64,000 nucleotides of DNA from Ruminiclostridium cellulolyticum H10. Lineage in GTDB: Bacteria > Bacillota > Clostridia > Acetivibrionales > DSM-1351. Below the pieces are notes generated by a model. That model saw only the letters and a list, made by a program, of their open reading frames with translations, ran no database searches and was not told the DNA's origin. The stretch is from assembly GCF_000022065.1 (NCBI RefSeq), contig NC_011898.1, forward strand, positions 1,510,001 to 1,574,000, written 5' to 3'. Shown one piece after another: positions 1 through 64,000 of this stretch (positions are counted from its first letter, which is position 1; every line of letters starts with the position of its first letter). The position numbers were made by a program, and so were the translations under genes.

Positions 1-642
1 AATATGACTACAACCGGCTCTACCCAAATCGGCAATCTTAATCCATTTATTAAAACTGAGGCGGAAACAATCTGCTGGGAATCAGGTATTGAAACGGAAA
101 AGTGCAGTGAAGGCGGAATGAATGTAGCCTTTATAGAAAATGGGGACTATATAAAGGTAAAAGGTGTTGATTTTGGTACGGGTGCAGCAGCCTTTACTGC
201 CAGAGTTGCTTCTGCAACCGACGGCGGGAATCTAGAACTTCGGCTTGACAGCCCAACAGGTAAACTTGTGGGGACTTGTGCAGTTACAAGCACAGGAGGA
301 TGGCAGACATGGGTCGATAAGACCTGTACGGTAAGCGGTGCCGAGGGGATACATGACTTGTACCTGAAATTTACAGGTGGAAGCGGTTATCTGTTCAATT
401 TTAACTGGTGGAAGTTTATCAAAGCTGGGAATACCTCTGTTATTGGAGATCTCAATGGAGACAAAAGCGTGGATGCGGCAGATTATGCCATGATGAAGAA
501 ATATCTTTTGGGATTAATTGAAGATTTTCCGGCAGAAAACGATATTGAAGCCGGAGACTTAAATAAAGACAGCGTCATTGACGCACTTGATTTTGCAGTT
601 TTTAAAAAATATCTGCTTGGTACAATTCCAAGTTTACCATGA
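1..642 (+). CDS. C-terminal part of a cellulosomal CBM6-dockerin enzyme (probably GH43), 5' truncated
   Basis: The reading frame is open to the window edge, so the ATG at position 4 is probably internal. What remains is a CBM6 module (roughly residues 15-140 of the visible part) and a type I dockerin with two duplicated calcium-binding segments (GDLNGDKSVDAADYAMMKKY and [20 protein letters not shown]). The CBM6 has the variant opening EAETICWESG and the NFNWWKF ending, shared in this window only with the GH43 protein at 6222-7751. The short linker before it is also alike. I therefore infer that the missing catalytic part is a GH43 domain, but it is not visible. The product would be secreted and bound to scaffoldin cohesins. 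It ends 22 bases before the CE1 esterase and is probably co-transcribed with it. Confidence 0.9.
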   Translation, partial: NMTTTGSTQIGNLNPFIKTEAETICWESGIETEKCSEGGMNVAFIENGDYIKVKGVDFGTGAAAFTARVASATDGGNLELRLDSPTGKLVGTCAVTSTGGWQTWVDKTCTVSGAEGIHDLYLKFTGGSGYLFNFNWWKFIKAGNTSVIGDLNGDKSVDAADYAMMKKYLLGLIEDFPAENDIEAGDLNKDSVIDALDFAVFKKYLLGTIPSLP

Positions 643-664
643 TTAAATGAAAGGGGTTAAATAA

Positions 665-2137
<1,473 letters not shown>

Positions 2138-2145
2138 TCTAGGTT

Positions 2146-2173
2146 AGCAGGTAAATTTTTAAATTTACCTGCT
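2146..2173 (+). promoter_or_regulatory. Intercistronic stem-loop after the CE1 gene
   Basis: Arms AGCAGGTAAATTT (2146-2158) and AAATTTACCTGCT (2161-2173) are perfectly complementary with almost no loop. No T-run follows, so it is unlikely to end transcription. An mRNA processing or stabilising hairpin between cistrons is the more likely role. Confidence 0.7.
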
Positions 2174-2212
2174 CTCCTTGTAACAAAAATAATTAAAAGG
2201 AGGAACCATGTG

Positions 2213-4453
2213 ATGCAATTTAAAAAGGTCTTCAGTATTTTATTGCTGGTATGTCTATTGGTTACACAAACGACTATAGTCGGTGCATGGCAGTCTGATA
2301 ATGACAACGGTACCTACACAAACCCGATTTTAAACGCTGATTATCCTGATATTTATGCTATCAGGGTGGGAAGTGATTACTATATGGTCAGCTCCACTTT
2401 CGTATCATTTCCATCAATACCTATCCTTCATTCAAAGGATTTAATTAACTGGGAAATTATAGGATATGTTTCTTCGGATCTTAACGGTACAGGAAAATCT
2501 TATAATCTGACTAATACATTTGACGATTACGGACATGGCTGTTGGGCACCAAGCATTGCCTACCGTAACGGTACATATTATGTGGGAATATATCAGGCAC
2601 AGGGGAAGTTCATCATGTGTACCGCCACAAATCCGGCCGGCCCTTATACAAAAACGGTATACAATCAAGGATTTCATGACCCGGCACTTTTTATTGATGA
2701 CGACGGTACAGGATATATCGTCTCTGAAGCAAACGATGTAAAGGTTACGAAGCTAAGTGCTGATTATAAGTCGGTAGTGAACAGTCAGGTGACTACCCGT
2801 ATTGAGGGTGCAACAGGAAATTACCTGGTTGAAGGCACACATGTTATGAAAAAGAACGGATATTATTACATATTCCGTAATTCAACTCCTCCAGAATCAT
2901 ATACGTACTGCCTCAGGTCAAAGAGTATATATGGCCCTTATGAAATGAGGATACTACTGAACGGTCCAAGCATTTCCGGCGGAAGTCAGATTCACCAGGG
3001 GGGACCTATAGATACTACAACTGGTGAGTGGTGGTTCTATGTATTTCAGGATGGACAGGGATTGGGCCGCAGAGACATTTTGATACCTATGCAGTGGCAG
3101 AATGACTGGCCGATTCTCGGAGACCCTTCTACAGTAAAAAATGTAAGCATAGCAGGAAAAACCTATCCTATGGGTACCGTACCGGTTACATATAAAAAAC
3201 CGGATGTAGGTGCAACATACCCAATCCTTACAATTCCGAATTCTGATGAATTCAGTTCAACAACAATGGGAGTACAGTGGCAGTGGAATCATTACCCTGA
3301 CAATACAAAGTGGTCTTTAAGCGAGCGACCGGGCTATCTCAGACTTCACGCTAAAAATGCAAATAATCTGTGGAGGGCCACTAACACTCTTACACAAAGA
3401 GTGGAAGGGCCGGATTGCCAGGGTACAATAGAGCTTGACACTACCAATATGTTAGATGGGGATAATGCTGGACTATGCCTGCTTAATATTCCGTATGGAA
3501 CCATCGGGGTAAGCAAATCCGGCGGAGTAAAAAGGATAGTTGCCAATATCAACGCTAAAAAGGATACGGCAGGAACAATTACAAATGGTCCTACACTTAC
3601 CGGAAATACTGTCTATTTAAGGGCTAAAGCAGATCTTATCAGTAATAAGGCAACTTTTTTCTATAGCACGGATAATGTGAACTTCACTCAGCTTGGAGGA
3701 ACATTAAGTATGCCCTTTGACTTGGGATTTTTTCAGGGGGACAAGTTCGGTATATTCAATTATACAACTGCTTCCTCGGGAGGTTATGCAGATATTAACT
3801 GGTTCCGATATTATACTTCTGCGGGGCCAAATACTCCTATTCCTGACATTACGTTATCTGCCTTTGAAAAAATAGAAGCAGAAAGCTACAACTCCCAATC
3901 GGGAATCCAGAATGTAACTTGTGATGAAGGAACCGAGGCTGTAGGCTATACCGAAAACGGCGATTACGTTGTATATAAGAATGTTGATTTCGGAAGCGGA
4001 GCAAATGGTTTTAACGCCAGAGTATCAAGTGCAACGGTTGGAGGTACGATTGAAATCAGGCTCGACAGTGCCAATGGTACATTAATAGGTTCTTGCCCTG
4101 TTGCGGGAACGGGAGGGTGGCAAGCTTTTACAGATGCAAATTGTACCGTAAGTGGTGTAAGTGGTAAACATGACCTATATTTGAAATTTACAGGTGAAAG
4201 CGGATATCTGTTTAACATCAACTGGTTTAAATTCAGTAATACATCTGTTATTTCAGATAAATTAGGTGATGTTAATTCTGACGGACAGATTGATGCCATT
4301 GACTTACAGCTCATTAAAAAATATATCCTGGGATTGGGAGAAATCGAGAACATAAAAACTGCTGACCTGGATGGAAACGGCGATGTAAATGCAATTGATT
4401 TTTCCCTTATGAAACAGTACTTACTGGGGCTAATTACCGAGTTTCCAGGGTGA
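2213..4453 (+). CDS. Cellulosomal GH43 enzyme (xylosidase/arabinofuranosidase type) with C-terminal beta-sandwich, CBM6 and dockerin
   Basis: A secreted 746-residue glycosidase. A signal peptide (about 1-25) is followed by a GH43 five-bladed propeller (about 30-320). The base Asp lies in ADYPDIY near residue 46, and the probable acid Glu is in VEGTHV. A concanavalin-like sandwich typical of large GH43 beta-xylosidases follows (about 335-545), then CBM6 (about 555-680) and a dockerin (about 685-746). It should act on xylan side chains or xylo-oligosaccharides; arabinofuranosidase and xylosidase cannot be told apart here. Start choice: the AGGAGG at 2198-2203 suits the ATG at 2213. A GTG at 2210 is also in frame, and an ATG at 2208 meets a stop at once. 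The same catalytic layout without secretion signals recurs at 48208-49710. Confidence 0.92.
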   Translation: MQFKKVFSILLLVCLLVTQTTIVGAWQSDNDNGTYTNPILNADYPDIYAIRVGSDYYMVSSTFVSFPSIPILHSKDLINWEIIGYVSSDLNGTGKSYNLTNTFDDYGHGCWAPSIAYRNGTYYVGIYQAQGKFIMCTATNPAGPYTKTVYNQGFHDPALFIDDDGTGYIVSEANDVKVTKLSADYKSVVNSQVTTRIEGATGNYLVEGTHVMKKNGYYYIFRNSTPPESYTYCLRSKSIYGPYEMRILLNGPSISGGSQIHQGGPIDTTTGEWWFYVFQDGQGLGRRDILIPMQWQNDWPILGDPSTVKNVSIAGKTYPMGTVPVTYKKPDVGATYPILTIPNSDEFSSTTMGVQWQWNHYPDNTKWSLSERPGYLRLHAKNANNLWRATNTLTQRVEGPDCQGTIELDTTNMLDGDNAGLCLLNIPYGTIGVSKSGGVKRIVANINAKKDTAGTITNGPTLTGNTVYLRAKADLISNKATFFYSTDNVNFTQLGGTLSMPFDLGFFQGDKFGIFNYTTASSGGYADINWFRYYTSAGPNTPIPDITLSAFEKIEAESYNSQSGIQNVTCDEGTEAVGYTENGDYVVYKNVDFGSGANGFNARVSSATVGGTIEIRLDSANGTLIGSCPVAGTGGWQAFTDANCTVSGVSGKHDLYLKFTGESGYLFNINWFKFSNTSVISDKLGDVNSDGQIDAIDLQLIKKYILGLGEIENIKTADLDGNGDVNAIDFSLMKQYLLGLITEFPG

Positions 4454-4463
4454 AACTCGGTAA
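4434..4463 (+). promoter_or_regulatory. Stem-loop enclosing the GH43 stop codon
   Basis: Arms TTACCGAGTTTC (4434-4445) and GAAACTCGGTAA (4452-4463) form a perfect 12-base-pair stem with a 6-base loop. The TGA stop (4451-4453) begins in the last loop base and runs into the 3' arm. No T-run follows, so an mRNA end-protecting or processing element is more likely than a terminator. Confidence 0.72.
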
Positions 4464-4536
4464 TAACCCACGCATCTCAACCGTATCCCAATAAATAAAA
4501 TTTAACTAAGTTTATTAAGAAAGGAAGGGAAAAAAT

Positions 4537-6147
4537 ATGAATATATTTAAAAAAGGTTTTTCAATTTTTTTAGGCTTGTTCATGATAATATCATCATTCG
4601 GTTCCATGGTTAACGCTGCAGCAAACCCAAATCCGTCATGGAACGTTGACGAGAGGGTTATATTTCACAATCAGTGCAGCCCATATGATTACTATGCGGC
4701 TAAAGACCCTACTATCGTTTATTATAACGGTAAATACCTTGTTTATTACACAGGTGCAAATAAAAGCGGCGGTTGGCAAATGTGTTTTACCTCAGCTAGC
4801 ACAATTTCCGGTCTGAAAACAGCTCCACGTACCTATATGAGTAAAATAGGAGAAAGCTATTTCTGTGCACCTGAATTGTTCTACTATGAACCGCAGAAAT
4901 TATGGTACCTTGTTTACCAGGATGGTACGCACGGGGCAGCTTATGCAACTACAACAACTCCTGATGATCCGAATTCATGGTCCGGGCCAAAATCCTTTGG
5001 TATATCCGGCAACATGGGATGGGATTATTATATAATATGCGATGATCAGTACGCTTATATGTACAATACACCAAGTGATGGATCAGGAAAACTCTATATG
5101 AGAAAAACCACTCTGGCAAACTTCCCTAATAAGGGCTGGAGCACACCTACTGTTGCATGCTCAAATGTTTTTGAGGGAGCGGCGGTCTATAAGAGTCTTG
5201 CCGATGGTCAGTACTATATGCTTATTGAAGCAATGATAGATGGCAGAAGCTACGAGTTGTTTACATCCTCCAGTGCAGGAGGCCCTTGGACTCTGGTCAA
5301 TAATAAATGGGCAACAAGGAGCAATCTTACAAAATATAATGCGGACAAGTGGACAACTAACGTATCACATGGTGAACTTATACGTGCAGGATATAATCAG
5401 AAACTAGAAATAAATGATATAAACAAGGTGGATTTCCTTATTCAGGGTACTACCAATATGAACGCTGAATATCAGCAAATTATATGGGATTTGGGCCTTA
5501 TCAGAAATTATACCGGAAGCCCCGATACGCCTGTTACACCAAGAACTGCTTTTGAAAAAATAGAAGCTGAGAGCTGGAATGACCAGTCTGGAATCCAGAA
5601 TGTAACCTGCGATGAAGGTACCGAGGCTGTGGGTTATACCGAAAACGGAGATTACAGCGTATACAAGAGCATAGATTTCGGAAGTGGTGCTACCAGCTTC
5701 CAGGCAAGAGTATCAAGTGCCACCAGCGGAGGCAAGATTGAAATAAGACTTGACAGTGCAACTGGTACCTTGGTTGGAACTTGCACAGTTAGCGGAACAG
5801 GCAGCTGGCAGACCTTCGCGGATGTGAACTGTACTGTAAGCGGTGTAAGCGGCAAACATGACTTATACCTGAAATATATAGGAGACAGCGGATACTTAAT
5901 CAATCTTAACTGGTTTAAATTCAGCAACACACCTGTTGTTTCAGATAAATTGGGTGATGTAAATTCTGATGGGCAAATAGATGCCATAGATTTACAATTA
6001 TTGAAAAAATATCTTTTAGGATCCGGAACAATAGAAAATACAAAGCTTGGTGATTTGAATGCTAGCGGAGATGTTGACGCAATCGATTTTTCACTGCTCA
6101 AACAATACCTTCTTGGGCAGATAACAAAATTCCCTGCTCAGGCGTGA
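4537..6147 (+). CDS. Cellulosomal GH62 alpha-L-arabinofuranosidase with CBM6 and dockerin
   Basis: A secreted 536-residue enzyme. A signal peptide (about 1-28) precedes a GH62 propeller (about 33-325), recognised by KDPTIVYYNGKYLVYYT, CAPELFYYEPQKLWYLVYQ and the GWDYYIICDD block. CBM6 covers about 345-470 and the dockerin about 475-536. GH62 enzymes remove single alpha-1,2 or alpha-1,3 arabinofuranose units from arabinoxylan. The catalytic domain and CBM6 are copied almost exactly in the gene at 19200-21542. The two proteins differ by one visible residue there (IRNYTGS here, IRNYEGS in the other), while signal peptide and dockerin differ. This indicates recent duplication or gene conversion. 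Confidence 0.94.
   Translation: MNIFKKGFSIFLGLFMIISSFGSMVNAAANPNPSWNVDERVIFHNQCSPYDYYAAKDPTIVYYNGKYLVYYTGANKSGGWQMCFTSASTISGLKTAPRTYMSKIGESYFCAPELFYYEPQKLWYLVYQDGTHGAAYATTTTPDDPNSWSGPKSFGISGNMGWDYYIICDDQYAYMYNTPSDGSGKLYMRKTTLANFPNKGWSTPTVACSNVFEGAAVYKSLADGQYYMLIEAMIDGRSYELFTSSSAGGPWTLVNNKWATRSNLTKYNADKWTTNVSHGELIRAGYNQKLEINDINKVDFLIQGTTNMNAEYQQIIWDLGLIRNYTGSPDTPVTPRTAFEKIEAESWNDQSGIQNVTCDEGTEAVGYTENGDYSVYKSIDFGSGATSFQARVSSATSGGKIEIRLDSATGTLVGTCTVSGTGSWQTFADVNCTVSGVSGKHDLYLKYIGDSGYLINLNWFKFSNTPVVSDKLGDVNSDGQIDAIDLQLLKKYLLGSGTIENTKLGDLNASGDVDAIDFSLLKQYLLGQITKFPAQA
4608..5921 (+). repeat. Copy 1 of a 1.3-kb direct duplication (GH62-CBM6)
   Basis: This 1314-base stretch aligns without gaps to 19271-20584. 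I counted about a dozen base differences by eye, mostly silent. Similarity falls off sharply inside the signal peptide at one end and just after the CBM6 at the other. Confidence 0.93.
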
Positions 6148-6178
6148 TATTGGAGTCGGTAAAGCTTCTTCGATATCA
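6145..6178 (+). promoter_or_regulatory. Stem-loop beginning at the GH62 stop codon
   Basis: Arms TGATATTGGAG (6145-6155) and CTTCGATATCA (6168-6178) pair over 11 positions with two G-U wobbles. The stop codon TGA forms the foot of the stem. It resembles the stop-codon hairpin at 4434-4463. Confidence 0.5.
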
Positions 6179-6221
6179 TTTTATGGATAGTCAAAATTGA
6201 TTTTAGGAAAGAGGTATTTTT

Positions 6222-7751
6222 ATGAAAAAAGTTTGCAAGATATTAGTACTTTTACTTATTTTTACTACGCTTTTTTCATTCGTATGTTATGCGGATAACC
6301 CGATTGTGCAGACGTATTACACTGCTGATCCGGCATCGATGATTTATAACGACACTTGTTACCTGTATGTCACACATGACGAGGATACGACTGTAAATAA
6401 CTTTTATACCATGAACGAATGGAGATGCTATTCAACAACAGATATGGTAAATTGGAAAGATTGCGGTTCAGTACTGTCTTACAAAACATTCAGCTGGGCA
6501 AAAGGAGATGCATGGGCAGCACAGTGTATACCTAGAAATGGAAAGTTCTATTTATATGTTACACTTACTAACCAATATGGTGCGAGAACAGTAGGTGTTG
6601 CAGTGTCAGACAGCCCTACAGGACCATTTAAAGACGCTCTTGGGAAGCCTTTAATTGCAAATAACGGGGCACAGGATATTGATCCTACCGTATTTATCGA
6701 TAATGACGGGCAAGCCTACTTGTATTGGGGAAATGGCAATGCATACTATGTGAAATTAAATCAGGATATGATTTCCTACTCAGGAAGCATAGTACAAGTA
6801 AACCCAAAGCCGTCAGGGTATATAGAGGGTCCATGGCTTTATAAACGAAACAATGTATACTATTTGGTATATGCAGGTATGGGTTCAAATGGCGAAAATA
6901 TACAATATGCTACAAGCAACAGTCCTACAGGCCCATGGACTTCAAAGGGTGCTATTATGAACTCAAAAAACAGCTTCACAATTCATCCTGCCATAACCGA
7001 CTTTAAAGGAAAATCATACTTTTTCTATCATACAGGTGATTTGCCGGGAGGAGGCAGCTACAAACGTTCAGTTTGTGTAGAAGAGTTTAAATACAATTCT
7101 GACGGTACGATACCAACTATCCCTATAACTAAAACCGGCCCTGCTCAGGTTCAATACCTTGATCCATTTGTTAAAAACGAGGCTGAAACAATCTGCTGGG
7201 AGTCCGGAGTTGAAACAGAAATATGCAGTGAAGGCGGAATGAATGTAGGCTTTATCGAAAACGGGGATTATATAAAGGTAAAAGGTGTAGATTTTGGCTC
7301 GGGAGCATCATCATTTGTTGCCAGGGTTGCTTCAGAAACAAGCGGCGGGAATATAGAACTACGACTTGACAGTCCTACAGGCAAACTGGTTGGAACTTGT
7401 TCAGTAAGCGAAACGGGCGGATGGCAGACCTGGAGTGATAAGTCCTGTACAGTAAGCGGTGCTGAGGGAGTACATGACTTATATCTGAAATTCACCGGAG
7501 GAAGCGGTTACCTGTTTAATTTCAATTGGTGGAAGTTCGAAAAAAGCGGAACACCTACAATTGTTGGAGACCTCAATGGGGATGACTGTGTAGATGCTGC
7601 AGATTATGCATTGATGAAGAAATATATTCTGGGATTAATTAATGATTTTCCTGTAGATAACGACATTGAAGCAGGAGATTTAAATAAGGACGGAACTATT
7701 GATGCACTAGATTGTGCCGTTTTCAAGAAACTTCTGTTAGGTATTATTTAA
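6222..7751 (+). CDS. Cellulosomal GH43 glycosidase with variant CBM6 and dockerin
   Basis: A secreted 509-residue enzyme. Signal peptide about 1-24 (cut near CYA/DNP), GH43 propeller about 25-305, CBM6 about 312-440, dockerin about 445-509. Catalytic candidates are the Asp in YTADPAS, the Asp in DIDPTVF and the Glu in YIEGPW, the usual GH43 triad. Short GH43 enzymes of this kind act on arabinoxylan side chains or xylo-oligosaccharides; the exact specificity is not readable. Its CBM6 belongs to the EAETICWESG / NWWKF subtype, otherwise seen only in the truncated gene at the window start. The start has a GAAAGAGGT ribosome binding site. Confidence 0.91.
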   Translation: MKKVCKILVLLLIFTTLFSFVCYADNPIVQTYYTADPASMIYNDTCYLYVTHDEDTTVNNFYTMNEWRCYSTTDMVNWKDCGSVLSYKTFSWAKGDAWAAQCIPRNGKFYLYVTLTNQYGARTVGVAVSDSPTGPFKDALGKPLIANNGAQDIDPTVFIDNDGQAYLYWGNGNAYYVKLNQDMISYSGSIVQVNPKPSGYIEGPWLYKRNNVYYLVYAGMGSNGENIQYATSNSPTGPWTSKGAIMNSKNSFTIHPAITDFKGKSYFFYHTGDLPGGGSYKRSVCVEEFKYNSDGTIPTIPITKTGPAQVQYLDPFVKNEAETICWESGVETEICSEGGMNVGFIENGDYIKVKGVDFGSGASSFVARVASETSGGNIELRLDSPTGKLVGTCSVSETGGWQTWSDKSCTVSGAEGVHDLYLKFTGGSGYLFNFNWWKFEKSGTPTIVGDLNGDDCVDAADYALMKKYILGLINDFPVDNDIEAGDLNKDGTIDALDCAVFKKLLLGII

Positions 7752-7839
7752 AAATTACCCGGGTAGAACTATGGTATTTTAGTCCATATATGGTTTAAAT
7801 TGTTATATCTGAATTTGTAAATTGGTTAAGGAGGCAAAC

Positions 7840-10707
7840 ATGTTAAAAACTATGAGTATACTTCTACCATGCTTATTGATATTTTCACTTATATTCAGTG
7901 TACAAATACCTTTATCAGCTTCAGCAGCAAATGTTGAACTCCTAAAGCAGTTCGACATGGAACAGGTAAAAATAACAGATACATATTATGTAAATGCACT
8001 TAATAAAGAGGTTGCCTACTTGCAGGCAATTGATCCAAACCGTTTGTTGGTGGGTTTTAAGAAAACAGCTGGCTTATCAACAACTTATAGCTATTATGGA
8101 GGGTGGGAAAACAATACCCTGATTCAAGGCCATACCATGGGACATTACATGTCGGCACTTGCTCAGGCTTATAAAAACACTAAGTCCGACCCGACAGTAA
8201 ATGCAGATTTGAAAAGCCGTATCGATTTGATTATATCCGAATTGCAGGCTTGTCAGAATAAAAACGGCAATGGATATTTGTTTGCAACTCCGGCTACCCA
8301 ATTTGATGTTGTTGAAGGAAAGGCGTCCGGTTCAAGCTGGGTACCGTGGTATACCATGCACAAAATCATGTCCGGTCTTCTTGACATTTATAAATTTGGA
8401 GGCAACCAAACCGCATTGACAATAGCAACCAACTTGGGAAATTGGATTTACAAAAGAGTAAACGCTTGGGATTCTGCAACACAGTCAAGGGTATTGGGTG
8501 TTGAGTATGGAGGAATGAATGACTGTCTCTATGAATTGTATAAGCTGACTGGTAATGGCAACCATTTAACAGCAGCACATAAATTTGACGAAAATTCACT
8601 ATTTAACACCATCGCTGCAGGCACAAACGTTTTACCCGGAAAACATGCCAATACAACTATCCCGAAATTCATCGGTGCTTTGAATCGCTACAGCACTCTA
8701 GGAACATCAGAATCATCATACTTAAAAGCGGCACAGCAGTTCTGGGCCATAGTTTTGAAAGACCATACATATGTAACAGGGGGCAACAGCGAAGATGAGC
8801 GTTTCAGGGACGCTGGCAAACTGGATGCATACAGGGATAATGTAAATAATGAAACTTGTAATGTAAATAATATGCTGAAGCTGACTAAAGAGCTGTTCAA
8901 GGCAACGGGCGACGTTAAATATGCAGATTACTATGAGAATGCATTGATAAACGAAATCATGGCTTCACAGAATCCGGAAACCGGGATGGCTACGTACTTC
9001 AAGGCTATGGGAACTGGATATTTCAAGGTATTCAGTTCCCAATTCAATCATTTCTGGTGCTGTACGGGAACGGGAATGGAGAATTTCACAAAGCTGAATG
9101 ACAGCCTGTATTATAATAATGGTTCCGACCTGTATGTAAACATGTATCTGAGTTCTACCCTGAACTGGAGCGAAAAGGGTCTTTCACTGACACAGCAGGC
9201 CAATCTGCCATTATCAGATAAAGTAACCTTTACTATCAACAGTGCTTCTTCATCAGAAGTGAAAATTAAATTCAGGTCACCAGCATGGATTGCTGCAGGA
9301 CAAAATATTACGGTCAAAGTTAACGGTACTCCAATTAATGTTGACAAGGCGAATGGCTATCTTGACGTCAGCAGAGTGTGGCAGACAGGAGATACGGTTG
9401 AGTTGACCCTGCCCACCGAAGTAAGGGTATCCAGACTGACTGACAGCCCCAATACGGTAGCCTTTACATATGGTCCCGTAGTATTGAGTGCAGGTCTTGG
9501 AACTGAAAGCATGACAACTCAATCACACGGGGTCCAGGTTTTAAAAGCAACGAAAAATGTGACTATCAAAGAGACTATTAATATTAATACCGCCGCCAGT
9601 CCCAGCATTGACAATTGGCTTGCCAATATAAAGAACAATTTGGTTCAAACGCCTGGGAAGCTGGAATTTACATTGAAAAATACCGACGAGGATAACCATT
9701 TGGTATTCACACCTCATTATCAAAGATACAAGGACAGGTATGGTATCTACTTCAAGCTGGGAACGTATGAGGGTAAACAACCCACGGATAATTTGCTTGA
9801 CAATCCGGATATTGAGTCAGGGAACACCACAGGATGGACTGTGAATGGTGCGGGTACAATTGCCTCTTCAACAGTACAAAAGCACTCGGGAAGCTATAGT
9901 CTGCTGCATACAGGCAGGACAGGAGCCTGGAACGGGCCTATTCAGAACATTACAACAAAAGTTCAGAATGGTAACACGTATACTTGTTCCGGCTGGGTAA
10001 TACTGGACAACACTGCCAGTGCCCCGATAACAATGACTATCAGAAAAACGGATGACAACGGAACTTCCTATGTCAATATTGCCACTGCTACCGGAAGCAA
10101 TAGTTCCTGGGTTCAATTGTCAGGTAACTATACCTTAAATGTTACAGGTGCATTGACTGACCTGAGTATATATTTTGAAGGACCGGACAGCGGCACCAAT
10201 TTTTATGTGGATGATGCCTTAGTTAAGGTTTATGGCAAAACTACCTTCTATCAGAATACTTCTTTTGGCGGTACTGCGGTGTCGCTGAATCCAGGCAGCT
10301 ATACTACTGCTCAGCTCACTGCTGCAGGTATTTCTGATAACTGGGCATCATCAATCAAAATACCTGAAGGCTATACGGTTGAGATTTATGATGATGACAA
10401 TTTCACTGGTACAAAGTGGTCTTTTAGTGCAGATAATTCGAACTTTATAGAAGCCGGATGCAATGACAAAATGTCTTCCGTGAAAATTTTCCCCACTCTG
10501 AGTCAAGTGAAGTATGGGGATATTAACAGGGACGGTACTGTAGATACTATTGACTTTGCACTTTTAAAGCAGTTTTTGTTGGGTGCTCAGGTCACAATTG
10601 ATTCGGTAGCGGCTGATTTGGACGGCGATGAATCTGTGACGGCAATGGATTTTGCGGTATTTAAGAAGTATCTGCTGGGACAAATAACAGAGTTGCCTGC
10701 TTTTTGA
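7840..10707 (+). CDS. Cellulosomal GH146/GH127-type beta-L-arabinofuranosidase with CBM22, beta-gamma crystallin-like module and dockerin
   Basis: A secreted 955-residue enzyme. After a signal peptide (about 1-29), a DUF1680-type alpha/alpha barrel runs to about 645. It has the zinc and cysteine hallmarks of the GH127/GH146 clan: an ETC motif near 338-340 and the double Cys in FWCCTGTGMEN near 407, one being the expected nucleophile. NSEDERF holds the likely acid/base Glu. A CBM22-like module (about 653-798) and a beta-gamma crystallin-like domain (about 799-885) follow, then the dockerin (about 891-955). Unlike its neighbours it has no CBM6. It should remove beta-linked L-arabinofuranose from plant glycans. 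The start is the ATG at 7840 behind AAGGAGG; an upstream in-frame TTG at 7822 is less likely. Confidence 0.9.
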   Translation: MLKTMSILLPCLLIFSLIFSVQIPLSASAANVELLKQFDMEQVKITDTYYVNALNKEVAYLQAIDPNRLLVGFKKTAGLSTTYSYYGGWENNTLIQGHTMGHYMSALAQAYKNTKSDPTVNADLKSRIDLIISELQACQNKNGNGYLFATPATQFDVVEGKASGSSWVPWYTMHKIMSGLLDIYKFGGNQTALTIATNLGNWIYKRVNAWDSATQSRVLGVEYGGMNDCLYELYKLTGNGNHLTAAHKFDENSLFNTIAAGTNVLPGKHANTTIPKFIGALNRYSTLGTSESSYLKAAQQFWAIVLKDHTYVTGGNSEDERFRDAGKLDAYRDNVNNETCNVNNMLKLTKELFKATGDVKYADYYENALINEIMASQNPETGMATYFKAMGTGYFKVFSSQFNHFWCCTGTGMENFTKLNDSLYYNNGSDLYVNMYLSSTLNWSEKGLSLTQQANLPLSDKVTFTINSASSSEVKIKFRSPAWIAAGQNITVKVNGTPINVDKANGYLDVSRVWQTGDTVELTLPTEVRVSRLTDSPNTVAFTYGPVVLSAGLGTESMTTQSHGVQVLKATKNVTIKETININTAASPSIDNWLANIKNNLVQTPGKLEFTLKNTDEDNHLVFTPHYQRYKDRYGIYFKLGTYEGKQPTDNLLDNPDIESGNTTGWTVNGAGTIASSTVQKHSGSYSLLHTGRTGAWNGPIQNITTKVQNGNTYTCSGWVILDNTASAPITMTIRKTDDNGTSYVNIATATGSNSSWVQLSGNYTLNVTGALTDLSIYFEGPDSGTNFYVDDALVKVYGKTTFYQNTSFGGTAVSLNPGSYTTAQLTAAGISDNWASSIKIPEGYTVEIYDDDNFTGTKWSFSADNSNFIEAGCNDKMSSVKIFPTLSQVKYGDINRDGTVDTIDFALLKQFLLGAQVTIDSVAADLDGDESVTAMDFAVFKKYLLGQITELPAF

Positions 10708-10815
10708 TGTTCCGATGGAATTATTTGATTCCAAATTTATTGATATAGCAAATCAGCCGATTCGTTCTGGTTTTAGAACAGTCTAAATAACGAAAATTTA
10801 GGGGGGATAAATAGA

Positions 10816-12630
10816 ATGAAAAAAGTTCGTACAGTCAGTACAATTATCTTTTTAGGACTTATGATTACCGTAATTATGGTTTTGAATACTGGTGCATGGG
10901 ATAACGGTCTTGCAAAAACACCACCGATGGGATGGAACAGTTGGAACATATTCCATGGAGACATTAATGAAACTAAAATCAAACAGATTGCTGATACCAT
11001 GGTAAGCTCGGGTATGAAGGAAGCTGGCTATGTATACCTGAATCTGGATGATAACTGGATGGCAAATCCTGCAAGAGATTCCAATGGGAACTTGCGGGCC
11101 GATCCTACACGATTCCCAAGTGGGATTAGGGCTTTAGCTGATTATGTACATGCAAAAGGTCTCAAACTAGGGATATACGGATGTCGTGGAACAATGACCT
11201 GTATGAATATTCCTCAAAGCGGAAGCAAGGGTTATGAGGACAAGGATGCAAAGACATTTGCTTCATGGGGAATTGATTACCTTAAATATGATAACTGCAA
11301 TATACCTAACGGAAGTGACATGAAAACCGATTACCAGAAAATGCAGACCGCTCTTGCAAATTGCGGAAGACCAATAGTATTCAGTATATGTGCATGGGGA
11401 TATCAGAGCTGGATGCCTGCAACAGGTAATTTATGGCGTACTACCGGGGATATCGCTGATAAGTGGGATAACGGAAACGAATGGTTCAAAGGTATTATAA
11501 ATGCAATTGATGGTAATGCACAATACACAAGTTCAGCCGCACCCGGTGCATGGAATGATCCTGATATGCTTGAAATCGGAAACGGTGGATGTACAACAGA
11601 GGAATACCGTACACAGATGAGTATGTGGAGTATGATGGCTTCTCCCCTTATTGCAGGAAATGATATAAGGACCATGTCACAGACAACAAAGGATATTCTA
11701 TTGAATAAGGAAGTAATAGCAATAGACCAGGATCCTGCAGGAGTTCAGGGAAAAAGAGTTAAAAGTGCAAATGGTCTTGAGATTTGGGTAAAACCACTGG
11801 GTACGAATGGTACAACTAAGGCAGTTGCTTTATTGAACAGGAATTCGGCAACATCCAATATTACAGTTAATTGGTCAGATATAGGTGTAAGTGGAAGTGT
11901 TACGGTCAGGGATTTGTGGGCTAAATCTGACAAAGGCAGTTTTACGGGCTCATACACAGCGTCTGTTCCTTCACATGGAACTGTTTTGATTAAGATTTCC
12001 ACTGAGCCGCCGGCACCTGTTGATGCAACAAAGCAAATAGAAGCAGAGAGTTATAGCAATCAGTCAGGAATCCAGACAGAAACCTGTTCGGAAGGCGGAG
12101 AGGATGTAGGCTTTATCGAAAACGGGGACTATACTGTTTACAGCAATGTGGATTTCGGTGATGGAGTCGGAGGCTTCCAGGCAAGAGTAGCAAGTGCGAC
12201 CAGCGGAGGCAATATTGAGATTAGACTTGACAGCCCTGCCGGGACTTTAATTGGAACCTGTCCGGTTGCCGGAACAGGGGATTGGCAGACTTATACTGAT
12301 GTAAAATGTACTGTCAGCGGGGCAACAGGAAAACATGATGTATACCTTGTATTTAAAGGAGATAGCGGATATTTATTCAACCTTAATTGGTTCACATTTA
12401 CTCCAGGAAGTGTCAATACGGGTACATTGGGTGATTTAAATTCCGACGGACAAGTAGACGCGATAGATTTACAGTTATTGAAAAAGTATATTTTAGGACT
12501 GGGAGCAATCGAAAATACAAAACTGGCAGATTTGGATGCCAACGGAGATATCAATGCAATAGATTTTTCACTGCTGAAACAATTCTTACTAGGCATAAGG
12601 ACCAGCTTTCCGGGGCAGGGGGCAGCATAA
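10816..12630 (+). CDS. Cellulosomal GH27 alpha-galactosidase with CBM6 and dockerin
   Basis: A secreted 604-residue enzyme. Signal peptide about 1-27, GH27 TIM barrel and C-terminal sandwich about 31-390, CBM6 about 402-530, dockerin about 540-604. Diagnostic motifs are TPPMGWNSWN near the start, YLKYDNCN with the nucleophile Asp near 159, and GAWNDPDM with the acid/base Asp near 248. Expected role: removal of terminal alpha-galactose (or beta-L-arabinopyranose, a known activity in GH27) from hemicellulose side chains. Its CBM6 is very close in DNA sequence to that of the GH59 gene that follows. The start has an AGGGGGG ribosome binding site. Confidence 0.93.
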   Translation: MKKVRTVSTIIFLGLMITVIMVLNTGAWDNGLAKTPPMGWNSWNIFHGDINETKIKQIADTMVSSGMKEAGYVYLNLDDNWMANPARDSNGNLRADPTRFPSGIRALADYVHAKGLKLGIYGCRGTMTCMNIPQSGSKGYEDKDAKTFASWGIDYLKYDNCNIPNGSDMKTDYQKMQTALANCGRPIVFSICAWGYQSWMPATGNLWRTTGDIADKWDNGNEWFKGIINAIDGNAQYTSSAAPGAWNDPDMLEIGNGGCTTEEYRTQMSMWSMMASPLIAGNDIRTMSQTTKDILLNKEVIAIDQDPAGVQGKRVKSANGLEIWVKPLGTNGTTKAVALLNRNSATSNITVNWSDIGVSGSVTVRDLWAKSDKGSFTGSYTASVPSHGTVLIKISTEPPAPVDATKQIEAESYSNQSGIQTETCSEGGEDVGFIENGDYTVYSNVDFGDGVGGFQARVASATSGGNIEIRLDSPAGTLIGTCPVAGTGDWQTYTDVKCTVSGATGKHDVYLVFKGDSGYLFNLNWFTFTPGSVNTGTLGDLNSDGQVDAIDLQLLKKYILGLGAIENTKLADLDANGDINAIDFSLLKQFLLGIRTSFPGQGAA

Positions 12631-12659
12631 TTTAGCGATATCCTGATAGGAGGTTGAAA

Positions 12660-15600
12660 ATGAAAAGAAAGATTTTATCTGTTCTTTTGCTTGTCACAAT
12701 GACTACAGCATTGTTTTCAGCTACACCGATGAATACCGCTTCAGCCGCAAGTACGGACTTTGTACTAGACGGAAACAATATCAAAGCGGGCAACATCAAC
12801 GGTCTCACATTTAAGGGGTTCGGCGTCCTCAGTGGAAACAGCTCAAGTGCACTGTTGATGGATTACAAGTCGGAGCATCCTGAGAAATATACAGAATTAC
12901 TGCAAATTCTGTTCGGTGGAAAAAATCCGATTATGACACATGTCAAAATTGAGATGGGTAATGACCGTAACAACTCCACCGGACCAGATCCCTCAACAAT
13001 GCGTTGGGAAAATGAGACGGCTAATGTCAAAAGACACCCCGGATTTCAACTTGCGGCTGATGCCAAGAAGGTGAACCCCAATCTTAAAGTCAGCATATTA
13101 CGCTGGAATGCCCCCGGTTGGGCAAATAGCAATGATAAGATTTATACATGGTATAAGAACACCATATTAGCAGCATACCGTCAATATGGTTATATGATTG
13201 ATTACGTAAACCCGGGGGTCAACGAACAAACACCGAATTTAACCTGGACTAAGCAATACGCCCAGCGTATCAAAACAGACAGTACAGGTTTTAACAATGC
13301 TGAAGAACGGGCACTTTACAACAATATTAAGGTGGTGATTTCCGACGAAGTTTCCGTCGGTTCCTTCGGGGATGATATGGTCAGTGATTCCACCCTTCGT
13401 GATGCCGTATCTGTCGCTGCATATCACTATAATACTGATGACAATAGCTTGGGAAGTTTCAAACAGCTTGCCGAATCCTTTGACAAAGAGGTGTGGAATA
13501 GTGAAGCACAGGCCACTTTTAGTAATTCGTCCTTTCGTCCCAATAACAATATGAAAGATCCAACAGTAGCAGGAACCGGCATAGGAGGCACAAATGGGCC
13601 ACTGGAAATGGGAAATACTGTTATAAAGGGGTTTGTAAATTCAAGGAGGACACATTTTATCTATCAGCCAGTCATTGGGTCCTTCTATGAGGGTGGGCAG
13701 TACTCTTTTAAGGAATTGGTATCCGCACGTGATCCTTGGTCCGGGTGGATTCACTATGATGCCGGTCTTGTCATACTTCGGCATTTCAGTTGGTTTTCAA
13801 AGGCTGGCTGGGAAAATGAGAGTAATACCGCAGGGGTTTGGAGGGCTGTACCTCAGGCGAGTTTCACAGGTGCGACGGGTACGAATCCTGTTAATGGGCG
13901 TAATGGCACTCCCAGTTATATGACACTAGCTTCTCCGGACAAGCATGATTTTTCAACTATCTTCATTAACGATAGTGAATATTCCAAAACCTACACGTTT
14001 AAGACCATCAATATGGCTTATTCGGGAAACCCCTCGCTGGAAGTATGGGAAACTAGAGCAGCTGATAAGGGAGCATCTTTTAATAGTAATTACATGAAGT
14101 ACACTGGAACGGTTTCCACAAATAGCAGCGGAGTTTATACAGTAAACGTAAAACCTTATTCGATTGTTACAGTTACAACATTAAGTAACAGTGGAAAAGC
14201 AGAGTTCAATACGCCTCTTCCGGTGGAGGGGGACCGCCCGGTTCTGGATACAGACAAGACAGGTTCAATGCAGGATACCAGGGATAATATATTATATGCT
14301 GACAACTTTGATTATTCCAGCAAAACTGCCCCTGTCATAGCGGAGGGGGGACAAATCACAGGAACCCAAAGTTATATAGATTCCCGAGGAGGCTCAAAAA
14401 GTGCTATACCACGTTATGCCAGCGACAGAAACGGTGCATTTGAAGTGTATCTTCCTGACGGGTCCAGCAACTATATCCTTCGCCAACAGGTGAATCAGTC
14501 AAGTATGGGGCTTGGGGGCACATGGAATAATGGTAATCCAATCACCGGCATTGGAGATAACCGTTGGATGAACTATAAGGCAAGTGTGGATGTTTCATTT
14601 GAACACAACAGTACAGAGGGCGGTAACAATTATGCTGCAATCGGTGCCAGACAGCAGGGTGGTGAAAATTCACACTACTTAAATGGTACTCCTTATATAC
14701 TGAAATTCTGGTTTGACGGCGGTTGGTCGCTACTAGTAAATGGAAGTTCCGTGGCAAATGGTAATGTAGCAAGCGGCTCGGGTGGAGTGAAAATCAGTGG
14801 TTTTAATACAGCTTATAATGCATGGCATAACATCTCTATCATGGTTGCAGACAATAAGGTGACTGCGTATCTGGACAATACCATCCTTTATACCTATACA
14901 GATACTACCCAAAGATTGTCCGGGCGTATTGATCTGGCAAGCGGCTATTACAATACTTGTTTTGACAATTTGAAGGTTGAAACAATAGACGGTTATGCAC
15001 CTTACTACTCTGAAATGCTGGACAATCTGGAAATGTACGATTTGTCTTCTGTTTCTGCTACAAAGCTTGTTTACGGCGGTTCTTGGGCACATGAAAACGG
15101 CAAATCCATGTACAATTACCAACGATCACTTTCCACGAGCCAGGGAATAGGTGCTACTATTCAGTATTCATTCACTGGCACCGGGCTGGACATTCTTGGA
15201 GCCAACAACGGTTCTGCTAAGTTAGAGGTAACTGTTGATGGAAGAGTTGTTAATTCCTCAGTGGGAACCATGGTTTCAGGGAATTTACACCAAAACTTTA
15301 CGCTTCACGGTCTTGAGTACGGTAAGCATACGGTTTGTTTGAAGGTGTTAAGTGGTACTATGGTTGTCGATGCTGTTGGGGTTGTTGCAAACATAGCCGG
15401 TGCTTCGGAGATACCCGTTGAACAATCTGCGTATTCAAGGATAGAAGCAGAGAGCTACAGCAACCAGTCAGGAATCCAGACAGAAACCTGTTCGGAAGGC
15501 GGAGAGGATGTGGGCTTTGTTGAAAACGGCGACTATACTGTTTACAACAATGTGGATTTCGGCGATGGTGTCGGAGGCTTCCAAGCAAGAGTAGCAAGTG

Positions 15601-16028
15601 CAACCAGTGGAGGCAATATTGAGATCAGGCTTGACAGCTCTACCGGGACTTTGATAGGAACTTGTCCTGTTGCCGGAACAGGGGATTGGCAGACTTATAC
15701 TGATGCAAAATGTACTGTCAGCGGGGTAACAGGAAAACATGATGTATACCTTGTATTTAAAGGAGATAGCGGATATTTATTTAATCTTAACTGGTTTACA
15801 TTTAGTGAGAAAACTGTCATAGGGAATTTGGGTGATATAAACTCGGACGGACAAGTAGATGCAATAGATTTACAGGTATTGAAAAAGTATCTTTTGCAAC
15901 TAGGGGAAATTGGAGATACGAAGCTGGCAGATTTGGATGCCAACGGAGAAATTAACGCAATCGATTTTTCATTACTCAAACAATTTTTACTGGGTACTAT
16001 TATTAGTTTTCCGGGAGAAGCACTATAA
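12660..16028 (+). CDS. Cellulosomal GH59 beta-galactosidase-like enzyme with accessory sandwiches, CBM6 and dockerin
   Basis: A secreted 1122-residue protein. Signal peptide about 1-29, GH59 (galactocerebrosidase-like) catalytic barrel about 35-510, a lectin-like sandwich about 545-790, a second jelly-roll about 790-920, CBM6 about 925-1050, dockerin about 1058-1122. Catalytic candidates are the Glu in NPGVNEQTP (acid/base) and the Glu in WNSEAQ (nucleophile). GH59 is best known from animal galactosylceramidase, so the bacterial substrate is probably a galactose-bearing plant glycan. Start: ATG at 12660 six bases after ATAGGAGG. A TTG at 12654 abuts the ribosome binding site and is rejected. 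Confidence 0.88.
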   Translation: MKRKILSVLLLVTMTTALFSATPMNTASAASTDFVLDGNNIKAGNINGLTFKGFGVLSGNSSSALLMDYKSEHPEKYTELLQILFGGKNPIMTHVKIEMGNDRNNSTGPDPSTMRWENETANVKRHPGFQLAADAKKVNPNLKVSILRWNAPGWANSNDKIYTWYKNTILAAYRQYGYMIDYVNPGVNEQTPNLTWTKQYAQRIKTDSTGFNNAEERALYNNIKVVISDEVSVGSFGDDMVSDSTLRDAVSVAAYHYNTDDNSLGSFKQLAESFDKEVWNSEAQATFSNSSFRPNNNMKDPTVAGTGIGGTNGPLEMGNTVIKGFVNSRRTHFIYQPVIGSFYEGGQYSFKELVSARDPWSGWIHYDAGLVILRHFSWFSKAGWENESNTAGVWRAVPQASFTGATGTNPVNGRNGTPSYMTLASPDKHDFSTIFINDSEYSKTYTFKTINMAYSGNPSLEVWETRAADKGASFNSNYMKYTGTVSTNSSGVYTVNVKPYSIVTVTTLSNSGKAEFNTPLPVEGDRPVLDTDKTGSMQDTRDNILYADNFDYSSKTAPVIAEGGQITGTQSYIDSRGGSKSAIPRYASDRNGAFEVYLPDGSSNYILRQQVNQSSMGLGGTWNNGNPITGIGDNRWMNYKASVDVSFEHNSTEGGNNYAAIGARQQGGENSHYLNGTPYILKFWFDGGWSLLVNGSSVANGNVASGSGGVKISGFNTAYNAWHNISIMVADNKVTAYLDNTILYTYTDTTQRLSGRIDLASGYYNTCFDNLKVETIDGYAPYYSEMLDNLEMYDLSSVSATKLVYGGSWAHENGKSMYNYQRSLSTSQGIGATIQYSFTGTGLDILGANNGSAKLEVTVDGRVVNSSVGTMVSGNLHQNFTLHGLEYGKHTVCLKVLSGTMVVDAVGVVANIAGASEIPVEQSAYSRIEAESYSNQSGIQTETCSEGGEDVGFVENGDYTVYNNVDFGDGVGGFQARVASATSGGNIEIRLDSSTGTLIGTCPVAGTGDWQTYTDAKCTVSGVTGKHDVYLVFKGDSGYLFNLNWFTFSEKTVIGNLGDINSDGQVDAIDLQVLKKYLLQLGEIGDTKLADLDANGEINAIDFSLLKQFLLGTIISFPGEAL

Positions 16029-16091
16029 GGGGACATCACCGTTCCATATGTGTGAAGAATTACAAATATAATATAAGGAGGCTTTTTTGGT

Positions 16092-19000
16092 ATGTTGAGA
16101 AAGAAAATTTTATGTATATTTCTTGTGACTGTATTAATGCTAACTATATTACCAATACCTCAACAGACGGTAATGGCTGATACAGGGGTACTTAAGGAAC
16201 TTAAAGGAACTGACATCTACAACGGATTAAGGGGACTGAATTTTAACGAGGGTTGGAAATTCAATAAGGGGGATGTAAGCAACGGCCAGAGTACCGGGTA
16301 TAATGACAGCGGCTGGTCAGGTGTTACACTGCCACATGACTGGAGTATTTATAACACTTTTAATAAATCCTCAGCAGCGGGTGCAGGAGGAGGTTATCTG
16401 GATGGAGGAATCGGATGGTACAGGAAAACCTTTACCGTACCTTCGGATTATACAGGAAAGAAGGTATTCATTGAATTCGACGGAGCGTACATGAACAGCC
16501 AGGTATGGATTAACGGTACTTTGCTGGGAACCCGTCCATATGGCTATTCATCCTTTGAATATGATTTAACTCCATACCTCAATATAGGTGGAAGTAATGT
16601 TATTGCAGTAAGGCTCAACAATAACCAACCCACTAGCCGCTGGTATTCAGGAAGCGGTATTTATCGGAATGTATGGCTGACAGTATTAGATCCTGTGCAT
16701 GTGACATACTGCGGAATGTTTGTAACAACACCCACGGTCAGCAGCAGTTCGGCCACCGCAAACGTCAGCACAAAGGTATTGAATCAGGGAAGTACTGCAA
16801 AATCGGTATCATTAAAAACTACAATTACCGATGCGGAGGGTAATGTCGTAGCCACAAATACTTCTTCAGTGGCTAGTATAGCTGGCAGTGGTAGCAATAC
16901 CTTCAGTCAGAATCTGACAGTATCAAACCCGCATTTATGGTCTCCCGCTTCACCATACCTATATGCTGTTCAAACCCAGGTTATTGTGGACGGAAATGTA
17001 ACAGATACATATAGTTCTACATTGGGAATCAGATATTTCAGCTTTAGCTCCACATCAGGCTTTTCACTTAATGGTGTAAATATGAAGATAAATGGAGTGT
17101 GTCTGCATCATGATTTGGGTTCTCTTGGTGCGGCTGTTAACTATCGTGCAATTGAAAGAGAACTTCAGATTATGAAGGATATGGGATGTAATGCAATTCG
17201 TACTTCACATAACCCGCCAGACCCGCAAATGCTGGAAATATGTGACAGATTAGGTTTGATGGTTATGGATGAAGCATTTGACTGCTGGGAAACAGGAAAA
17301 AATTCTAATGACTACCATCTGTACTTTAACAATTGGGCACAGACCGATCTTCAAGCAATGGTTACAAGGGATCGTAATCATCCGTCAATTATCATGTACA
17401 GCATAGGCAATGAGATTCCTTCACCAAGTGTAGCTACAGCGACAAAGCTTAAGAATTGGGTAAAAGATGTTGATAACACACGACCAGTCACATTGGGAAC
17501 TTTCGCCGTAAGCATGGGTGATGCAACTCCGCAGGCGGTCGCAAGTGTTCTTGATTTAGTGGGCTATAACTATTTTCCATACATGTACGACGGAGGACAT
17601 AACAATCATCCGGAGTGGAAGATGTTTGGAAGTGAAACGAGTTCAGCGGTCAGAAGCCGCGGGGTTTATAAAACACCCACCAATAAAAACATCCTGACTG
17701 ACAGTGATAACCAGTGTTCCTCTTATGATAACAGTGTGGTCAGCTGGGGCAACAGTGCTGAATCTTCCTATAATGAAATTAATAAAAGAAATTACATGGC
17801 GGGTGAATTCATATGGACAGGATTTGACTATATCGGTGAACCTACACCTTACGAATGGCCGGCAAAAAGTTCGTATTTTGGAATAGTGGATACATGCGGG
17901 TTCCCGAAAGATATCTACTATTTCTATCAAAGTAAGTGGAGTACTAAACCGATGGTTCACATACTCCCACATTGGAACTGGTCTACGGGTACTAATGTAG
18001 AGGTATGGGCATACAGTAACTGCGATACTGTAGAACTATTCCTTAATGGGAAGTCACTTGGCTCGAAAAGCGTTGGAACAGCAGGACATCTTTCATGGAG
18101 TGTTCCATGGTCTTCAGGGACATTGCGGGCAAAAGGTACAAAGGGCGGCACTGTGGTATACGATGAAGTCGTCACAGCAGGTACTCCTTCAAAAGTCCTG
18201 TTGAAGCCTGACAGAACTTCTGTTAAAGCAGACGGTAAGGATTTGATATATATCGAAACAGATATTGCAGACGGCAACAATGTGACTGTCCCCACAGCTG
18301 ACAATACAGTGAATTTCTCCATATCAGGTCCCGGTGTAATTGTGGGAGTTGATAATGGAAATCCAATAAGTACGGAAGCATATAAAGGCAGCAGTCGTAA
18401 GGCTTTCAACGGTAAGTGTCTGGTAATTGTCCAGCCTACCAAAGTTAATGGAACAATTGTAGTAACGGCAAGCTCCAACGGACTATCCTCTGGAAGTGTT
18501 TCCATCGCTTCAACAGGAGGAGCAGAAGCACCCATCGTATCTGCCTATAAAAAGATTGAGGCCGAAAACTACGATAATCAGTCTGGAATCCAGACAGAAG
18601 CCTGTTCGGAAGGCGGACAGGATGTAGGATTTATTGAAAACGGGGACTACACTGTTTACAACAATGTGGATTTCGGTAGCGGTGCCGAGAGCTTTACGGC
18701 AAGAGCAGCAAGTGCTACTAGCGGAGGAAATATTGAGATCAGACTTGACAGTCCTAACGGGACTTTAATTGGAACTTGTCCAGTTGCAGGAACAGGTGAT
18801 TGGCAGACTTATGCTGATGTAAATTGCAGTGTCAGCGAGGTAAGCGGAAAACACGACCTGTATCTAAAATTCACCGGGGATAGCGGATATTTATTTAATA
18901 TTAACTGGTTTACATTTACTGCACGGAATTCAGCAAAATTGGGAGATTTGAATTCCGATGACCAAATAGACGCGATGGATTTCCAGTTGATGAAAAAGTA

Positions 19001-19139
19001 TCTGCTGGGACTGGGAGAAATTAAAGATACAAAGCTGGCCGATTTGGATGCAAGTGGTACTATTGATGTTTTAGATCTGATGCTGCTCAAACAGTACCTG
19101 CTAGGCACTATAACTTCTTTTCCGGGGCAGGGTACTTAA
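16092..19139 (+). CDS. Cellulosomal GH2 glycosidase (beta-galactosidase type) with CBM6 and dockerin
   Basis: A secreted 1015-residue enzyme. Signal peptide about 1-28. GH2 sugar-binding sandwich about 50-215, Ig-like domain 218-320, TIM barrel about 325-620, further C-terminal sandwiches about 640-810, CBM6 about 820-945 and dockerin about 950-1015. YSIGNEIP near 441 gives the acid/base Glu. FGSETSS near 513 carries the likely nucleophile, as in BgaA-type beta-galactosidases. Substrate is probably beta-galactose on hemicellulose or pectin side chains; glucuronidase or other GH2 activities cannot be excluded. The AAGGAGG lies about ten bases before the ATG. Confidence 0.91.
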   Translation: MLRKKILCIFLVTVLMLTILPIPQQTVMADTGVLKELKGTDIYNGLRGLNFNEGWKFNKGDVSNGQSTGYNDSGWSGVTLPHDWSIYNTFNKSSAAGAGGGYLDGGIGWYRKTFTVPSDYTGKKVFIEFDGAYMNSQVWINGTLLGTRPYGYSSFEYDLTPYLNIGGSNVIAVRLNNNQPTSRWYSGSGIYRNVWLTVLDPVHVTYCGMFVTTPTVSSSSATANVSTKVLNQGSTAKSVSLKTTITDAEGNVVATNTSSVASIAGSGSNTFSQNLTVSNPHLWSPASPYLYAVQTQVIVDGNVTDTYSSTLGIRYFSFSSTSGFSLNGVNMKINGVCLHHDLGSLGAAVNYRAIERELQIMKDMGCNAIRTSHNPPDPQMLEICDRLGLMVMDEAFDCWETGKNSNDYHLYFNNWAQTDLQAMVTRDRNHPSIIMYSIGNEIPSPSVATATKLKNWVKDVDNTRPVTLGTFAVSMGDATPQAVASVLDLVGYNYFPYMYDGGHNNHPEWKMFGSETSSAVRSRGVYKTPTNKNILTDSDNQCSSYDNSVVSWGNSAESSYNEINKRNYMAGEFIWTGFDYIGEPTPYEWPAKSSYFGIVDTCGFPKDIYYFYQSKWSTKPMVHILPHWNWSTGTNVEVWAYSNCDTVELFLNGKSLGSKSVGTAGHLSWSVPWSSGTLRAKGTKGGTVVYDEVVTAGTPSKVLLKPDRTSVKADGKDLIYIETDIADGNNVTVPTADNTVNFSISGPGVIVGVDNGNPISTEAYKGSSRKAFNGKCLVIVQPTKVNGTIVVTASSNGLSSGSVSIASTGGAEAPIVSAYKKIEAENYDNQSGIQTEACSEGGQDVGFIENGDYTVYNNVDFGSGAESFTARAASATSGGNIEIRLDSPNGTLIGTCPVAGTGDWQTYADVNCSVSEVSGKHDLYLKFTGDSGYLFNINWFTFTARNSAKLGDLNSDDQIDAMDFQLMKKYLLGLGEIKDTKLADLDASGTIDVLDLMLLKQYLLGTITSFPGQGT

Positions 19140-19199
19140 TTGCCTCGAAAGTATGAAATATATTTAACTTAAAAACTAATTTGGAAGAGAGGAAAGAAG

Positions 19200-21542
19200 A
19201 TGAAACATTTATATAAAAAAGGTTTTTCCATTATTTTCTGCTTATTTCTAATACTGGCAAGTGTTTCTGCGGTTAACGCTGCGGCAAACCCAAATCCGTC
19301 ATGGAACGTTGACGAGAGGGTTATATTTCACAATCAGTGCAGCCCATATGATTACTATGCGGCTAAAGACCCTACTATCGTTTATTATAACGGTAAATAC
19401 CTTGTTTATTACACAGGTGCAAATAAAAGCGGCGGTTGGCAAATGTGTTTTACATCAGCTAGCACAATTTCCGGGCTGAAAACAGCTCCACGTACCTATA
19501 TGAGTAAAATAGGAGAAAGCTATTTCTGTGCACCTGAATTGTTCTACTATGAACCGCAGAAATTATGGTACCTTGTTTACCAGGATGGTACGCACGGGGC
19601 AGCTTATGCAACTACAACAACTCCTGATGATCCGAATTCATGGTCCGGGCCCAAATCCTTTGGTATATCCGGCAACATGGGATGGGATTATTATATAATA
19701 TGCGATGATCAGTACGCTTATATGTACAATACACCAAGTGATGGATCAGGAAAACTCTATATGAGAAAAACCACTCTGGCAAACTTCCCTAATAAGGGCT
19801 GGAGCACACCTACTGTTGCATGCTCAAATGTTTTTGAGGGAGCGGCGGTCTATAAGAGTCTTGCCGATGGTCAGTACTATATGCTTATCGAAGCAATGAT
19901 AGATGGCAGAAGCTACGAGTTGTTCACATCCTCCAGTGCAGGAGGCCCTTGGACTCTGGTCAATAATAAATGGGCAACAAGGAGCAATCTTACAAAATAT
20001 AATGCGGACAAGTGGACAACTAACGTATCACATGGTGAACTTATACGTGCAGGATATAATCAGAAACTAGAAATAAATGATATAAACAAGGTGGATTTCC
20101 TTATTCAGGGTACTACCAATATGAACGCTGAATATCAGCAAATTATATGGGATTTGGGCCTTATCAGAAACTACGAGGGAAGCCCCGATACGCCTGTTAC
20201 ACCAAGAACTGCTTTTGAAAAAATAGAAGCTGAGAGCTGGAATGACCAGTCTGGAATCCAGAATGTAACCTGTGATGAAGGTACCGAGGCTGTGGGTTAT
20301 ACCGAAAACGGAGATTACAGCGTATACAAGAGCATAGATTTCGGAAGTGGTGCTACCAGCTTCCAGGCAAGAGTATCAAGTGCCACCAGCGGAGGCAAGA
20401 TTGAAATAAGACTTGACAGTGCAACTGGTACCTTGGTTGGAACTTGCACAGTTAGCGGAACAGGCAGCTGGCAGACCTTCGCGGATGTGAACTGTACTGT
20501 AAGCGGTGTAAGCGGCAAACATGACTTATACCTGAAATATATAGGAGACAGCGGATACTTAATCAACCTTAACTGGTTTAAATTTGGAACTGGCTCCACC
20601 GATCCTGTAGACCCTACTTTAAAATTGGGTGATGTAAACTCTGACGGGCAGGTAGATGCCATAGATTTACAGCTCGTAAAAAAATATCTTTTAGGGTCAG
20701 GTACCATTGAAAACACAAAAGCTGCCGACGTGGATGCTAACGGAGAAGTTAACGCAATTGACTTCTCACTGATTAAGCAATATTTACTGGGAATTATAAT
20801 TGAATTCCCTGGAGAAGGTACAACAGAACCAACCACTCCTAAATTCCACTGTTTCCTATTGCTGGGACAGTCAAATATGGCAGGATATGCTGCGGCACAG
20901 GCCTCTGATAAGGTAGAAGACCCCCGTGTACTAGTACTTGGTTATGATAATAACGCTGCACTGGGCAGGGTGACAGATAAGTGGGATGTGGCGTGCCCGC
21001 CCCTGCATGCTTCTTGGCTTGATGCCGTCGGCCCTGGGGACTGGTTCGGAAAGACTATGATACAAAAGGTTCCGTCCGGGGATACTATCGGGCTTATACC
21101 ATGTGCTATAAGCGGTGAAAAGATTGAGACTTTTATGAAGTCGGGAGGAACTAAATATAATTGGATTATAAATCGTGCAAAACTTGCACAGGAAAAGGGT
21201 GGAGTAATAGATGGGATTATATTCCATCAAGGCGAATCAAACAGCGGTGACCCTAGCTGGCCGGGAAAGGTAAAAACACTGGTTGAAGACCTAAGGAAAG
21301 ATCTTAACCTTGGAAATGTTCCATTTATCGCCGGTGAATTGCTTTACAGCGGCCCATGTGCAGGTCACAATACACTGGTAAATCAACTACCTTCCTTGAT
21401 TACAAATAGTTATGTAGTTTCAGCTGATGGGTTGGTTGTAGATCCTGCAGATACACAATATCGTCTCCACTTCGGGCATGATCCATCAGTTACATTGGGC
21501 AAGCGCTATGCAGAAAAAATGATTCAGGCACTGAAATGGTAA
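19200..21542 (+). CDS. Cellulosomal GH62 arabinofuranosidase - CBM6 - dockerin - CE6 acetylxylan esterase
   Basis: A bifunctional secreted 780-residue protein. Signal peptide about 1-27, GH62 about 30-325, CBM6 about 340-465, an internal dockerin about 475-540, then a CE6 SGNH esterase about 550-780. The esterase shows LGQSNMAG (Ser near 557), FHQGESN and a late DPADTQYRLHFGHD block with the catalytic His. It should cut arabinose and acetyl groups from the same xylan backbone. The dockerin sits between the catalytic domains, whereas it is terminal elsewhere in the window. The GH62-CBM6 part is a near-exact copy of 4608-5921. A terminator-like hairpin follows the gene. Confidence 0.94.
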   Translation: MKHLYKKGFSIIFCLFLILASVSAVNAAANPNPSWNVDERVIFHNQCSPYDYYAAKDPTIVYYNGKYLVYYTGANKSGGWQMCFTSASTISGLKTAPRTYMSKIGESYFCAPELFYYEPQKLWYLVYQDGTHGAAYATTTTPDDPNSWSGPKSFGISGNMGWDYYIICDDQYAYMYNTPSDGSGKLYMRKTTLANFPNKGWSTPTVACSNVFEGAAVYKSLADGQYYMLIEAMIDGRSYELFTSSSAGGPWTLVNNKWATRSNLTKYNADKWTTNVSHGELIRAGYNQKLEINDINKVDFLIQGTTNMNAEYQQIIWDLGLIRNYEGSPDTPVTPRTAFEKIEAESWNDQSGIQNVTCDEGTEAVGYTENGDYSVYKSIDFGSGATSFQARVSSATSGGKIEIRLDSATGTLVGTCTVSGTGSWQTFADVNCTVSGVSGKHDLYLKYIGDSGYLINLNWFKFGTGSTDPVDPTLKLGDVNSDGQVDAIDLQLVKKYLLGSGTIENTKAADVDANGEVNAIDFSLIKQYLLGIIIEFPGEGTTEPTTPKFHCFLLLGQSNMAGYAAAQASDKVEDPRVLVLGYDNNAALGRVTDKWDVACPPLHASWLDAVGPGDWFGKTMIQKVPSGDTIGLIPCAISGEKIETFMKSGGTKYNWIINRAKLAQEKGGVIDGIIFHQGESNSGDPSWPGKVKTLVEDLRKDLNLGNVPFIAGELLYSGPCAGHNTLVNQLPSLITNSYVVSADGLVVDPADTQYRLHFGHDPSVTLGKRYAEKMIQALKW
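19271..20584 (+). repeat. Copy 2 of the 1.3-kb GH62-CBM6 direct duplication
   Basis: Aligns gap-free with 4608-5921 at a constant offset of 14,663 bases. Most of the roughly dozen differences are silent, which argues for recent copying or continuing gene conversion. Confidence 0.93.
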
Positions 21543-21632
21543 CTGGTAAGGAACTTGCTTAATGGGGGATAATTAACAACAGCCTACACCTACATTTTTA
21601 AGTAGCCCGGAATAGTGTAGGAAGAAATAAAG

Positions 21633-21671
21633 CATAGGCCGGGATACCTTTTAACCCGGCCTGTGTTTTTT
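21633..21671 (+). terminator. Terminator-like hairpin within the dockerin-gene cluster
   Basis: Arms CATAGGCCGGG (21633-21643) and CCCGGCCTGTG (21655-21665) form an 11-base-pair stem with one G-U pair, followed by TTTTTT. This is the form of a Rho-independent terminator. It would split the cluster between GH62-CE6 and GH95 or lower expression of the distal genes. Confidence 0.75.
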
Positions 21672-21758
21672 AATTTCTAAGTATTTTTAAATTGGGGAAG
21701 CGAGGATACAAAAGTGTTGATATAGATTGGGGATTAATGGAATTAAAGGAGTGATTTC

Positions 21759-24700
21759 ATGAATATTAATAAGAAAATCATCAGGAAAATCGGTGCAACT
21801 GTATTAGCGGGGGTACTGATTGTAAGCGGGAATTTACCTTTTAACGGCTACAAATCACTGGCTGCTTCTCAAGACACTGTTGAAGCTGGGGGTATTGCTA
21901 CTCAGGATAATGATTTGAAATTATTCTACAACAGCATGGCAGGAAATAACTTTTCAGGTAACCCGTACGACCTTAACGAATCATTTTACAAGGCGTTACC
22001 CCTTGGAAACGGTCGTATCGGTGCAATGGTTTACGGGAACTATCCTGATGAGAGGATTGATTTGAATGAAGCTACCTTTTGGAGCAGCGGACCTGGCAAT
22101 AATAATAGAGCTGGAGCCGCAAACTTTTTAAAAACCGCACAGGATCAATTGTTCGCCGGACAATATAAAACCGGAAGTGCCACTATTGCCAATAATATGA
22201 TCGGTGGTGGGGAAGCCAAGTATCAATCAATTGGGGACTTGAAACTTTCATTTGGCCATAGTTCGGTTTCTAATTACTCAAGACAGTTGGATATGAATAC
22301 CGGAGTTGTTTCAAGTGATTATACATATAACGGAAAAAAATATCACCGTGAGTCTTTTGTGAGTTATCCGGACCAGGTTATGGTAACAAAAATTACTTGT
22401 AGTTCACCTGGGTCAATATCACTTACTGCCGGGTACGAATCTTCACTTACCGGTCAGTATACTGTTTCTACCTCGGGTAATGACACCTTAGTAATGAATG
22501 GACACGGTGATTCTGACAATGGCATTTCATATGCTGTATGGTTTTCAACTAGATCAAAAATTATTAATTCAAATGGTTCAGTCTCAGCCAACAACAATCA
22601 AATATCCGTTTCAAATGCAGATTCGGTGGTTATCCTGACCTCTATCCGTACAAATTTTGTAAATTATAAAACCTGTAATGGAGATGAAAAGGGAAAAGCC
22701 ACTACGGATATTGCTAATGCTTCGGCAAAATCATATGATACCTTATACAATAACCATGTTACAGATTATCAGAACTTATTCAAAAGAGTGGATGTTGACC
22801 TTGGCGGCAGCGGAAGCGAAAACGGTAAACCTATGGGACAACGTATATCTGAATTTGGTACAACTAATGACCCCAAATTGGCAAAAGTGCTTTTCCAATA
22901 CGGAAGATATTTAATGATTAGTGCTTCACGTGATTCCCAGCCTATGAATCTTCAGGGAATCTGGAATAAATTCCGTAATCCTGCATGGGGTTGCAAAATG
23001 ACGACTAATATAAACTACGAAATGAATTACTGGCCTGCCTTTACCACAAATCTGGCCGAGTGCTTTGAGCCATTTGTAAAAAAGGCAAAAGAACTTCAGG
23101 CCCCCGGTAATGAAACTGCCCGTGTCCATTATAACATATCAAACGGATGGGTTTTGCACCATAACACCGACCTATGGAACAGAACGGCTCCTATAGACGG
23201 TGATTGGGGGTTCTGGCCAACAGGTGCCGGCTGGGTATCCAATATGCTGTTTGATGCGTATAGCTTTAATCAGGATACAGTGTATTTGAACGAAATCTAT
23301 CCCGTAATAAAGGGAGCAGCTGATTTCTTGCAAACCCTGATGCAGTCTAAAAGTATAAATGGACAAAATTATCAGGTTATCTGTCCGAGTACTTCACCTG
23401 AACTTACACCACCCGGTACCAGCGGAGGACAGGGTGCATATAACAGTTATGGAGTAACAATGGACAACGGAATCAGCCGTGAACTTTTCAAAGACGTAAT
23501 CCAAGCCTCCAAAATCCTTAACATTGATTCTTCTTTTCGTTCTACTCTCGCATCCAAGGTATCCCAAATTAAACCAAATACTGTTGGCAGCTGGGGTCAA
23601 CTGCAGGAATGGGCTTATGACTGGGACAGCCAATCTGAGAAAAACCGCCACATTTCCTTCGCATATGACCTATTCCCGGGATTGGAAATAAACAAACGGA
23701 ATACACCTGCTATTGCCAGTGCAGTAAGTAAGTCACTAAATACACGTGGAGATGTTGGAACAGGTTGGTCCGAAGCTTGGAAATTAAATTGCTGGGCCAG
23801 GCTGGAAGACGGAGCCCATTCATACAATCTTGTCAAACTGCTGATTACACCTGTTAGTAAAGACGGACGACTCTACGATAACTTATGGGACGCACATCCT
23901 CCTTTCCAGATAGACGGCAACTTCGGATTTACCTCAGGAATAGCAGAAATGCTTTTGCAAAGTCATAATAACGAAATTCAACTTTTACCGGCTTTACCAA
24001 GCCAATGGTCAACCGGGCATGCAAATGGTCTCTGTGCCCGTGGAAATTTCACTGTTACAAAAATGAATTGGGCAAATGGTGTATTAACCGATGCTACTAT
24101 CAAATCAAATTCAGGCAATGTTTGTAATGTCCGTTACGGCAACAAAACCATAAGCTTTCCGACAAAGAAAGGATACACCTATCAGTTGAATGGTTCATTA
24201 CAGTTGGTAGAACCCGGTACTACATTGACAAATGTGGCTTTAAATAAGACTGCCACTGCTTCAGGGACAAATTTAGGTGAAGAGGCAGGAAAAGCTATAG
24301 ATGGCTCAACTACTTCCAAGTGGTGTCATGATAACGGCATGAGAGGTGAATGGCTGCAGGTTGATCTTGGTGCAAAGTATGATATCAGCCGTTGGGTTGT
24401 GAAACATGCCGGAGTAGCAGAAACAATCAGATTTAATACTAGAGATTTTACCCTGCAAAAGAGTGATGACGGAACTAACTGGGCCGATGTGGATGAGGTG
24501 TATGGAAATCAACAAAACATAACCGACAGAAATGTTCCGACCTTTAATGCAAGATATGTACGCCTATATATCAATACAGCCACTCAGGATAATTCCGGTG
24601 GTGCCAGAATTAGTGAACTTGAACTCTGGGGCAAACCCAGCGTTGATATTCCAAAATCTGCGTTTTCACAGATAGAAGCAGAAGAGTTCAACAGTCAATA

Positions 24701-25253
24701 CGGAGTACAAGCTGAAACCTGTAGTGAAGGTGGACAGGATGTTGCATTTATTGAAAATGAAGACTTTGCTGCTTATAGTAATGTTGATTTCGGAGAAGGT
24801 GCTAAAAGCTTTCAGGCAAGGGTATCAAGTGCCACTAGTGGAGGAAACATTGAAATAAGACTTGACAGTATTGACGGCCCATTAGTAGGAACTTGTCCCG
24901 TTACAGGAACAGGTGATTGGCAGAATTGGTCTGATGTAACCTGCAATGTCAGCGGAGCAAGCGGTAAACATGATTTATACCTAAAATTTACTGGGGACAG
25001 CGGATACCTGTTCAACCTTAACTGGTTCAAATTCTCTAATGCACCCATTGTAACTGGAAAACCGGGTGACATAAATAACGACGGACAAATAGATGCAATA
25101 GATTTGCTATTGTTGAAGAAATATCTTTTGGGATTAGAAACAATAGAAAATACTAAATTAGCTGATCTGGATGCCAATGGTGAGATAAATGCAATTGATT
25201 TCTCACTGCTCAAGCAATATTTGCTGGGAAATATAAGCGTATTTCCGGGTTAA
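21759..25253 (+). CDS. Cellulosomal GH95 alpha-L-fucosidase/galactosidase with F5/8C (CBM32-like) module, CBM6 and dockerin
   Basis: A secreted 1164-residue enzyme. Signal peptide about 1-35, GH95 N-terminal sandwich about 50-320, alpha/alpha barrel about 370-740, C-terminal domain to about 825, a discoidin-like CBM32-type module about 828-965, CBM6 about 970-1095, dockerin about 1100-1164. GH95 marks are LPLGNGRIGAMVYG, NINYEMNYWPAF with the two catalytic Asn, CPSTSPEL with the acid Glu, and FQIDGNFG with the Asp. Expected to remove terminal alpha-L-fucose or alpha-L-galactose from xyloglucan, pectin or xylan side chains. It lies after the internal terminator, so it may be the first gene of a separate transcript. 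Confidence 0.92.
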   Translation: MNINKKIIRKIGATVLAGVLIVSGNLPFNGYKSLAASQDTVEAGGIATQDNDLKLFYNSMAGNNFSGNPYDLNESFYKALPLGNGRIGAMVYGNYPDERIDLNEATFWSSGPGNNNRAGAANFLKTAQDQLFAGQYKTGSATIANNMIGGGEAKYQSIGDLKLSFGHSSVSNYSRQLDMNTGVVSSDYTYNGKKYHRESFVSYPDQVMVTKITCSSPGSISLTAGYESSLTGQYTVSTSGNDTLVMNGHGDSDNGISYAVWFSTRSKIINSNGSVSANNNQISVSNADSVVILTSIRTNFVNYKTCNGDEKGKATTDIANASAKSYDTLYNNHVTDYQNLFKRVDVDLGGSGSENGKPMGQRISEFGTTNDPKLAKVLFQYGRYLMISASRDSQPMNLQGIWNKFRNPAWGCKMTTNINYEMNYWPAFTTNLAECFEPFVKKAKELQAPGNETARVHYNISNGWVLHHNTDLWNRTAPIDGDWGFWPTGAGWVSNMLFDAYSFNQDTVYLNEIYPVIKGAADFLQTLMQSKSINGQNYQVICPSTSPELTPPGTSGGQGAYNSYGVTMDNGISRELFKDVIQASKILNIDSSFRSTLASKVSQIKPNTVGSWGQLQEWAYDWDSQSEKNRHISFAYDLFPGLEINKRNTPAIASAVSKSLNTRGDVGTGWSEAWKLNCWARLEDGAHSYNLVKLLITPVSKDGRLYDNLWDAHPPFQIDGNFGFTSGIAEMLLQSHNNEIQLLPALPSQWSTGHANGLCARGNFTVTKMNWANGVLTDATIKSNSGNVCNVRYGNKTISFPTKKGYTYQLNGSLQLVEPGTTLTNVALNKTATASGTNLGEEAGKAIDGSTTSKWCHDNGMRGEWLQVDLGAKYDISRWVVKHAGVAETIRFNTRDFTLQKSDDGTNWADVDEVYGNQQNITDRNVPTFNARYVRLYINTATQDNSGGARISELELWGKPSVDIPKSAFSQIEAEEFNSQYGVQAETCSEGGQDVAFIENEDFAAYSNVDFGEGAKSFQARVSSATSGGNIEIRLDSIDGPLVGTCPVTGTGDWQNWSDVTCNVSGASGKHDLYLKFTGDSGYLFNLNWFKFSNAPIVTGKPGDINNDGQIDAIDLLLLKKYLLGLETIENTKLADLDANGEINAIDFSLLKQYLLGNISVFPG

Positions 25254-25347
25254 GCTTGGCAAAGGTAAAATAAGTATTATAGTCAAGCAGTCAAAATTGG
25301 TTAGTTAATAATTTGATGACTTAGAATTTTATTAGGAGGATATAGAT

Positions 25348-27237
25348 ATGATAACAAGTTTTAAAAAAATGTTTAGTGTTTTTGTGGTTTGTTTAATTGT
25401 GTTTTCTCTTGTTTTTACTGTTCCTGTAACAGAGGTTTCAGCCGCAAGTGATGTAACTGTTAATCTGTCAGCGGAAAAGCAGGAAATGCGTGGTTTTGGT
25501 GGAATGGTACACACTGGATGGCAGTCAGATTTAACTGCTGCTCAAAGAGAAACAGCTTTTGGTAATGGAAATGGACAGCTAGGTTTTACTATTTTGAGAA
25601 TCCATGTTGATGAAAACAGCAATAACTGGTCCAGAGGAATAGCAACTGCTAAAAGTGCTATTGCACACGGCGGGATAGTTTTTGCCTCCCCTTGGAATCC
25701 TCCGACATCCATGCAGGAAAAATTCACCCGCAATGGCACTGCAAATCAGACACGTCTGAAATACGACCAATATGCCGCATATGCTCAGCACCTGAATAAT
25801 TTTGTAAAATACATGAAAGACAACGGAGCTCCGCTTTACGCCATATCAGTTCAGAACGAGCCTGATTACGCACATACATGGACATGGTGGACTCCACAGG
25901 AAATGCTGAACTTCATGAAAAACAATGCCGGATCAATTACAGGTGCCAAGGTAATAGCCCCGGAATCATTCCAATACTTAAAGAATATATCAGACCCCAT
26001 ATTAAACGATTCTACAGCCCTTGCTAATATGGATATTCTGGGAGCACATTTCTACGGTACCAGTGTCAGCAACATGCCATATCCCCTCTTTCAACAAAAA
26101 GGAGCAGGAAAAGAGCTGTGGATGACAGAAGTATACGTTCCGAACAGTGACGCTGACTCGGCAGATCGCTTTCCTGAAGCATTGGATGTTGCGTATAACA
26201 TGCACAATGGTATTGTGGAGGGAAATTTCCAGGCATATGTATGGTGGTATATCCGTAGGTCGTATGGTCCTATGAAAGAGGACGGAACCATGAGTAAGCG
26301 TGGTGCCATGATGGCACAGTACTCAAAATTTGTTCGTCCGGGATACGTAAGAGTTGACGCAACAAAGAATCCAAATACTAACGTATATATATCAGCCTAT
26401 AAAGGCGATGGCAAGGCTGTAATTGTTGCAATTAATAAAGGTACTTCAGCGGTGAGCCAAAAGTTTAATTTACAGGGTGCATCATCGGTGGCTAAAGTAT
26501 CTTCATGGGTAACGGACGGCAGTAGAAATGTAGCAGCAGCAACTTCATACACCGGAACATCTTTTACAGCTCAGCTTCCGGCTCAAAGTGTTACAACCTT
26601 TGTAGCGGATCTTGGAACCATAACCCCCGTAGAAAAAGATGCTTTTTCCAAATTAGAGGGAGAGTCTTATGACGACCAGTCAGGGACTCAAAACGGGAGC
26701 TGCAATGAAGGAGGGGAGTGCCTCGGATACATAGAAAACGGTGATTATGCTGTTTATAAGAATGTTAATTTCGGAGAAGGTGCACAAAGCTTTCAGGCAA
26801 GAGTATCAAGTGCTACCACCGGAGGGAACATTGAAATCAGACTGGATAGTCCTAACGGTACTTTAGTAGGTACCTGTCCGGTTGCCGGAACAGGTGATTG
26901 GCAGAATTGGGCAGATGTAACTAGCAATGTCAGCGGAGTAAGCGGTAAGCATGATTTATATCTCACTTTTACCGGAGACAGCGGATATTTGTTCAACATT
27001 AACTGGTTCAAATTCGATAAAGCACCGATTGTAACTGGAAAAACAGGTGACATAAATAATGACGGGCAAATAGATGCTTTAGATTTACTGTTGTTGAAAA
27101 AATATATATTGGGATTAGATACAATAGAAAATGCGAAATTAGCCGATTTGGATGCAAATGGTGAGTTAAATGCTATTGATTTCGCACTGCTCAAGCAGTA
27201 TCTGCTGGGTTTAATAACTGTTTTACCTACAGTATAA
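25348..27237 (+). CDS. Cellulosomal GH30 (subfamily 8-type) glucuronoxylanase with CBM6 and dockerin
   Basis: A secreted 629-residue enzyme. Signal peptide about 1-32, GH30 barrel with side sandwich about 33-425, CBM6 about 430-555, dockerin about 562-629. The catalytic part closely follows Bacillus XynC: RGFGGM near the start, SVQNEPDYAHTW with the acid/base Glu near 170, WMTEVY with the nucleophile Glu near 261, and VWWYIRRSYGPM, which keeps the Arg/Tyr region linked to glucuronate recognition in subfamily 8. I therefore infer cleavage of xylan at positions set by methylglucuronic acid. Its CBM6 departs from the cluster norm in cysteines (SCNEGGEC, TSNVSG). Confidence 0.93.
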   Translation: MITSFKKMFSVFVVCLIVFSLVFTVPVTEVSAASDVTVNLSAEKQEMRGFGGMVHTGWQSDLTAAQRETAFGNGNGQLGFTILRIHVDENSNNWSRGIATAKSAIAHGGIVFASPWNPPTSMQEKFTRNGTANQTRLKYDQYAAYAQHLNNFVKYMKDNGAPLYAISVQNEPDYAHTWTWWTPQEMLNFMKNNAGSITGAKVIAPESFQYLKNISDPILNDSTALANMDILGAHFYGTSVSNMPYPLFQQKGAGKELWMTEVYVPNSDADSADRFPEALDVAYNMHNGIVEGNFQAYVWWYIRRSYGPMKEDGTMSKRGAMMAQYSKFVRPGYVRVDATKNPNTNVYISAYKGDGKAVIVAINKGTSAVSQKFNLQGASSVAKVSSWVTDGSRNVAAATSYTGTSFTAQLPAQSVTTFVADLGTITPVEKDAFSKLEGESYDDQSGTQNGSCNEGGECLGYIENGDYAVYKNVNFGEGAQSFQARVSSATTGGNIEIRLDSPNGTLVGTCPVAGTGDWQNWADVTSNVSGVSGKHDLYLTFTGDSGYLFNINWFKFDKAPIVTGKTGDINNDGQIDALDLLLLKKYILGLDTIENAKLADLDANGELNAIDFALLKQYLLGLITVLPTV

Positions 27238-27266
27238 TGCAATAGTTCATCTACCCAATAGCTAAA

Positions 27267-27323
27267 GTGATATTCCAGTCATGTAATGAGCTTAACAAAA
27301 AACATTATCTGGCTGGAATTCAC
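27267..27323 (+). promoter_or_regulatory. Imperfect stem-loop before the redox gene pair
   Basis: GTGATATTCCAG (27267-27278) pairs with CTGGAATTCAC (27313-27323) with one bulged base. Inside it GTCATGTAATG partly pairs with CATTATCTGGC. There is no T-run. It may mark a processing site between the GH30 gene and the redox pair. Confidence 0.45.
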
Positions 27324-27354
27324 TATACATTTAAAATAAGTGGTGGTGGAGTAT

Positions 27355-28245
27355 ATGAAAAAATATGTTATTCCTGCGGTGCTTGCTATAGTTGTTCTGA
27401 TAGTAATTTTGACAGCCTCCTGCTCGGACCGCCGCAAGAGTTTTGAGCTTTTGTCCGGTGATGTAATTCCCACAAGTGCTAAACTATTCCGTGTTTCTGG
27501 TGAATCATATAAAATAAGCGATGTAAAAAGCAAATATAAAGTGATATTCTACCTTAATAGTAATAATGAGGAAAGTATAAAGAGGTTGGATTGCATTTCA
27601 AAAACGATTAGCTTACTAAGTTGTAAAGATATCAGTTATTTATTAGTTTGGGAAGACAGGATACCTGTAGAGGATATACAAAAAGCAGGAATTGATGAAA
27701 GTTATAATTATTCTCTAAAACAAAAGGTCAGCCTAAGTGAATCTAAGCCAACTGCTTTTCTCATGAATGAAAATAACAAAATTATAATGGTAACTGGTTA
27801 CAGCTACATATCTTTGATAAATGAATTAATTAATTTGAACGGGAAAACAGATTTAAGTAAAAAGGCAGGAAAAATGATTGTAAACAATGTATCCAAGTCA
27901 GGTGATTTCTCTGGTAATCACGACGGAAAGATACTTCTTATGTTTATGTCATCAGGCTGCAAGATATGTAGAGTCAGTGAGGATATTGTGAGTAAAAATA
28001 TTGATGCTATGGGGAAAAAAATAAATACAATAACAGTCCGTCCCGATTTTGATACAAGACATCCTTACGACAAGAATTTTGAAATTGATCCTCAACAGAT
28101 ATATTTTAATGTATTCAGCCACGAACAGGGCATACAGGCTTCCAACCGAAAATATCCGATGTTTTTGATAATAAATAGTGACTATTCTGTTGAAAAGCTA
28201 TTTACAGATGCTAGTGAGGTTGTTAATTACATATTGGGATTATGA
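27355..28245 (+). CDS. Membrane-anchored thioredoxin-like protein with CxxC motif
   Basis: A 296-residue protein not recognised as a named family member. The N-terminus is a hydrophobic segment (about 5-22) ending in LTASC, a possible lipobox, so it is probably tethered outside the membrane. A first thioredoxin-like half (about 40-160) lacks a CxxC. A second half (about 180-296) carries SSGCKICR, a redox-active CxxC. It has no dockerin. It lies between the GH30 and PL10 dockerin genes and is followed after 13 bases by a second CxxC protein, so the two are probably co-expressed. A role in disulfide handling of exported enzymes is inference only. Start is the ATG at 27355; a GTG at 27340 is also in frame. 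Confidence 0.75.
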   Translation: MKKYVIPAVLAIVVLIVILTASCSDRRKSFELLSGDVIPTSAKLFRVSGESYKISDVKSKYKVIFYLNSNNEESIKRLDCISKTISLLSCKDISYLLVWEDRIPVEDIQKAGIDESYNYSLKQKVSLSESKPTAFLMNENNKIIMVTGYSYISLINELINLNGKTDLSKKAGKMIVNNVSKSGDFSGNHDGKILLMFMSSGCKICRVSEDIVSKNIDAMGKKINTITVRPDFDTRHPYDKNFEIDPQQIYFNVFSHEQGIQASNRKYPMFLIINSDYSVEKLFTDASEVVNYILGL

Positions 28246-28258
28246 TGGGGGGCATAGA

Positions 28259-28789
28259 ATGAGAAAGTTTCCGCTTTACCTTTTAGTATTGTTTTTGGTG
28301 GTACAGTGGTGTTCTTTAAGAGTTTGGGCAGAAAGTGATAATAAAGTCACGTCAGTATACTTTTACAGCCCTACATGTGCCTCCTGCAGGAGTATGTCGG
28401 ACTTCCTTGATAAATTCAGTGCAAGCCATAAAAACCTTGATTTAAGGAAGTATGATATATCTGATTTGAGATACAAAAGTCTTCTGGACAAGTATAGTGA
28501 AGCATACAATGTTTCCCCGGAAGATAAGGGAATTGTCCCTGTTGTTTTTATCCGGGACAAATATTTTACTGATGAGGAGTTCATCAGAGCTAATTTTGAA
28601 AAAGTGTTGAATACTCCCGGGGCTGAAACTCTGGAAATTAATAATGATTTGGCTCAAACCCCTGAAAAAGATATTAGAAGGTTTAAAGGCCTGGAAATAG
28701 TTTTACTTGTTCTAGTAGTTCTTCTGCTTATTAAGCTCAATTGGAAGCGGCAAGGGACAAATTGCCGCAGAGAATATAGTGATAAATAA
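28259..28789 (+). CDS. Small exported thioredoxin-fold protein with CxxC and C-terminal membrane anchor
   Basis: A 176-residue protein. Signal peptide about 1-23 (LLVLFLVVQW core), then a thioredoxin-like domain with SPTCASCRSM, whose CASC is the redox-active CxxC, and a C-terminal transmembrane helix (GLEIVLLVLVVLLLIKLNW) followed by a basic tail. The active domain should therefore face outward. GGGGGG at 28247-28252 serves as ribosome binding site for the ATG at 28259, and the frame extends further upstream without a better start. It sits 13 bases after the preceding redox gene. The partner and substrate are unknown; disulfide exchange on secreted enzymes is possible. Confidence 0.75.
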   Translation: MRKFPLYLLVLFLVVQWCSLRVWAESDNKVTSVYFYSPTCASCRSMSDFLDKFSASHKNLDLRKYDISDLRYKSLLDKYSEAYNVSPEDKGIVPVVFIRDKYFTDEEFIRANFEKVLNTPGAETLEINNDLAQTPEKDIRRFKGLEIVLLVLVVLLLIKLNWKRQGTNCRREYSDK

Positions 28790-28856
28790 TAGGGAGTCTT
28801 TGAACATGAGCTATAATAGTAAAAAATCAGCTTTATTGGTAAGGAGGTATCAGAAA

Positions 28857-30515
28857 ATGATAACAAAAACAAGATCTCAAATCCCAAAGGTTTTATTAAT
28901 AACAATGCTGGTCTCGGTTTTTTCTTTAATTCTACTATTTCCAAAACATGCATTTGCTTCAACCCCGGATTGGAAGAGTGTACTTAAAAATTCAGACTCA
29001 TGGTTTGGCAGTTCAGAGGGAATTGCACTAGCAGACAGTATAGTCAAGTACCAGCTTGCAGACGGAGGCTGGAGAAAGGACATGACAACAAGTACCAGCG
29101 GGTCATGGGGCAAATCTACCATAGATAATGATACAACTACTTCTCAAATAAAAGTTCTGGCGAAAACATACAATCAAACAAAAAACACTAAATATCTCAC
29201 TTCGTGTCAAAAGGGCATTGACCTTTTACTGAACGGACAGTACTCAAATGGCGGCTGGCCACAGGTATTCAATGATGCCGGAACGTATCATGCACACATT
29301 ACCTACAATGACAATGCCATGATTCATGTCATGAACTTATTGACCGATGTTTCAAAAAAGTCAGGGGATTACACCTTTATTGATTCAACCAGAGCTTCAA
29401 AAGCAGGCGGTGCTGTTCAAAAAGGTATTCAGTGTATATTAAATACACAAATTATTGTAAATGGTATAAAAACCGCGTGGTGTCAGCAGCATGATGAATT
29501 AACTCTGAAACCTACCAGTGGAAGGGCCTATGAATTGCCCTCTATTTGCACCAGTGAGAGTGTGGGCATAGTAAACTACTTAAAAGGAATCAGCAACCCC
29601 AGCACTGAGATAACAAACGCCATCAATTCTGCCGTTAACTGGTTTGCACAGGTTAAAATACTAGGGATTAAAGTAGTTGACACTGGAGATGACAGAATAG
29701 TTGTCAGCGATTCTCAAGCACCGCCTATATGGGCCCGCTTTTATGAAATGGGTACTAATAGGGCGATGTTCGTTGACCGTGACGGCTCCATTCATTATCA
29801 AATGTCAGAAATTAGTCAGGAAAGAAGAGATGGTTATGATTGGTATGGTGATTGGCCCAAAAACCTTGTTAAAGATACCGTTATACCCACACCTATTCCC
29901 GATGGTCAATATATAAAATCTTTGATAGTAAGCGACACGGATAATGCCGCAGACTGGTCTATTCAGACCAATTTACAGGTAGGAGATACAATATATGGAG
30001 ACAGAACCTTCAAAGTTGTTCAAATTCCCCAAAGCCTTGCAGGTGCTGAATGGATAAGAACAGCATGCGATTCAAAACTATACACCTCAGATGAAGCCTC
30101 CTTTACTGCAAAATCGGATATAACTGTTTATGCGGCCCTAGACACAAGAGTTACCAGCATACCTGCCTGGTTTGGCAGCTGGACCAAAACCGACGAAACA
30201 TTAAGTACAGATAATGCCGTTACATATAATATTTATAAAAAGGATTTTACTACCGGTTCAAGCGTGGTACTTGGAACTAACGGGGCATCCTCAAGTGTAG
30301 TGAATTACACCGTGATGGTAAAGCCTAAATCCATAATTCTCAAAGGTGACGTAAATGGAGATGGGGCAGTAGATGCTTTGGATTTTGCACTTGTAAAGAG
30401 GTACTTACTGAATGGAGTAACTGATGGAATGAATTTACAGGCAGCAGATATGAATAATGATAATTCCGTAAATGCAATCGATCTGGCACTCATTAGAGGT
30501 GATATTTTGTACTGA
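28857..30515 (+). CDS. Cellulosomal PL10 pectate lyase with unnamed module and dockerin
   Basis: A secreted 552-residue pectate lyase. Signal peptide about 1-36 (ending KHAFA/STP), PL10 alpha/alpha toroid about 40-335, a module of about 140 residues (340-480) shared with the CE8 protein that follows, and a dockerin about 488-552. PL10 marks are LADGGWRKDM, NGGWPQVF, YHAHITYNDNAM and SQERRDGYDWYGDWP. It should cleave polygalacturonate by beta-elimination after CE8 has removed methyl esters. Start is the ATG at 28857, nine bases after AAGGAGG (28841-28847). Upstream in-frame GTG (28779) and ATG (28806) lack such a site and would add residues before the signal peptide. Confidence 0.92.
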   Translation: MITKTRSQIPKVLLITMLVSVFSLILLFPKHAFASTPDWKSVLKNSDSWFGSSEGIALADSIVKYQLADGGWRKDMTTSTSGSWGKSTIDNDTTTSQIKVLAKTYNQTKNTKYLTSCQKGIDLLLNGQYSNGGWPQVFNDAGTYHAHITYNDNAMIHVMNLLTDVSKKSGDYTFIDSTRASKAGGAVQKGIQCILNTQIIVNGIKTAWCQQHDELTLKPTSGRAYELPSICTSESVGIVNYLKGISNPSTEITNAINSAVNWFAQVKILGIKVVDTGDDRIVVSDSQAPPIWARFYEMGTNRAMFVDRDGSIHYQMSEISQERRDGYDWYGDWPKNLVKDTVIPTPIPDGQYIKSLIVSDTDNAADWSIQTNLQVGDTIYGDRTFKVVQIPQSLAGAEWIRTACDSKLYTSDEASFTAKSDITVYAALDTRVTSIPAWFGSWTKTDETLSTDNAVTYNIYKKDFTTGSSVVLGTNGASSSVVNYTVMVKPKSIILKGDVNGDGAVDALDFALVKRYLLNGVTDGMNLQAADMNNDNSVNAIDLALIRGDILY

Positions 30516-30542
30516 TACTGATATATAAGGGAGGGACAACCT

Positions 30543-32225
30543 ATGAAAAGGGAAAGATTTTTTCAGCTAGCTTTGATTTTTGTCTTTGTGTTTCAAACCA
30601 TAGTTGGCTCATTTTTAATGTCTAAAGTGGGAGCGGTGTCCTATGATTTGATTGTAGCAAAGGACGGAAGCGGTAATTATACTACGGTACAGGCAGCTAT
30701 AAACAGTGCACCTTCCAATAGCCAAACCAGAACAAAAATATACATTAAAAACGGAACATATAAAGAAAAAATAAATATTTCGTCGTCTAAAATAAATATT
30801 TCATTGATTGGACAAAGTAAGGCAGGCACGATTTTAACCTATAATGATGCAGCGAGTACAAAAACATCTTCGGGCGGAACATTAGGTACGACGGGAAGTG
30901 CCAGTGTTACCATTGCAGGTAATGGTTTTCAGGCGGAAAACATTACTTTTGAAAATTCATATGATGAAAAAGCTTATGGCAACAGTCAGGCTGTAGCTGT
31001 TCTTGCTAAAGCAGACAAAATGATATTTAAAGGCTGTTCATTCAAGGGTAATCAGGATACACTATATGCAAACGGAGATGCTCGCAGGCAATACTACTAT
31101 AACTGCTATATTGAGGGAGATGTGGATTTCATTTTTGGATCTGCAAATGCGGTATTTGATAGTTGTGAAATTTTTTCTCTCAACAGAAGCGGAGGGTGTA
31201 TAACGGCACCCAGCACCAAGGCAAATCAAAAGGGATATCTTATATACAAGTGCAAGCTGACAAGTAGCTCAAGTCCCAAAACTATTTATCTAGGAAGACC
31301 CTGGATTCCCAGTTCCGATACTGTTCAGACAACGCCAAAGGTATTATATAGGGAGTGTGAACTAGGCTCTCATATTACTGATACAGGTTGGACTGTCATG
31401 TCGGGCAATGATCCTGCAAATTTTGAAATGTGGGAATATAATAATACAGGCACAGGTGCGAATACATATAGAAAGCAGCTTCCGTCAGTGAAGGCAGCCG
31501 ATTACACAATAGAGAAATTTCTTTCAGGGTCTGACGGTTGGAATCCGAATATAGATAGTAATACTCCTGTACCGATTCCTGACGGGCAATACATAAAGTC
31601 ACTGGTTATAAACGATACCGTAAATGCCGTAAACTGGTCTGTTCAGTCAAATTTACAAGTCGGAGACATAATTTACGGTGATAGGACATATAAATTCACA
31701 CAGGTTCCACAAAAGCTTCTGGGTTCAGAGTGGATAAAGACAGCATGTAATTCCAAAATTTATACATCTGACTTGGCGTCTTTTACTGCAAAATCGGATG
31801 TAACTGTTTATATTGGCCTGGACACCAGAGTAACAAGTATTCCCGGCTGGCTGAGCAGCTGGACTGATACGGGTGAATCATTAGTAAGTGATAATAGTTC
31901 AGTTGCGTACAACATATACAAAAAGGATTTCATGGCATATTCTCTTGTAACACTTGGCACCAACGGTGCATCCTCAAGTACTGTCAACTACGCGGTTATT
32001 GTTAAGTCAAATACGTATGATTTCCTTTTAGGTGATGCAAATGGTGATGGGGAGGTAAACTCTCTTGATTATGCCACTCTTAAGTCATATCTACTGGGAA
32101 AGATAAGTTTATCGCAGGAAGCCATGAAGACGGTAGATTTTAATAATGATAATACAATAGATGCTATTGATTTGGCTTTGTTCAGAATAAATCTTTTAGG
32201 CGGGCCTATATATAACATGCTGTAA
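30543..32225 (+). CDS. Cellulosomal CE8 pectin methylesterase with unnamed module and dockerin
   Basis: A secreted 560-residue enzyme. Signal peptide about 1-34, CE8 right-handed beta-helix about 36-340, shared module about 345-490, dockerin about 493-560. CE8 marks are VAKDGSGNYTTVQAAI, GNQDTLYANG and DVDFIFGSANAVF with the two catalytic Asp, and YLGRPW with the Arg. It converts methylated pectin to pectate plus methanol, feeding the PL10 lyase encoded 28 bases upstream. The dockerin is slightly divergent (GDANGDGEVNSLDYATLKSY). It is the last dockerin gene of the cluster and is followed by a strong terminator. Confidence 0.93.
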   Translation: MKRERFFQLALIFVFVFQTIVGSFLMSKVGAVSYDLIVAKDGSGNYTTVQAAINSAPSNSQTRTKIYIKNGTYKEKINISSSKINISLIGQSKAGTILTYNDAASTKTSSGGTLGTTGSASVTIAGNGFQAENITFENSYDEKAYGNSQAVAVLAKADKMIFKGCSFKGNQDTLYANGDARRQYYYNCYIEGDVDFIFGSANAVFDSCEIFSLNRSGGCITAPSTKANQKGYLIYKCKLTSSSSPKTIYLGRPWIPSSDTVQTTPKVLYRECELGSHITDTGWTVMSGNDPANFEMWEYNNTGTGANTYRKQLPSVKAADYTIEKFLSGSDGWNPNIDSNTPVPIPDGQYIKSLVINDTVNAVNWSVQSNLQVGDIIYGDRTYKFTQVPQKLLGSEWIKTACNSKIYTSDLASFTAKSDVTVYIGLDTRVTSIPGWLSSWTDTGESLVSDNSSVAYNIYKKDFMAYSLVTLGTNGASSSTVNYAVIVKSNTYDFLLGDANGDGEVNSLDYATLKSYLLGKISLSQEAMKTVDFNNDNTIDAIDLALFRINLLGGPIYNML

Positions 32226-32253
32226 GAAATTTAAATTCATAAACAAGCATTAC

Positions 32254-32289
32254 AAAGAGCCGGGAAGTATAAAAACTTCCCGGCTCTTT
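32254..32289 (+). terminator. Rho-independent terminator ending the dockerin-gene cluster
   Basis: AAAGAGCCGGGAAGT (32254-32268) pairs perfectly with ACTTCCCGGCTCTTT (32275-32289) around a 6-base loop. It lies 28 bases after the CE8 stop codon. Confidence 0.88.
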
Positions 32290-32340
32290 GCATATATTTT
32301 AAAGTTCATAAGTGGTGCTAAATTCCGTTATATTCAATTA

Positions 32341-32426
32341 TTTACATCGTAGTTTTTATTTGCTATATTATAATTTATATGCCTTAAATATATTTTTTTG
32401 TGACTTTTATATGAGACTTTTATAAT
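32341..32426 (+). promoter_or_regulatory. Promoter region of the ABC exporter pair
   Basis: Two sigma-A-like promoters can be read. One is TTTACA (32341-32346), 17 bases, TATATT (32364-32369). The other is TTGTGA (32398-32403), 17 bases, TATAAT (32421-32426), the better match. Both precede the AGGGGGA ribosome binding site of the first ABC gene and follow the cluster terminator, so the exporter pair is a separate transcription unit. Confidence 0.6.
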
Positions 32427-32460
32427 ACCTATTTTATTAATTTTTGTTAGGGGGATTTAT

Positions 32461-34296
32461 TTGGAAAAGAAGCCCAAAGATGTATCGAATTTAGCCTCAA
32501 TTAAGAATAATTTTTTCGCACTGAAAATAGCATGGAGTCTTACAAAAAGCAATGTAATCCATGTACTGCTGTTAAATATCTTAGGATATTTTGAGTGGGT
32601 ATTTTTCAGCACGATTTTTATGAGGTACATAATCAACGCATTAGAAAAGAAAATGAGTTTTGAAAGTATTATGGTTTTTATACTAATATCCGGGGGAGCC
32701 TTTGCCTTAATTGGGCTATACAGAAGCTATGTAAACAATGTTACGTTTACTCTGAACAGTACCAAAATATATGAAGGACTGTATCTGAAACTGTATAAAA
32801 AGGCGAGAAACGTTGAACTTAGCTGTTTTGAGGATGCTGAATTCTATAATAAATATACCATGGCAATTGATGATGCAGCGGACAAAATAGCCATAGTTGT
32901 GAATAATGTGTGGGGCATATTAGTAGGAATAATTGCAACCGGGGTAGTATTTTTTTCAATGTATGACATAGACAAGGTGGCTGTGCTGTTTGTAATTTTC
33001 CCTATAATAGGGAACTTCGTTTTTGGTGGCTTTATGAATAAGCTTGAATTGAAAAGATACAAGGAAGGTATACCTAATGAGCGTGTTTTTCAATATGTAA
33101 ACAGGGTTATGTATCTGGCTGAATATGCCAAGGAAATGCGTTTATCCAAGGTTTACCAATTAATAAAGGAAAAATATAATGAAGCTTTAAAAAGAATTGT
33201 CAGTATAGCAGGTAAATATGCACCTAAGTTAATAGTCATGGAGGTACTGAAAGTTGTATTTACATTTTCAATAATTTTTGAAGGTGTACTACTTTATGGT
33301 GCTTACAGGGCAATGGTTGTAAAAAGCATTTCCCTTTCTGAAATGGCAGTTCTTTCAAGTACAATGGTTTCTGCCACATGGATTTTAATCGGGTTGTTTA
33401 ACAATATAGTAGAGGCTATGAAGAACGGACTGTTCGTCAATAACCTCCGTACCTTTATCGAATATAAGGAAGTGATTCCGGAAGACTGGGACGGAGATAT
33501 GCCTGAGCCTATTATTTCATCTATTGAATTTCGTAATGTCAGTTTTTCTTATAAAGACGGCAAATATGCATTGAAAAATCTGAATTTTTGCATAACGGAA
33601 AACAGTGTAGCAGCTGTTGTGGGACATAACGGAGCAGGAAAATCAACTATTATAAAGCTGTTATTCCGCCTGTATGATCCTACCTGCGGAGAAATTCTTA
33701 TAAATGGAAGAAACATAAAAGAATATAATCTTAGGGCATACCGTCAATTGTTTGCCGCAGCTTTTCAGGACTACAAGATACTTGCTCTCTCTGTAAAGGA
33801 TAATGTGCTGATGGGGCATAAAGTTGAAAATGAGGATGAGGCTGTAATTGAAGCTTTGAAGAAGGCAGGTGTCTATGAAAAGGTTGAGACTCTGCCAAAA
33901 GGAATTAATACTATTCTAACCAAGGAATTTGATGAAGACGGAGCTGTTCTTTCAGGTGGACAATATCAGAAGATAGTGGTTGCCAGAGCATTTGTTCAAA
34001 ATACTCCGATTAAAGTTTTTGACGAACCGTCATCAGCTCTGGATCCAATTGCAGAATACGAATTATATAAAAGTATAATGAAAGAAAGTAAAAACAAGAC
34101 CATGATATTTATATCCCATCGCCTTTCATCCGTAAGAAATGCAGACAGAGTATTTATGTTTGAACGTGGCGAACTTATTGAACAGGGTACTCATGAGGAG
34201 TTGATGGAATTGAACGGTTCCTATGCGGATATGTATACAAAGCAAGCAATGAACTATCTGGCAGTGGATAAAATAGAAGAGGGGGTTGCACTATGA
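32461..34296 (+). CDS. ABC exporter half-transporter, subunit 1
   Basis: A 611-residue fused membrane-ATPase protein. Several transmembrane helices lie in about residues 25-330, followed by an ATPase domain about 355-590 with Walker A GHNGAGKST (about 388-396), signature LSGGQYQKI, Walker B ending VFDEPSSALDP and the switch His in ISHRLSS. The start is TTG behind AGGGGGA; no ATG fits better. Its stop overlaps the ATG of the second half-transporter by four bases, so the two are translationally coupled and probably form a heterodimer. Both keep the catalytic Glu after Walker B. No peptide precursor, immunity or modification gene is nearby, so the substrate is unknown. Confidence 0.88.
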   Translation: MEKKPKDVSNLASIKNNFFALKIAWSLTKSNVIHVLLLNILGYFEWVFFSTIFMRYIINALEKKMSFESIMVFILISGGAFALIGLYRSYVNNVTFTLNSTKIYEGLYLKLYKKARNVELSCFEDAEFYNKYTMAIDDAADKIAIVVNNVWGILVGIIATGVVFFSMYDIDKVAVLFVIFPIIGNFVFGGFMNKLELKRYKEGIPNERVFQYVNRVMYLAEYAKEMRLSKVYQLIKEKYNEALKRIVSIAGKYAPKLIVMEVLKVVFTFSIIFEGVLLYGAYRAMVVKSISLSEMAVLSSTMVSATWILIGLFNNIVEAMKNGLFVNNLRTFIEYKEVIPEDWDGDMPEPIISSIEFRNVSFSYKDGKYALKNLNFCITENSVAAVVGHNGAGKSTIIKLLFRLYDPTCGEILINGRNIKEYNLRAYRQLFAAAFQDYKILALSVKDNVLMGHKVENEDEAVIEALKKAGVYEKVETLPKGINTILTKEFDEDGAVLSGGQYQKIVVARAFVQNTPIKVFDEPSSALDPIAEYELYKSIMKESKNKTMIFISHRLSSVRNADRVFMFERGELIEQGTHEELMELNGSYADMYTKQAMNYLAVDKIEEGVAL

Positions 34297-36107
34297 GTGA
34301 TAAGGATATGAAACAGCCCTTCAAACAGGTTTGGAACAATAATATGTTCATACTGAAGATATGTTTTTCAGCTTCACCGTTGTATGTTCTTGCATTTATT
34401 TTTGATATACTAAGAAATCAAATTCTTATTTTTCTTGAACATACCTATGGTATCGGATATGTACTGGAGTCAGTTGAATTTGGACGGCCTTTTCATAAGG
34501 TTGCGGTATTCATAATAACTCTGTTTATATTGATAAGCTTGGGAATGATCTATGGTGCCTTTGTGAACCAACTTATATCAAAAAAGGGTTTGCCTAAGAT
34601 GAAGCAGAAGCTAAAATTTATGCTTTACGAAAAGGCACAGGAGCTGGATTTGGAATGTTATGATAATCCTGAATACTATAATGAGTTTGTTCTGGCAGTC
34701 TCCGAAGCAGATAAGCAGGTGGACAGACTCATGGAATTTCTGAACAAGATTTTTACAGGGCTTACCGTTTTAATTACTACGGGAACGTATTTTCTGGTAA
34801 AAGACTGGTTTTCCATAATATTCGTCCTCATTTCCTTTATATTGTCCTTTATGCTTATGCAGGTTTTCAACAAAATAAATTTTAAAATACGTTTGAAAAA
34901 GAATCCTGAGGAACGGAAAAGAGCTTATGTTAATCGTGTTTTCTATCTGAATGATTATGCAAAGGAACTCAGGCTTAACCCGGATGTGTCCGACAAGCTC
35001 TTTGACAAGTTTAAAGAAGCAAATAAAGCTATATATAACATAGACAAAGCAAGTGCGAAAAAGAAATTTCTTATAAGCTTCGTTAGAGACTATATATCTA
35101 ATGACTTTATAAGTGACGTGCTTTACATAACTTATCTGGTATATAAGGCCACTGTTCTAAATGCAATTTCATACAGCAGTGTTGTTATTTTATTTAACTC
35201 TTTCAGCAGGCTGAAACAGAGTCTCAGGACTATAACGGAAATCTACCCTTATGCCAGTGAAACAAGCTTATATATTGATAAAATCAGAAACTTCTTAAAT
35301 TATGAGCCTAAAATTGTTAGCCGCAAAAAGCTTGCTGTGCCTGAGACACCAAAAACATTTGAACTTAATAATATATCTTTCGCGTATAAAGAGGGAGAAA
35401 AAAGAGTAATAAACAATATAAATATAACCATTAAGCCGTATGAAAAAATTGCACTTGTAGGTTACAACGGTGCTGGAAAAACAACTTTAATAAAGCTGCT
35501 TATGCGTTTATATGACTTACAGGAAGGTATGATATCTCTCAATGACATTAATATAAAGGATTACGATGTGGTTCAGTACCATGACTATGTGGGGACCGTT
35601 TTTCAGGACTATATGCTTTATGCAGCTACAGTCAAGGAAAATGTAATAATGGACAATGCAGATGGTGTCGCGGAAAAGCCTGTAATGACAGCACTGGAGC
35701 AAAGCGGCTTTGCACAAAGGCTTCAGAGCTTTAAGCATGGGCTTGATACTCCTCTTACTGCGGAATTTGAGGAGGACGGAGTGAATCTTTCAGGAGGTGA
35801 AGCACAAAAAATTGCAATATCAAGAGCCTTTTACAAAGATTCGAGTCTTATTATTCTTGATGAACCCTCTTCTGCACTTGACCCCATCGCAGAATATCAG
35901 CTGAACCAGTCAATGCTTGAGGCTGCAGCCAATAAAACCGTTGTTTTTATATCTCACAGGCTTTCAACTACAAGGCTGGCAGATAAAATATTCATGCTCG
36001 AAAACGGAAGGATTATTGAGGAGGGCAGCCATGAGGAGCTGCTCCAACTCAACGGAAAGTATGCAGAGATGTGGCGTGTACAAGCTGGACAATATATAGA
36101 GGTATAG
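34293..36107 (+). CDS. ABC exporter half-transporter, subunit 2
   Basis: A 604-residue partner of the preceding protein with the same layout: transmembrane domain about 20-320 and ATPase domain about 350-580. It shows Walker A GYNGAGKTT, signature LSGGEAQKI, Walker B ILDEPSSALDP and ISHRLSTTR. It starts at an ATG overlapping the upstream stop (ATGA), so expression is coupled. Both nucleotide-binding domains look catalytically complete, unlike heterodimeric exporters with one degenerate site. The closest general class is multidrug, lipid or peptide export. Position next to carbohydrate genes may be coincidental, since it has its own promoter region. Confidence 0.88.
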   Translation: MSDKDMKQPFKQVWNNNMFILKICFSASPLYVLAFIFDILRNQILIFLEHTYGIGYVLESVEFGRPFHKVAVFIITLFILISLGMIYGAFVNQLISKKGLPKMKQKLKFMLYEKAQELDLECYDNPEYYNEFVLAVSEADKQVDRLMEFLNKIFTGLTVLITTGTYFLVKDWFSIIFVLISFILSFMLMQVFNKINFKIRLKKNPEERKRAYVNRVFYLNDYAKELRLNPDVSDKLFDKFKEANKAIYNIDKASAKKKFLISFVRDYISNDFISDVLYITYLVYKATVLNAISYSSVVILFNSFSRLKQSLRTITEIYPYASETSLYIDKIRNFLNYEPKIVSRKKLAVPETPKTFELNNISFAYKEGEKRVINNINITIKPYEKIALVGYNGAGKTTLIKLLMRLYDLQEGMISLNDINIKDYDVVQYHDYVGTVFQDYMLYAATVKENVIMDNADGVAEKPVMTALEQSGFAQRLQSFKHGLDTPLTAEFEEDGVNLSGGEAQKIAISRAFYKDSSLIILDEPSSALDPIAEYQLNQSMLEAAANKTVVFISHRLSTTRLADKIFMLENGRIIEEGSHEELLQLNGKYAEMWRVQAGQYIEV

Positions 36108-36223
36108 TTACAAAAAAGGAGCTGTTGCAAATTTAATTTTTATATATCTTAATAGGTACGTAAGTATAAATTGTATCAATGGAAGCTTGGTTAAAGATAT
36201 TTCAGATGTTTATTGGCGAAGAC

Positions 36224-36313
36224 AGGATATTTTACCGGAAAACCTATCACGAAGTAGGTTTTAGCGAAACAATGAATCATGGACGATGAATGTGAGCGAC
36301 GGTAAAATATCCT
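36224..36313. repeat. Nested palindromic element (MITE-like or structured RNA)
   Basis: The outer arms AGGATATTTTACCG (36224-36237) and CGGTAAAATATCCT (36300-36313) are perfectly complementary over 14 bases. Inside is a second hairpin, AAAACCTA (36239-36246) with TAGGTTTT (36255-36262). Weaker complementarity continues outside the arms (GCCA against TGGC). No transposase is present. It could be a dispersed repeat, a MITE or a folded RNA. Confidence 0.6.
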
Positions 36314-36600
36314 AAGATGAGCCACTATAAACTCTTGCAAATATCTTGGAAGCAATCATTGATATTTTTATACGGAAGTACCTGTGTTAAAACAGTTAAA
36401 CTTTCTTTTTTACTTACTGCCTTTTAGACTTATGAGTTGTATAATTAATGCAATAGATGTATAATTATGGCAGTGACATTTGAATACAGTAAATATTACA
36501 TTTCATCATTTTTCAATTCATTAATAATCCAAATGCAATCATCATATAAAAATTTTAATACCATTTGTCATATTTCATTAAAAAGTAAAAATGATGCTCA

Positions 36601-36663
36601 GGGTATGAGAAAACAGCTTATGCCCCGAACATACACACCTCGAAAACTTTTAGTGATTCGGGG
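36601..36663 (+). promoter_or_regulatory. Possible leader structure with competing hairpins upstream of GH9
   Basis: GGGTATGAG (36601-36609) can pair with CTTATGCCC (36617-36625) using two G-U pairs. CCCCGAA (36623-36629) can pair perfectly with TTCGGGG (36657-36663). Both stems need the C residues at 36623-36625, so they compete. The GH9 ribosome binding site follows closely. Regulation by this fold is inference. Confidence 0.4.
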
Positions 36664-36691
36664 AATTTAATAATTTTAAGGAGGTTAAAAA

Positions 36692-38752
36692 ATGAAAAAG
36701 GTAAGTGTACTGGTTGTGCTTGCTGTTTTACTGGTGAGCATTATTCCATCTGCGGTTTCAGCTGAGGAAAACAACTTTAACTATGTTGATGCATTTGCCA
36801 AGTCAATTCTTTTCTATGAGGCAAATTGGTGTGGTCCTGATGCAGGAAACAACAGGATTAAATGGCGCGGCCCTTGCCATTGTGATGACGGAAAGGATGT
36901 AGGACTGGACTTGACGGGAGGGTTTCATGACTGCGGAGACCATGTAAAGTTCGGGTTACCGCAATGTGCTTCTGCTTCAACCCTTGCATGGGCTTACTAT
37001 GAGTTCGAGGATGTTTTTATTGACAAGGGACAGGATGGCTATATGCTTAATATTTTAAAGCATTTTTGCGATTACTTTATGAAATGCTTCCCGAACAAGA
37101 CTACGTTTTACTATCAGGTAGGCGACGGTGATGTAGATCACCAATATTGGGGGCCGCCTGAGCTTCAGACATATGACAGGCCAGCCTATTATGTTGCAAC
37201 ACCATCAAATCCCGGTTCTGATGTAGCAGGTGATGCGGCTGCTGCACTGGCACTTATGTATCTGAACTATAAGGATATAGATTCAACTTATGCAGAAAAA
37301 TGTCTTACTTATGCAAAAGACCTTTATGACTTCGGTATGACCTATAGAGGAAACAGTAAAGGTCAAAGCTATTATCTGCCTAGAACTTATCTGGATGAAC
37401 TTATGTGGGGATCAATCTGGCTTTATGTTGCTACAAATGATAATAAATATATGGATAATGTAGAAAAGCTAATGGTTGAGAAAGGGATAACCGGAGGCAA
37501 CTCCTTTAATGACAATTGGACCCAGTGCTGGGATTATGTATTAACAGGAGTGTTTACAAAGCTTGCAACACTTTCGACTAATCCTTTATACAAATCAATA
37601 GCCGATGACCATATTGATTACTGGCAGAATAGATTAAAAACTACTCCTGCAGGATTGAAATACCTTGATAGCTGGGGTGTTTGCAAATACCCTGCAGCAG
37701 AGAGTATGGTTCAGCTTGTTTATTATAAATATTTTGGTAATGAGAAGTGTCTGGACTTTGCAAAGGGACAAATAGATTACATTCTTGGAGACAATCCCAA
37801 CAATATGTCTTATGTAGTTGGTTTCGGAGATAATTATCCCAAATACCCTCATCATCGTGCCGCAAGCGGAGTTTTGGAAGGCCCGCCTGCAGATGAAAAG
37901 AAGGAATTGCCGGAAAGGCATATTCTATACGGTGCTCTTGTAGGGGGAGCAGACATGAATGATGAATATCATGACAATGTTAATGAGTATGTTTATTCAG
38001 AAACCGGATTGGACTATAATGCAGGCTTAGTAGGAGCAATGGCGGGTATGTCAAAATACTTCGGTAAAGACCAGTTGCCTGAACCTACTCCGGGTATTGA
38101 GGGTGAGCCGACCCAATACTATTCGGAAGCTAAACTATACAAATCAAATACAGAGGGTGTTACCGTTGACCTTAATTTGTATAATATTGTTACGGCACCT
38201 CCTCAATATGAAAAAGACTTATCCTGTAAGTTCTTCGTAGACTTATCAGAATTTGCTGCTGAAGGAATTAATCCATCTAAGTTTACAACTAAGGTATATT
38301 ATTCTCCGGCCGATGCACAAATATCTGGAATTCAGCCATATGATAAGGAGAAAAATATCTATTACGTAGAAATTACTTTCCCAAATAGTCAGTTGTATGC
38401 AAGAACTTATGTTCAATTCTGTATTTACAATTACGAAAGTAAACTATGGGATTCCAAAAATGACCTTTCTACCGCAGGTTTAACCGATGAATATGCGAAA
38501 ATAGAAAATATTCCAATATACAAAAATGGCGTTAAAGTTTACGGGAATGACCCTGCGGGAAGTACAACAATTTTGTATGGAGATTTAAATAACGATAAAG
38601 AAATAAATGCAATTGATTTTGCATTATTAAAAAAATACCTGCTGAATGGAGATGCAGAGGGTATAATTCTTAATAATGCCGACATTAATAAGGATGGAGC
38701 TGTAAATGCTCTGGATTTTGCAAACTTAAAACTGTACTTACTTGGTAAATAA
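36692..38752 (+). CDS. Cellulosomal GH9 endoglucanase-type enzyme with CBM3-like module and dockerin
   Basis: A secreted 686-residue enzyme. Signal peptide about 1-24 (cut near VSA/EEN), GH9 alpha/alpha barrel about 26-465, a divergent CBM3c-like module about 475-625, dockerin about 630-686. GH9 marks are [11 protein letters not shown] with the catalytic base Asp pair, PHHRAASG with the conserved His, and the acid Glu in [12 protein letters not shown]. The CBM3 next to a GH9 domain usually acts with the catalytic domain. The substrate may be beta-1,4-glucan or xyloglucan; R. cellulolyticum makes many GH9 enzymes with both habits. It has AAGGAGG before the ATG, its own long leader and its own terminator, so it seems monocistronic. 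Confidence 0.92.
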
Positions 38753-38772
38753 AAACAATTGGACTAAATGCC

Positions 38773-38820
38773 AAAGAGCCGTATCTTAAGTAATTATAAA
38801 TTACTTAAGTGCGGTTCTTT
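38773..38820 (+). terminator. Rho-independent terminator after GH9
   Basis: A long stem from AAAGAGCCG at 38773 to CGGTTCTTT ending at 38820 includes the inner arms CTTAAGTAATT and AATTACTTAAG and is followed by a T-rich run. It separates GH9 from the two-component system. Confidence 0.88.
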
Positions 38821-38828
38821 TTCTTTAC

Positions 38829-38858
38829 TTGTTAAATATTTTGGGGATATGTTACTAT
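38829..38858 (+). promoter_or_regulatory. Possible promoter of the two-component system genes
   Basis: TTGTTA (38829-38834) and TACTAT (38853-38858) are 18 bases apart, downstream of the GH9 terminator. The match is moderate. Confidence 0.35.
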
Positions 38859-38962
38859 AACGGTAAAGAATTTTGATTGACTTTATATTAAGTTTATGTA
38901 AACAATATTTATATATTAAATACAAATATAAAATTCAAATAGAGAGGAAGTATAAAAATAAA

Positions 38963-40687
38963 ATGGTCAAGCTAAAGATGAGAAACAGTATTTTCAGCCG
39001 TTTGGTAATAACCTTTATGATAATAATAATTCCTCTTTATAGTTTAGGTATTTATATATACGGTAGTAGCTTACGTACCGTAAAAAGCGAAATATCAAAA
39101 TCAACTGTTGCCCAGGCATCATTTTATCTGGAAAGTCTTGAAAAAGAGATAGAGAGGATAAAAATACTCCAATATGATTGCTTGAATGATGAACAATTGA
39201 ACAAGCTTGCCATAAGATGGGAAATCATGAGTGAATATGAAATATCCCAAACACTGCTCCAGCTAAAGCAAAGACTTGTTGCTATAAAAAGCAGTAGTAT
39301 CTATGTAAACGATGTAAATGTGCACATTCTCCCAATTTCAAAGACAGTTTCTTCAAACAGCGGAGTAGATGATATTCACATTAATGAATACAATGGAATA
39401 TATGTTCCGGCAGGATTAAAGGGAGCACAAATTATTAACTATAACGGTCAGTTATATCTGAGTACTTTTAAAAAATACAGCGGAGCAACCAAGCCTTTAT
39501 TTACTATTAATATAGAATTGAACCAGAATGCATTAAAGCAAGCCCTTGAACAATTCAATACCTATGCGGGAAGCGGTTCGATACTGATAACACCTACAAA
39601 TATTATTGCGAATAAGTCGCAAGAGGATAATTCTCAATTAATTCAGAGTATTTTATTGAGTATGAAAGAACGGGATCGTGATGGGACTGTATTTACAAAA
39701 ATTGGAAATAAACAGTATTATGTAGTTCACTCAAATTCCTCATATTTAAATATGTTACTATTAAGATATTTTCCTCAGGAATTTATACTAAAGCCTCTAG
39801 AAAATTTTAAAACCTGGGCGTGGGTATTTTCAATTGCTGCTATTTTAATAATAATCATATACTCATTTTCAACTTATAAGTTTATGCATCAGCCATTGAA
39901 TGAGCTGGTAAAGTCCTTCCGTAAAATTGAAAATGGTGATTTAAAGGTGTTCATAAGCCATGATTCGAATAATGAATTCGGATACCTGTACAAATGTTTT
40001 AATGATATGGTTAAAAATCTTAATATGCTGATAGATCAGGTATATAATCAAAAAATATTAATGCAGAAAGCCGAATTGAAGCATTTGCAGTCTCAAATCA
40101 ATCCTCACTTTCTGTATAACAGTTTTTTTATGATTAATACCATGGCTAGGATAGGTGATGAGAATTTAGTACCGTTTACAAAACACCTTGGGGAATATTT
40201 CCGTTTTGTAACCAGAAATTCTATGGATAATTTATCACTGGAGGAAGAAATTAACCATGCCAAAGTATATACGGAGATTCAGCTAATGAGATTTTCCAAA
40301 AGAATTCAAATTCACTTTGGAGAATGTCCCAATATGTATAAGGATTTGAAAGTACCGAGACTTATATTGCAGCCCATCATTGAGAACGCATTTGAACATG
40401 GCCTTGAAAAGAAAAAAAATGGTGGATTATTGCTTGTTAATTTTGAAGGAAATGAAAGAGAATTAAGAATAGTTGTTGAAGATAACGGATTCGATATAAC
40501 AGATTCTGAACTTGAAAAATTGCAAAATTCATTGGAAGATAACGGACTGGAAATTGAGACAACGGGAACATTGAATATACACAGACGAATAAGGCTGGTT
40601 TTCGGTGAAGAAAGCGGCTTGATTATTTCCAGGAGCGTAATCGGGGGACTGAAGGCGGTATTGAAAATCGTTTTACAGAAGGAGTAG
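38963..40687 (+). CDS. Sensor histidine kinase, YesM type
   Basis: A 574-residue membrane kinase. A transmembrane helix near 12-35 precedes an extracellular sensor region of about 240 residues, a second helix near 290-310, a HAMP segment (PLNELVKSFRKIENGDL), a His_kinase domain with QINPHFLYNS (phosphorylated His about 382), and an ATPase domain with LQPIIENAFEHG. It forms a pair with the AraC-type regulator that starts four bases after its stop. By position it should sense extracellular xylan fragments and control the importer and enzymes downstream. The start is uncertain: ATG at 38963 follows GAGGAAG, ATG at 38978 is possible, and the frame extends up to a TTG at 38873. Confidence 0.88.
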   Translation: MVKLKMRNSIFSRLVITFMIIIIPLYSLGIYIYGSSLRTVKSEISKSTVAQASFYLESLEKEIERIKILQYDCLNDEQLNKLAIRWEIMSEYEISQTLLQLKQRLVAIKSSSIYVNDVNVHILPISKTVSSNSGVDDIHINEYNGIYVPAGLKGAQIINYNGQLYLSTFKKYSGATKPLFTINIELNQNALKQALEQFNTYAGSGSILITPTNIIANKSQEDNSQLIQSILLSMKERDRDGTVFTKIGNKQYYVVHSNSSYLNMLLLRYFPQEFILKPLENFKTWAWVFSIAAILIIIIYSFSTYKFMHQPLNELVKSFRKIENGDLKVFISHDSNNEFGYLYKCFNDMVKNLNMLIDQVYNQKILMQKAELKHLQSQINPHFLYNSFFMINTMARIGDENLVPFTKHLGEYFRFVTRNSMDNLSLEEEINHAKVYTEIQLMRFSKRIQIHFGECPNMYKDLKVPRLILQPIIENAFEHGLEKKKNGGLLLVNFEGNERELRIVVEDNGFDITDSELEKLQNSLEDNGLEIETTGTLNIHRRIRLVFGEESGLIISRSVIGGLKAVLKIVLQKE

Positions 40688-40691
40688 AAAA

Positions 40692-42392
40692 ATGTATAGG
40701 CTATTGATTGTAGATGATGAGGAAATTATTGTAAACGGATTATATGAGATATTCCGAAGCTTAAAAAATCTTGATCTGGATGTATACAGGGCATATTCGG
40801 GCGAAGAGGCGGTTGAGTGGCTAAGCAGAACAAGAATGGATATTGTTTTAACAGATATTAGAATGCCGGAAATGGATGGTTTGCAGTTATTGGATGTCAT
40901 ATATAGAAGATGGCCTCAATGCAAAGTAATATTCCTAACAGGGTATAACGAATTTGAATATGTATATAAAGCAATTCAGCACCAGGGTGTAAGCTATATA
41001 CTAAAAACAGAAGATAATGACAAGGTAATAAGTGTTGTTGAAAATGCCATAGAGGAGATAAAAAAAGAAATAAAAACAGAAGACTTGATTCATAACGCCA
41101 AGGAGCAAATTGAACTTGCGTTGGGTCTCTTCCAAAAGGATTACTTTATTCATCTGCTCCACGAAGAGAATTCATCAGATGTAAATAAAGCCCAGTTTGA
41201 ACAACTGGCAATTCCAATGTACCCTGATCATCCTGTAATTCTGCTGCTTGGACATATTGACAGCATTCCGGGTAATCTGTCCTACTGGGATAAGATACAG
41301 TATATAAATTCTATTAAAGTGATTATTACTAAAAATCTGAATACCAATATCAGGTCCATATGCATTTTGGATGATAGATATAGGTTTATTTTTTTCATAC
41401 AACCAAATGAGCTTATGACAACAGGTTTCAGTAAAACTGAAGAAAATGCTTTTTATGATAAGGCTATTTCTTTTGTAAAGGGTACCCTTGAAGTAATACA
41501 GACTGCGTGTATGGAGTCGTTGAATGCCTCTATAAGCTTTTCCCTCAGCGGAGAACCCTGTAACTGGGAAGACGTATCTAAAAAGTATTTTTCTCTTAAT
41601 CAACTGCTGAACTATAAAATAGGCACAGGGACAGAAATGCTATTGATTGATAATGAATTAAAAAATAATATTCTAGCGTCAGGTACAGAAGTACCTGAGC
41701 TGGACACAAATGATGAGCCATTGGAAATTCTTTTAAGAAGGAAAAATATGGACCTAATTCAGCAATACATGGAGTCTGGCCAAAAAGAAAAATATTTTGA
41801 GGTATTGGAGGAATTATTAACTCCAATAAAATCAGTCAAAAGTAAAAACAGCAATTTAGCCATTGAAGCATATTCCATGGTATCGCTCAGTATCCTTTCA
41901 TATATCAATCGTTGGAAAATAACGGAGAAACTGGCATTTCATATAGGTCTTAATAGCCTTATGAGGATTGACAAACATGAAACATGGTCAGATGCAGTAA
42001 AGTATCTGATAAATATATCTGATATAATATTCCAACTCCAAACCGACGAACAGAAGAAGAGGGCGGATAATGCAGTTGATTTCGTTCAGAGTTTTATAAA
42101 TGAGCATTTGAGTGAAGATCTTTCTTTGGTAAGACTTGCAGAACAGGTTTACTTGAACCCATCATATTTGTCACGCCTCTATAAGCAGGTTACAAATACC
42201 AACCTTTCTGACTTTATTGACAACGCCCGTATAGAGCGGGCAAAAGAGCTTCTGAAAAAAGAAAAGGTGAAGATAAATGAAGTAGCAAAAGCCGTAGGGT
42301 ATGAAACTGCAGCATCCTTTACAAGGTTCTTCAAGAAACTAATGGGGTGTTCTCCACAGGAATATCATGATACCATGCTGTCAGGTAAATAA
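40692..42392 (+). CDS. Response regulator with AraC-type DNA-binding domain, YesN type
   Basis: A 566-residue regulator. The receiver domain is about 1-125 with the acidic pair Asp8-Asp9, phosphorylated Asp55 in VLTDIRMPEMDG and a conserved Lys in YILKTED. A long middle region of unknown fold (about 130-450) leads to a C-terminal AraC double helix-turn-helix (about 465-562: LSLVRLAEQVYLNPSYLSRL and INEVAKAVGYETAASFTRFF). It works with the preceding kinase. The likely target is the binding-protein gene 158 bases downstream, where two identical 14-base repeats precede a TATAAT box. Confidence 0.9.
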   Translation: MYRLLIVDDEEIIVNGLYEIFRSLKNLDLDVYRAYSGEEAVEWLSRTRMDIVLTDIRMPEMDGLQLLDVIYRRWPQCKVIFLTGYNEFEYVYKAIQHQGVSYILKTEDNDKVISVVENAIEEIKKEIKTEDLIHNAKEQIELALGLFQKDYFIHLLHEENSSDVNKAQFEQLAIPMYPDHPVILLLGHIDSIPGNLSYWDKIQYINSIKVIITKNLNTNIRSICILDDRYRFIFFIQPNELMTTGFSKTEENAFYDKAISFVKGTLEVIQTACMESLNASISFSLSGEPCNWEDVSKKYFSLNQLLNYKIGTGTEMLLIDNELKNNILASGTEVPELDTNDEPLEILLRRKNMDLIQQYMESGQKEKYFEVLEELLTPIKSVKSKNSNLAIEAYSMVSLSILSYINRWKITEKLAFHIGLNSLMRIDKHETWSDAVKYLINISDIIFQLQTDEQKKRADNAVDFVQSFINEHLSEDLSLVRLAEQVYLNPSYLSRLYKQVTNTNLSDFIDNARIERAKELLKKEKVKINEVAKAVGYETAASFTRFFKKLMGCSPQEYHDTMLSGK

Positions 42393-42403
42393 ATGATAAC
42401 AAG

Positions 42404-42459
42404 GTAAACAAAAGATACGAAAATAATGAATATAATAAAAAACAAGTAAACAAAAGATA
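42404..42459 (+). promoter_or_regulatory. Pair of 14-base direct repeats, candidate operator for the AraC-type regulator
   Basis: GTAAACAAAAGATA occurs at 42404-42417 and again at 42446-42459, 42 bases apart, which is four helical turns. They lie 45-100 bases upstream of a TATAAT box at 42504-42509 that lacks a good -35. That arrangement is typical of AraC-activated promoters. The role is inferred from position. Confidence 0.55.
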
Positions 42460-42503
42460 ACAAAAGTAAAAATGTGTGAATGGTGTTGTTGCTGACCTCA
42501 ATC

Positions 42504-42509
42504 TATAAT
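42504..42509 (+). promoter_or_regulatory. -10 box of the importer operon
   Basis: A perfect TATAAT lies 42 bases before the binding-protein start. The -35 region contains only poor matches (TTGTTG too close), consistent with an activator-dependent promoter. Confidence 0.5.
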
Positions 42510-42550
42510 ATAGATGAGGCCTCAAATAAATATATATTAGGAGGAAACAA

Positions 42551-44266
42551 ATGAGATTCAATTACTTAAAAAAAGCTGTATCATTAGCAGTAGTTTTATC
42601 TTTAACAGCTTCAATCGTTGTAGCTTGCGGTAGTCAAAACAATACATCCGACAGCACAGCATCATCATCTCAAAGTACTACTTCTTCAGTAGCAAATAAG
42701 GATCCTTTCGGAAAATATAGTCCTGAGATTGATATTTCTTTTGTTCGTGGAATAGACGATGACCTTGCAGCAAACATATTGCCAAAGACACCGGGGGAAA
42801 CTCTTGAAGACAATCGTTGGACGAAGTTATATAAAGATGAATTAGGTATAAATGTAAAATATGCTTGGACAGTAAAAGGAAATGAAACATCAGATGCTTA
42901 TACACAGAAAATCAATGTAACTCTGGCATCTGGAGAACTCCCTGATGTAGTTCTTGTAAATCCTTCTCAGCTTAAACAACTGGTTGATTCAGATATGATA
43001 GAGGATATGACCCAATATTATAATGATTATGCTTCAGAGGATTTCAAGAAACTTATGACAGAAGAAGGAACCGGTAATATTGATTCAGCTATGTTTGATG
43101 GTAAAATGATGGCTATTCCGGAACCTGTTTCAACTAATGAAACCGCACACTATCTATGGATTAGAAATGACTGGTTGAAAAAATTAAACCTACAGGCACC
43201 TAAGACTATGGATGATGTTTTAAAAATATCAGAAGCATTTACAACTCAAGACCCTGATGGAAACGGAAAGAACGATACTTTCGGACTTCCGATCACAAAA
43301 GATATCTACAGCGGATGTATGGGAACAGAAGGCTTCTTTGCAGGATATCATGCATACCCGAATATGTGGATAGAAGATGATTCAGGTAAAATAGTATGGG
43401 GTAGTACTTTACCTGAAACAAAGGTAGCACTCCAGAAATTGGCTGACATGTACAAGAGCGGCCAGCTTGACAAAGAATTTGGTGTCAAGGATGGAGGTAA
43501 GGTTGCCGAGACTATAGCAGCAGGTAAAGTAGGTATAAACTATGGTCAACAGTGGAACCCAATGTATCCTCTAATAAGCAATTTTAACAATGATAAAAAT
43601 GCCGATTGGACAGCATATCCTATTGTTTCAAATGATGATAAAAAGGTTATGGTACCTTTAAAGTTCAATCAGACAAGAATATTTGCAGTAAAAAAAGGAT
43701 ATGAACATCCAGAAGCACTTGTAAAACTGTTCAATGCACATGTTGAGAAGAACTGGGGTAAAACAGCAGACTTCAACAAGTACTATATGCCGGTTGAGAA
43801 CGGCGGTGTAGGAGTTTGGAAATTCTCTCCTGTGTGCCCTGCTCCTGTATTCAAGAACCTTGAAGCATTCGTGGCAATTGATGAAGCCAGAAATAACAAT
43901 GACTTCAGCAAGCTGACAGGTGAGCCTAAAATTATCCAAGGTAATATAGAGGCTTATGCTAAAGGCGACACTTCACAATGGGGATGGGAAAAGATTTACG
44001 GTAAAGAAGGTGCATTCCGTAATATGGTTGAGTACAAGAAGAATGATCAGCTGTTAAAAGAAAAGTTTGTTGGAGCTCCAACTACAACAATGGCTGAAAA
44101 GAAAACAACACTTGAAAAAATGGAAAAAGAAGTATTTATAAAAATTATAATGGGTGCAGCTCCTATTAGTGAATTCGACAAGTTTGTTAGCGATTGGAAT
44201 AAACTTGGTGGTGCTGATATGACAAAGGAAGTTAACGAATGGTATGACTCAGTTAAATCCAAGTAA
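42551..44266 (+). CDS. Sugar ABC importer, solute-binding lipoprotein
   Basis: A 571-residue family 1 extracellular solute-binding protein of the large LplA-like type. The signal peptide ends in a lipobox, VVAC, with Cys26 the lipidated residue, followed by a Ser/Thr-rich linker. It should bind oligosaccharides outside the cell and pass them to the two permeases encoded next. By neighbourhood, arabinoxylo-oligosaccharides are the expected ligands, matching the arabinoxylodextrin importer reported for R. cellulolyticum. AGGAGG precedes the ATG. A long stem-loop separates it from the permease genes, which would let the binding protein be made in excess. Confidence 0.92.
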   Translation: MRFNYLKKAVSLAVVLSLTASIVVACGSQNNTSDSTASSSQSTTSSVANKDPFGKYSPEIDISFVRGIDDDLAANILPKTPGETLEDNRWTKLYKDELGINVKYAWTVKGNETSDAYTQKINVTLASGELPDVVLVNPSQLKQLVDSDMIEDMTQYYNDYASEDFKKLMTEEGTGNIDSAMFDGKMMAIPEPVSTNETAHYLWIRNDWLKKLNLQAPKTMDDVLKISEAFTTQDPDGNGKNDTFGLPITKDIYSGCMGTEGFFAGYHAYPNMWIEDDSGKIVWGSTLPETKVALQKLADMYKSGQLDKEFGVKDGGKVAETIAAGKVGINYGQQWNPMYPLISNFNNDKNADWTAYPIVSNDDKKVMVPLKFNQTRIFAVKKGYEHPEALVKLFNAHVEKNWGKTADFNKYYMPVENGGVGVWKFSPVCPAPVFKNLEAFVAIDEARNNNDFSKLTGEPKIIQGNIEAYAKGDTSQWGWEKIYGKEGAFRNMVEYKKNDQLLKEKFVGAPTTTMAEKKTTLEKMEKEVFIKIIMGAAPISEFDKFVSDWNKLGGADMTKEVNEWYDSVKSK

Positions 44267-44283
44267 TATTAACTAGTTAACAT

Positions 44284-44322
44284 AGAAGGAAAGGATACAG
44301 CCGTTTCATATCCTTTCCTTCT
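44284..44322 (+). promoter_or_regulatory. Stem-loop between binding-protein and permease genes
   Basis: AGAAGGAAAGGATA (44284-44297) pairs perfectly with TATCCTTTCCTTCT (44309-44322) around an 11-base loop. No T-run follows. It probably acts as an mRNA stabiliser or partial terminator that raises the binding protein relative to the permeases. Confidence 0.75.
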
Positions 44323-44371
44323 CGTTTACTAGGCAAGATTTTAAATCTATACCAAGTGGGGAGGAATAAGC

Positions 44372-45274
44372 TTGAAAAATTTAAACATAAAAAAACAACT
44401 ACCTTTGCATCTCATGATCCTTCCGGGTTTTATCACTTTATTGATATTCAGTTATCTGCCAATGGCGGGCATTGTTATAGCGTTTCAGAAATTTATACCC
44501 GCAAAAGGCTTGTTCGGGGATCAAAAATGGATAGGCTTTAAGAATTTCGAATATGTCCTGAATATGCCGAATTTTGACAACATAATGTGGAATACCATAT
44601 CCATAGCTATGGCAAAAATCATACTAGGACTTATTATTCCGATAATATTTGCAATTCTAATCAATGAAGTTACAAATAATGCTTTAAAAAGAGGTATTCA
44701 GACACTTATATACCTTCCGCACTTTTTATCATGGGTTGTACTAGGAGGTATACTAATTGATATACTGTCTCCGTCCGGCGGAATTTTAAACTCATTTATA
44801 AAGTCCCTTGGTTTTGAACCTATATTTTTTCTTGGAGATAATAAATGGTTTCCTAGCACAATGGTATTGACGGAGACTTGGAAAGAATTTGGCTACGGTA
44901 CAATAATCTATCTTGCAGCGATTACCGGAATTGACCCCAGTTTATACGAAGCAGCTCGTATAGATGGAGCTAACAGATGGAAGCAAACCTTACACATTAC
45001 TCTTCCGGGTATGAGGATGGTTATAGTTCTTCTTATGGTGTTAAGTCTTGGAAATATTTTAAATGCCGGTTTTGACCAGATTTTCAATTTATATAGTCCC
45101 CCTGTCTATGAAAGCGGAGACATAATCGACACCTTTGTTTACAGAATAGGTCTATTGGAAGCCCAATATGGAGTTGCCACAGCGGTAGGACTATTCAAAT
45201 CAGTAGTCTCGTTTACACTTATTTCAGTATCTTACTTCTTTGCTTATAAATTTGCAGATTATAGGATTTTCTAA
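44372..45274 (+). CDS. Sugar ABC importer, permease 1 (LplB type)
   Basis: A 300-residue membrane protein with about six helices. The EAA loop, YEAARIDGANRWKQTLHITLP, lies near 190-210 and contacts the ATPase. It starts with TTG, seven bases after GGGGAGG (44358-44364); no nearby ATG has a comparable site. It pairs with the permease that follows 14 bases later. No ATPase gene is present in the operon, so a shared MsmX/MsiK-like ATPase encoded elsewhere must power it, as is known for CUT1 importers. Confidence 0.92.
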   Translation: MKNLNIKKQLPLHLMILPGFITLLIFSYLPMAGIVIAFQKFIPAKGLFGDQKWIGFKNFEYVLNMPNFDNIMWNTISIAMAKIILGLIIPIIFAILINEVTNNALKRGIQTLIYLPHFLSWVVLGGILIDILSPSGGILNSFIKSLGFEPIFFLGDNKWFPSTMVLTETWKEFGYGTIIYLAAITGIDPSLYEAARIDGANRWKQTLHITLPGMRMVIVLLMVLSLGNILNAGFDQIFNLYSPPVYESGDIIDTFVYRIGLLEAQYGVATAVGLFKSVVSFTLISVSYFFAYKFADYRIF

Positions 45275-45288
45275 AGGGGGTTTATTAA

Positions 45289-46173
45289 ATGAAGCATAGA
45301 AAACTTAAGAAAGTCAGTGTATTTACAATAGTAAATAACAGTTTTCTAATATTTGCAGCATTACTTTGTATTATACCGCTTGTGCATATATTGGCAGTAT
45401 CATTCAGCTCCAGCTCCGCAGCCGCAGCAGGTAAGGTTGTATTCTGGCCTGTTGAGTTTACATTAAATTCATATAACTATGTTGCAAAAAGGGTTGCTTT
45501 TTGGCATTCAATGTTGGTTTCAGTTGAAAGAATCGCACTGGGTGGATTTATTAACCTGGTACTTACTATATTATGTGCGTATCCCTTATCAAAGGAAAAG
45601 ACGGAGTTTCGTTTCCGTACATTTTACGCATGGGCATTTTTTATAACAATGTTGTTTAACGGAGGCTTGATTCCATGGTATATTGTAATCAAGCAGATGG
45701 GATTACTTGATAGTATATGGGCTTTGGTTCTTCCAGGTGCAGTTCCGGTTTTCAGTGTAATACTATTACTAAATTTTTTCAGGGAAATACCGAAGGAATT
45801 AAGTGAAGCAGCTTACATTGACGGAGCAGGCCACTGGACTACACTCTGGAGAATAATGGTACCTGTATCTACCCCAGCTTTGGCAACAATAACTCTGTTC
45901 TCATTGGTAGGTCACTGGAACAGCTGGTTTGACGGTCTGATATTAATGAATAAGGCGGAAAATTACCCTCTTCAAAGCTATATACAGACTATTGTAGTGC
46001 AGAGATCCTACAGTATGCTTTCAAGACAGGAAATTTCCGAACTGGCAACTATTTCAGACAGGACATTAAGAGCTTCTCAGATTTTCCTGGGAACCTTGCC
46101 TATAGTTATGGTATATCCTTTCCTACAGAAATATTTTGTAAAGGGAATAGTTCTCGGTGGTGTAAAAGGATAA
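45289..46173 (+). CDS. Sugar ABC importer, permease 2 (LplC/YtcP type)
   Basis: A 294-residue membrane protein with about six helices and the EAA motif SEAAYIDGAGHWTTLWRIMVP near 170-190. It completes the CUT1-type importer with the preceding permease and the binding lipoprotein. AAAGGGGG precedes the ATG. Two small hairpins (46182-46203 and 46219-46244) follow before the GH51 gene. Confidence 0.92.
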   Translation: MKHRKLKKVSVFTIVNNSFLIFAALLCIIPLVHILAVSFSSSSAAAAGKVVFWPVEFTLNSYNYVAKRVAFWHSMLVSVERIALGGFINLVLTILCAYPLSKEKTEFRFRTFYAWAFFITMLFNGGLIPWYIVIKQMGLLDSIWALVLPGAVPVFSVILLLNFFREIPKELSEAAYIDGAGHWTTLWRIMVPVSTPALATITLFSLVGHWNSWFDGLILMNKAENYPLQSYIQTIVVQRSYSMLSRQEISELATISDRTLRASQIFLGTLPIVMVYPFLQKYFVKGIVLGGVKG

Positions 46174-46181
46174 CAGCAAAA

Positions 46182-46244
46182 ATTGAGATGATATATTCTC
46201 AATGAAGGGAAAACACGTCTTGTGCTATGCAAGAGAAGCACAGG
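46182..46244 (+). promoter_or_regulatory. Two small intercistronic hairpins
   Basis: ATTGAGA (46182-46188) pairs with TCTCAAT (46197-46203). CTTGTGCT (46219-46226) pairs with AGCACAGG (46237-46244) with one wobble. No T-run follows either. They lie between the importer and the cytoplasmic enzyme genes and may tune relative transcript levels. Confidence 0.4.
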
Positions 46245-46318
46245 ATCAAATGTAATATTGAAGGGATGTAAAATATTATTTTTTAGAAATATTTCAGGTG
46301 TTAAGGAGAGTGAACGAG

Positions 46319-47797
46319 ATGGTAAAAATGATTTTAAATGCAGATATAAAAAAAGGAAAGATAAATAAAAACATATACGGGCATTTTTCGGAGCATCTGG
46401 GTAGATGTATATATGAGGGGTTGTGGGTTGGCGAAGACTCAGAAATACCTAATATAAACGGATTTCGCACAGACGTTGTCGAAGCCCTCAAAAAGATGAA
46501 GATACCTGTGTTAAGATGGCCGGGCGGATGCTTTGCAGATGAATATCACTGGGTAGACGGAATAGGACCTAAAGAAAACAGACCTTGCATGGTTAACACC
46601 CATTGGGGCGGAGTCGTAGAAAATAACCATTTTGGAACTCATGAATTTCTGGAACTTTGCGAAATGCTTGGTGCAGAACCATATATATGCGGTAATGTTG
46701 GAAGCGGCACAGTACATGAAATGCAGCAGTGGGTTGAATACATGACCTTTGACGGAAAATCTCCAATGGCTGATTTAAGAAGGGCAAACGGCAAGGAGGA
46801 ACCATGGAGGGTTAAGTATTTCGGCGTTGGTAACGAAAACTGGGGCTGCGGCGGAAACATGACTGCTGAGTTCTACGCAGATCAATATAAAAGGTATGCA
46901 ACATATGTAAGAAACTTCGGCGATAACAAGATATACAAAATAGCCGGAGGTGCTTCGGTAGATGACTATCACTGGACCGAGGTGCTTATGAGAGAAGCAG
47001 GAAAGCAAATGGACGGTCTCAGTGTCCATTATTATACAAGAATCTCAAAGGACTGGTCTGAGCAGGGGTCTGCAACTGAATTTGATGAAAATCATTGGTT
47101 TTCTGTAATGCAGAATGCTTTGTTTACGGAAGAGTTGGTGGTACGTCATTCAAACATTATGGATAAGTATGATCCTGAGAAAAAAGTAGGTATGATTGTT
47201 GATGAATGGGGTACATGGTTTGCTGTTGAACCCGGAACAAATCCGGGATTCCTGTACCAGCAAAATACAATGAGGGATGCCCTTGTTGCAGGAATCCACC
47301 TGAATATCTTCAATAACCACTGCGACAGGGTTCAGATGGCAAACATAGCACAAATGGTAAATGTCCTTCAGGCAGTAATTCTAACTGAGGGTAAAAAGAT
47401 GCTTCTAACGCCCACCTACCATGTATTTGATATGTACAAGGTACATCAGGGTGCGGAGTTGCTTTCTCTTGACTTTGAAAGTCCGGAGTATGCCTATAAC
47501 GGTGAAAAGGTACCTCAGCTGAGTGCTTCTTCTTCTGTTGACAGCGAAGGAAAAATTCATGTAACCATTTGCAACCTTAACCCATCAGCAGATGTTAATA
47601 TTGATATTGACCTGCGAGGAGTAAAGTCTAAGAGTAGCACAGGTAAAATAATTACCTCCAATGCCATGAATGCAAAAAACACATTTGAAGAAACAACTAA
47701 TGTAACTATAAAGAATTTTGAAGATATCAACCTTGAAAATAACCATATATCAGGAAAAATACCTTCTAAATCAGTTGTATTGCTTGAAATTGTATAA
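46319..47797 (+). CDS. Cytoplasmic GH51 alpha-L-arabinofuranosidase
   Basis: A 492-residue enzyme without signal peptide. It has a GH51 TIM barrel followed by a C-terminal sandwich. Motifs: [25 protein letters not shown] with acid/base Glu173, and IVDEWGTWF with nucleophile Glu296. It should remove arabinofuranosyl side groups from imported arabinoxylo-oligosaccharides. The ATG at 46319 lies eight bases after AAGGAGAG; an upstream GTG at 46298 precedes that site and is rejected. It is the first of the intracellular enzyme genes after the importer. Confidence 0.95.
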
Positions 47798-47851
47798 TTA
47801 GGGCAGTATTGTGACTTATTTAACTGAATATGGTAAAATCTCATTAGAATG

Positions 47852-47879
47852 TCCCGGCAGAATATAATTAATGCCGGGA
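47852..47879 (+). terminator. Hairpin after GH51
   Basis: TCCCGGCA (47852-47859) pairs perfectly with TGCCGGGA (47872-47879). The following bases are only mildly T-rich (TATTTAG), so it may be a weak terminator or a stabilising element. Confidence 0.5.
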
Positions 47880-47905
47880 TATTTAGTAGTTAAAGGAGGG
47901 TGGCG

Positions 47906-48160
47906 GTGAAGGATAATTGCTTAAAATGTCATAGAAATATCCATATTACTCATAATGACATTGAAATGGAAGTAAAAAGGGTAGTTAAATCGGGCGTACC
48001 CTTGGCAAGGAATGAACAATATGAAAAGAGATTGGAAGTTTGTAACAGCTGTAAGCATTTAGCGGATGGAATCACTTGTATGATTTGCGGATGCATTGTA
48101 AAGGCTAGGGCAATGAATGCTTTACGTATTTGCCCTCACCCGTCTGGCAACAAGTGGTAA
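47906..48160 (+). CDS. Small cysteine-rich protein, probably metal-binding (DUF6171-like)
   Basis: An 84-residue protein with paired cysteines: NCLKC, VCNSC, TCMICGC and RICPH, suggesting one or two zinc ribbons or another metal site. The pattern with a closing CPHPSGNKW resembles a family of unknown function that I believe is DUF6171. The start is the GTG at 47906, six bases after AAAGGAGGG; the GTG at 47900 overlaps that site. It sits between GH51 and GH43 in the oligosaccharide operon. There is no evidence for an enzymatic role. Confidence 0.75.
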   Translation: MKDNCLKCHRNIHITHNDIEMEVKRVVKSGVPLARNEQYEKRLEVCNSCKHLADGITCMICGCIVKARAMNALRICPHPSGNKW

Positions 48161-48207
48161 TTACTTAGAGAGGTAAATCAAAATCCTAAACAAGAGAGGA
48201 CTTTGCC

Positions 48208-49710
48208 ATGAAAATTCAGAACCCCATTATATGGGCGGATATGCCGGACCCGGACATTATACGTGTAGGTGATATATATTATATGGTATCTACAACCATG
48301 TTTGTAATGCCAGGAGCTCCAATTTTAAAATCAAAGGATTTATATCATTGGGAACTTGTTTCATATGTTTTCAATACTATTGAGGATAATGACATATATC
48401 AGCTGAAAAATGGCAAAACAGCATATGGAAAGGGTCAATGGGCAACCAGTTTGAGATTTTTCAACGGCCTTTACTATGCTTGTTTTGTATGCCATGATAT
48501 GCAAAAGACATATATTTATTATACGGATGATATAGAAAAAAGCGGTTGGGAACGTTATGTGATCAATAATGTTTTCCATGATATGTCGTTTTTGTTTGAT
48601 AATAACAGGTCATATTTGATATATGGCAACGGGGACATTAAAATAGTTGAACTAAAAGATGATTTATCAGGAATAAAAGATGGAGGGGTCAACCAACTCC
48701 TGTTCAGTACTCCCTCTGAAAATATAATGCTCCGTTGTGAGGGCTGCAGAGCCTACAAAATTAATGGCTACTATTATTTGTTATTCATTGAATGGCCTAA
48801 TGACGGTAACAGCAGAAGGCGTGTTGTGTGTTACAGGTCAAAGGATTTACTTGGAGAGTACGATAGAAAAATACTCCTTGATGATGATATGGAGTATCAG
48901 AATCAGGGAATTGCTCAGGGGGCTATAATTGATACACCTGAAGGAGAATGGTATTCAATTTTGTTTCAGGATCATGGGGCGGTAGGCAGAATTCCTTATT
49001 TACTTCCTGTTTCATGGGAAGATGACTGGCCTAATTTGGGAGTTAATGAAAAGGTGCCGGAAAGTTTTGAGATTCCTTTTGAGGCCTACGATACCAAACC
49101 ATTAATAGTAAGTGATAGCTTTAATCATAACGAAAATAAGCTGGATTTAAGGTGGCAATGGAATCACAATCCTGAGGAGGATTGTTGGTCATTTACAGAA
49201 CATCCGGGCTATTTGAGACTGCGTACGCAATCCTTGGCCACTGATATTTTGACCGCCAGGAATACATTAACTCAAAGGACAAGCGGTCCTCAATGTGCAT
49301 TTTCAGTGGAGCTTAAAACTGAGGGAATGAAAGCAGGGGACTATGCCGGACTTGTTGCGTTACAGGGTAATTATGGGGCCATAGGAATAAGAGCCGACGA
49401 GAATAATTTGAAAAGAATTATTGTTTCTAAAAAAGGCAGCGACGGAAGACAAATAGAAGAAGAATACAGGCTGTTTGCAGACAGTAGAATATTAATAAAA
49501 ATTGAATTCGATTTCCGAAACAGCAGTGATATTGCAAAATTTTATTATTCCCAGGATGGTATCGGATGGATAAAATTGGGCAGTGATTTGCATATGACAT
49601 ATACCCTTGACCTTTTTATAGGCTATCGTATCGGTATATTCTATTATTCTCAGAAGGCAGCCGGAGGGTTTGCTGATTTCAGAAATTTTTCATATGAATC
49701 ACGACAATGA
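48208..49710 (+). CDS. Cytoplasmic GH43 glycosidase with C-terminal beta-sandwich
   Basis: A 500-residue enzyme without signal peptide, CBM or dockerin. A GH43 propeller (about 1-290; base Asp in MPDPDII near residue 14) is followed by a concanavalin-like sandwich (about 300-500). The layout matches the catalytic part of the secreted protein at 2213-4453, so it looks like its cytoplasmic counterpart. The substrate should be imported arabinoxylo-oligosaccharides. The literature on the R. cellulolyticum system describes two arabinofuranosidases, and with GH51 this protein would be the second. Its TGA overlaps an ATG of the next frame. Confidence 0.92.
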   Translation: MKIQNPIIWADMPDPDIIRVGDIYYMVSTTMFVMPGAPILKSKDLYHWELVSYVFNTIEDNDIYQLKNGKTAYGKGQWATSLRFFNGLYYACFVCHDMQKTYIYYTDDIEKSGWERYVINNVFHDMSFLFDNNRSYLIYGNGDIKIVELKDDLSGIKDGGVNQLLFSTPSENIMLRCEGCRAYKINGYYYLLFIEWPNDGNSRRRVVCYRSKDLLGEYDRKILLDDDMEYQNQGIAQGAIIDTPEGEWYSILFQDHGAVGRIPYLLPVSWEDDWPNLGVNEKVPESFEIPFEAYDTKPLIVSDSFNHNENKLDLRWQWNHNPEEDCWSFTEHPGYLRLRTQSLATDILTARNTLTQRTSGPQCAFSVELKTEGMKAGDYAGLVALQGNYGAIGIRADENNLKRIIVSKKGSDGRQIEEEYRLFADSRILIKIEFDFRNSSDIAKFYYSQDGIGWIKLGSDLHMTYTLDLFIGYRIGIFYYSQKAAGGFADFRNFSYESRQ

Positions 49711-49727
49711 ACAAAAGGAGAGTAATT

Positions 49728-50858
49728 ATGTCAAAAGGAGCTTATTTTACAAAACAGTACCCTAATTTATTTGCCGAACTGGGTATTTCTGACGAACAAA
49801 TTAATAAAAAGGTTAATGACACTTTTAACACTATGTTCTTCGATCCCGAGGAGAAAATTTATTTTGAAATAGGTAAAGACATGGGATATATGATGGATAC
49901 AGGTAATAATGATGCACGTACAGAGGGTATGAGCTATGGGATGATGATGACTCTGCAAATGGATCGGAAAGACATTTTTGACCGCTTGTGGTTATTTTCC
50001 AAAACATATATGTATCAAAACGAGGGAAAGTATCAGGGCTATTTTGCATGGTCGGTATCTACCGACGGAAAGAAAAATGCCGAAGGGCCTGCACCTGACG
50101 GAGAAGAGTATTTCGCTATGGCTCTTTTCTTTGCAGGCAAAAGATGGGGTGACGGTAAGCCGCCCTTTGACTATAGTATTCAAGCCAGGGATATTTTAAA
50201 ACATTGTATACACCAGTCGGAGATTGTTGAAGGTGGAGAACCTATGTGGGATAGTACCAACCATTATATAAAATTTGTTCCTGAAACGCCTTTCTCTGAT
50301 CCGTCTTACCATCTGCCCCATTTCTATGAGCTTTTTGCGCTTCTGGCTAATGAAGAGGATAAAGACTTCTGGAAAAAAGCTGCTGAGGCAAGTCGTAATT
50401 ACCTGCATATTTCATGCGACAGGGACACTGGGATGGCATCGGAATATGCTGAATTTGACGGTACTCCCAAAAAGCTGTTCCGTGATTTTCAGTTTTATTC
50501 TGATTCATACCGCGTTGCAATGAATATAGGATTGGATGCGGCGTGGTTCAGTAAGGACGAGTCATTAGGGGATATCGTTGACAAGCTTCAGTCCTTCTTT
50601 AGTGAAAATACGGTGTTAGGCGAATATAAGGCCTATACTGTTAAAGGTGAGCCTTTTGATGCTCCTGCCATGCACCCCGTTGCAATTATCGCTACAAATG
50701 CCGCCGGTTCACTTGCTGCTAAAGGGAAATACAGAGATCAGTGGGTAAAGGATTTCTGGGAGCTTCCATTAAGAAAAGGAGTTCATAGGTATTATGATAA
50801 CTGTCTGTACTTTTTCAGTTTACTGATGCTGGCAGGAAAATATAAAATTTACATCTAA
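49728..50858 (+). CDS. Cytoplasmic GH8 reducing-end xylose-releasing exo-oligoxylanase
   Basis: A 376-residue enzyme without signal peptide. It has a GH8 alpha/alpha barrel with DARTEGMSYGMM (acid Glu66), FAWSVSTDG and a late EYAEFDG. The sequence resembles the Rex type, which removes single xyloses from the reducing end of xylo-oligosaccharides (EC 3.2.1.156). It complements the GH39 enzyme encoded next, which works from the non-reducing end. The start is the ATG at 49728 behind AAAGGAGAG; an ATG at 49707 overlapping the previous stop is less likely. Confidence 0.93.
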   Translation: MSKGAYFTKQYPNLFAELGISDEQINKKVNDTFNTMFFDPEEKIYFEIGKDMGYMMDTGNNDARTEGMSYGMMMTLQMDRKDIFDRLWLFSKTYMYQNEGKYQGYFAWSVSTDGKKNAEGPAPDGEEYFAMALFFAGKRWGDGKPPFDYSIQARDILKHCIHQSEIVEGGEPMWDSTNHYIKFVPETPFSDPSYHLPHFYELFALLANEEDKDFWKKAAEASRNYLHISCDRDTGMASEYAEFDGTPKKLFRDFQFYSDSYRVAMNIGLDAAWFSKDESLGDIVDKLQSFFSENTVLGEYKAYTVKGEPFDAPAMHPVAIIATNAAGSLAAKGKYRDQWVKDFWELPLRKGVHRYYDNCLYFFSLLMLAGKYKIYI

Positions 50859-50924
50859 GTATAATATCATTAATTAAATCTCAAACCTATATATTAATAG
50901 TGTAAAAAATACGAGGGGGATAAT

Positions 50925-52430
50925 ATGAACAAAATAAAGATTTCAGATAAGGTTACAGGAAGTTTCAGGGATAATTGGAATTTCTGTGTAGGTACAGAGC
51001 GTATGGGGATCGCTCTTCAAAAGGAATACCAGGATACTCTCGAGTTTGTTCAGAAGGCAATAAATTTCAAATATATACGAGGACATGGTCTTTTTCATGA
51101 TGACACTGCCATCTACAGGGAATATGAAATAGACGGAGAAATGAAACCTTTTTATAACTTTACATACATAGACAGGATTTTTGACTCATTCCTTGAAAAG
51201 GGTCTCAAGCCTTTTGTAGAGCTGGGATTTATGCCGTCACAACTTGCATCGGGAGGACAGACTGTATTTTATTGGAAAGGGAATGTCACTCCTCCAAAGG
51301 ATTATGACAAGTGGAAAAATCTCATTCAAGCTTTGATAAAACACTTTATAAGTAGATATGGTATAGAGGAGGTTCTCCAGTGGCCTTTTGAGGTCTGGAA
51401 CGAGCCAAATTTGAAGGTATTCTGGAAGGATGCCGATGAGTCCGAATACTTTAAGCTTTATAAGGTGTCGGCAACAGCTATTAAGGAAATCAATAAGGAT
51501 TTACAGGTAGGGGGCCCTGCTATATGCGGAGGTGCCGACTACTGGATAAAGGATTTTTTGGAGTTCTGCAAAAGAGAAAATGTTCCTGTAGATTTTGTTT
51601 CCCGCCATTTATATTCTGCACATATGCCAAAACTTCAGACACATGAATTTTGTTATCAGGATTTGAAAGAACCTGAGGAAATGCTTAAAGAATTACAGAC
51701 AGTCAGGCAAATGATTGACAATTCACCATTTCCACACCTGCCATTTCACATAACAGAATACAACACCTCATACAATCCATTAAACCCTGTTCATGATACA
51801 TGTCTCAATGCTGCGTATCTGGCACGGATTATAAGTGAAGCCGGGGATATTGTGGATTCATTTTCATACTGGACCTTCAGTGATGTATTTGAAGAGGCAG
51901 ATGTTCCAAGAGCTCAGTTTCACGGAGGGTTTGGCCTTGTTGCCCTTAACAATATTCCAAAACCTACTTTTCATATGTTCAGCTTTTTTGAACAAATGGG
52001 TAAGGATATATTGTACAGAGATGAAAATATGCTGGCAACAAGAAAAGCTGACGGTACAGTGACAATAACCGCTTGGAACCCTGTAATGGAGAAAGGTGAC
52101 CATTTTAATATGGATTTCTCACTGGAACTGAATCTGCCAAAAGGAGAATACTTCATCAATCGGACTATTGTAAATGAAACTCATGGTAATCCATGGAGAA
52201 CTTGGATACAAATGGGGAGGCCTAGATTCCCGGGTAAGAAGCAGGTTGAAATATTAAGAAATGCTGCACGCCCCATGGTAATCTCCGAAAGGGTAAGCTG
52301 TACCGATGAAATATTGCTTCTTGAGTTTACACAAAGTAAAAACGAGGTATCTTTTATTGAAATCATTCCTGTAGCAGATGAGACTAACACTTACTATAAA
52401 CTTGATGACAGTTTGATTCCCGGGTATTAA
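50925..52430 (+). CDS. Cytoplasmic GH39 beta-xylosidase
   Basis: A 501-residue enzyme without signal peptide. The GH39 barrel has VWNEPN with acid/base Glu160 and [10 protein letters not shown] with nucleophile Glu278, positions nearly the same as in the well studied Thermoanaerobacterium enzyme. A C-terminal sandwich follows. It removes xylose from the non-reducing end of imported xylo-oligosaccharides. The ATG follows an AGGGGG site. Confidence 0.94.
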
Positions 52431-52477
52431 AATATATTATATACTTATAATACAAATTTTATAAAAGGAGAATTATT

Positions 52478-53275
52478 ATGGCAATTTTTCAAGCGAATTT
52501 TTTTGCTAAAACGATGAAAAGATCGATATGTTTTAATGCTTTGATACCAAATGATAAATATCAGGCACCTGATCAGGAGATTAAAGACGAACCAAAAGGG
52601 CCTATGAAATCCATTTATCTACTGCATGGCTATTCCGGCAATCATACGGATTGGTTGACATGGACTAAAATACAGGAGCTGTCTCTAAAATATAATATTG
52701 CGGTATTTATGCCTTCCGGTGAAAATTTCTTTTATGTGGATGACGAAGAGGTTGGAGCATATTATGGAGAATTAATCGGAAATGAGCTGGTTGACTATAC
52801 ACGCAGCACATTCCATTTATCTGATAAAAGAGAGGATACTTTTATAGGTGGATTATCCATGGGTGGTTACGGTGCAATAAGAAACGGTTTAAAATACTCT
52901 GAAAGATTCGGCCGTATAATTGCACTGTCCTCAGCACTTATTACCAATCAGATTGCCGGAATTACCCCTGATTTCAAGGGCCCTGTTGCAGACTATCCTT
53001 ATTACAGAAGAGTATTTGGAGATCTTGACCGGCTTTTGGGAGGTGACAAAGACCCTGAGGCACTAATCCGTAGCCTTAAGGAAAAAAATGCAGACATACC
53101 TAAGATATATATGGCTTGCGGAACAGAAGATTTTCTTATAAATGAAAATAGAGAGCTCCATGAATTCCTTGTTTCAGAAAAAGTAGAGCATACGTATATT
53201 GAAGACAGCGGTGTTCACGATTGGAAATTCTGGAACGAGTATATAGACAAGGGACTTGCTTGGGCTACTGAATGA
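52478..53275 (+). CDS. Cytoplasmic CE1-like esterase
   Basis: A 265-residue alpha/beta-hydrolase without signal peptide. It shows the oxyanion segment LHGYSGN, nucleophile elbow GGLSMGG (Ser127), a GTEDFL Asp region and SGVHDWKFW with the catalytic His. It resembles EstA/tributyrin-type acyl esterases. Together with the CE20-like protein downstream it should deacetylate imported xylan fragments, although feruloyl removal is also possible. A strong AAAGGAGA precedes the ATG. The next gene begins 52 bases after its stop. Confidence 0.88.
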   Translation: MAIFQANFFAKTMKRSICFNALIPNDKYQAPDQEIKDEPKGPMKSIYLLHGYSGNHTDWLTWTKIQELSLKYNIAVFMPSGENFFYVDDEEVGAYYGELIGNELVDYTRSTFHLSDKREDTFIGGLSMGGYGAIRNGLKYSERFGRIIALSSALITNQIAGITPDFKGPVADYPYYRRVFGDLDRLLGGDKDPEALIRSLKEKNADIPKIYMACGTEDFLINENRELHEFLVSEKVEHTYIEDSGVHDWKFWNEYIDKGLAWATE

Positions 53276-53327
53276 GGATGAAAATAACAATACCGAAGAT
53301 TACTTAAATACCAGAGGAGGAATTCCC

Positions 53328-55526
53328 ATGAAGCTGATATGCGGCGACTACACACTTATATTTAAAGATGGCGGTCTGGAGGTTCAAAAAACCGGTAGGA
53401 CCATATATTTCAACAAACGTCCCATGTTTGTGACTATTAAGACAGCAATGGCGATTAACGAATTTTATAATAAGGCCTACAGCGAGGTAAATATTTTCGG
53501 TAATAGTATTATTGCAAAGGGTATACTGACCGCACCCTCAGGATCAGAATTTTCCTTTTCAGATGTATATGAAGCGGGAGACTCTGGTTTCAAGGTCAGC
53601 AGGAATGTAAAGGTGCTGAAGGCTGGGGATGACCTTGGCTTTTCAACCAAAATATCCTTCACGATGGCTGAATCAAATGATACACATGATTATAACTGCT
53701 TTGCACCGGGAGTATGGTACAGACAGAACCAATTTGCACCGGATTTTGCATTTGGAAAGGATCTGGATTGCGAATACTTCTGGCAAATGGAAACACGCTA
53801 TGCTTTGCCTCTATTTGCCATGCAAAATATAGCGTCCGGTGAAACAGCGGCTATATCTCGGTGGGCATCGGATGTAACAATGCGGTCTTTGGATATTATG
53901 CAATCAGAAAATAATCTCGATGCCAAATTTACAATAGGTTCAATTGGTATGAGCAGACCGCAAAATAAGACCATGAACTATATGTATTACGGATTTGAGG
54001 TACGAAAGGAAATCGAAACAAGAACCGACGGGCTCTCAATTGATTATGTTTATCCCGGCTGTGACGGACAGATGCCCGGAGTAAACCACTATGGAGGTCT
54101 TGACTACAACGGCAGAGTAAAAACCTTTCAACGTATTAATCACCCTGTAGAACCGGGCTTTGAGCAGAATTACTCCGTTGCAGTGAATTTTGGAAACTAT
54201 GACAGCTATCAGCTTATGATGAGAGATATCTGGAGAGTGACTTATGACAGATTAAGAGACAAATTATTCGATGTGGACAATGAACTCTTTTTCCATAACT
54301 GTATGAATATACTTGACAGGTATACAAGGCAGTACGGTGATTCTTACGGACTCCCATTTGCCTGCCAGCTTCCCCATATGGATATAAATTGTGTATCCTT
54401 TCAATTCGGTTTTGTAGGGCAACAGCCGGGAATCGGCTATCAGCTTCTGAGGTACGGAGATAAGGAAAACATCCCGGAAACCTTTGAAAAAGGTGTAAAT
54501 ATCATTGATTTCTGGGTCAGGACGGCCATGACAGAATCAGGCTTACCCAATATGTGCTACAATCCCGGCATAAGTACTTTTGAACCGTATCCCCATTATA
54601 TAAGAATGCTTGCAGATGGTATTGAGGCCATTCTGGATGCATACATCTATATGAAAAAGAAGGGGGACGAGCGGCCTAAATGGAGAGAATTCTGTCAGAA
54701 AACAGCTGATTGGCTTATTAGTAATCAAAATGAGGACGGCAGCTTTTACCGAGCATACAATACCGATGGCTCTGTAAGGATGAAATCCAAGTCAAATACT
54801 CCAAGCGTAATACGTTTTCTGGTTCAGTTCTACCTTGTGACAGGTGACGAAAGGTATAAAAATGCAGCCATAAAGGCTGGAGACTGGTCTTATGAAAATG
54901 CTTACCTGAACATGGAGTACAGAGGCGGTACATGCGACAATACCGATATACAGGACAAGGAAGCAGGCATTTATGCAATGTTTGGCTTTCTGGCTCTCTA
55001 TGATTTGACTGAAGAAAAGAAATGGCTTGAGGGTGCCGTAGGTGCTGCTGACTACACTGAGACTTGGACCTATGCATGGAAATTCCCTGTACGTGCTCCA
55101 ATGGAGAAGCATCCCTTCAATAGGTATTCCATCAGCGGTCAGAGTATTATAACAATCGGTGGTGCAGCAGATGTATATATGGCCGCTTGCTCGTACACAT
55201 ACTACAGATTGTACGTTATAACCGGGGATGAACATTATCTGGATTTTGCCGAGTTCATTCACAAAAATACCAGACAATCCAGCGATATAGACGGAAGTAT
55301 TGGTTATATAATGCCGGGGTTGGGCCATGAAAGCGGAGACTTTACGAGGCAAACTTTACAAAGCCAGTACCATTGGCTTCCATGGTGTACTTTTGTGGAG
55401 GTCGACCCATCATCCAGACTTTACGATACCTTTGGGGGATATGAGATTGCTGATGCACAAAAACTCAGTTCAGAGGAACGCATTCGGAAAAACCGAATAT
55501 ACGCTAATTATGTTGATAGTTTATAA
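53328..55526 (+). CDS. Unclassified cytoplasmic alpha/alpha-barrel protein, putative glycoside hydrolase
   Basis: A 732-residue protein with no signal peptide, CBM or dockerin, which I cannot place in a CAZy family. About 1-290 is beta-rich and resembles the N-terminal sandwich of many alpha/alpha-barrel glycosidases. About 300-700 has the repeated helical pattern and Gly/Trp-rich turns of a six-hairpin toroid (ADWLISNQNEDGSFYRAY, FYLVTGDERYKNAAIKAGDW, AGIYAMFGFLALYDLT). Conserved-looking acid residues occur in TCDNTDIQDKEAG and MPGLGHESGDF. It lies between two esterases in the oligosaccharide operon, so a remaining xylan decoration such as glucuronic acid is a plausible target, but this is inference. 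Start: ATG at 53328 seven bases after AGAGGAGG. An upstream TTG overlapping the CE1 gene is rejected. Confidence 0.8.
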   Translation: MKLICGDYTLIFKDGGLEVQKTGRTIYFNKRPMFVTIKTAMAINEFYNKAYSEVNIFGNSIIAKGILTAPSGSEFSFSDVYEAGDSGFKVSRNVKVLKAGDDLGFSTKISFTMAESNDTHDYNCFAPGVWYRQNQFAPDFAFGKDLDCEYFWQMETRYALPLFAMQNIASGETAAISRWASDVTMRSLDIMQSENNLDAKFTIGSIGMSRPQNKTMNYMYYGFEVRKEIETRTDGLSIDYVYPGCDGQMPGVNHYGGLDYNGRVKTFQRINHPVEPGFEQNYSVAVNFGNYDSYQLMMRDIWRVTYDRLRDKLFDVDNELFFHNCMNILDRYTRQYGDSYGLPFACQLPHMDINCVSFQFGFVGQQPGIGYQLLRYGDKENIPETFEKGVNIIDFWVRTAMTESGLPNMCYNPGISTFEPYPHYIRMLADGIEAILDAYIYMKKKGDERPKWREFCQKTADWLISNQNEDGSFYRAYNTDGSVRMKSKSNTPSVIRFLVQFYLVTGDERYKNAAIKAGDWSYENAYLNMEYRGGTCDNTDIQDKEAGIYAMFGFLALYDLTEEKKWLEGAVGAADYTETWTYAWKFPVRAPMEKHPFNRYSISGQSIITIGGAADVYMAACSYTYYRLYVITGDEHYLDFAEFIHKNTRQSSDIDGSIGYIMPGLGHESGDFTRQTLQSQYHWLPWCTFVEVDPSSRLYDTFGGYEIADAQKLSSEERIRKNRIYANYVDSL

Positions 55527-55564
55527 ATATAGTAATTAATACTGTTTTGAAAGTGGGAATTATA

Positions 55565-57460
55565 TTGAATTCTAATCGCCCTAAAATAAGATTACCCAGG
55601 ATTATAAGCGACGGCATGGTATTACAAAGAAACACAGACGTAAAGATTTGGGGTTGGGCATCACCGGGTGAAGCCGTTACTGTCCGCTTTATAGGCAAAG
55701 CCTATCATGCTTTCGCAGATGATAGCGGAGAGTGGTTTGTAAGACTTGAACAAGCGAAAGCAGGCGGGCCGTATGATATGTATATTGAAACGGAAGAGTC
55801 CCTTGAAAAGATAACCATAAAGAATATTCTTATGGGCGATGTCTGGTTGTGCTCCGGGCAATCAAACATGGAAATGAAAATGGATTCAGTGAAGGACACC
55901 TACCCTGATGAAATCGTGCACTCTTGTAATGATTATATAAGACATTTTCTTGTTCCTGTGAAATACGACTTCGAAAAACCTCAAACTGATTTGGAAGCAG
56001 GAATCTGGGAGGCAGCCAATCCTGAAAGTATATTGGATTTTACAGCTACAGGTTATTTCTTTGCCTTAAAGCTGTTTGAAAAATATAACATTCCTATTGG
56101 TCTGATTAATGCCAGCCTAGGAGGCTCACCAGCAGAAGCATGGCTCAGTGAAAATGCATTAAGGGAGTTCCCTGAACATTATGAATCAGCAAAACAACTC
56201 AGCAACCGGGATTATCTGGATAAAGTGCTCAGGGAAGATCAAGAGTCCGCAGAAGCATGGTACACAGCGTTAAACCAAAACGATGAGGGATTAAAAAGCA
56301 ATGATATACCATTCCATGATACAGAATATGATGCCCCCTTCTGGCAGAACATAAAAGTACCTTCATATTGGGAAGACGAGGGTGTGGGAAACTTCAACGG
56401 TGTCGTCTGGTTCAGGAAGGAAATCGATATTCCCAGCACTCTTGCAGATAAACCTGCAAGACTTGTACTTGGAAATATTGTTGATGAAGATACTGCCTAT
56501 ATCAATGGTATAGAGGTTGGAACAACGCCAAACCAGTATATTACGAGAAAATACAGTATACAGGAAGGCTTGCTCAAGGAAGGTAAAAACACTATTGTGC
56601 TCAGAGTAGTAAATACCGCGGGTAAAGGGGGATTTTACAAAGATAAGCCCTACCAACTGGAAATAGGGGATAACATCATTGAGTTAAGCGGTGAATGGCA
56701 GTATATGATTGGTGCAAAAAGTAGTCCAATGCCTGCTCCTGCCTTCGTACAGTGGAGACCGTTAGGTTTGTACAACGGAATGATTGCCCCGGTTACCAGT
56801 TACTCAATCAAAGGTTTCATATGGTATCAGGGGGAATCCAATACCAAAAATCCGGGAGAATATGAAAATCTTCTGAAAGCACTGATTGCAGACTGGAGAC
56901 AGAAATGGAATATGGGAAATCTGCCGTTTTTGTATGTTCAGCTGCCAAACTTTATGGAGGCCTCGGAAATACCTATGGAAAGCAGCTGGGCGGAGTTGAG
57001 GGAAGCTCAGCGAAGGACACTTTCTGTACCTTGTACGGGAATGGCTGTTGCAATTGATTTGGGTGAATGGAACGATATTCATCCTGTAAATAAAAAGGAT
57101 GTGGGATTTCGCTTGGCACTTGCTGCCATGAAAACTGCATATAGGGACAAAACGATTGTTGCATACGGGCCAATGTATCAGTCTGGCAAAATCGACGGAA
57201 ACAGAATAATTCTATCCTTCACTGATACGGGAAGCGGGTTGACTGTTAAAAACGGAGACCGTCCGGAAGCTTTTGCTATAGCAGGAGCAGATAGGACATT
57301 TGTCAGGGCTGATGCCGAGATAATAGGTGACAGCGTAGCAGTGTGGAGTGAAAAGGTTTCTCACCCTGTTTATGTAAAGTATGCATGGGCTGATAATCCG
57401 GCGGATGCCAACCTCTATAACCTTGAAGGCTTGCCGGCTTCACCTTTTACAACGGAGTAG
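55565..57460 (+). CDS. Cytoplasmic SGNH acetylesterase, CE20-like
   Basis: A roughly 631-residue esterase without signal peptide. SGNH blocks are CSGQSNMEM (nucleophile Ser near 100), INASLGGSPAEAW (Gly), WYQGESNTKNPGEY (Asn) and NDIHPVNK (Asp-His). A GH2-like jelly-roll domain (about 255-380, with VPSYWEDEGVGNFNGVVWFR) is inserted within the esterase fold, the layout of CE20 acetylesterases. It should remove acetyl groups from imported xylan oligosaccharides. The start is uncertain: TTG at 55565 behind GTGGGA fits best, with GTG at 55553 and TTG at 55547 also in frame. It is the last gene of the oligosaccharide operon. Confidence 0.87.
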   Translation: MNSNRPKIRLPRIISDGMVLQRNTDVKIWGWASPGEAVTVRFIGKAYHAFADDSGEWFVRLEQAKAGGPYDMYIETEESLEKITIKNILMGDVWLCSGQSNMEMKMDSVKDTYPDEIVHSCNDYIRHFLVPVKYDFEKPQTDLEAGIWEAANPESILDFTATGYFFALKLFEKYNIPIGLINASLGGSPAEAWLSENALREFPEHYESAKQLSNRDYLDKVLREDQESAEAWYTALNQNDEGLKSNDIPFHDTEYDAPFWQNIKVPSYWEDEGVGNFNGVVWFRKEIDIPSTLADKPARLVLGNIVDEDTAYINGIEVGTTPNQYITRKYSIQEGLLKEGKNTIVLRVVNTAGKGGFYKDKPYQLEIGDNIIELSGEWQYMIGAKSSPMPAPAFVQWRPLGLYNGMIAPVTSYSIKGFIWYQGESNTKNPGEYENLLKALIADWRQKWNMGNLPFLYVQLPNFMEASEIPMESSWAELREAQRRTLSVPCTGMAVAIDLGEWNDIHPVNKKDVGFRLALAAMKTAYRDKTIVAYGPMYQSGKIDGNRIILSFTDTGSGLTVKNGDRPEAFAIAGADRTFVRADAEIIGDSVAVWSEKVSHPVYVKYAWADNPADANLYNLEGLPASPFTTE

Positions 57461-57488
57461 CTGATAGTGTAACTATTTATGAATTTTT

Positions 57489-57533
57489 AAGAGGATGCCG
57501 CAGAATAAAAACAAATTTTGTGACATCCTCTTT
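57489..57533 (+). terminator. Terminator after the oligosaccharide operon
   Basis: AAGAGGATG (57489-57497) pairs with CATCCTCTTT (57524-57533), and the loop carries a smaller ACAAA/TTTGT pairing. It separates the CE20-like gene from the regulator promoter. Confidence 0.7.
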
Positions 57534-57599
57534 GACATTTCGAATTGTGCAATGTAATATAATACTATAACCTGTAATACAGGTAGACAACTTACAGGT
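57532..57599 (+). promoter_or_regulatory. Promoter and GntR-type operator of the sugar-acid genes
   Basis: TTGACA (57532-57537) and TAATAT (57555-57560) are 17 bases apart; a TATAAT at 57558-57563 overlaps. Just downstream lies the perfect palindrome ACCTGTAATACAGGT (57570-57584), matching the FadR-type pattern TGTnnnACA. A half-site TACAGGT follows at 57593-57599. Its place over the transcription start suggests autorepression by the encoded regulator. Confidence 0.75.
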
Positions 57600-57635
57600 A
57601 TTAAGAAAATATTTGTAATTGAAAGGTGATATCAA

Positions 57636-58325
57636 ATGCCAATTAAGAAGGTTACACGTCAAAGTGTAAGCGAACAGGTCTTTGAGCAATTAAAGGAGCA
57701 GATTTTGAGTAATGAGTGGAAGAAAGGAGAAAAGATCCCTTCTGAAAATGAATTGGCCGCATTACTGGGAGTAAGTCGTGTTACGGTACGGAATGCACTA
57801 CAGAAACTGATATCCTTAGGATTGATAGAGACCAGGTTTGGGGAAGGCTCATTTATCACCGATGCCCTACCTGGAATCAGTATGAATTCTTTAATACCAA
57901 TCGCTTATTTAAAAGAGAACTCACTGCAGGAGATTTTAGAATACCGCAGGGTACTGGAAGGCAATGTAGCTGAACTTGCCACAAAGAAGGCTTCTGCCGA
58001 AGACGTGGCAAAGCTTGAGGAGGCATATTTGGCCATGGAAAAGGTTAAGGATGATCTAGAACAGTTCTCCAAGGCAGATTTAAATTTTCATTTGCTCCTT
58101 GCAAATATAACTAAAAATTCTCTTATAATTCAAACCTTTTATATATTTAGTGATGTTTTAAACCGGGCATTTTCTCAAATTGTTACAAAAAGGGGTAACA
58201 GTGCGGGAATCTATTATCACAAATTGTTGTTTGAAGCCGTTAAAGGTAGTAATTCTCTTGATGCAAAAAGAATAATGGATGAACATATGGAGGACTTGTA
58301 CAATACTTTTCAAACTAATATATAA
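57636..58325 (+). CDS. GntR family transcriptional regulator, FadR/FCD type
   Basis: A 229-residue regulator. The N-terminal winged helix (about 1-75) has IPSENELAALLGVSRVTVRNAL. The C-terminal all-helical FCD domain (about 90-225) has EILEYRRVLEGNVAELA and the metal/ligand-binding pattern with DLNFHLLLA and a late His. FCD regulators commonly sense sugar acids or keto acids. It is followed by a dehydratase and an aldolase of sugar-acid metabolism, so their substrate or intermediate is the likely inducer. A perfect palindrome lies in its own promoter. Confidence 0.92.
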   Translation: MPIKKVTRQSVSEQVFEQLKEQILSNEWKKGEKIPSENELAALLGVSRVTVRNALQKLISLGLIETRFGEGSFITDALPGISMNSLIPIAYLKENSLQEILEYRRVLEGNVAELATKKASAEDVAKLEEAYLAMEKVKDDLEQFSKADLNFHLLLANITKNSLIIQTFYIFSDVLNRAFSQIVTKRGNSAGIYYHKLLFEAVKGSNSLDAKRIMDEHMEDLYNTFQTNI

Positions 58326-58391
58326 GCAACAAAATACTTTAGTATGCCGAACGGATAGTTTGTCCGGCACAACGGAGTTATGGAGGTTAAT

Positions 58392-60119
58392 ATGGCTAAT
58401 GTAAAGCAAAAAAGTTCATCAGAGAGACTGCTCTGGGCACAGTTCGATGCACTCCAACTGGGTTCCGGCTGGGACGAGGAGGATATTATTAAACCTCAGA
58501 TATTAATTGAAGATGCATTCGGAGACAGCCATCCGGGAAGCACTCATCTGAATCAGTTGACAGAACAGGCAAGAATTGGTGTTTTCGAGGCCGGAGGCTG
58601 TCCTGCAAGATTTCATACGACTGACATTTGTGATGGGTGTGCACAGGGACACAAGGGCATGAATTATGTTCTGGCATCCCGCGAGGCTATTTGTGATATG
58701 GTTGAAGTGCATGGAAGTATGGTTTCATGGGATGGGTTGATTTTATCCTCGTCCTGTGACAAGTCTATTCCCGCTCACTTAAAGGCAGCTGCAAGGCTTA
58801 ATATACCGGCAATTTTTATACCGGGGGGCAGTATGAGACCCGGCCCCAATATGACTACTTCATTGCTTGCAGGAGATATCTCCCTCCGTCAAAAACGAAA
58901 GGGAGAAATAAGCCGACGGGAGATTCGTGACTACAAGCTGACAGGCTGCCCGTCTGTAGGAGCATGTACTTTTCTGGGAACCGCCAGCACTATGCAGTGT
59001 ATGGCTGAGGCTCTTGGAATGGCATTGCCGGGAAGTGCATTGGTTCCTGCAACCATGAGGGACATTCTGTCTTATGCAAGAGAGGCAGGCAGGAAAATCA
59101 TTGAGCTGGCTGAAAAAGGTATAACGCCGGACAAAATCATGACAAAGGAGGCATTTGTAAACGCAGTCATTGTACATAGTGCAATCGGTGGTTCTACCAA
59201 TGCGACACTGCATTTACCTGACATTGCAAGGGAGCTCAATATTACATTGACACCTGAAATGTTCGATGAAATAAACCATAGGATTCCGCATATAGGCAAT
59301 ATCTTCCCAAGTGGAGAGCACCTTACCGAATCATTCTGGTTTGCAGGTGGAATACCAATAATGCAATTAATGCTTAAAGAATATCTGAATCTGGATGTAA
59401 TGACTGTAACAGGAAAGACCCTGGGAGAAAACCTGAAAGCTTTGGAAAAGGATAGCTTCTTCAACAGAAATATCGGTTATCTTTCTAATTATGGTTTGAA
59501 GAGGGAAGATGTTATTACTCCTTTGAATGAAATCAAGGAAAAAGGTTCCATTGCTGTCTTAAAAGGAAATATCGCACCCGATGGGTCCATAGTAAAGTAT
59601 TCGGCCTGTACGGAAAGTATGCGTAAACACAAGGGCATTGCCAGAGTATACAATAGCGAAGAAGATGCCTATAGTGCAGTGGTCAATAATGAAATCAATC
59701 CCGGCGAAATAATAGTAATCCGCTATGAGGGCCCAAGAGGCAGCGGAATGCCTGAAATGTTGATGACGACAGAAGCCATCGTGTGCGACAAACGGCTGAA
59801 CGGCACTGTTTCTCTGGTGACAGACGGCAGGTTTTCAGGGGCCACACGCGGAGCGGCAATAGGACATGTTTCGCCGGAGGCAGCTGCAGGAGGCCCTTTG
59901 AGCCTTGTTGAAACCGGAGATATTATAGAGTATGACATTGAGAACAGGAGTCTCAACGTTGTAGGTATAAACCAAAAGGAAGTGCCTTTGGAAGAGGTTC
60001 AGAGAATCTTTGCACAACGTGAAAAGAATAAGAAAGTAGTACTGCCTCCTGTAAGAAAAGGTTTACTAAAAAGATATACCGAATCCGCCCTTTCTGCTAT
60101 GGAAGGTGCAGGCTATTAA
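58392..60119 (+). CDS. IlvD/Edd-family sugar-acid dehydratase
   Basis: A 575-residue iron-sulfur dehydratase. Cysteines for the cluster lie in [16 protein letters not shown] and [13 protein letters not shown], the three conserved positions of the IlvD/Edd family. Other motifs are [14 protein letters not shown] and [15 protein letters not shown]. The family includes dihydroxyacid, 6-phosphogluconate and aldonic acid (xylonate, arabinonate, gluconate) dehydratases. Pairing with a YagE-like aldolase and a GntR-type regulator points to an aldonic acid, giving a 2-keto-3-deoxy acid. Start: ATG at 58392 behind GGAGG; an ATG at 58380 runs through that site. Confidence 0.87.
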
Positions 60120-60140
60120 TAAAAAAAAGGAGATACAAAG

Positions 60141-61034
60141 ATGAAATGTGAATACATTACCCCAGCTGTTACTATATTTGATGAAAATAGAAAGCTTGAT
60201 ATTGAGTCGCTCCATAATCTGTATGATCATCTGATAAAGGGTGGGGTTGACGGTATTTTGATTTTGGGAAGCATAGGAGAGTTTTTTGCAATTCCAATAG
60301 AAAGTAAAAAGGAACTGATTCGTTTGGCTGTTAAAAAAATCAGCAGGAGAACAAAACTGCTGGTTGGAACTGCAAGCATGGATATAAACGAGACTATAGA
60401 ACTTTCAAAATATGCATGTGAACAGGGTGTTGACGGCATAGTGGTAATTTCACCGTATTATTTCGGATTGAGCCAGCAAAGCGTTGAGGAGTATTACGAC
60501 AAGGTAGCCGATGAATGCCCCGGTGATCTTTATCTCTATAGTTTCCCCGATCGTACAGGGTATGACATTTCTCCAAACGTGACGTTGAATCTTTTGCGAA
60601 AACACAAAAATATTGTGGGATACAAGGATACTATCCCAGGGATGGATCATACAAGGGAATTGATAAAATTAATCAAGCCGGAGTTCCCGGATTTTAAAAT
60701 CTACTCGGGATTTGATGACAACTTTGCTCATAATGTAATGTCAGGAGGGGACGGTTGTATTGGCGGATTGTCAAATCTTGTTCCTGAGGCTTGCAGTGCA
60801 TGGGTAAAGGCTTTCAAAGACAATGACCTTAAAATGATTTCAGATATTCAAAGGAAGATAGACTGTCTTATGGACATTTATCAGGTAGGAAAGCCTTTTG
60901 TTCCTTATATTAAAAGAGCACTGATGCTTAAAGGTATCTCTGTAAAGGATTATTGTTCATTTCCCCTGCCAATGGCAAATGAACAGGAGATTTTAAAATT
61001 AAAAGCCATTATGGAAAAATCAGGTTTAATCTAA
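60141..61034 (+). CDS. 2-keto-3-deoxy sugar-acid aldolase, DHDPS/YagE-like
   Basis: A 297-residue TIM-barrel class I aldolase. The Schiff-base Lys162 lies in VGYKDT, the catalytic Tyr in LYSFPDRTG, and a GSIGEF segment replaces the usual GTTGE. It resembles E. coli YagE/YjhH, which split 2-keto-3-deoxy-gluconate or pentonate into pyruvate and an aldehyde. With the dehydratase 21 bases upstream it would form the core of a non-phosphorylative (Dahms-type) route. No aldose dehydrogenase or lactonase is encoded here, so the acid must be made or imported by other means. An AAAGGAGA precedes the ATG and a terminator follows. Confidence 0.9.
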   Translation: MKCEYITPAVTIFDENRKLDIESLHNLYDHLIKGGVDGILILGSIGEFFAIPIESKKELIRLAVKKISRRTKLLVGTASMDINETIELSKYACEQGVDGIVVISPYYFGLSQQSVEEYYDKVADECPGDLYLYSFPDRTGYDISPNVTLNLLRKHKNIVGYKDTIPGMDHTRELIKLIKPEFPDFKIYSGFDDNFAHNVMSGGDGCIGGLSNLVPEACSAWVKAFKDNDLKMISDIQRKIDCLMDIYQVGKPFVPYIKRALMLKGISVKDYCSFPLPMANEQEILKLKAIMEKSGLI

Positions 61035-61039
61035 GCTGT

Positions 61040-61073
61040 AAGCCTTAAAAAAAGTATACTTTTTTTAAGGCTT
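61040..61073 (+). terminator. Terminator after the aldolase gene
   Basis: A perfect 34-base palindrome with arms AAGCCTTAAAAAAAGTA and TACTTTTTTTAAGGCTT, whose T-tract falls in the 3' arm. It ends the regulator-dehydratase-aldolase unit. Confidence 0.8.
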
Positions 61074-61118
61074 ATTTTGCCCTTTTAATATGGTGAGGAG
61101 TTTTCCACAAAAGATTAA

Positions 61119-61148
61119 TTGACGAAATGGTTATAAATGGTATATAAT
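61119..61148 (+). promoter_or_regulatory. Promoter of the cobalt transport operon
   Basis: TTGACG (61119-61124) and a perfect TATAAT (61143-61148), 18 bases apart, lie just upstream of the cobalamin riboswitch. Confidence 0.75.
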
Positions 61149-61169
61149 GCAATTAAAATTTAATAATTA

Positions 61170-61365
61170 ACGATATTGGTTTGCTCAAAATTATGAGTAA
61201 CTAAGAGGGAATCAGGTGAAAATCCTGAACAGTCCTGCTGCCGTATGATGGAGCGGTTCTCTAAAAGCAAGATTTATTTTTTGCTATATATGCCACTGGG
61301 TAAATCAGCCCGGGAAGGTGAGAACTTTGCTATGATATCTGAGTCGGAAGACCTGCCAGTATTTC
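61170..61365 (+). ncRNA. Cobalamin (B12) riboswitch
   Basis: The leader carries the family signatures GAGGGAATCAGGTGAAAAT, CCTGAACAGTCCTGCTGCCG, GCCACTGGG with GGGAAGG, and the B12 box GAGTCGGAAGACCTGCC (about 61338-61356). The outer limits are estimates. A clear terminator hairpin at 61469-61500 follows, so binding of a cobalamin should stop transcription of the cobalt importer genes. A reading frame at 61245-61490 is only a chance opening in this RNA. Confidence 0.93.
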
Positions 61366-61468
61366 TGCAGATGCCAAATATGCAGAGTGCTATGACTTCA
61401 CAGTGTATGAAGTGTGTAGTTTGTCAAAAGAGAAAACAGTATAAGACTATATGTTCTTTTTTACAAAT

Positions 61469-61500
61469 AAAACCTTCATTACCAAAGTAATGAAGGTTTT
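61469..61500 (+). terminator. Expression-platform terminator of the B12 riboswitch
   Basis: AAAACCTTCATTAC (61469-61482) pairs with GTAATGAAGGTTTT (61487-61500) and is followed by ATTTTTTT. It lies between the riboswitch aptamer and the cbiM start, where termination would control the operon. Confidence 0.88.
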
Positions 61501-61540
61501 ATTTTTTTGGCAAGCATTATTAAGTCGGAGGTTCGATATA

Positions 61541-62287
61541 GTGAAACGTGTAAGTGTTAAGAACTATCTTGTTTGTCTTTTAATTGCGGTGTGTGCTATT
61601 TTTGTTTTCCCTGCTAACGCATCTGCAATGCATATCATGGAAGGCTATCTGGCACCGGGTTGGTGTATTAGCTGGGGTGTGATGTGTATGCCATTTCTCG
61701 TAATAGGATTCTTCTCAATAAAAAAGAAAATCGAAGTATCTTCAAAAAACCTGACTTTGTTGGCAATGTGCGGTGCTTTTGCTTTTGTGCTTTCAGCACT
61801 CAAAATGCCGTCAGTTACCGGAAGCTGTTCACACCCTACAGGAGTGGGACTTGGTGCTGTTTTATTCGGGCCAACTGCCATGTCCGTAATAGGTGCTATA
61901 ATTCTGTTGTTTCAGGCTATTTTACTGGCACATGGAGGAATTACAACCTTAGGAGCAAATGTATTTTCCATGGCTATAGTAGGGCCTTTGGTTTCTTTCG
62001 GAGTGTTCAAGCTATCTAAAAGATGGGGTGCAAAAGCAGGACTTGCAGTATTTCTTGCTGTATTTTTCGGAGATTTGATGACATATGTGATAACCTCTGT
62101 GGAGCTTGCCATGGCCTACCCTGATGCTACGGGCAGCTTTATGGTCTCTCTTGGGAAGTTTATAAGTATTTTCGGGTTTACTCAAGTTCCTCTTGCTGTT
62201 TGCGAAGGACTTCTTACAGTAGTTATTTATAATGTTCTTGCAAAATACAGTGCAAAAGAGCTGAAGGCACTGTCAGCAATTTATTAA
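61541..62287 (+). CDS. cbiM: Cobalt ECF transporter, substrate-specific subunit CbiM
   Basis: A 248-residue membrane protein. A cleavable signal sequence (about 1-26, ending NASA) exposes the mature N-terminus MHIMEGYLAPGWC, whose Met-His forms the metal site in CbiM. About six further helices follow, with KMPSVTGSCSHPTGVGLG, the other CbiM signature. It binds Co2+ for import, together with CbiN, CbiQ and CbiO. The start is GTG at 61541, nine bases after CGGAGG. The frame extends to an ATG at 61451, but that lies before the terminator hairpin. Confidence 0.95.
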   Translation: MKRVSVKNYLVCLLIAVCAIFVFPANASAMHIMEGYLAPGWCISWGVMCMPFLVIGFFSIKKKIEVSSKNLTLLAMCGAFAFVLSALKMPSVTGSCSHPTGVGLGAVLFGPTAMSVIGAIILLFQAILLAHGGITTLGANVFSMAIVGPLVSFGVFKLSKRWGAKAGLAVFLAVFFGDLMTYVITSVELAMAYPDATGSFMVSLGKFISIFGFTQVPLAVCEGLLTVVIYNVLAKYSAKELKALSAIY

Positions 62288-62302
62288 AAAGGAGAGAACG
62301 TA

Positions 62303-62596
62303 ATGAAATTATGGAAAAAGAATTTAATTTTGTTAGTAATAGTAGTTGTTATCCTTGCTGCACCGCCTATTTTTATAAAGAATGCTGAATTTGCCGGAGC
62401 AGACGGTCTGGCGGAAGAACAGATAACTAAAATAGCTCCTGACTACAAGCCATGGTTTGAATCACTGTTTGAGCCTAAAAGCGGGGAAATAGAGTCATTG
62501 CTTTTTGCATTGCAGGCTGCAATTGGTGCAGGAGTAGTGGGTTTTATACTTGGAAGAATGACTTCTGTTAAAGGAAAATCCGGATCAGAAACATGA
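62303..62596 (+). CDS. cbiN: Cobalt transport auxiliary protein CbiN
   Basis: A 97-residue protein with two transmembrane helices, one at the N-terminus and one near 68-90 (AAIGAGVVGFILGRM), separated by an outward loop with APDYKPWFESLFEPKSGEIES typical of CbiN. It assists CbiM in loading cobalt. AAAGGAGAG precedes the ATG. Its stop overlaps the next start by four bases (ATGA), so translation with CbiQ is coupled. Confidence 0.94.
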   Translation: MKLWKKNLILLVIVVVILAAPPIFIKNAEFAGADGLAEEQITKIAPDYKPWFESLFEPKSGEIESLLFALQAAIGAGVVGFILGRMTSVKGKSGSET

Positions 62597-63372
62597 TACT
62601 GATAGATAAATATGCATATGCATCTAAACTTGCCCGTATCAGCCCAAAAGTAAAATTAATTTACACAATGTTCCCTTTAATTTTATGCATTTCACTGAAC
62701 TCATTTAGTGTAAGCATAGTAACCATATTTGTTATGGCAGTGACCACGGTAGGGGTGGGAAAAATAAAGTTCTCGGCATATTTAAAATTGCTTTTTATTC
62801 CCTTTGGCTTCTTAATGGTTGGTACAATAACAATACTGATAAACAGATTTGATTTAAATCATATATACTTACTGGGGATTAAAATCGATAACTATGCTTA
62901 CGGAATTGACCGGGTTACTCTTACAAATAGCTTGAAACTGGTACTCAACGCTCTTGGAGGAGTAAGCTGCATGTATTGTCTGTCTTTGAGCACCCCCATG
63001 TCCGACCTGTTTCAGGTATTGAGACAAACAAAGCTTCCGGCTGTTATTGTTACACTTATGGAGTTGGTATACAGATATATATTCGTGTTGATGGATGAAA
63101 TTGGGAGAATGAACATAGCAAAAAATTCAAGACTGGGGAACTGTAATTTCAAAACTTCGTTGAAATCAACCAGTGAATTGATAGGTATGCTGTTTATACG
63201 TGCATACAACCGCTCCGACAGGGTTTATGCAGCTCTTGAATCCAGAGGCTACAACGGGCAATTTGTTACACTGGATGAAGAATATATAAACGGCAAAAGG
63301 ATGCATATGCTTTCAATCCTGTTATGCCTGCTGCTTTTAAGTGCGGGACTTGCAGAAAGGTTTTTATTGTAG
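62593..63372 (+). CDS. cbiQ: Cobalt ECF transporter, transmembrane coupling subunit CbiQ
   Basis: A 259-residue membrane protein of the ECF T-component family. Helices lie in about 25-120 and at the C-terminus. The cytoplasmic coupling region near 165-215 shows motifs of the A-R-G type (NSRLGNC and ALESRGYNG). It links CbiM to the ATPase CbiO, whose gene begins 13 bases later. Confidence 0.94.
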   Translation: MILIDKYAYASKLARISPKVKLIYTMFPLILCISLNSFSVSIVTIFVMAVTTVGVGKIKFSAYLKLLFIPFGFLMVGTITILINRFDLNHIYLLGIKIDNYAYGIDRVTLTNSLKLVLNALGGVSCMYCLSLSTPMSDLFQVLRQTKLPAVIVTLMELVYRYIFVLMDEIGRMNIAKNSRLGNCNFKTSLKSTSELIGMLFIRAYNRSDRVYAALESRGYNGQFVTLDEEYINGKRMHMLSILLCLLLLSAGLAERFLL

Positions 63373-63384
63373 GAGGTAGCTCTA

Positions 63385-64000
63385 TTGTACATAATTGAAA
63401 CGAAGAAGCTGAGTTATTCATATGACGGAGAACATCAAGCTCTGGAAAATGTCAGTATATCAATCAAAAAGGGCAAAACAACAGCGGTTTTGGGAGGCAA
63501 CGGGGCAGGAAAGTCGACCTTATTTTTGAACCTTAATGGTGTTTTGACACCTGACAGCGGAACAGTTTTTTTTGACGGCAGTGAGGTGGAATATAATAAA
63601 AAAGGGATAATTGAAATGAGAAAAAGGGTGGGGATAGTATTTCAGGACCCAAATGACCAATTATTTTCCTCTAGTGTTAAAAAGGATATTTCCTTTGGAG
63701 CTATAAATCTTGGACTTGGTGTTGAGGAAGTCAGGGAAAGAGTTGAAAAGGCAATTGTTCAAACAGGAATTGGGGAATATGTAGACAAGCCAACACATGC
63801 ATTAAGCTTCGGACAGAAAAAAAGAGTTGCCATAGCCGGGATTTTAGCTATGGAGCCTGATGTGATTATTCTGGATGAACCTACTGCGGGACTTGACTCT
63901 AAAGGGGCAAGCGATATTCTTAATCTTTTGACAAAGATAAAAGAAGAAACGGGAGTATCGGTTATTTTGGCAACACATGAAATGGATATCGTTCCTTTAT
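63385..64000 (+). CDS. cbiO: Cobalt ECF transporter ATPase CbiO (3' truncated by the window)
   Basis: The visible 205 codons encode an ABC ATPase: Walker A GGNGAGKST, Q-loop VFQDPNDQLF typical of CbiO/EcfA, signature LSFGQKKRVAIAG, Walker B VIILDEPTAGLD and the His switch ATHEMD. It powers the cobalt importer with the three preceding subunits. The start is TTG at 63385, seven bases after AGGAGGT. The C-terminus lies beyond the window. Confidence 0.94.
   Translation, partial: MYIIETKKLSYSYDGEHQALENVSISIKKGKTTAVLGGNGAGKSTLFLNLNGVLTPDSGTVFFDGSEVEYNKKGIIEMRKRVGIVFQDPNDQLFSSSVKKDISFGAINLGLGVEEVRERVEKAIVQTGIGEYVDKPTHALSFGQKKRVAIAGILAMEPDVIILDEPTAGLDSKGASDILNLLTKIKEETGVSVILATHEMDIVPL

Follow-up and report, generated by a model that had tools for sequence, protein, structure and literature searches.

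The window analysed here is a 64,000-nucleotide stretch of Ruminiclostridium cellulolyticum H10 (positions 1510001-1574000 of the single-contig 4.07 Mb genome) that carries the xua cluster, a much-studied operon for arabinoxylan import in a model cellulose degrader; XuaI is its only large protein without a function. Gene order and families agree with the cluster Ccel_1250-1262 described by Liu et al. 2022 (PMC9675976), where xuaI lies between xuaH and xuaJ and its product is a cytosolic protein of 732 residues that lacks a signal peptide and has no assigned function. Primer numbers suggest Ccel_1261 as its locus tag. XuaI was still listed as having no known function in 2024 (PMC11127375) and no function in print was found in the literature searched; of the locus tags Ccel_1261, Ccel_1263, Ccel_1264 and Ccel_1265, Ccel_1263 alone turned up. 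XuaI is already published as a gene of this operon, and what is new here is its fold, its conserved motif, its relatives and their gene neighbourhoods. An earlier note, made from the letters of the DNA, had read a 732-residue open reading frame in an arabinoxylodextrin operon, next to GH51, GH43, GH8, GH39, CE1-type and CE20-type genes. The frame reads at exactly that place and strand, and Pfam assigns the neighbours to those same families (Table 1).

Table 1. Features of xuaI, its protein and the surrounding genes (window coordinates)
Feature	Position	Strand	Basis or remark
xuaD, GH51 alpha-L-arabinofuranosidase	46298..47797	+	Pfam; PMC9675976
xuaE, GH43 arabinofuranosidase	48208..49710	+	Pfam; PMC9675976
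xuaF, GH8 exo-xylanase	49707..50858	+	Pfam; PMC9675976
xuaG, GH39 exo-xylanase	50925..52430	+	Pfam; PMC9675976
xuaH, feruloyl/p-coumaroyl/acetyl esterase	52478..53275	+	Pfam PF00756 (CE1-type); PMC11127375
AGGAGG ribosome-binding site	53315..53320	+	7 bases 5' of ATG 53328
xuaI CDS	53328..55526	+	732 aa + stop; intact ORF; XuaI of 732 aa in PMC9675976
N-terminal beta-sandwich domain (predicted), residues 1-290	53328..54197	+	secondary structure of model
(alpha/alpha)6 barrel (predicted), residues 312-702	54261..55433	+	structure models, fold search
Hallmark loop EYRGGTCDNTDIQDKE, residues 530-545	54915..54962	+	D537, D543, K544, E545 invariant in 23 sequences
YHWLPWC, residues 681-687	55368..55388	+	Y681, H682, W683, L684, P685, W686, C687 invariant
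xuaJ, CE20-type acetyl esterase, next operon gene after xuaI	55547..57460	+	Pfam SASA; PMC9675976
FadR-type GntR regulator (Ccel_1263), head of probable sugar-acid module	57636..58325	+	Pfam; PMC9675976
IlvD/EDD-family dehydratase, probable aldonate dehydratase	58380..60119	+	Pfam, NCBIfam
DHDPS-family aldolase	60141..61034	+	nearest solved relative E. coli YagE, 5.7e-58

A longer xuaI frame from a TTG at 53256 is also present. We prefer the ATG at 53328 because an AGGAGG site precedes it and because a Met occupies the same column in 20 of the 22 aligned relatives, the remaining 2 rows starting without Met. The gene is co-transcribed with the other xua genes (PMC9675976) and is raised together with them on overexpression of XuaSR (PMC11127375). 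Arabinoxylan does not clearly induce the genes downstream of xuaD in wild-type cells, and a xuaS mutant shows raised expression of xuaG-J; a second control on these genes therefore follows (PMC11127375). A published statement has it that xuaI is not systematically found in xua clusters. In the stretches examined, the xua clusters of three close relatives (L001, L072, L073, L075) show no GH8 xuaF between the GH43 and GH39 genes, and in L001/L075 and L073 a 601-residue GH43 gene precedes the GH51 gene.

The xuaI frame is a real, intact and strongly conserved gene. Relatives are encoded by 26 of 32 pattern matches in genome contigs, at 25 loci with 45-94% identity, and conservation runs over the full length down to 45%. 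An alignment of the query with 22 of the 25 loci (L004, near L003, the partial L013 and the broken L024 being left out) has a mean column identity of 69% across its 23 sequences, far beyond chance, with 74 columns of invariant D, E, H, K, R, Y, C, W, Q or N. Full-length XuaI occurs in 7 of the 11 genus genomes searched. Sampling the class gave matches at E 0.001 or better in 37 of 391 genomes and full-length XuaI (46-100%) in 8 of 391, while in the phylum sample 1 genome of 398 matched at E 1e-50, namely its own. At E 1e-80, XuaI matches occur in 1 of 13 genomes from the family of G360 and in 8 of 250 from that of G234. The viral contigs searched gave no match.

The architecture of beta-sandwich plus alpha/alpha-barrel proposed in the earlier note is reproduced by the predicted model (pLDDT 79.1, pTM 0.84), which has no domain after residue ~720. 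The pLDDT falls below 50 at residues 533-541, 604-619 and 652-690, so that the candidate catalytic loops are its least certain part, and a barrel-only model (pLDDT 74.6) made the loops no sharper. In a Foldseek search the full-length matches at the head of the list are carbohydrate-active enzymes: the PL27 lyase BACCELL_00875 (5nok, 3.7e-12) is best and cellobiose phosphorylase (8ho8, 1.4e-9) second, with GH116 (5npf, 2.2e-7) and PL26 (5xqo, 7.5e-7) among the others. The closest folds to the barrel are sugar epimerases, not hydrolases. By sequence, the best PDB match is LanC-like, at 0.0069.

The earlier note had looked to a Pfam profile search; GH76 and GH127 do pass their gathering scores, yet in both cases the match spans only a portion of the profile and the catalytic residues are absent, so neither is a confident family match. 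The GH76 match (32.2 bits, cut-off 25.9) covers only profile positions 92-254 of 366, and hhalign of XuaI against one GH76 sequence gives 1.4%. GH76 enzymes catalyse with an adjacent Asp-Asp pair, and D136/D137 and D125 mutants are named in PDB titles. By eye, the XuaI barrel contains no Asp-Asp, its invariant D430 preceding an invariant G431, and GH76 identity was rejected on the partial match and the missing pair. The GH127 match (1.5e-6) takes in only 29 residues, and hhalign gives 84.7% over 206 columns. GH127 beta-L-arabinofuranosidases share a barrel with XuaI but act through a Zn-bound Cys nucleophile with a neighbouring Cys and carry the barrel first and the beta-sandwich after it, whereas XuaI has the reverse order and, by eye, no adjacent Cys pair (its invariant cysteines are C536, C621 and C687); GH127 identity was rejected on these differences and the partial match. 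PF07470, the GH88/GH105 profile, is matched by 3 of the 23 XuaI members (best 6.1e-6) and not by the query itself, and hhalign against GH105 gives 14.4%. An equivalence of XuaI D430-G431 with the GH105-like D143-G144 is not supported, the profile alignment being weak and in a different register and D430 not being kept in sister families. The GH94 phosphorylases, which include cellobionic acid phosphorylase, resemble XuaI through the second-best full-length fold, and no sequence link to them was found. Judged by the model and these searches, XuaI probably belongs to no known family, as the earlier note had suspected, and would be a member of an as yet unclassified six-hairpin family. It is a good candidate for an undescribed activity, in agreement with the note.

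Two remote sister families, unnamed and found in Clostridia (L044-L046; L048, L050, L054, L065), help to locate a putative active site. Searched with their profiles, intact XuaI members score 1e-33 to 1e-18 (E-values for the ORF set searched), and hhalign of XuaI against the two gives 99.5% and 99.2%. Of the 7 members 5 were scanned, and these have no Pfam family of their own. Common to them and XuaI are the same barrel region, a stretch of the FVGQ type and the loop that carries D537, D543, K/R544 and E545; unlike XuaI, they are 620-658 aa long and do not keep D430 and D470. The loop at residues 530-545 is a candidate catalytic site. Conserved acidic residues are present in XuaI and may face a pocket, the pLDDT of the main candidate loop being below 50.

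We mapped 41 XuaI loci, 40 after L075 was dropped as a copy of L001; the map leaves out L081 and L083, where a longer antisense frame displaced XuaI, and the G957 and G847 matches. Neighbours were labelled by Pfam/NCBIfam scans of part of them and by BLAST to those, drawn mainly from loci with at least 60% identity. At or above this level there are 27 unique loci, counting the window; in 22 of them a gene labelled as GH or esterase lies within 6 kb, and the other 5 have none. Below 60% the figure is 2 of 13, a contrast that is exaggerated since the labels come mostly from closer relatives. Partners within 6 kb in the 27 closer loci are GH51 (12), esterase (11), GH43 (9), GH39 (7) and GH95 or GH29 (4). 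L081 (60%) likewise has a GH51 gene within 6 kb, and L083 (49%) has nothing labelled.

Five loci (L013, L024, L069, L070 and L071) have, directly beside XuaI, a GH51 gene from a separate group whose nearest relatives are intracellular exo-arabinofuranosidases (1pz3). A GH95 gene lies upstream of XuaI in L006, at 60 bases, and in L017, with two opposite genes in between. GH29 genes are near XuaI in L014 and L024, and the nearest solved relative of the L014 product is an exo-alpha-L-galactosidase (4.8e-70), tied with an entry named alpha-L-fucosidase (5.6e-70). In L002 a single row holds GH27, GH51, a BD-FAE esterase, a relative of xylosidase 3vst (1.9e-32), which we take to be GH120, then XuaI and two GH43 genes. 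Corn-fibre arabinoxylan has complex recalcitrant side chains with such sugars, for which enzymes of these kinds have been named (PMC7176698), and a GH95 alpha-L-galactosidase has been described (PMC4491172). The neighbours in relatives point to complex arabinoxylan side chains as the context of XuaI.

Other settings were seen as well. The gene directly upstream of xuaI in L070 (L070:11143-13212, minus strand) encodes 689 aa with no Pfam match at 1e-5 and a start that looks GH95/GH65N-like by eye. Relatives below 60% identity lie beside SDR genes (L019, L021, L025), transketolase and aldo-keto reductase genes (L023, L025) or, in L084 and L086, a long, distant GH51-like gene. The XuaI family probably has more than one substrate.

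We give roughly even chances to the reading that XuaI is an exo-glycosidase acting on decorated arabinoxylo-oligosaccharides. It draws on the co-transcription with xua, the lack of a signal peptide, the carbohydrate-active fold matches, the GH and esterase neighbours and the retention of D537, D543 and E545 in the sister families. XuaI would be a cytosolic member of the unclassified six-hairpin family, in which a beta-sandwich is joined to an (alpha/alpha)6 barrel, and its substrates would be decorated arabinoxylo-oligosaccharides imported by XuaABC. From these it would remove one terminal or side-chain residue beyond the reach of GH51, GH43, GH8 and GH39, with D537, D543 and E545, three invariant acids located at the mouth of an inner helix, as the presumed catalytic group. 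The targets would probably be complex arabinose side chains, feruloylated or extended with galactosyl or xylosyl units, and after trimming by XuaI the remaining Xua enzymes could finish the oligosaccharide. Catalysis, the substrate, and hydrolysis over phosphorolysis or elimination are what we infer for XuaI. Several points speak against it. The AXOS that have been tested are already cleared by XuaD-G; xuaI is absent from some clusters and shows poor induction in wild-type cells; the closest barrels are those of epimerases; and the 2-in-13 count at the more distant loci suggests that the family may have several jobs. Should XuaI prove to cut a recalcitrant side chain, a missing step in how cereal bran and corn fibre are used would be accounted for, and XuaI would be the founding member of a new carbohydrate-enzyme family.

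Behind xuaJ, window positions 57636-61034 form a probable pentonate (xylonate) catabolic module adjoining the arabinoxylan importer and present in 5 of the 11 genus genomes. YagE, the nearest solved relative of its aldolase, belongs to a D-xylonate operon (PMC13279387). On a second reading, which we regard as unlikely, XuaI would act as a hydrolase or a phosphorylase on imported arabinoxylo-oligosaccharides whose reducing end is oxidised and would release from that end D-xylonate or a similar pentonate, an aldonic acid that the adjoining dehydratase and aldolase would then burn. All 5 genus genomes with close orthologues of both genes have full-length XuaI, but 2 of the 7 XuaI genomes (G006, G007) are without the module, and the chance of this nesting is 0.045 with the kinship of the genomes uncorrected. 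The module directly precedes XuaI in R. cellobioparum and in a MAG, at 65 bases in L005, in the order GH30-IlvD-aldolase, and at 512 and 517 bases in L003 and L004. In Cohnella, XuaI is followed, after 80 bases in L008 and 246 in L007, by genes for a FAA_hydrolase-family protein, an alpha-ketoglutaric semialdehyde dehydrogenase (840 bits in L007, cut-off 770) and a YjhG/YagF D-xylonate dehydratase (1117 bits in L008, cut-off 808); the first two were assigned by profile in L007 and the third in L008, the rest by BLAST. The YjhG-like gene of L007 (Cohnella cholangitidis, L007:14865-16848) lies in two overlapping frames (290 + 438 aa) and may be broken; that of L008 is one intact frame of 660 aa. 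Two lineages, Ruminiclostridium and Cohnella, thus have different gene sets for what is likely the same chemistry, that of pentonate. Cellobiose phosphorylase as second full-length fold would also fit, and a fungal dehydrogenase makes aldonic acids of XOS (PMC9730589).

Other results weigh against the release of an aldonic acid by XuaI. The best NCBIfam scores of the window dehydratase are for dihydroxy-acid dehydratases, below cut-off, and its nearest solved structures point the same way, 6ovt at 1.4e-103 versus 1.6e-75 for L-arabinonate dehydratase. The genome has a second IlvD-family dehydratase, 43% alike, at G000:C1:348416; given this and the scores above, the assignment of the window enzyme as an aldonate dehydratase is putative, although the second enzyme is probably the biosynthetic one, which counts in favour of the aldonate reading. 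For the aldolase the best NCBIfam model is dapA, again below cut-off. Most loci have no such genes nearby: sugar-acid genes occur at 7 of 27 loci with at least 60% identity (in L068 only a tartronate semialdehyde reductase) and at 0 of 13 below. The module may also serve the whole xua system or free xylonate. The XuaI-pentonate link appears neither in the earlier note nor in the parts of PMC9675976 and PMC11127375 drawn on here. In L068 (L068:5199-8746) a split transketolase, a glucose-1-dehydrogenase-type SDR and the tartronate semialdehyde reductase run into a same-strand xuaI relative, a possible sugar-acid link. It is rather improbable that XuaI is the first of a family of intracellular enzymes for taking D-xylonate or another pentonate off oxidised arabinoxylo-oligosaccharide ends, by which anaerobes would make use of fragments that fungi or other microbes have oxidised while linked IlvD/YagE or YjhG/FAH/KGSADH genes finish the acid. 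Were XuaI to handle oxidised ends, anaerobic fibre use would be tied to oxidative attack by other organisms, and the adjoining xylonate-type genes make the link directly testable.

The barrel folds raise another explanation, an AGE-like sugar epimerase or isomerase acting on the reducing end of the oligosaccharide, which we hold to be decidedly improbable. Against an AGE set composed of YihS (E. coli K-12) and 7 plasmid relatives, hand-picked from 176 plasmid records matched, XuaI aligns at 8.3e-6 over 54 columns, and hhalign in global mode returned nothing for this comparison. XuaI Y681-H682 falls where AGE-family epimerases have Y382-H383, in a weak alignment with a confidence of 0.1-0.5% alone; H383 of YihS is one of the two AGE catalytic His. 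XuaI has no His at the position of YihS H248, the active-site mutant in the 7ag4 title, which leaves the second catalytic His without a counterpart. XuaI also does not retain N174, M175 and H176, which are invariant across the 8 AGE sequences. Compared with the AGE superfamily (cellobiose 2-epimerase, YihS), XuaI has an extra N-terminal beta-sandwich, which is not an AGE trait. The YRGG stretch of XuaI is missing from the sister families, and as an AGE motif it is therefore a doubtful sign of homology.

The idea of the earlier note was that XuaI fills a gap in glucuronic acid removal, as an alpha-glucuronidase or by otherwise removing (4-O-methyl-)glucuronic acid, and this is very unlikely. 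Whole-genome searches place no GH67 or GH115 gene within the window, as the note had said, but they do find a GH67 gene outside it, at G000:C1:158205 (543 bits, cut-off 23.5). GH67 is present in 11 of 11 genus genomes searched, with or without XuaI (GH115 in 6 of 11, and not in G000), so XuaI is not needed to explain glucuronate removal and the gap was rejected as an argument. The GH67 product should be located in the cytosol too, since by eye the start of its frame, whose start codon is provisional, lacks a signal peptide. XuaI itself matches neither GH67 nor GH115 in Pfam at E 1, and no scanned XuaI neighbour passes the cut-off for uronate-catabolism families, although one SDR scores below cut-off with some. 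The most improbable proposal is a PL27-like lyase cleaving beside uronic acid by beta-elimination: the PL27 L-rhamnose-alpha-1,4-D-glucuronate lyase (5nok/5no8; PMC8377490) is the top full-length fold and has the same domain order, but this is a likeness of fold at 11% identity and an rmsd of 13.7 over 796 columns with no sequence link found, G000 has no GH88/GH105 match (PF07470) to use the unsaturated product, and the scanned neighbours gave no uronate genes.

Some loci show xuaI in altered form. L024:10037-11326, in a MAG, is a broken relative with an in-frame stop and stretches missing, flanked by GH39 and GH51 genes. In G005, about 19 kb separates xuaI from xuaJ (L073 and L074, G005:C1:1208263-1235565). 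We rejected an independent XuaI remnant beside the dehydratase module of this genome, since the sequence reads as a 3' end that was duplicated at an inserted block. The last 81 xuaI codons occur a second time, 81% alike, shortly before xuaJ; this copy looks like the product of an insertion duplicating the 3' end.
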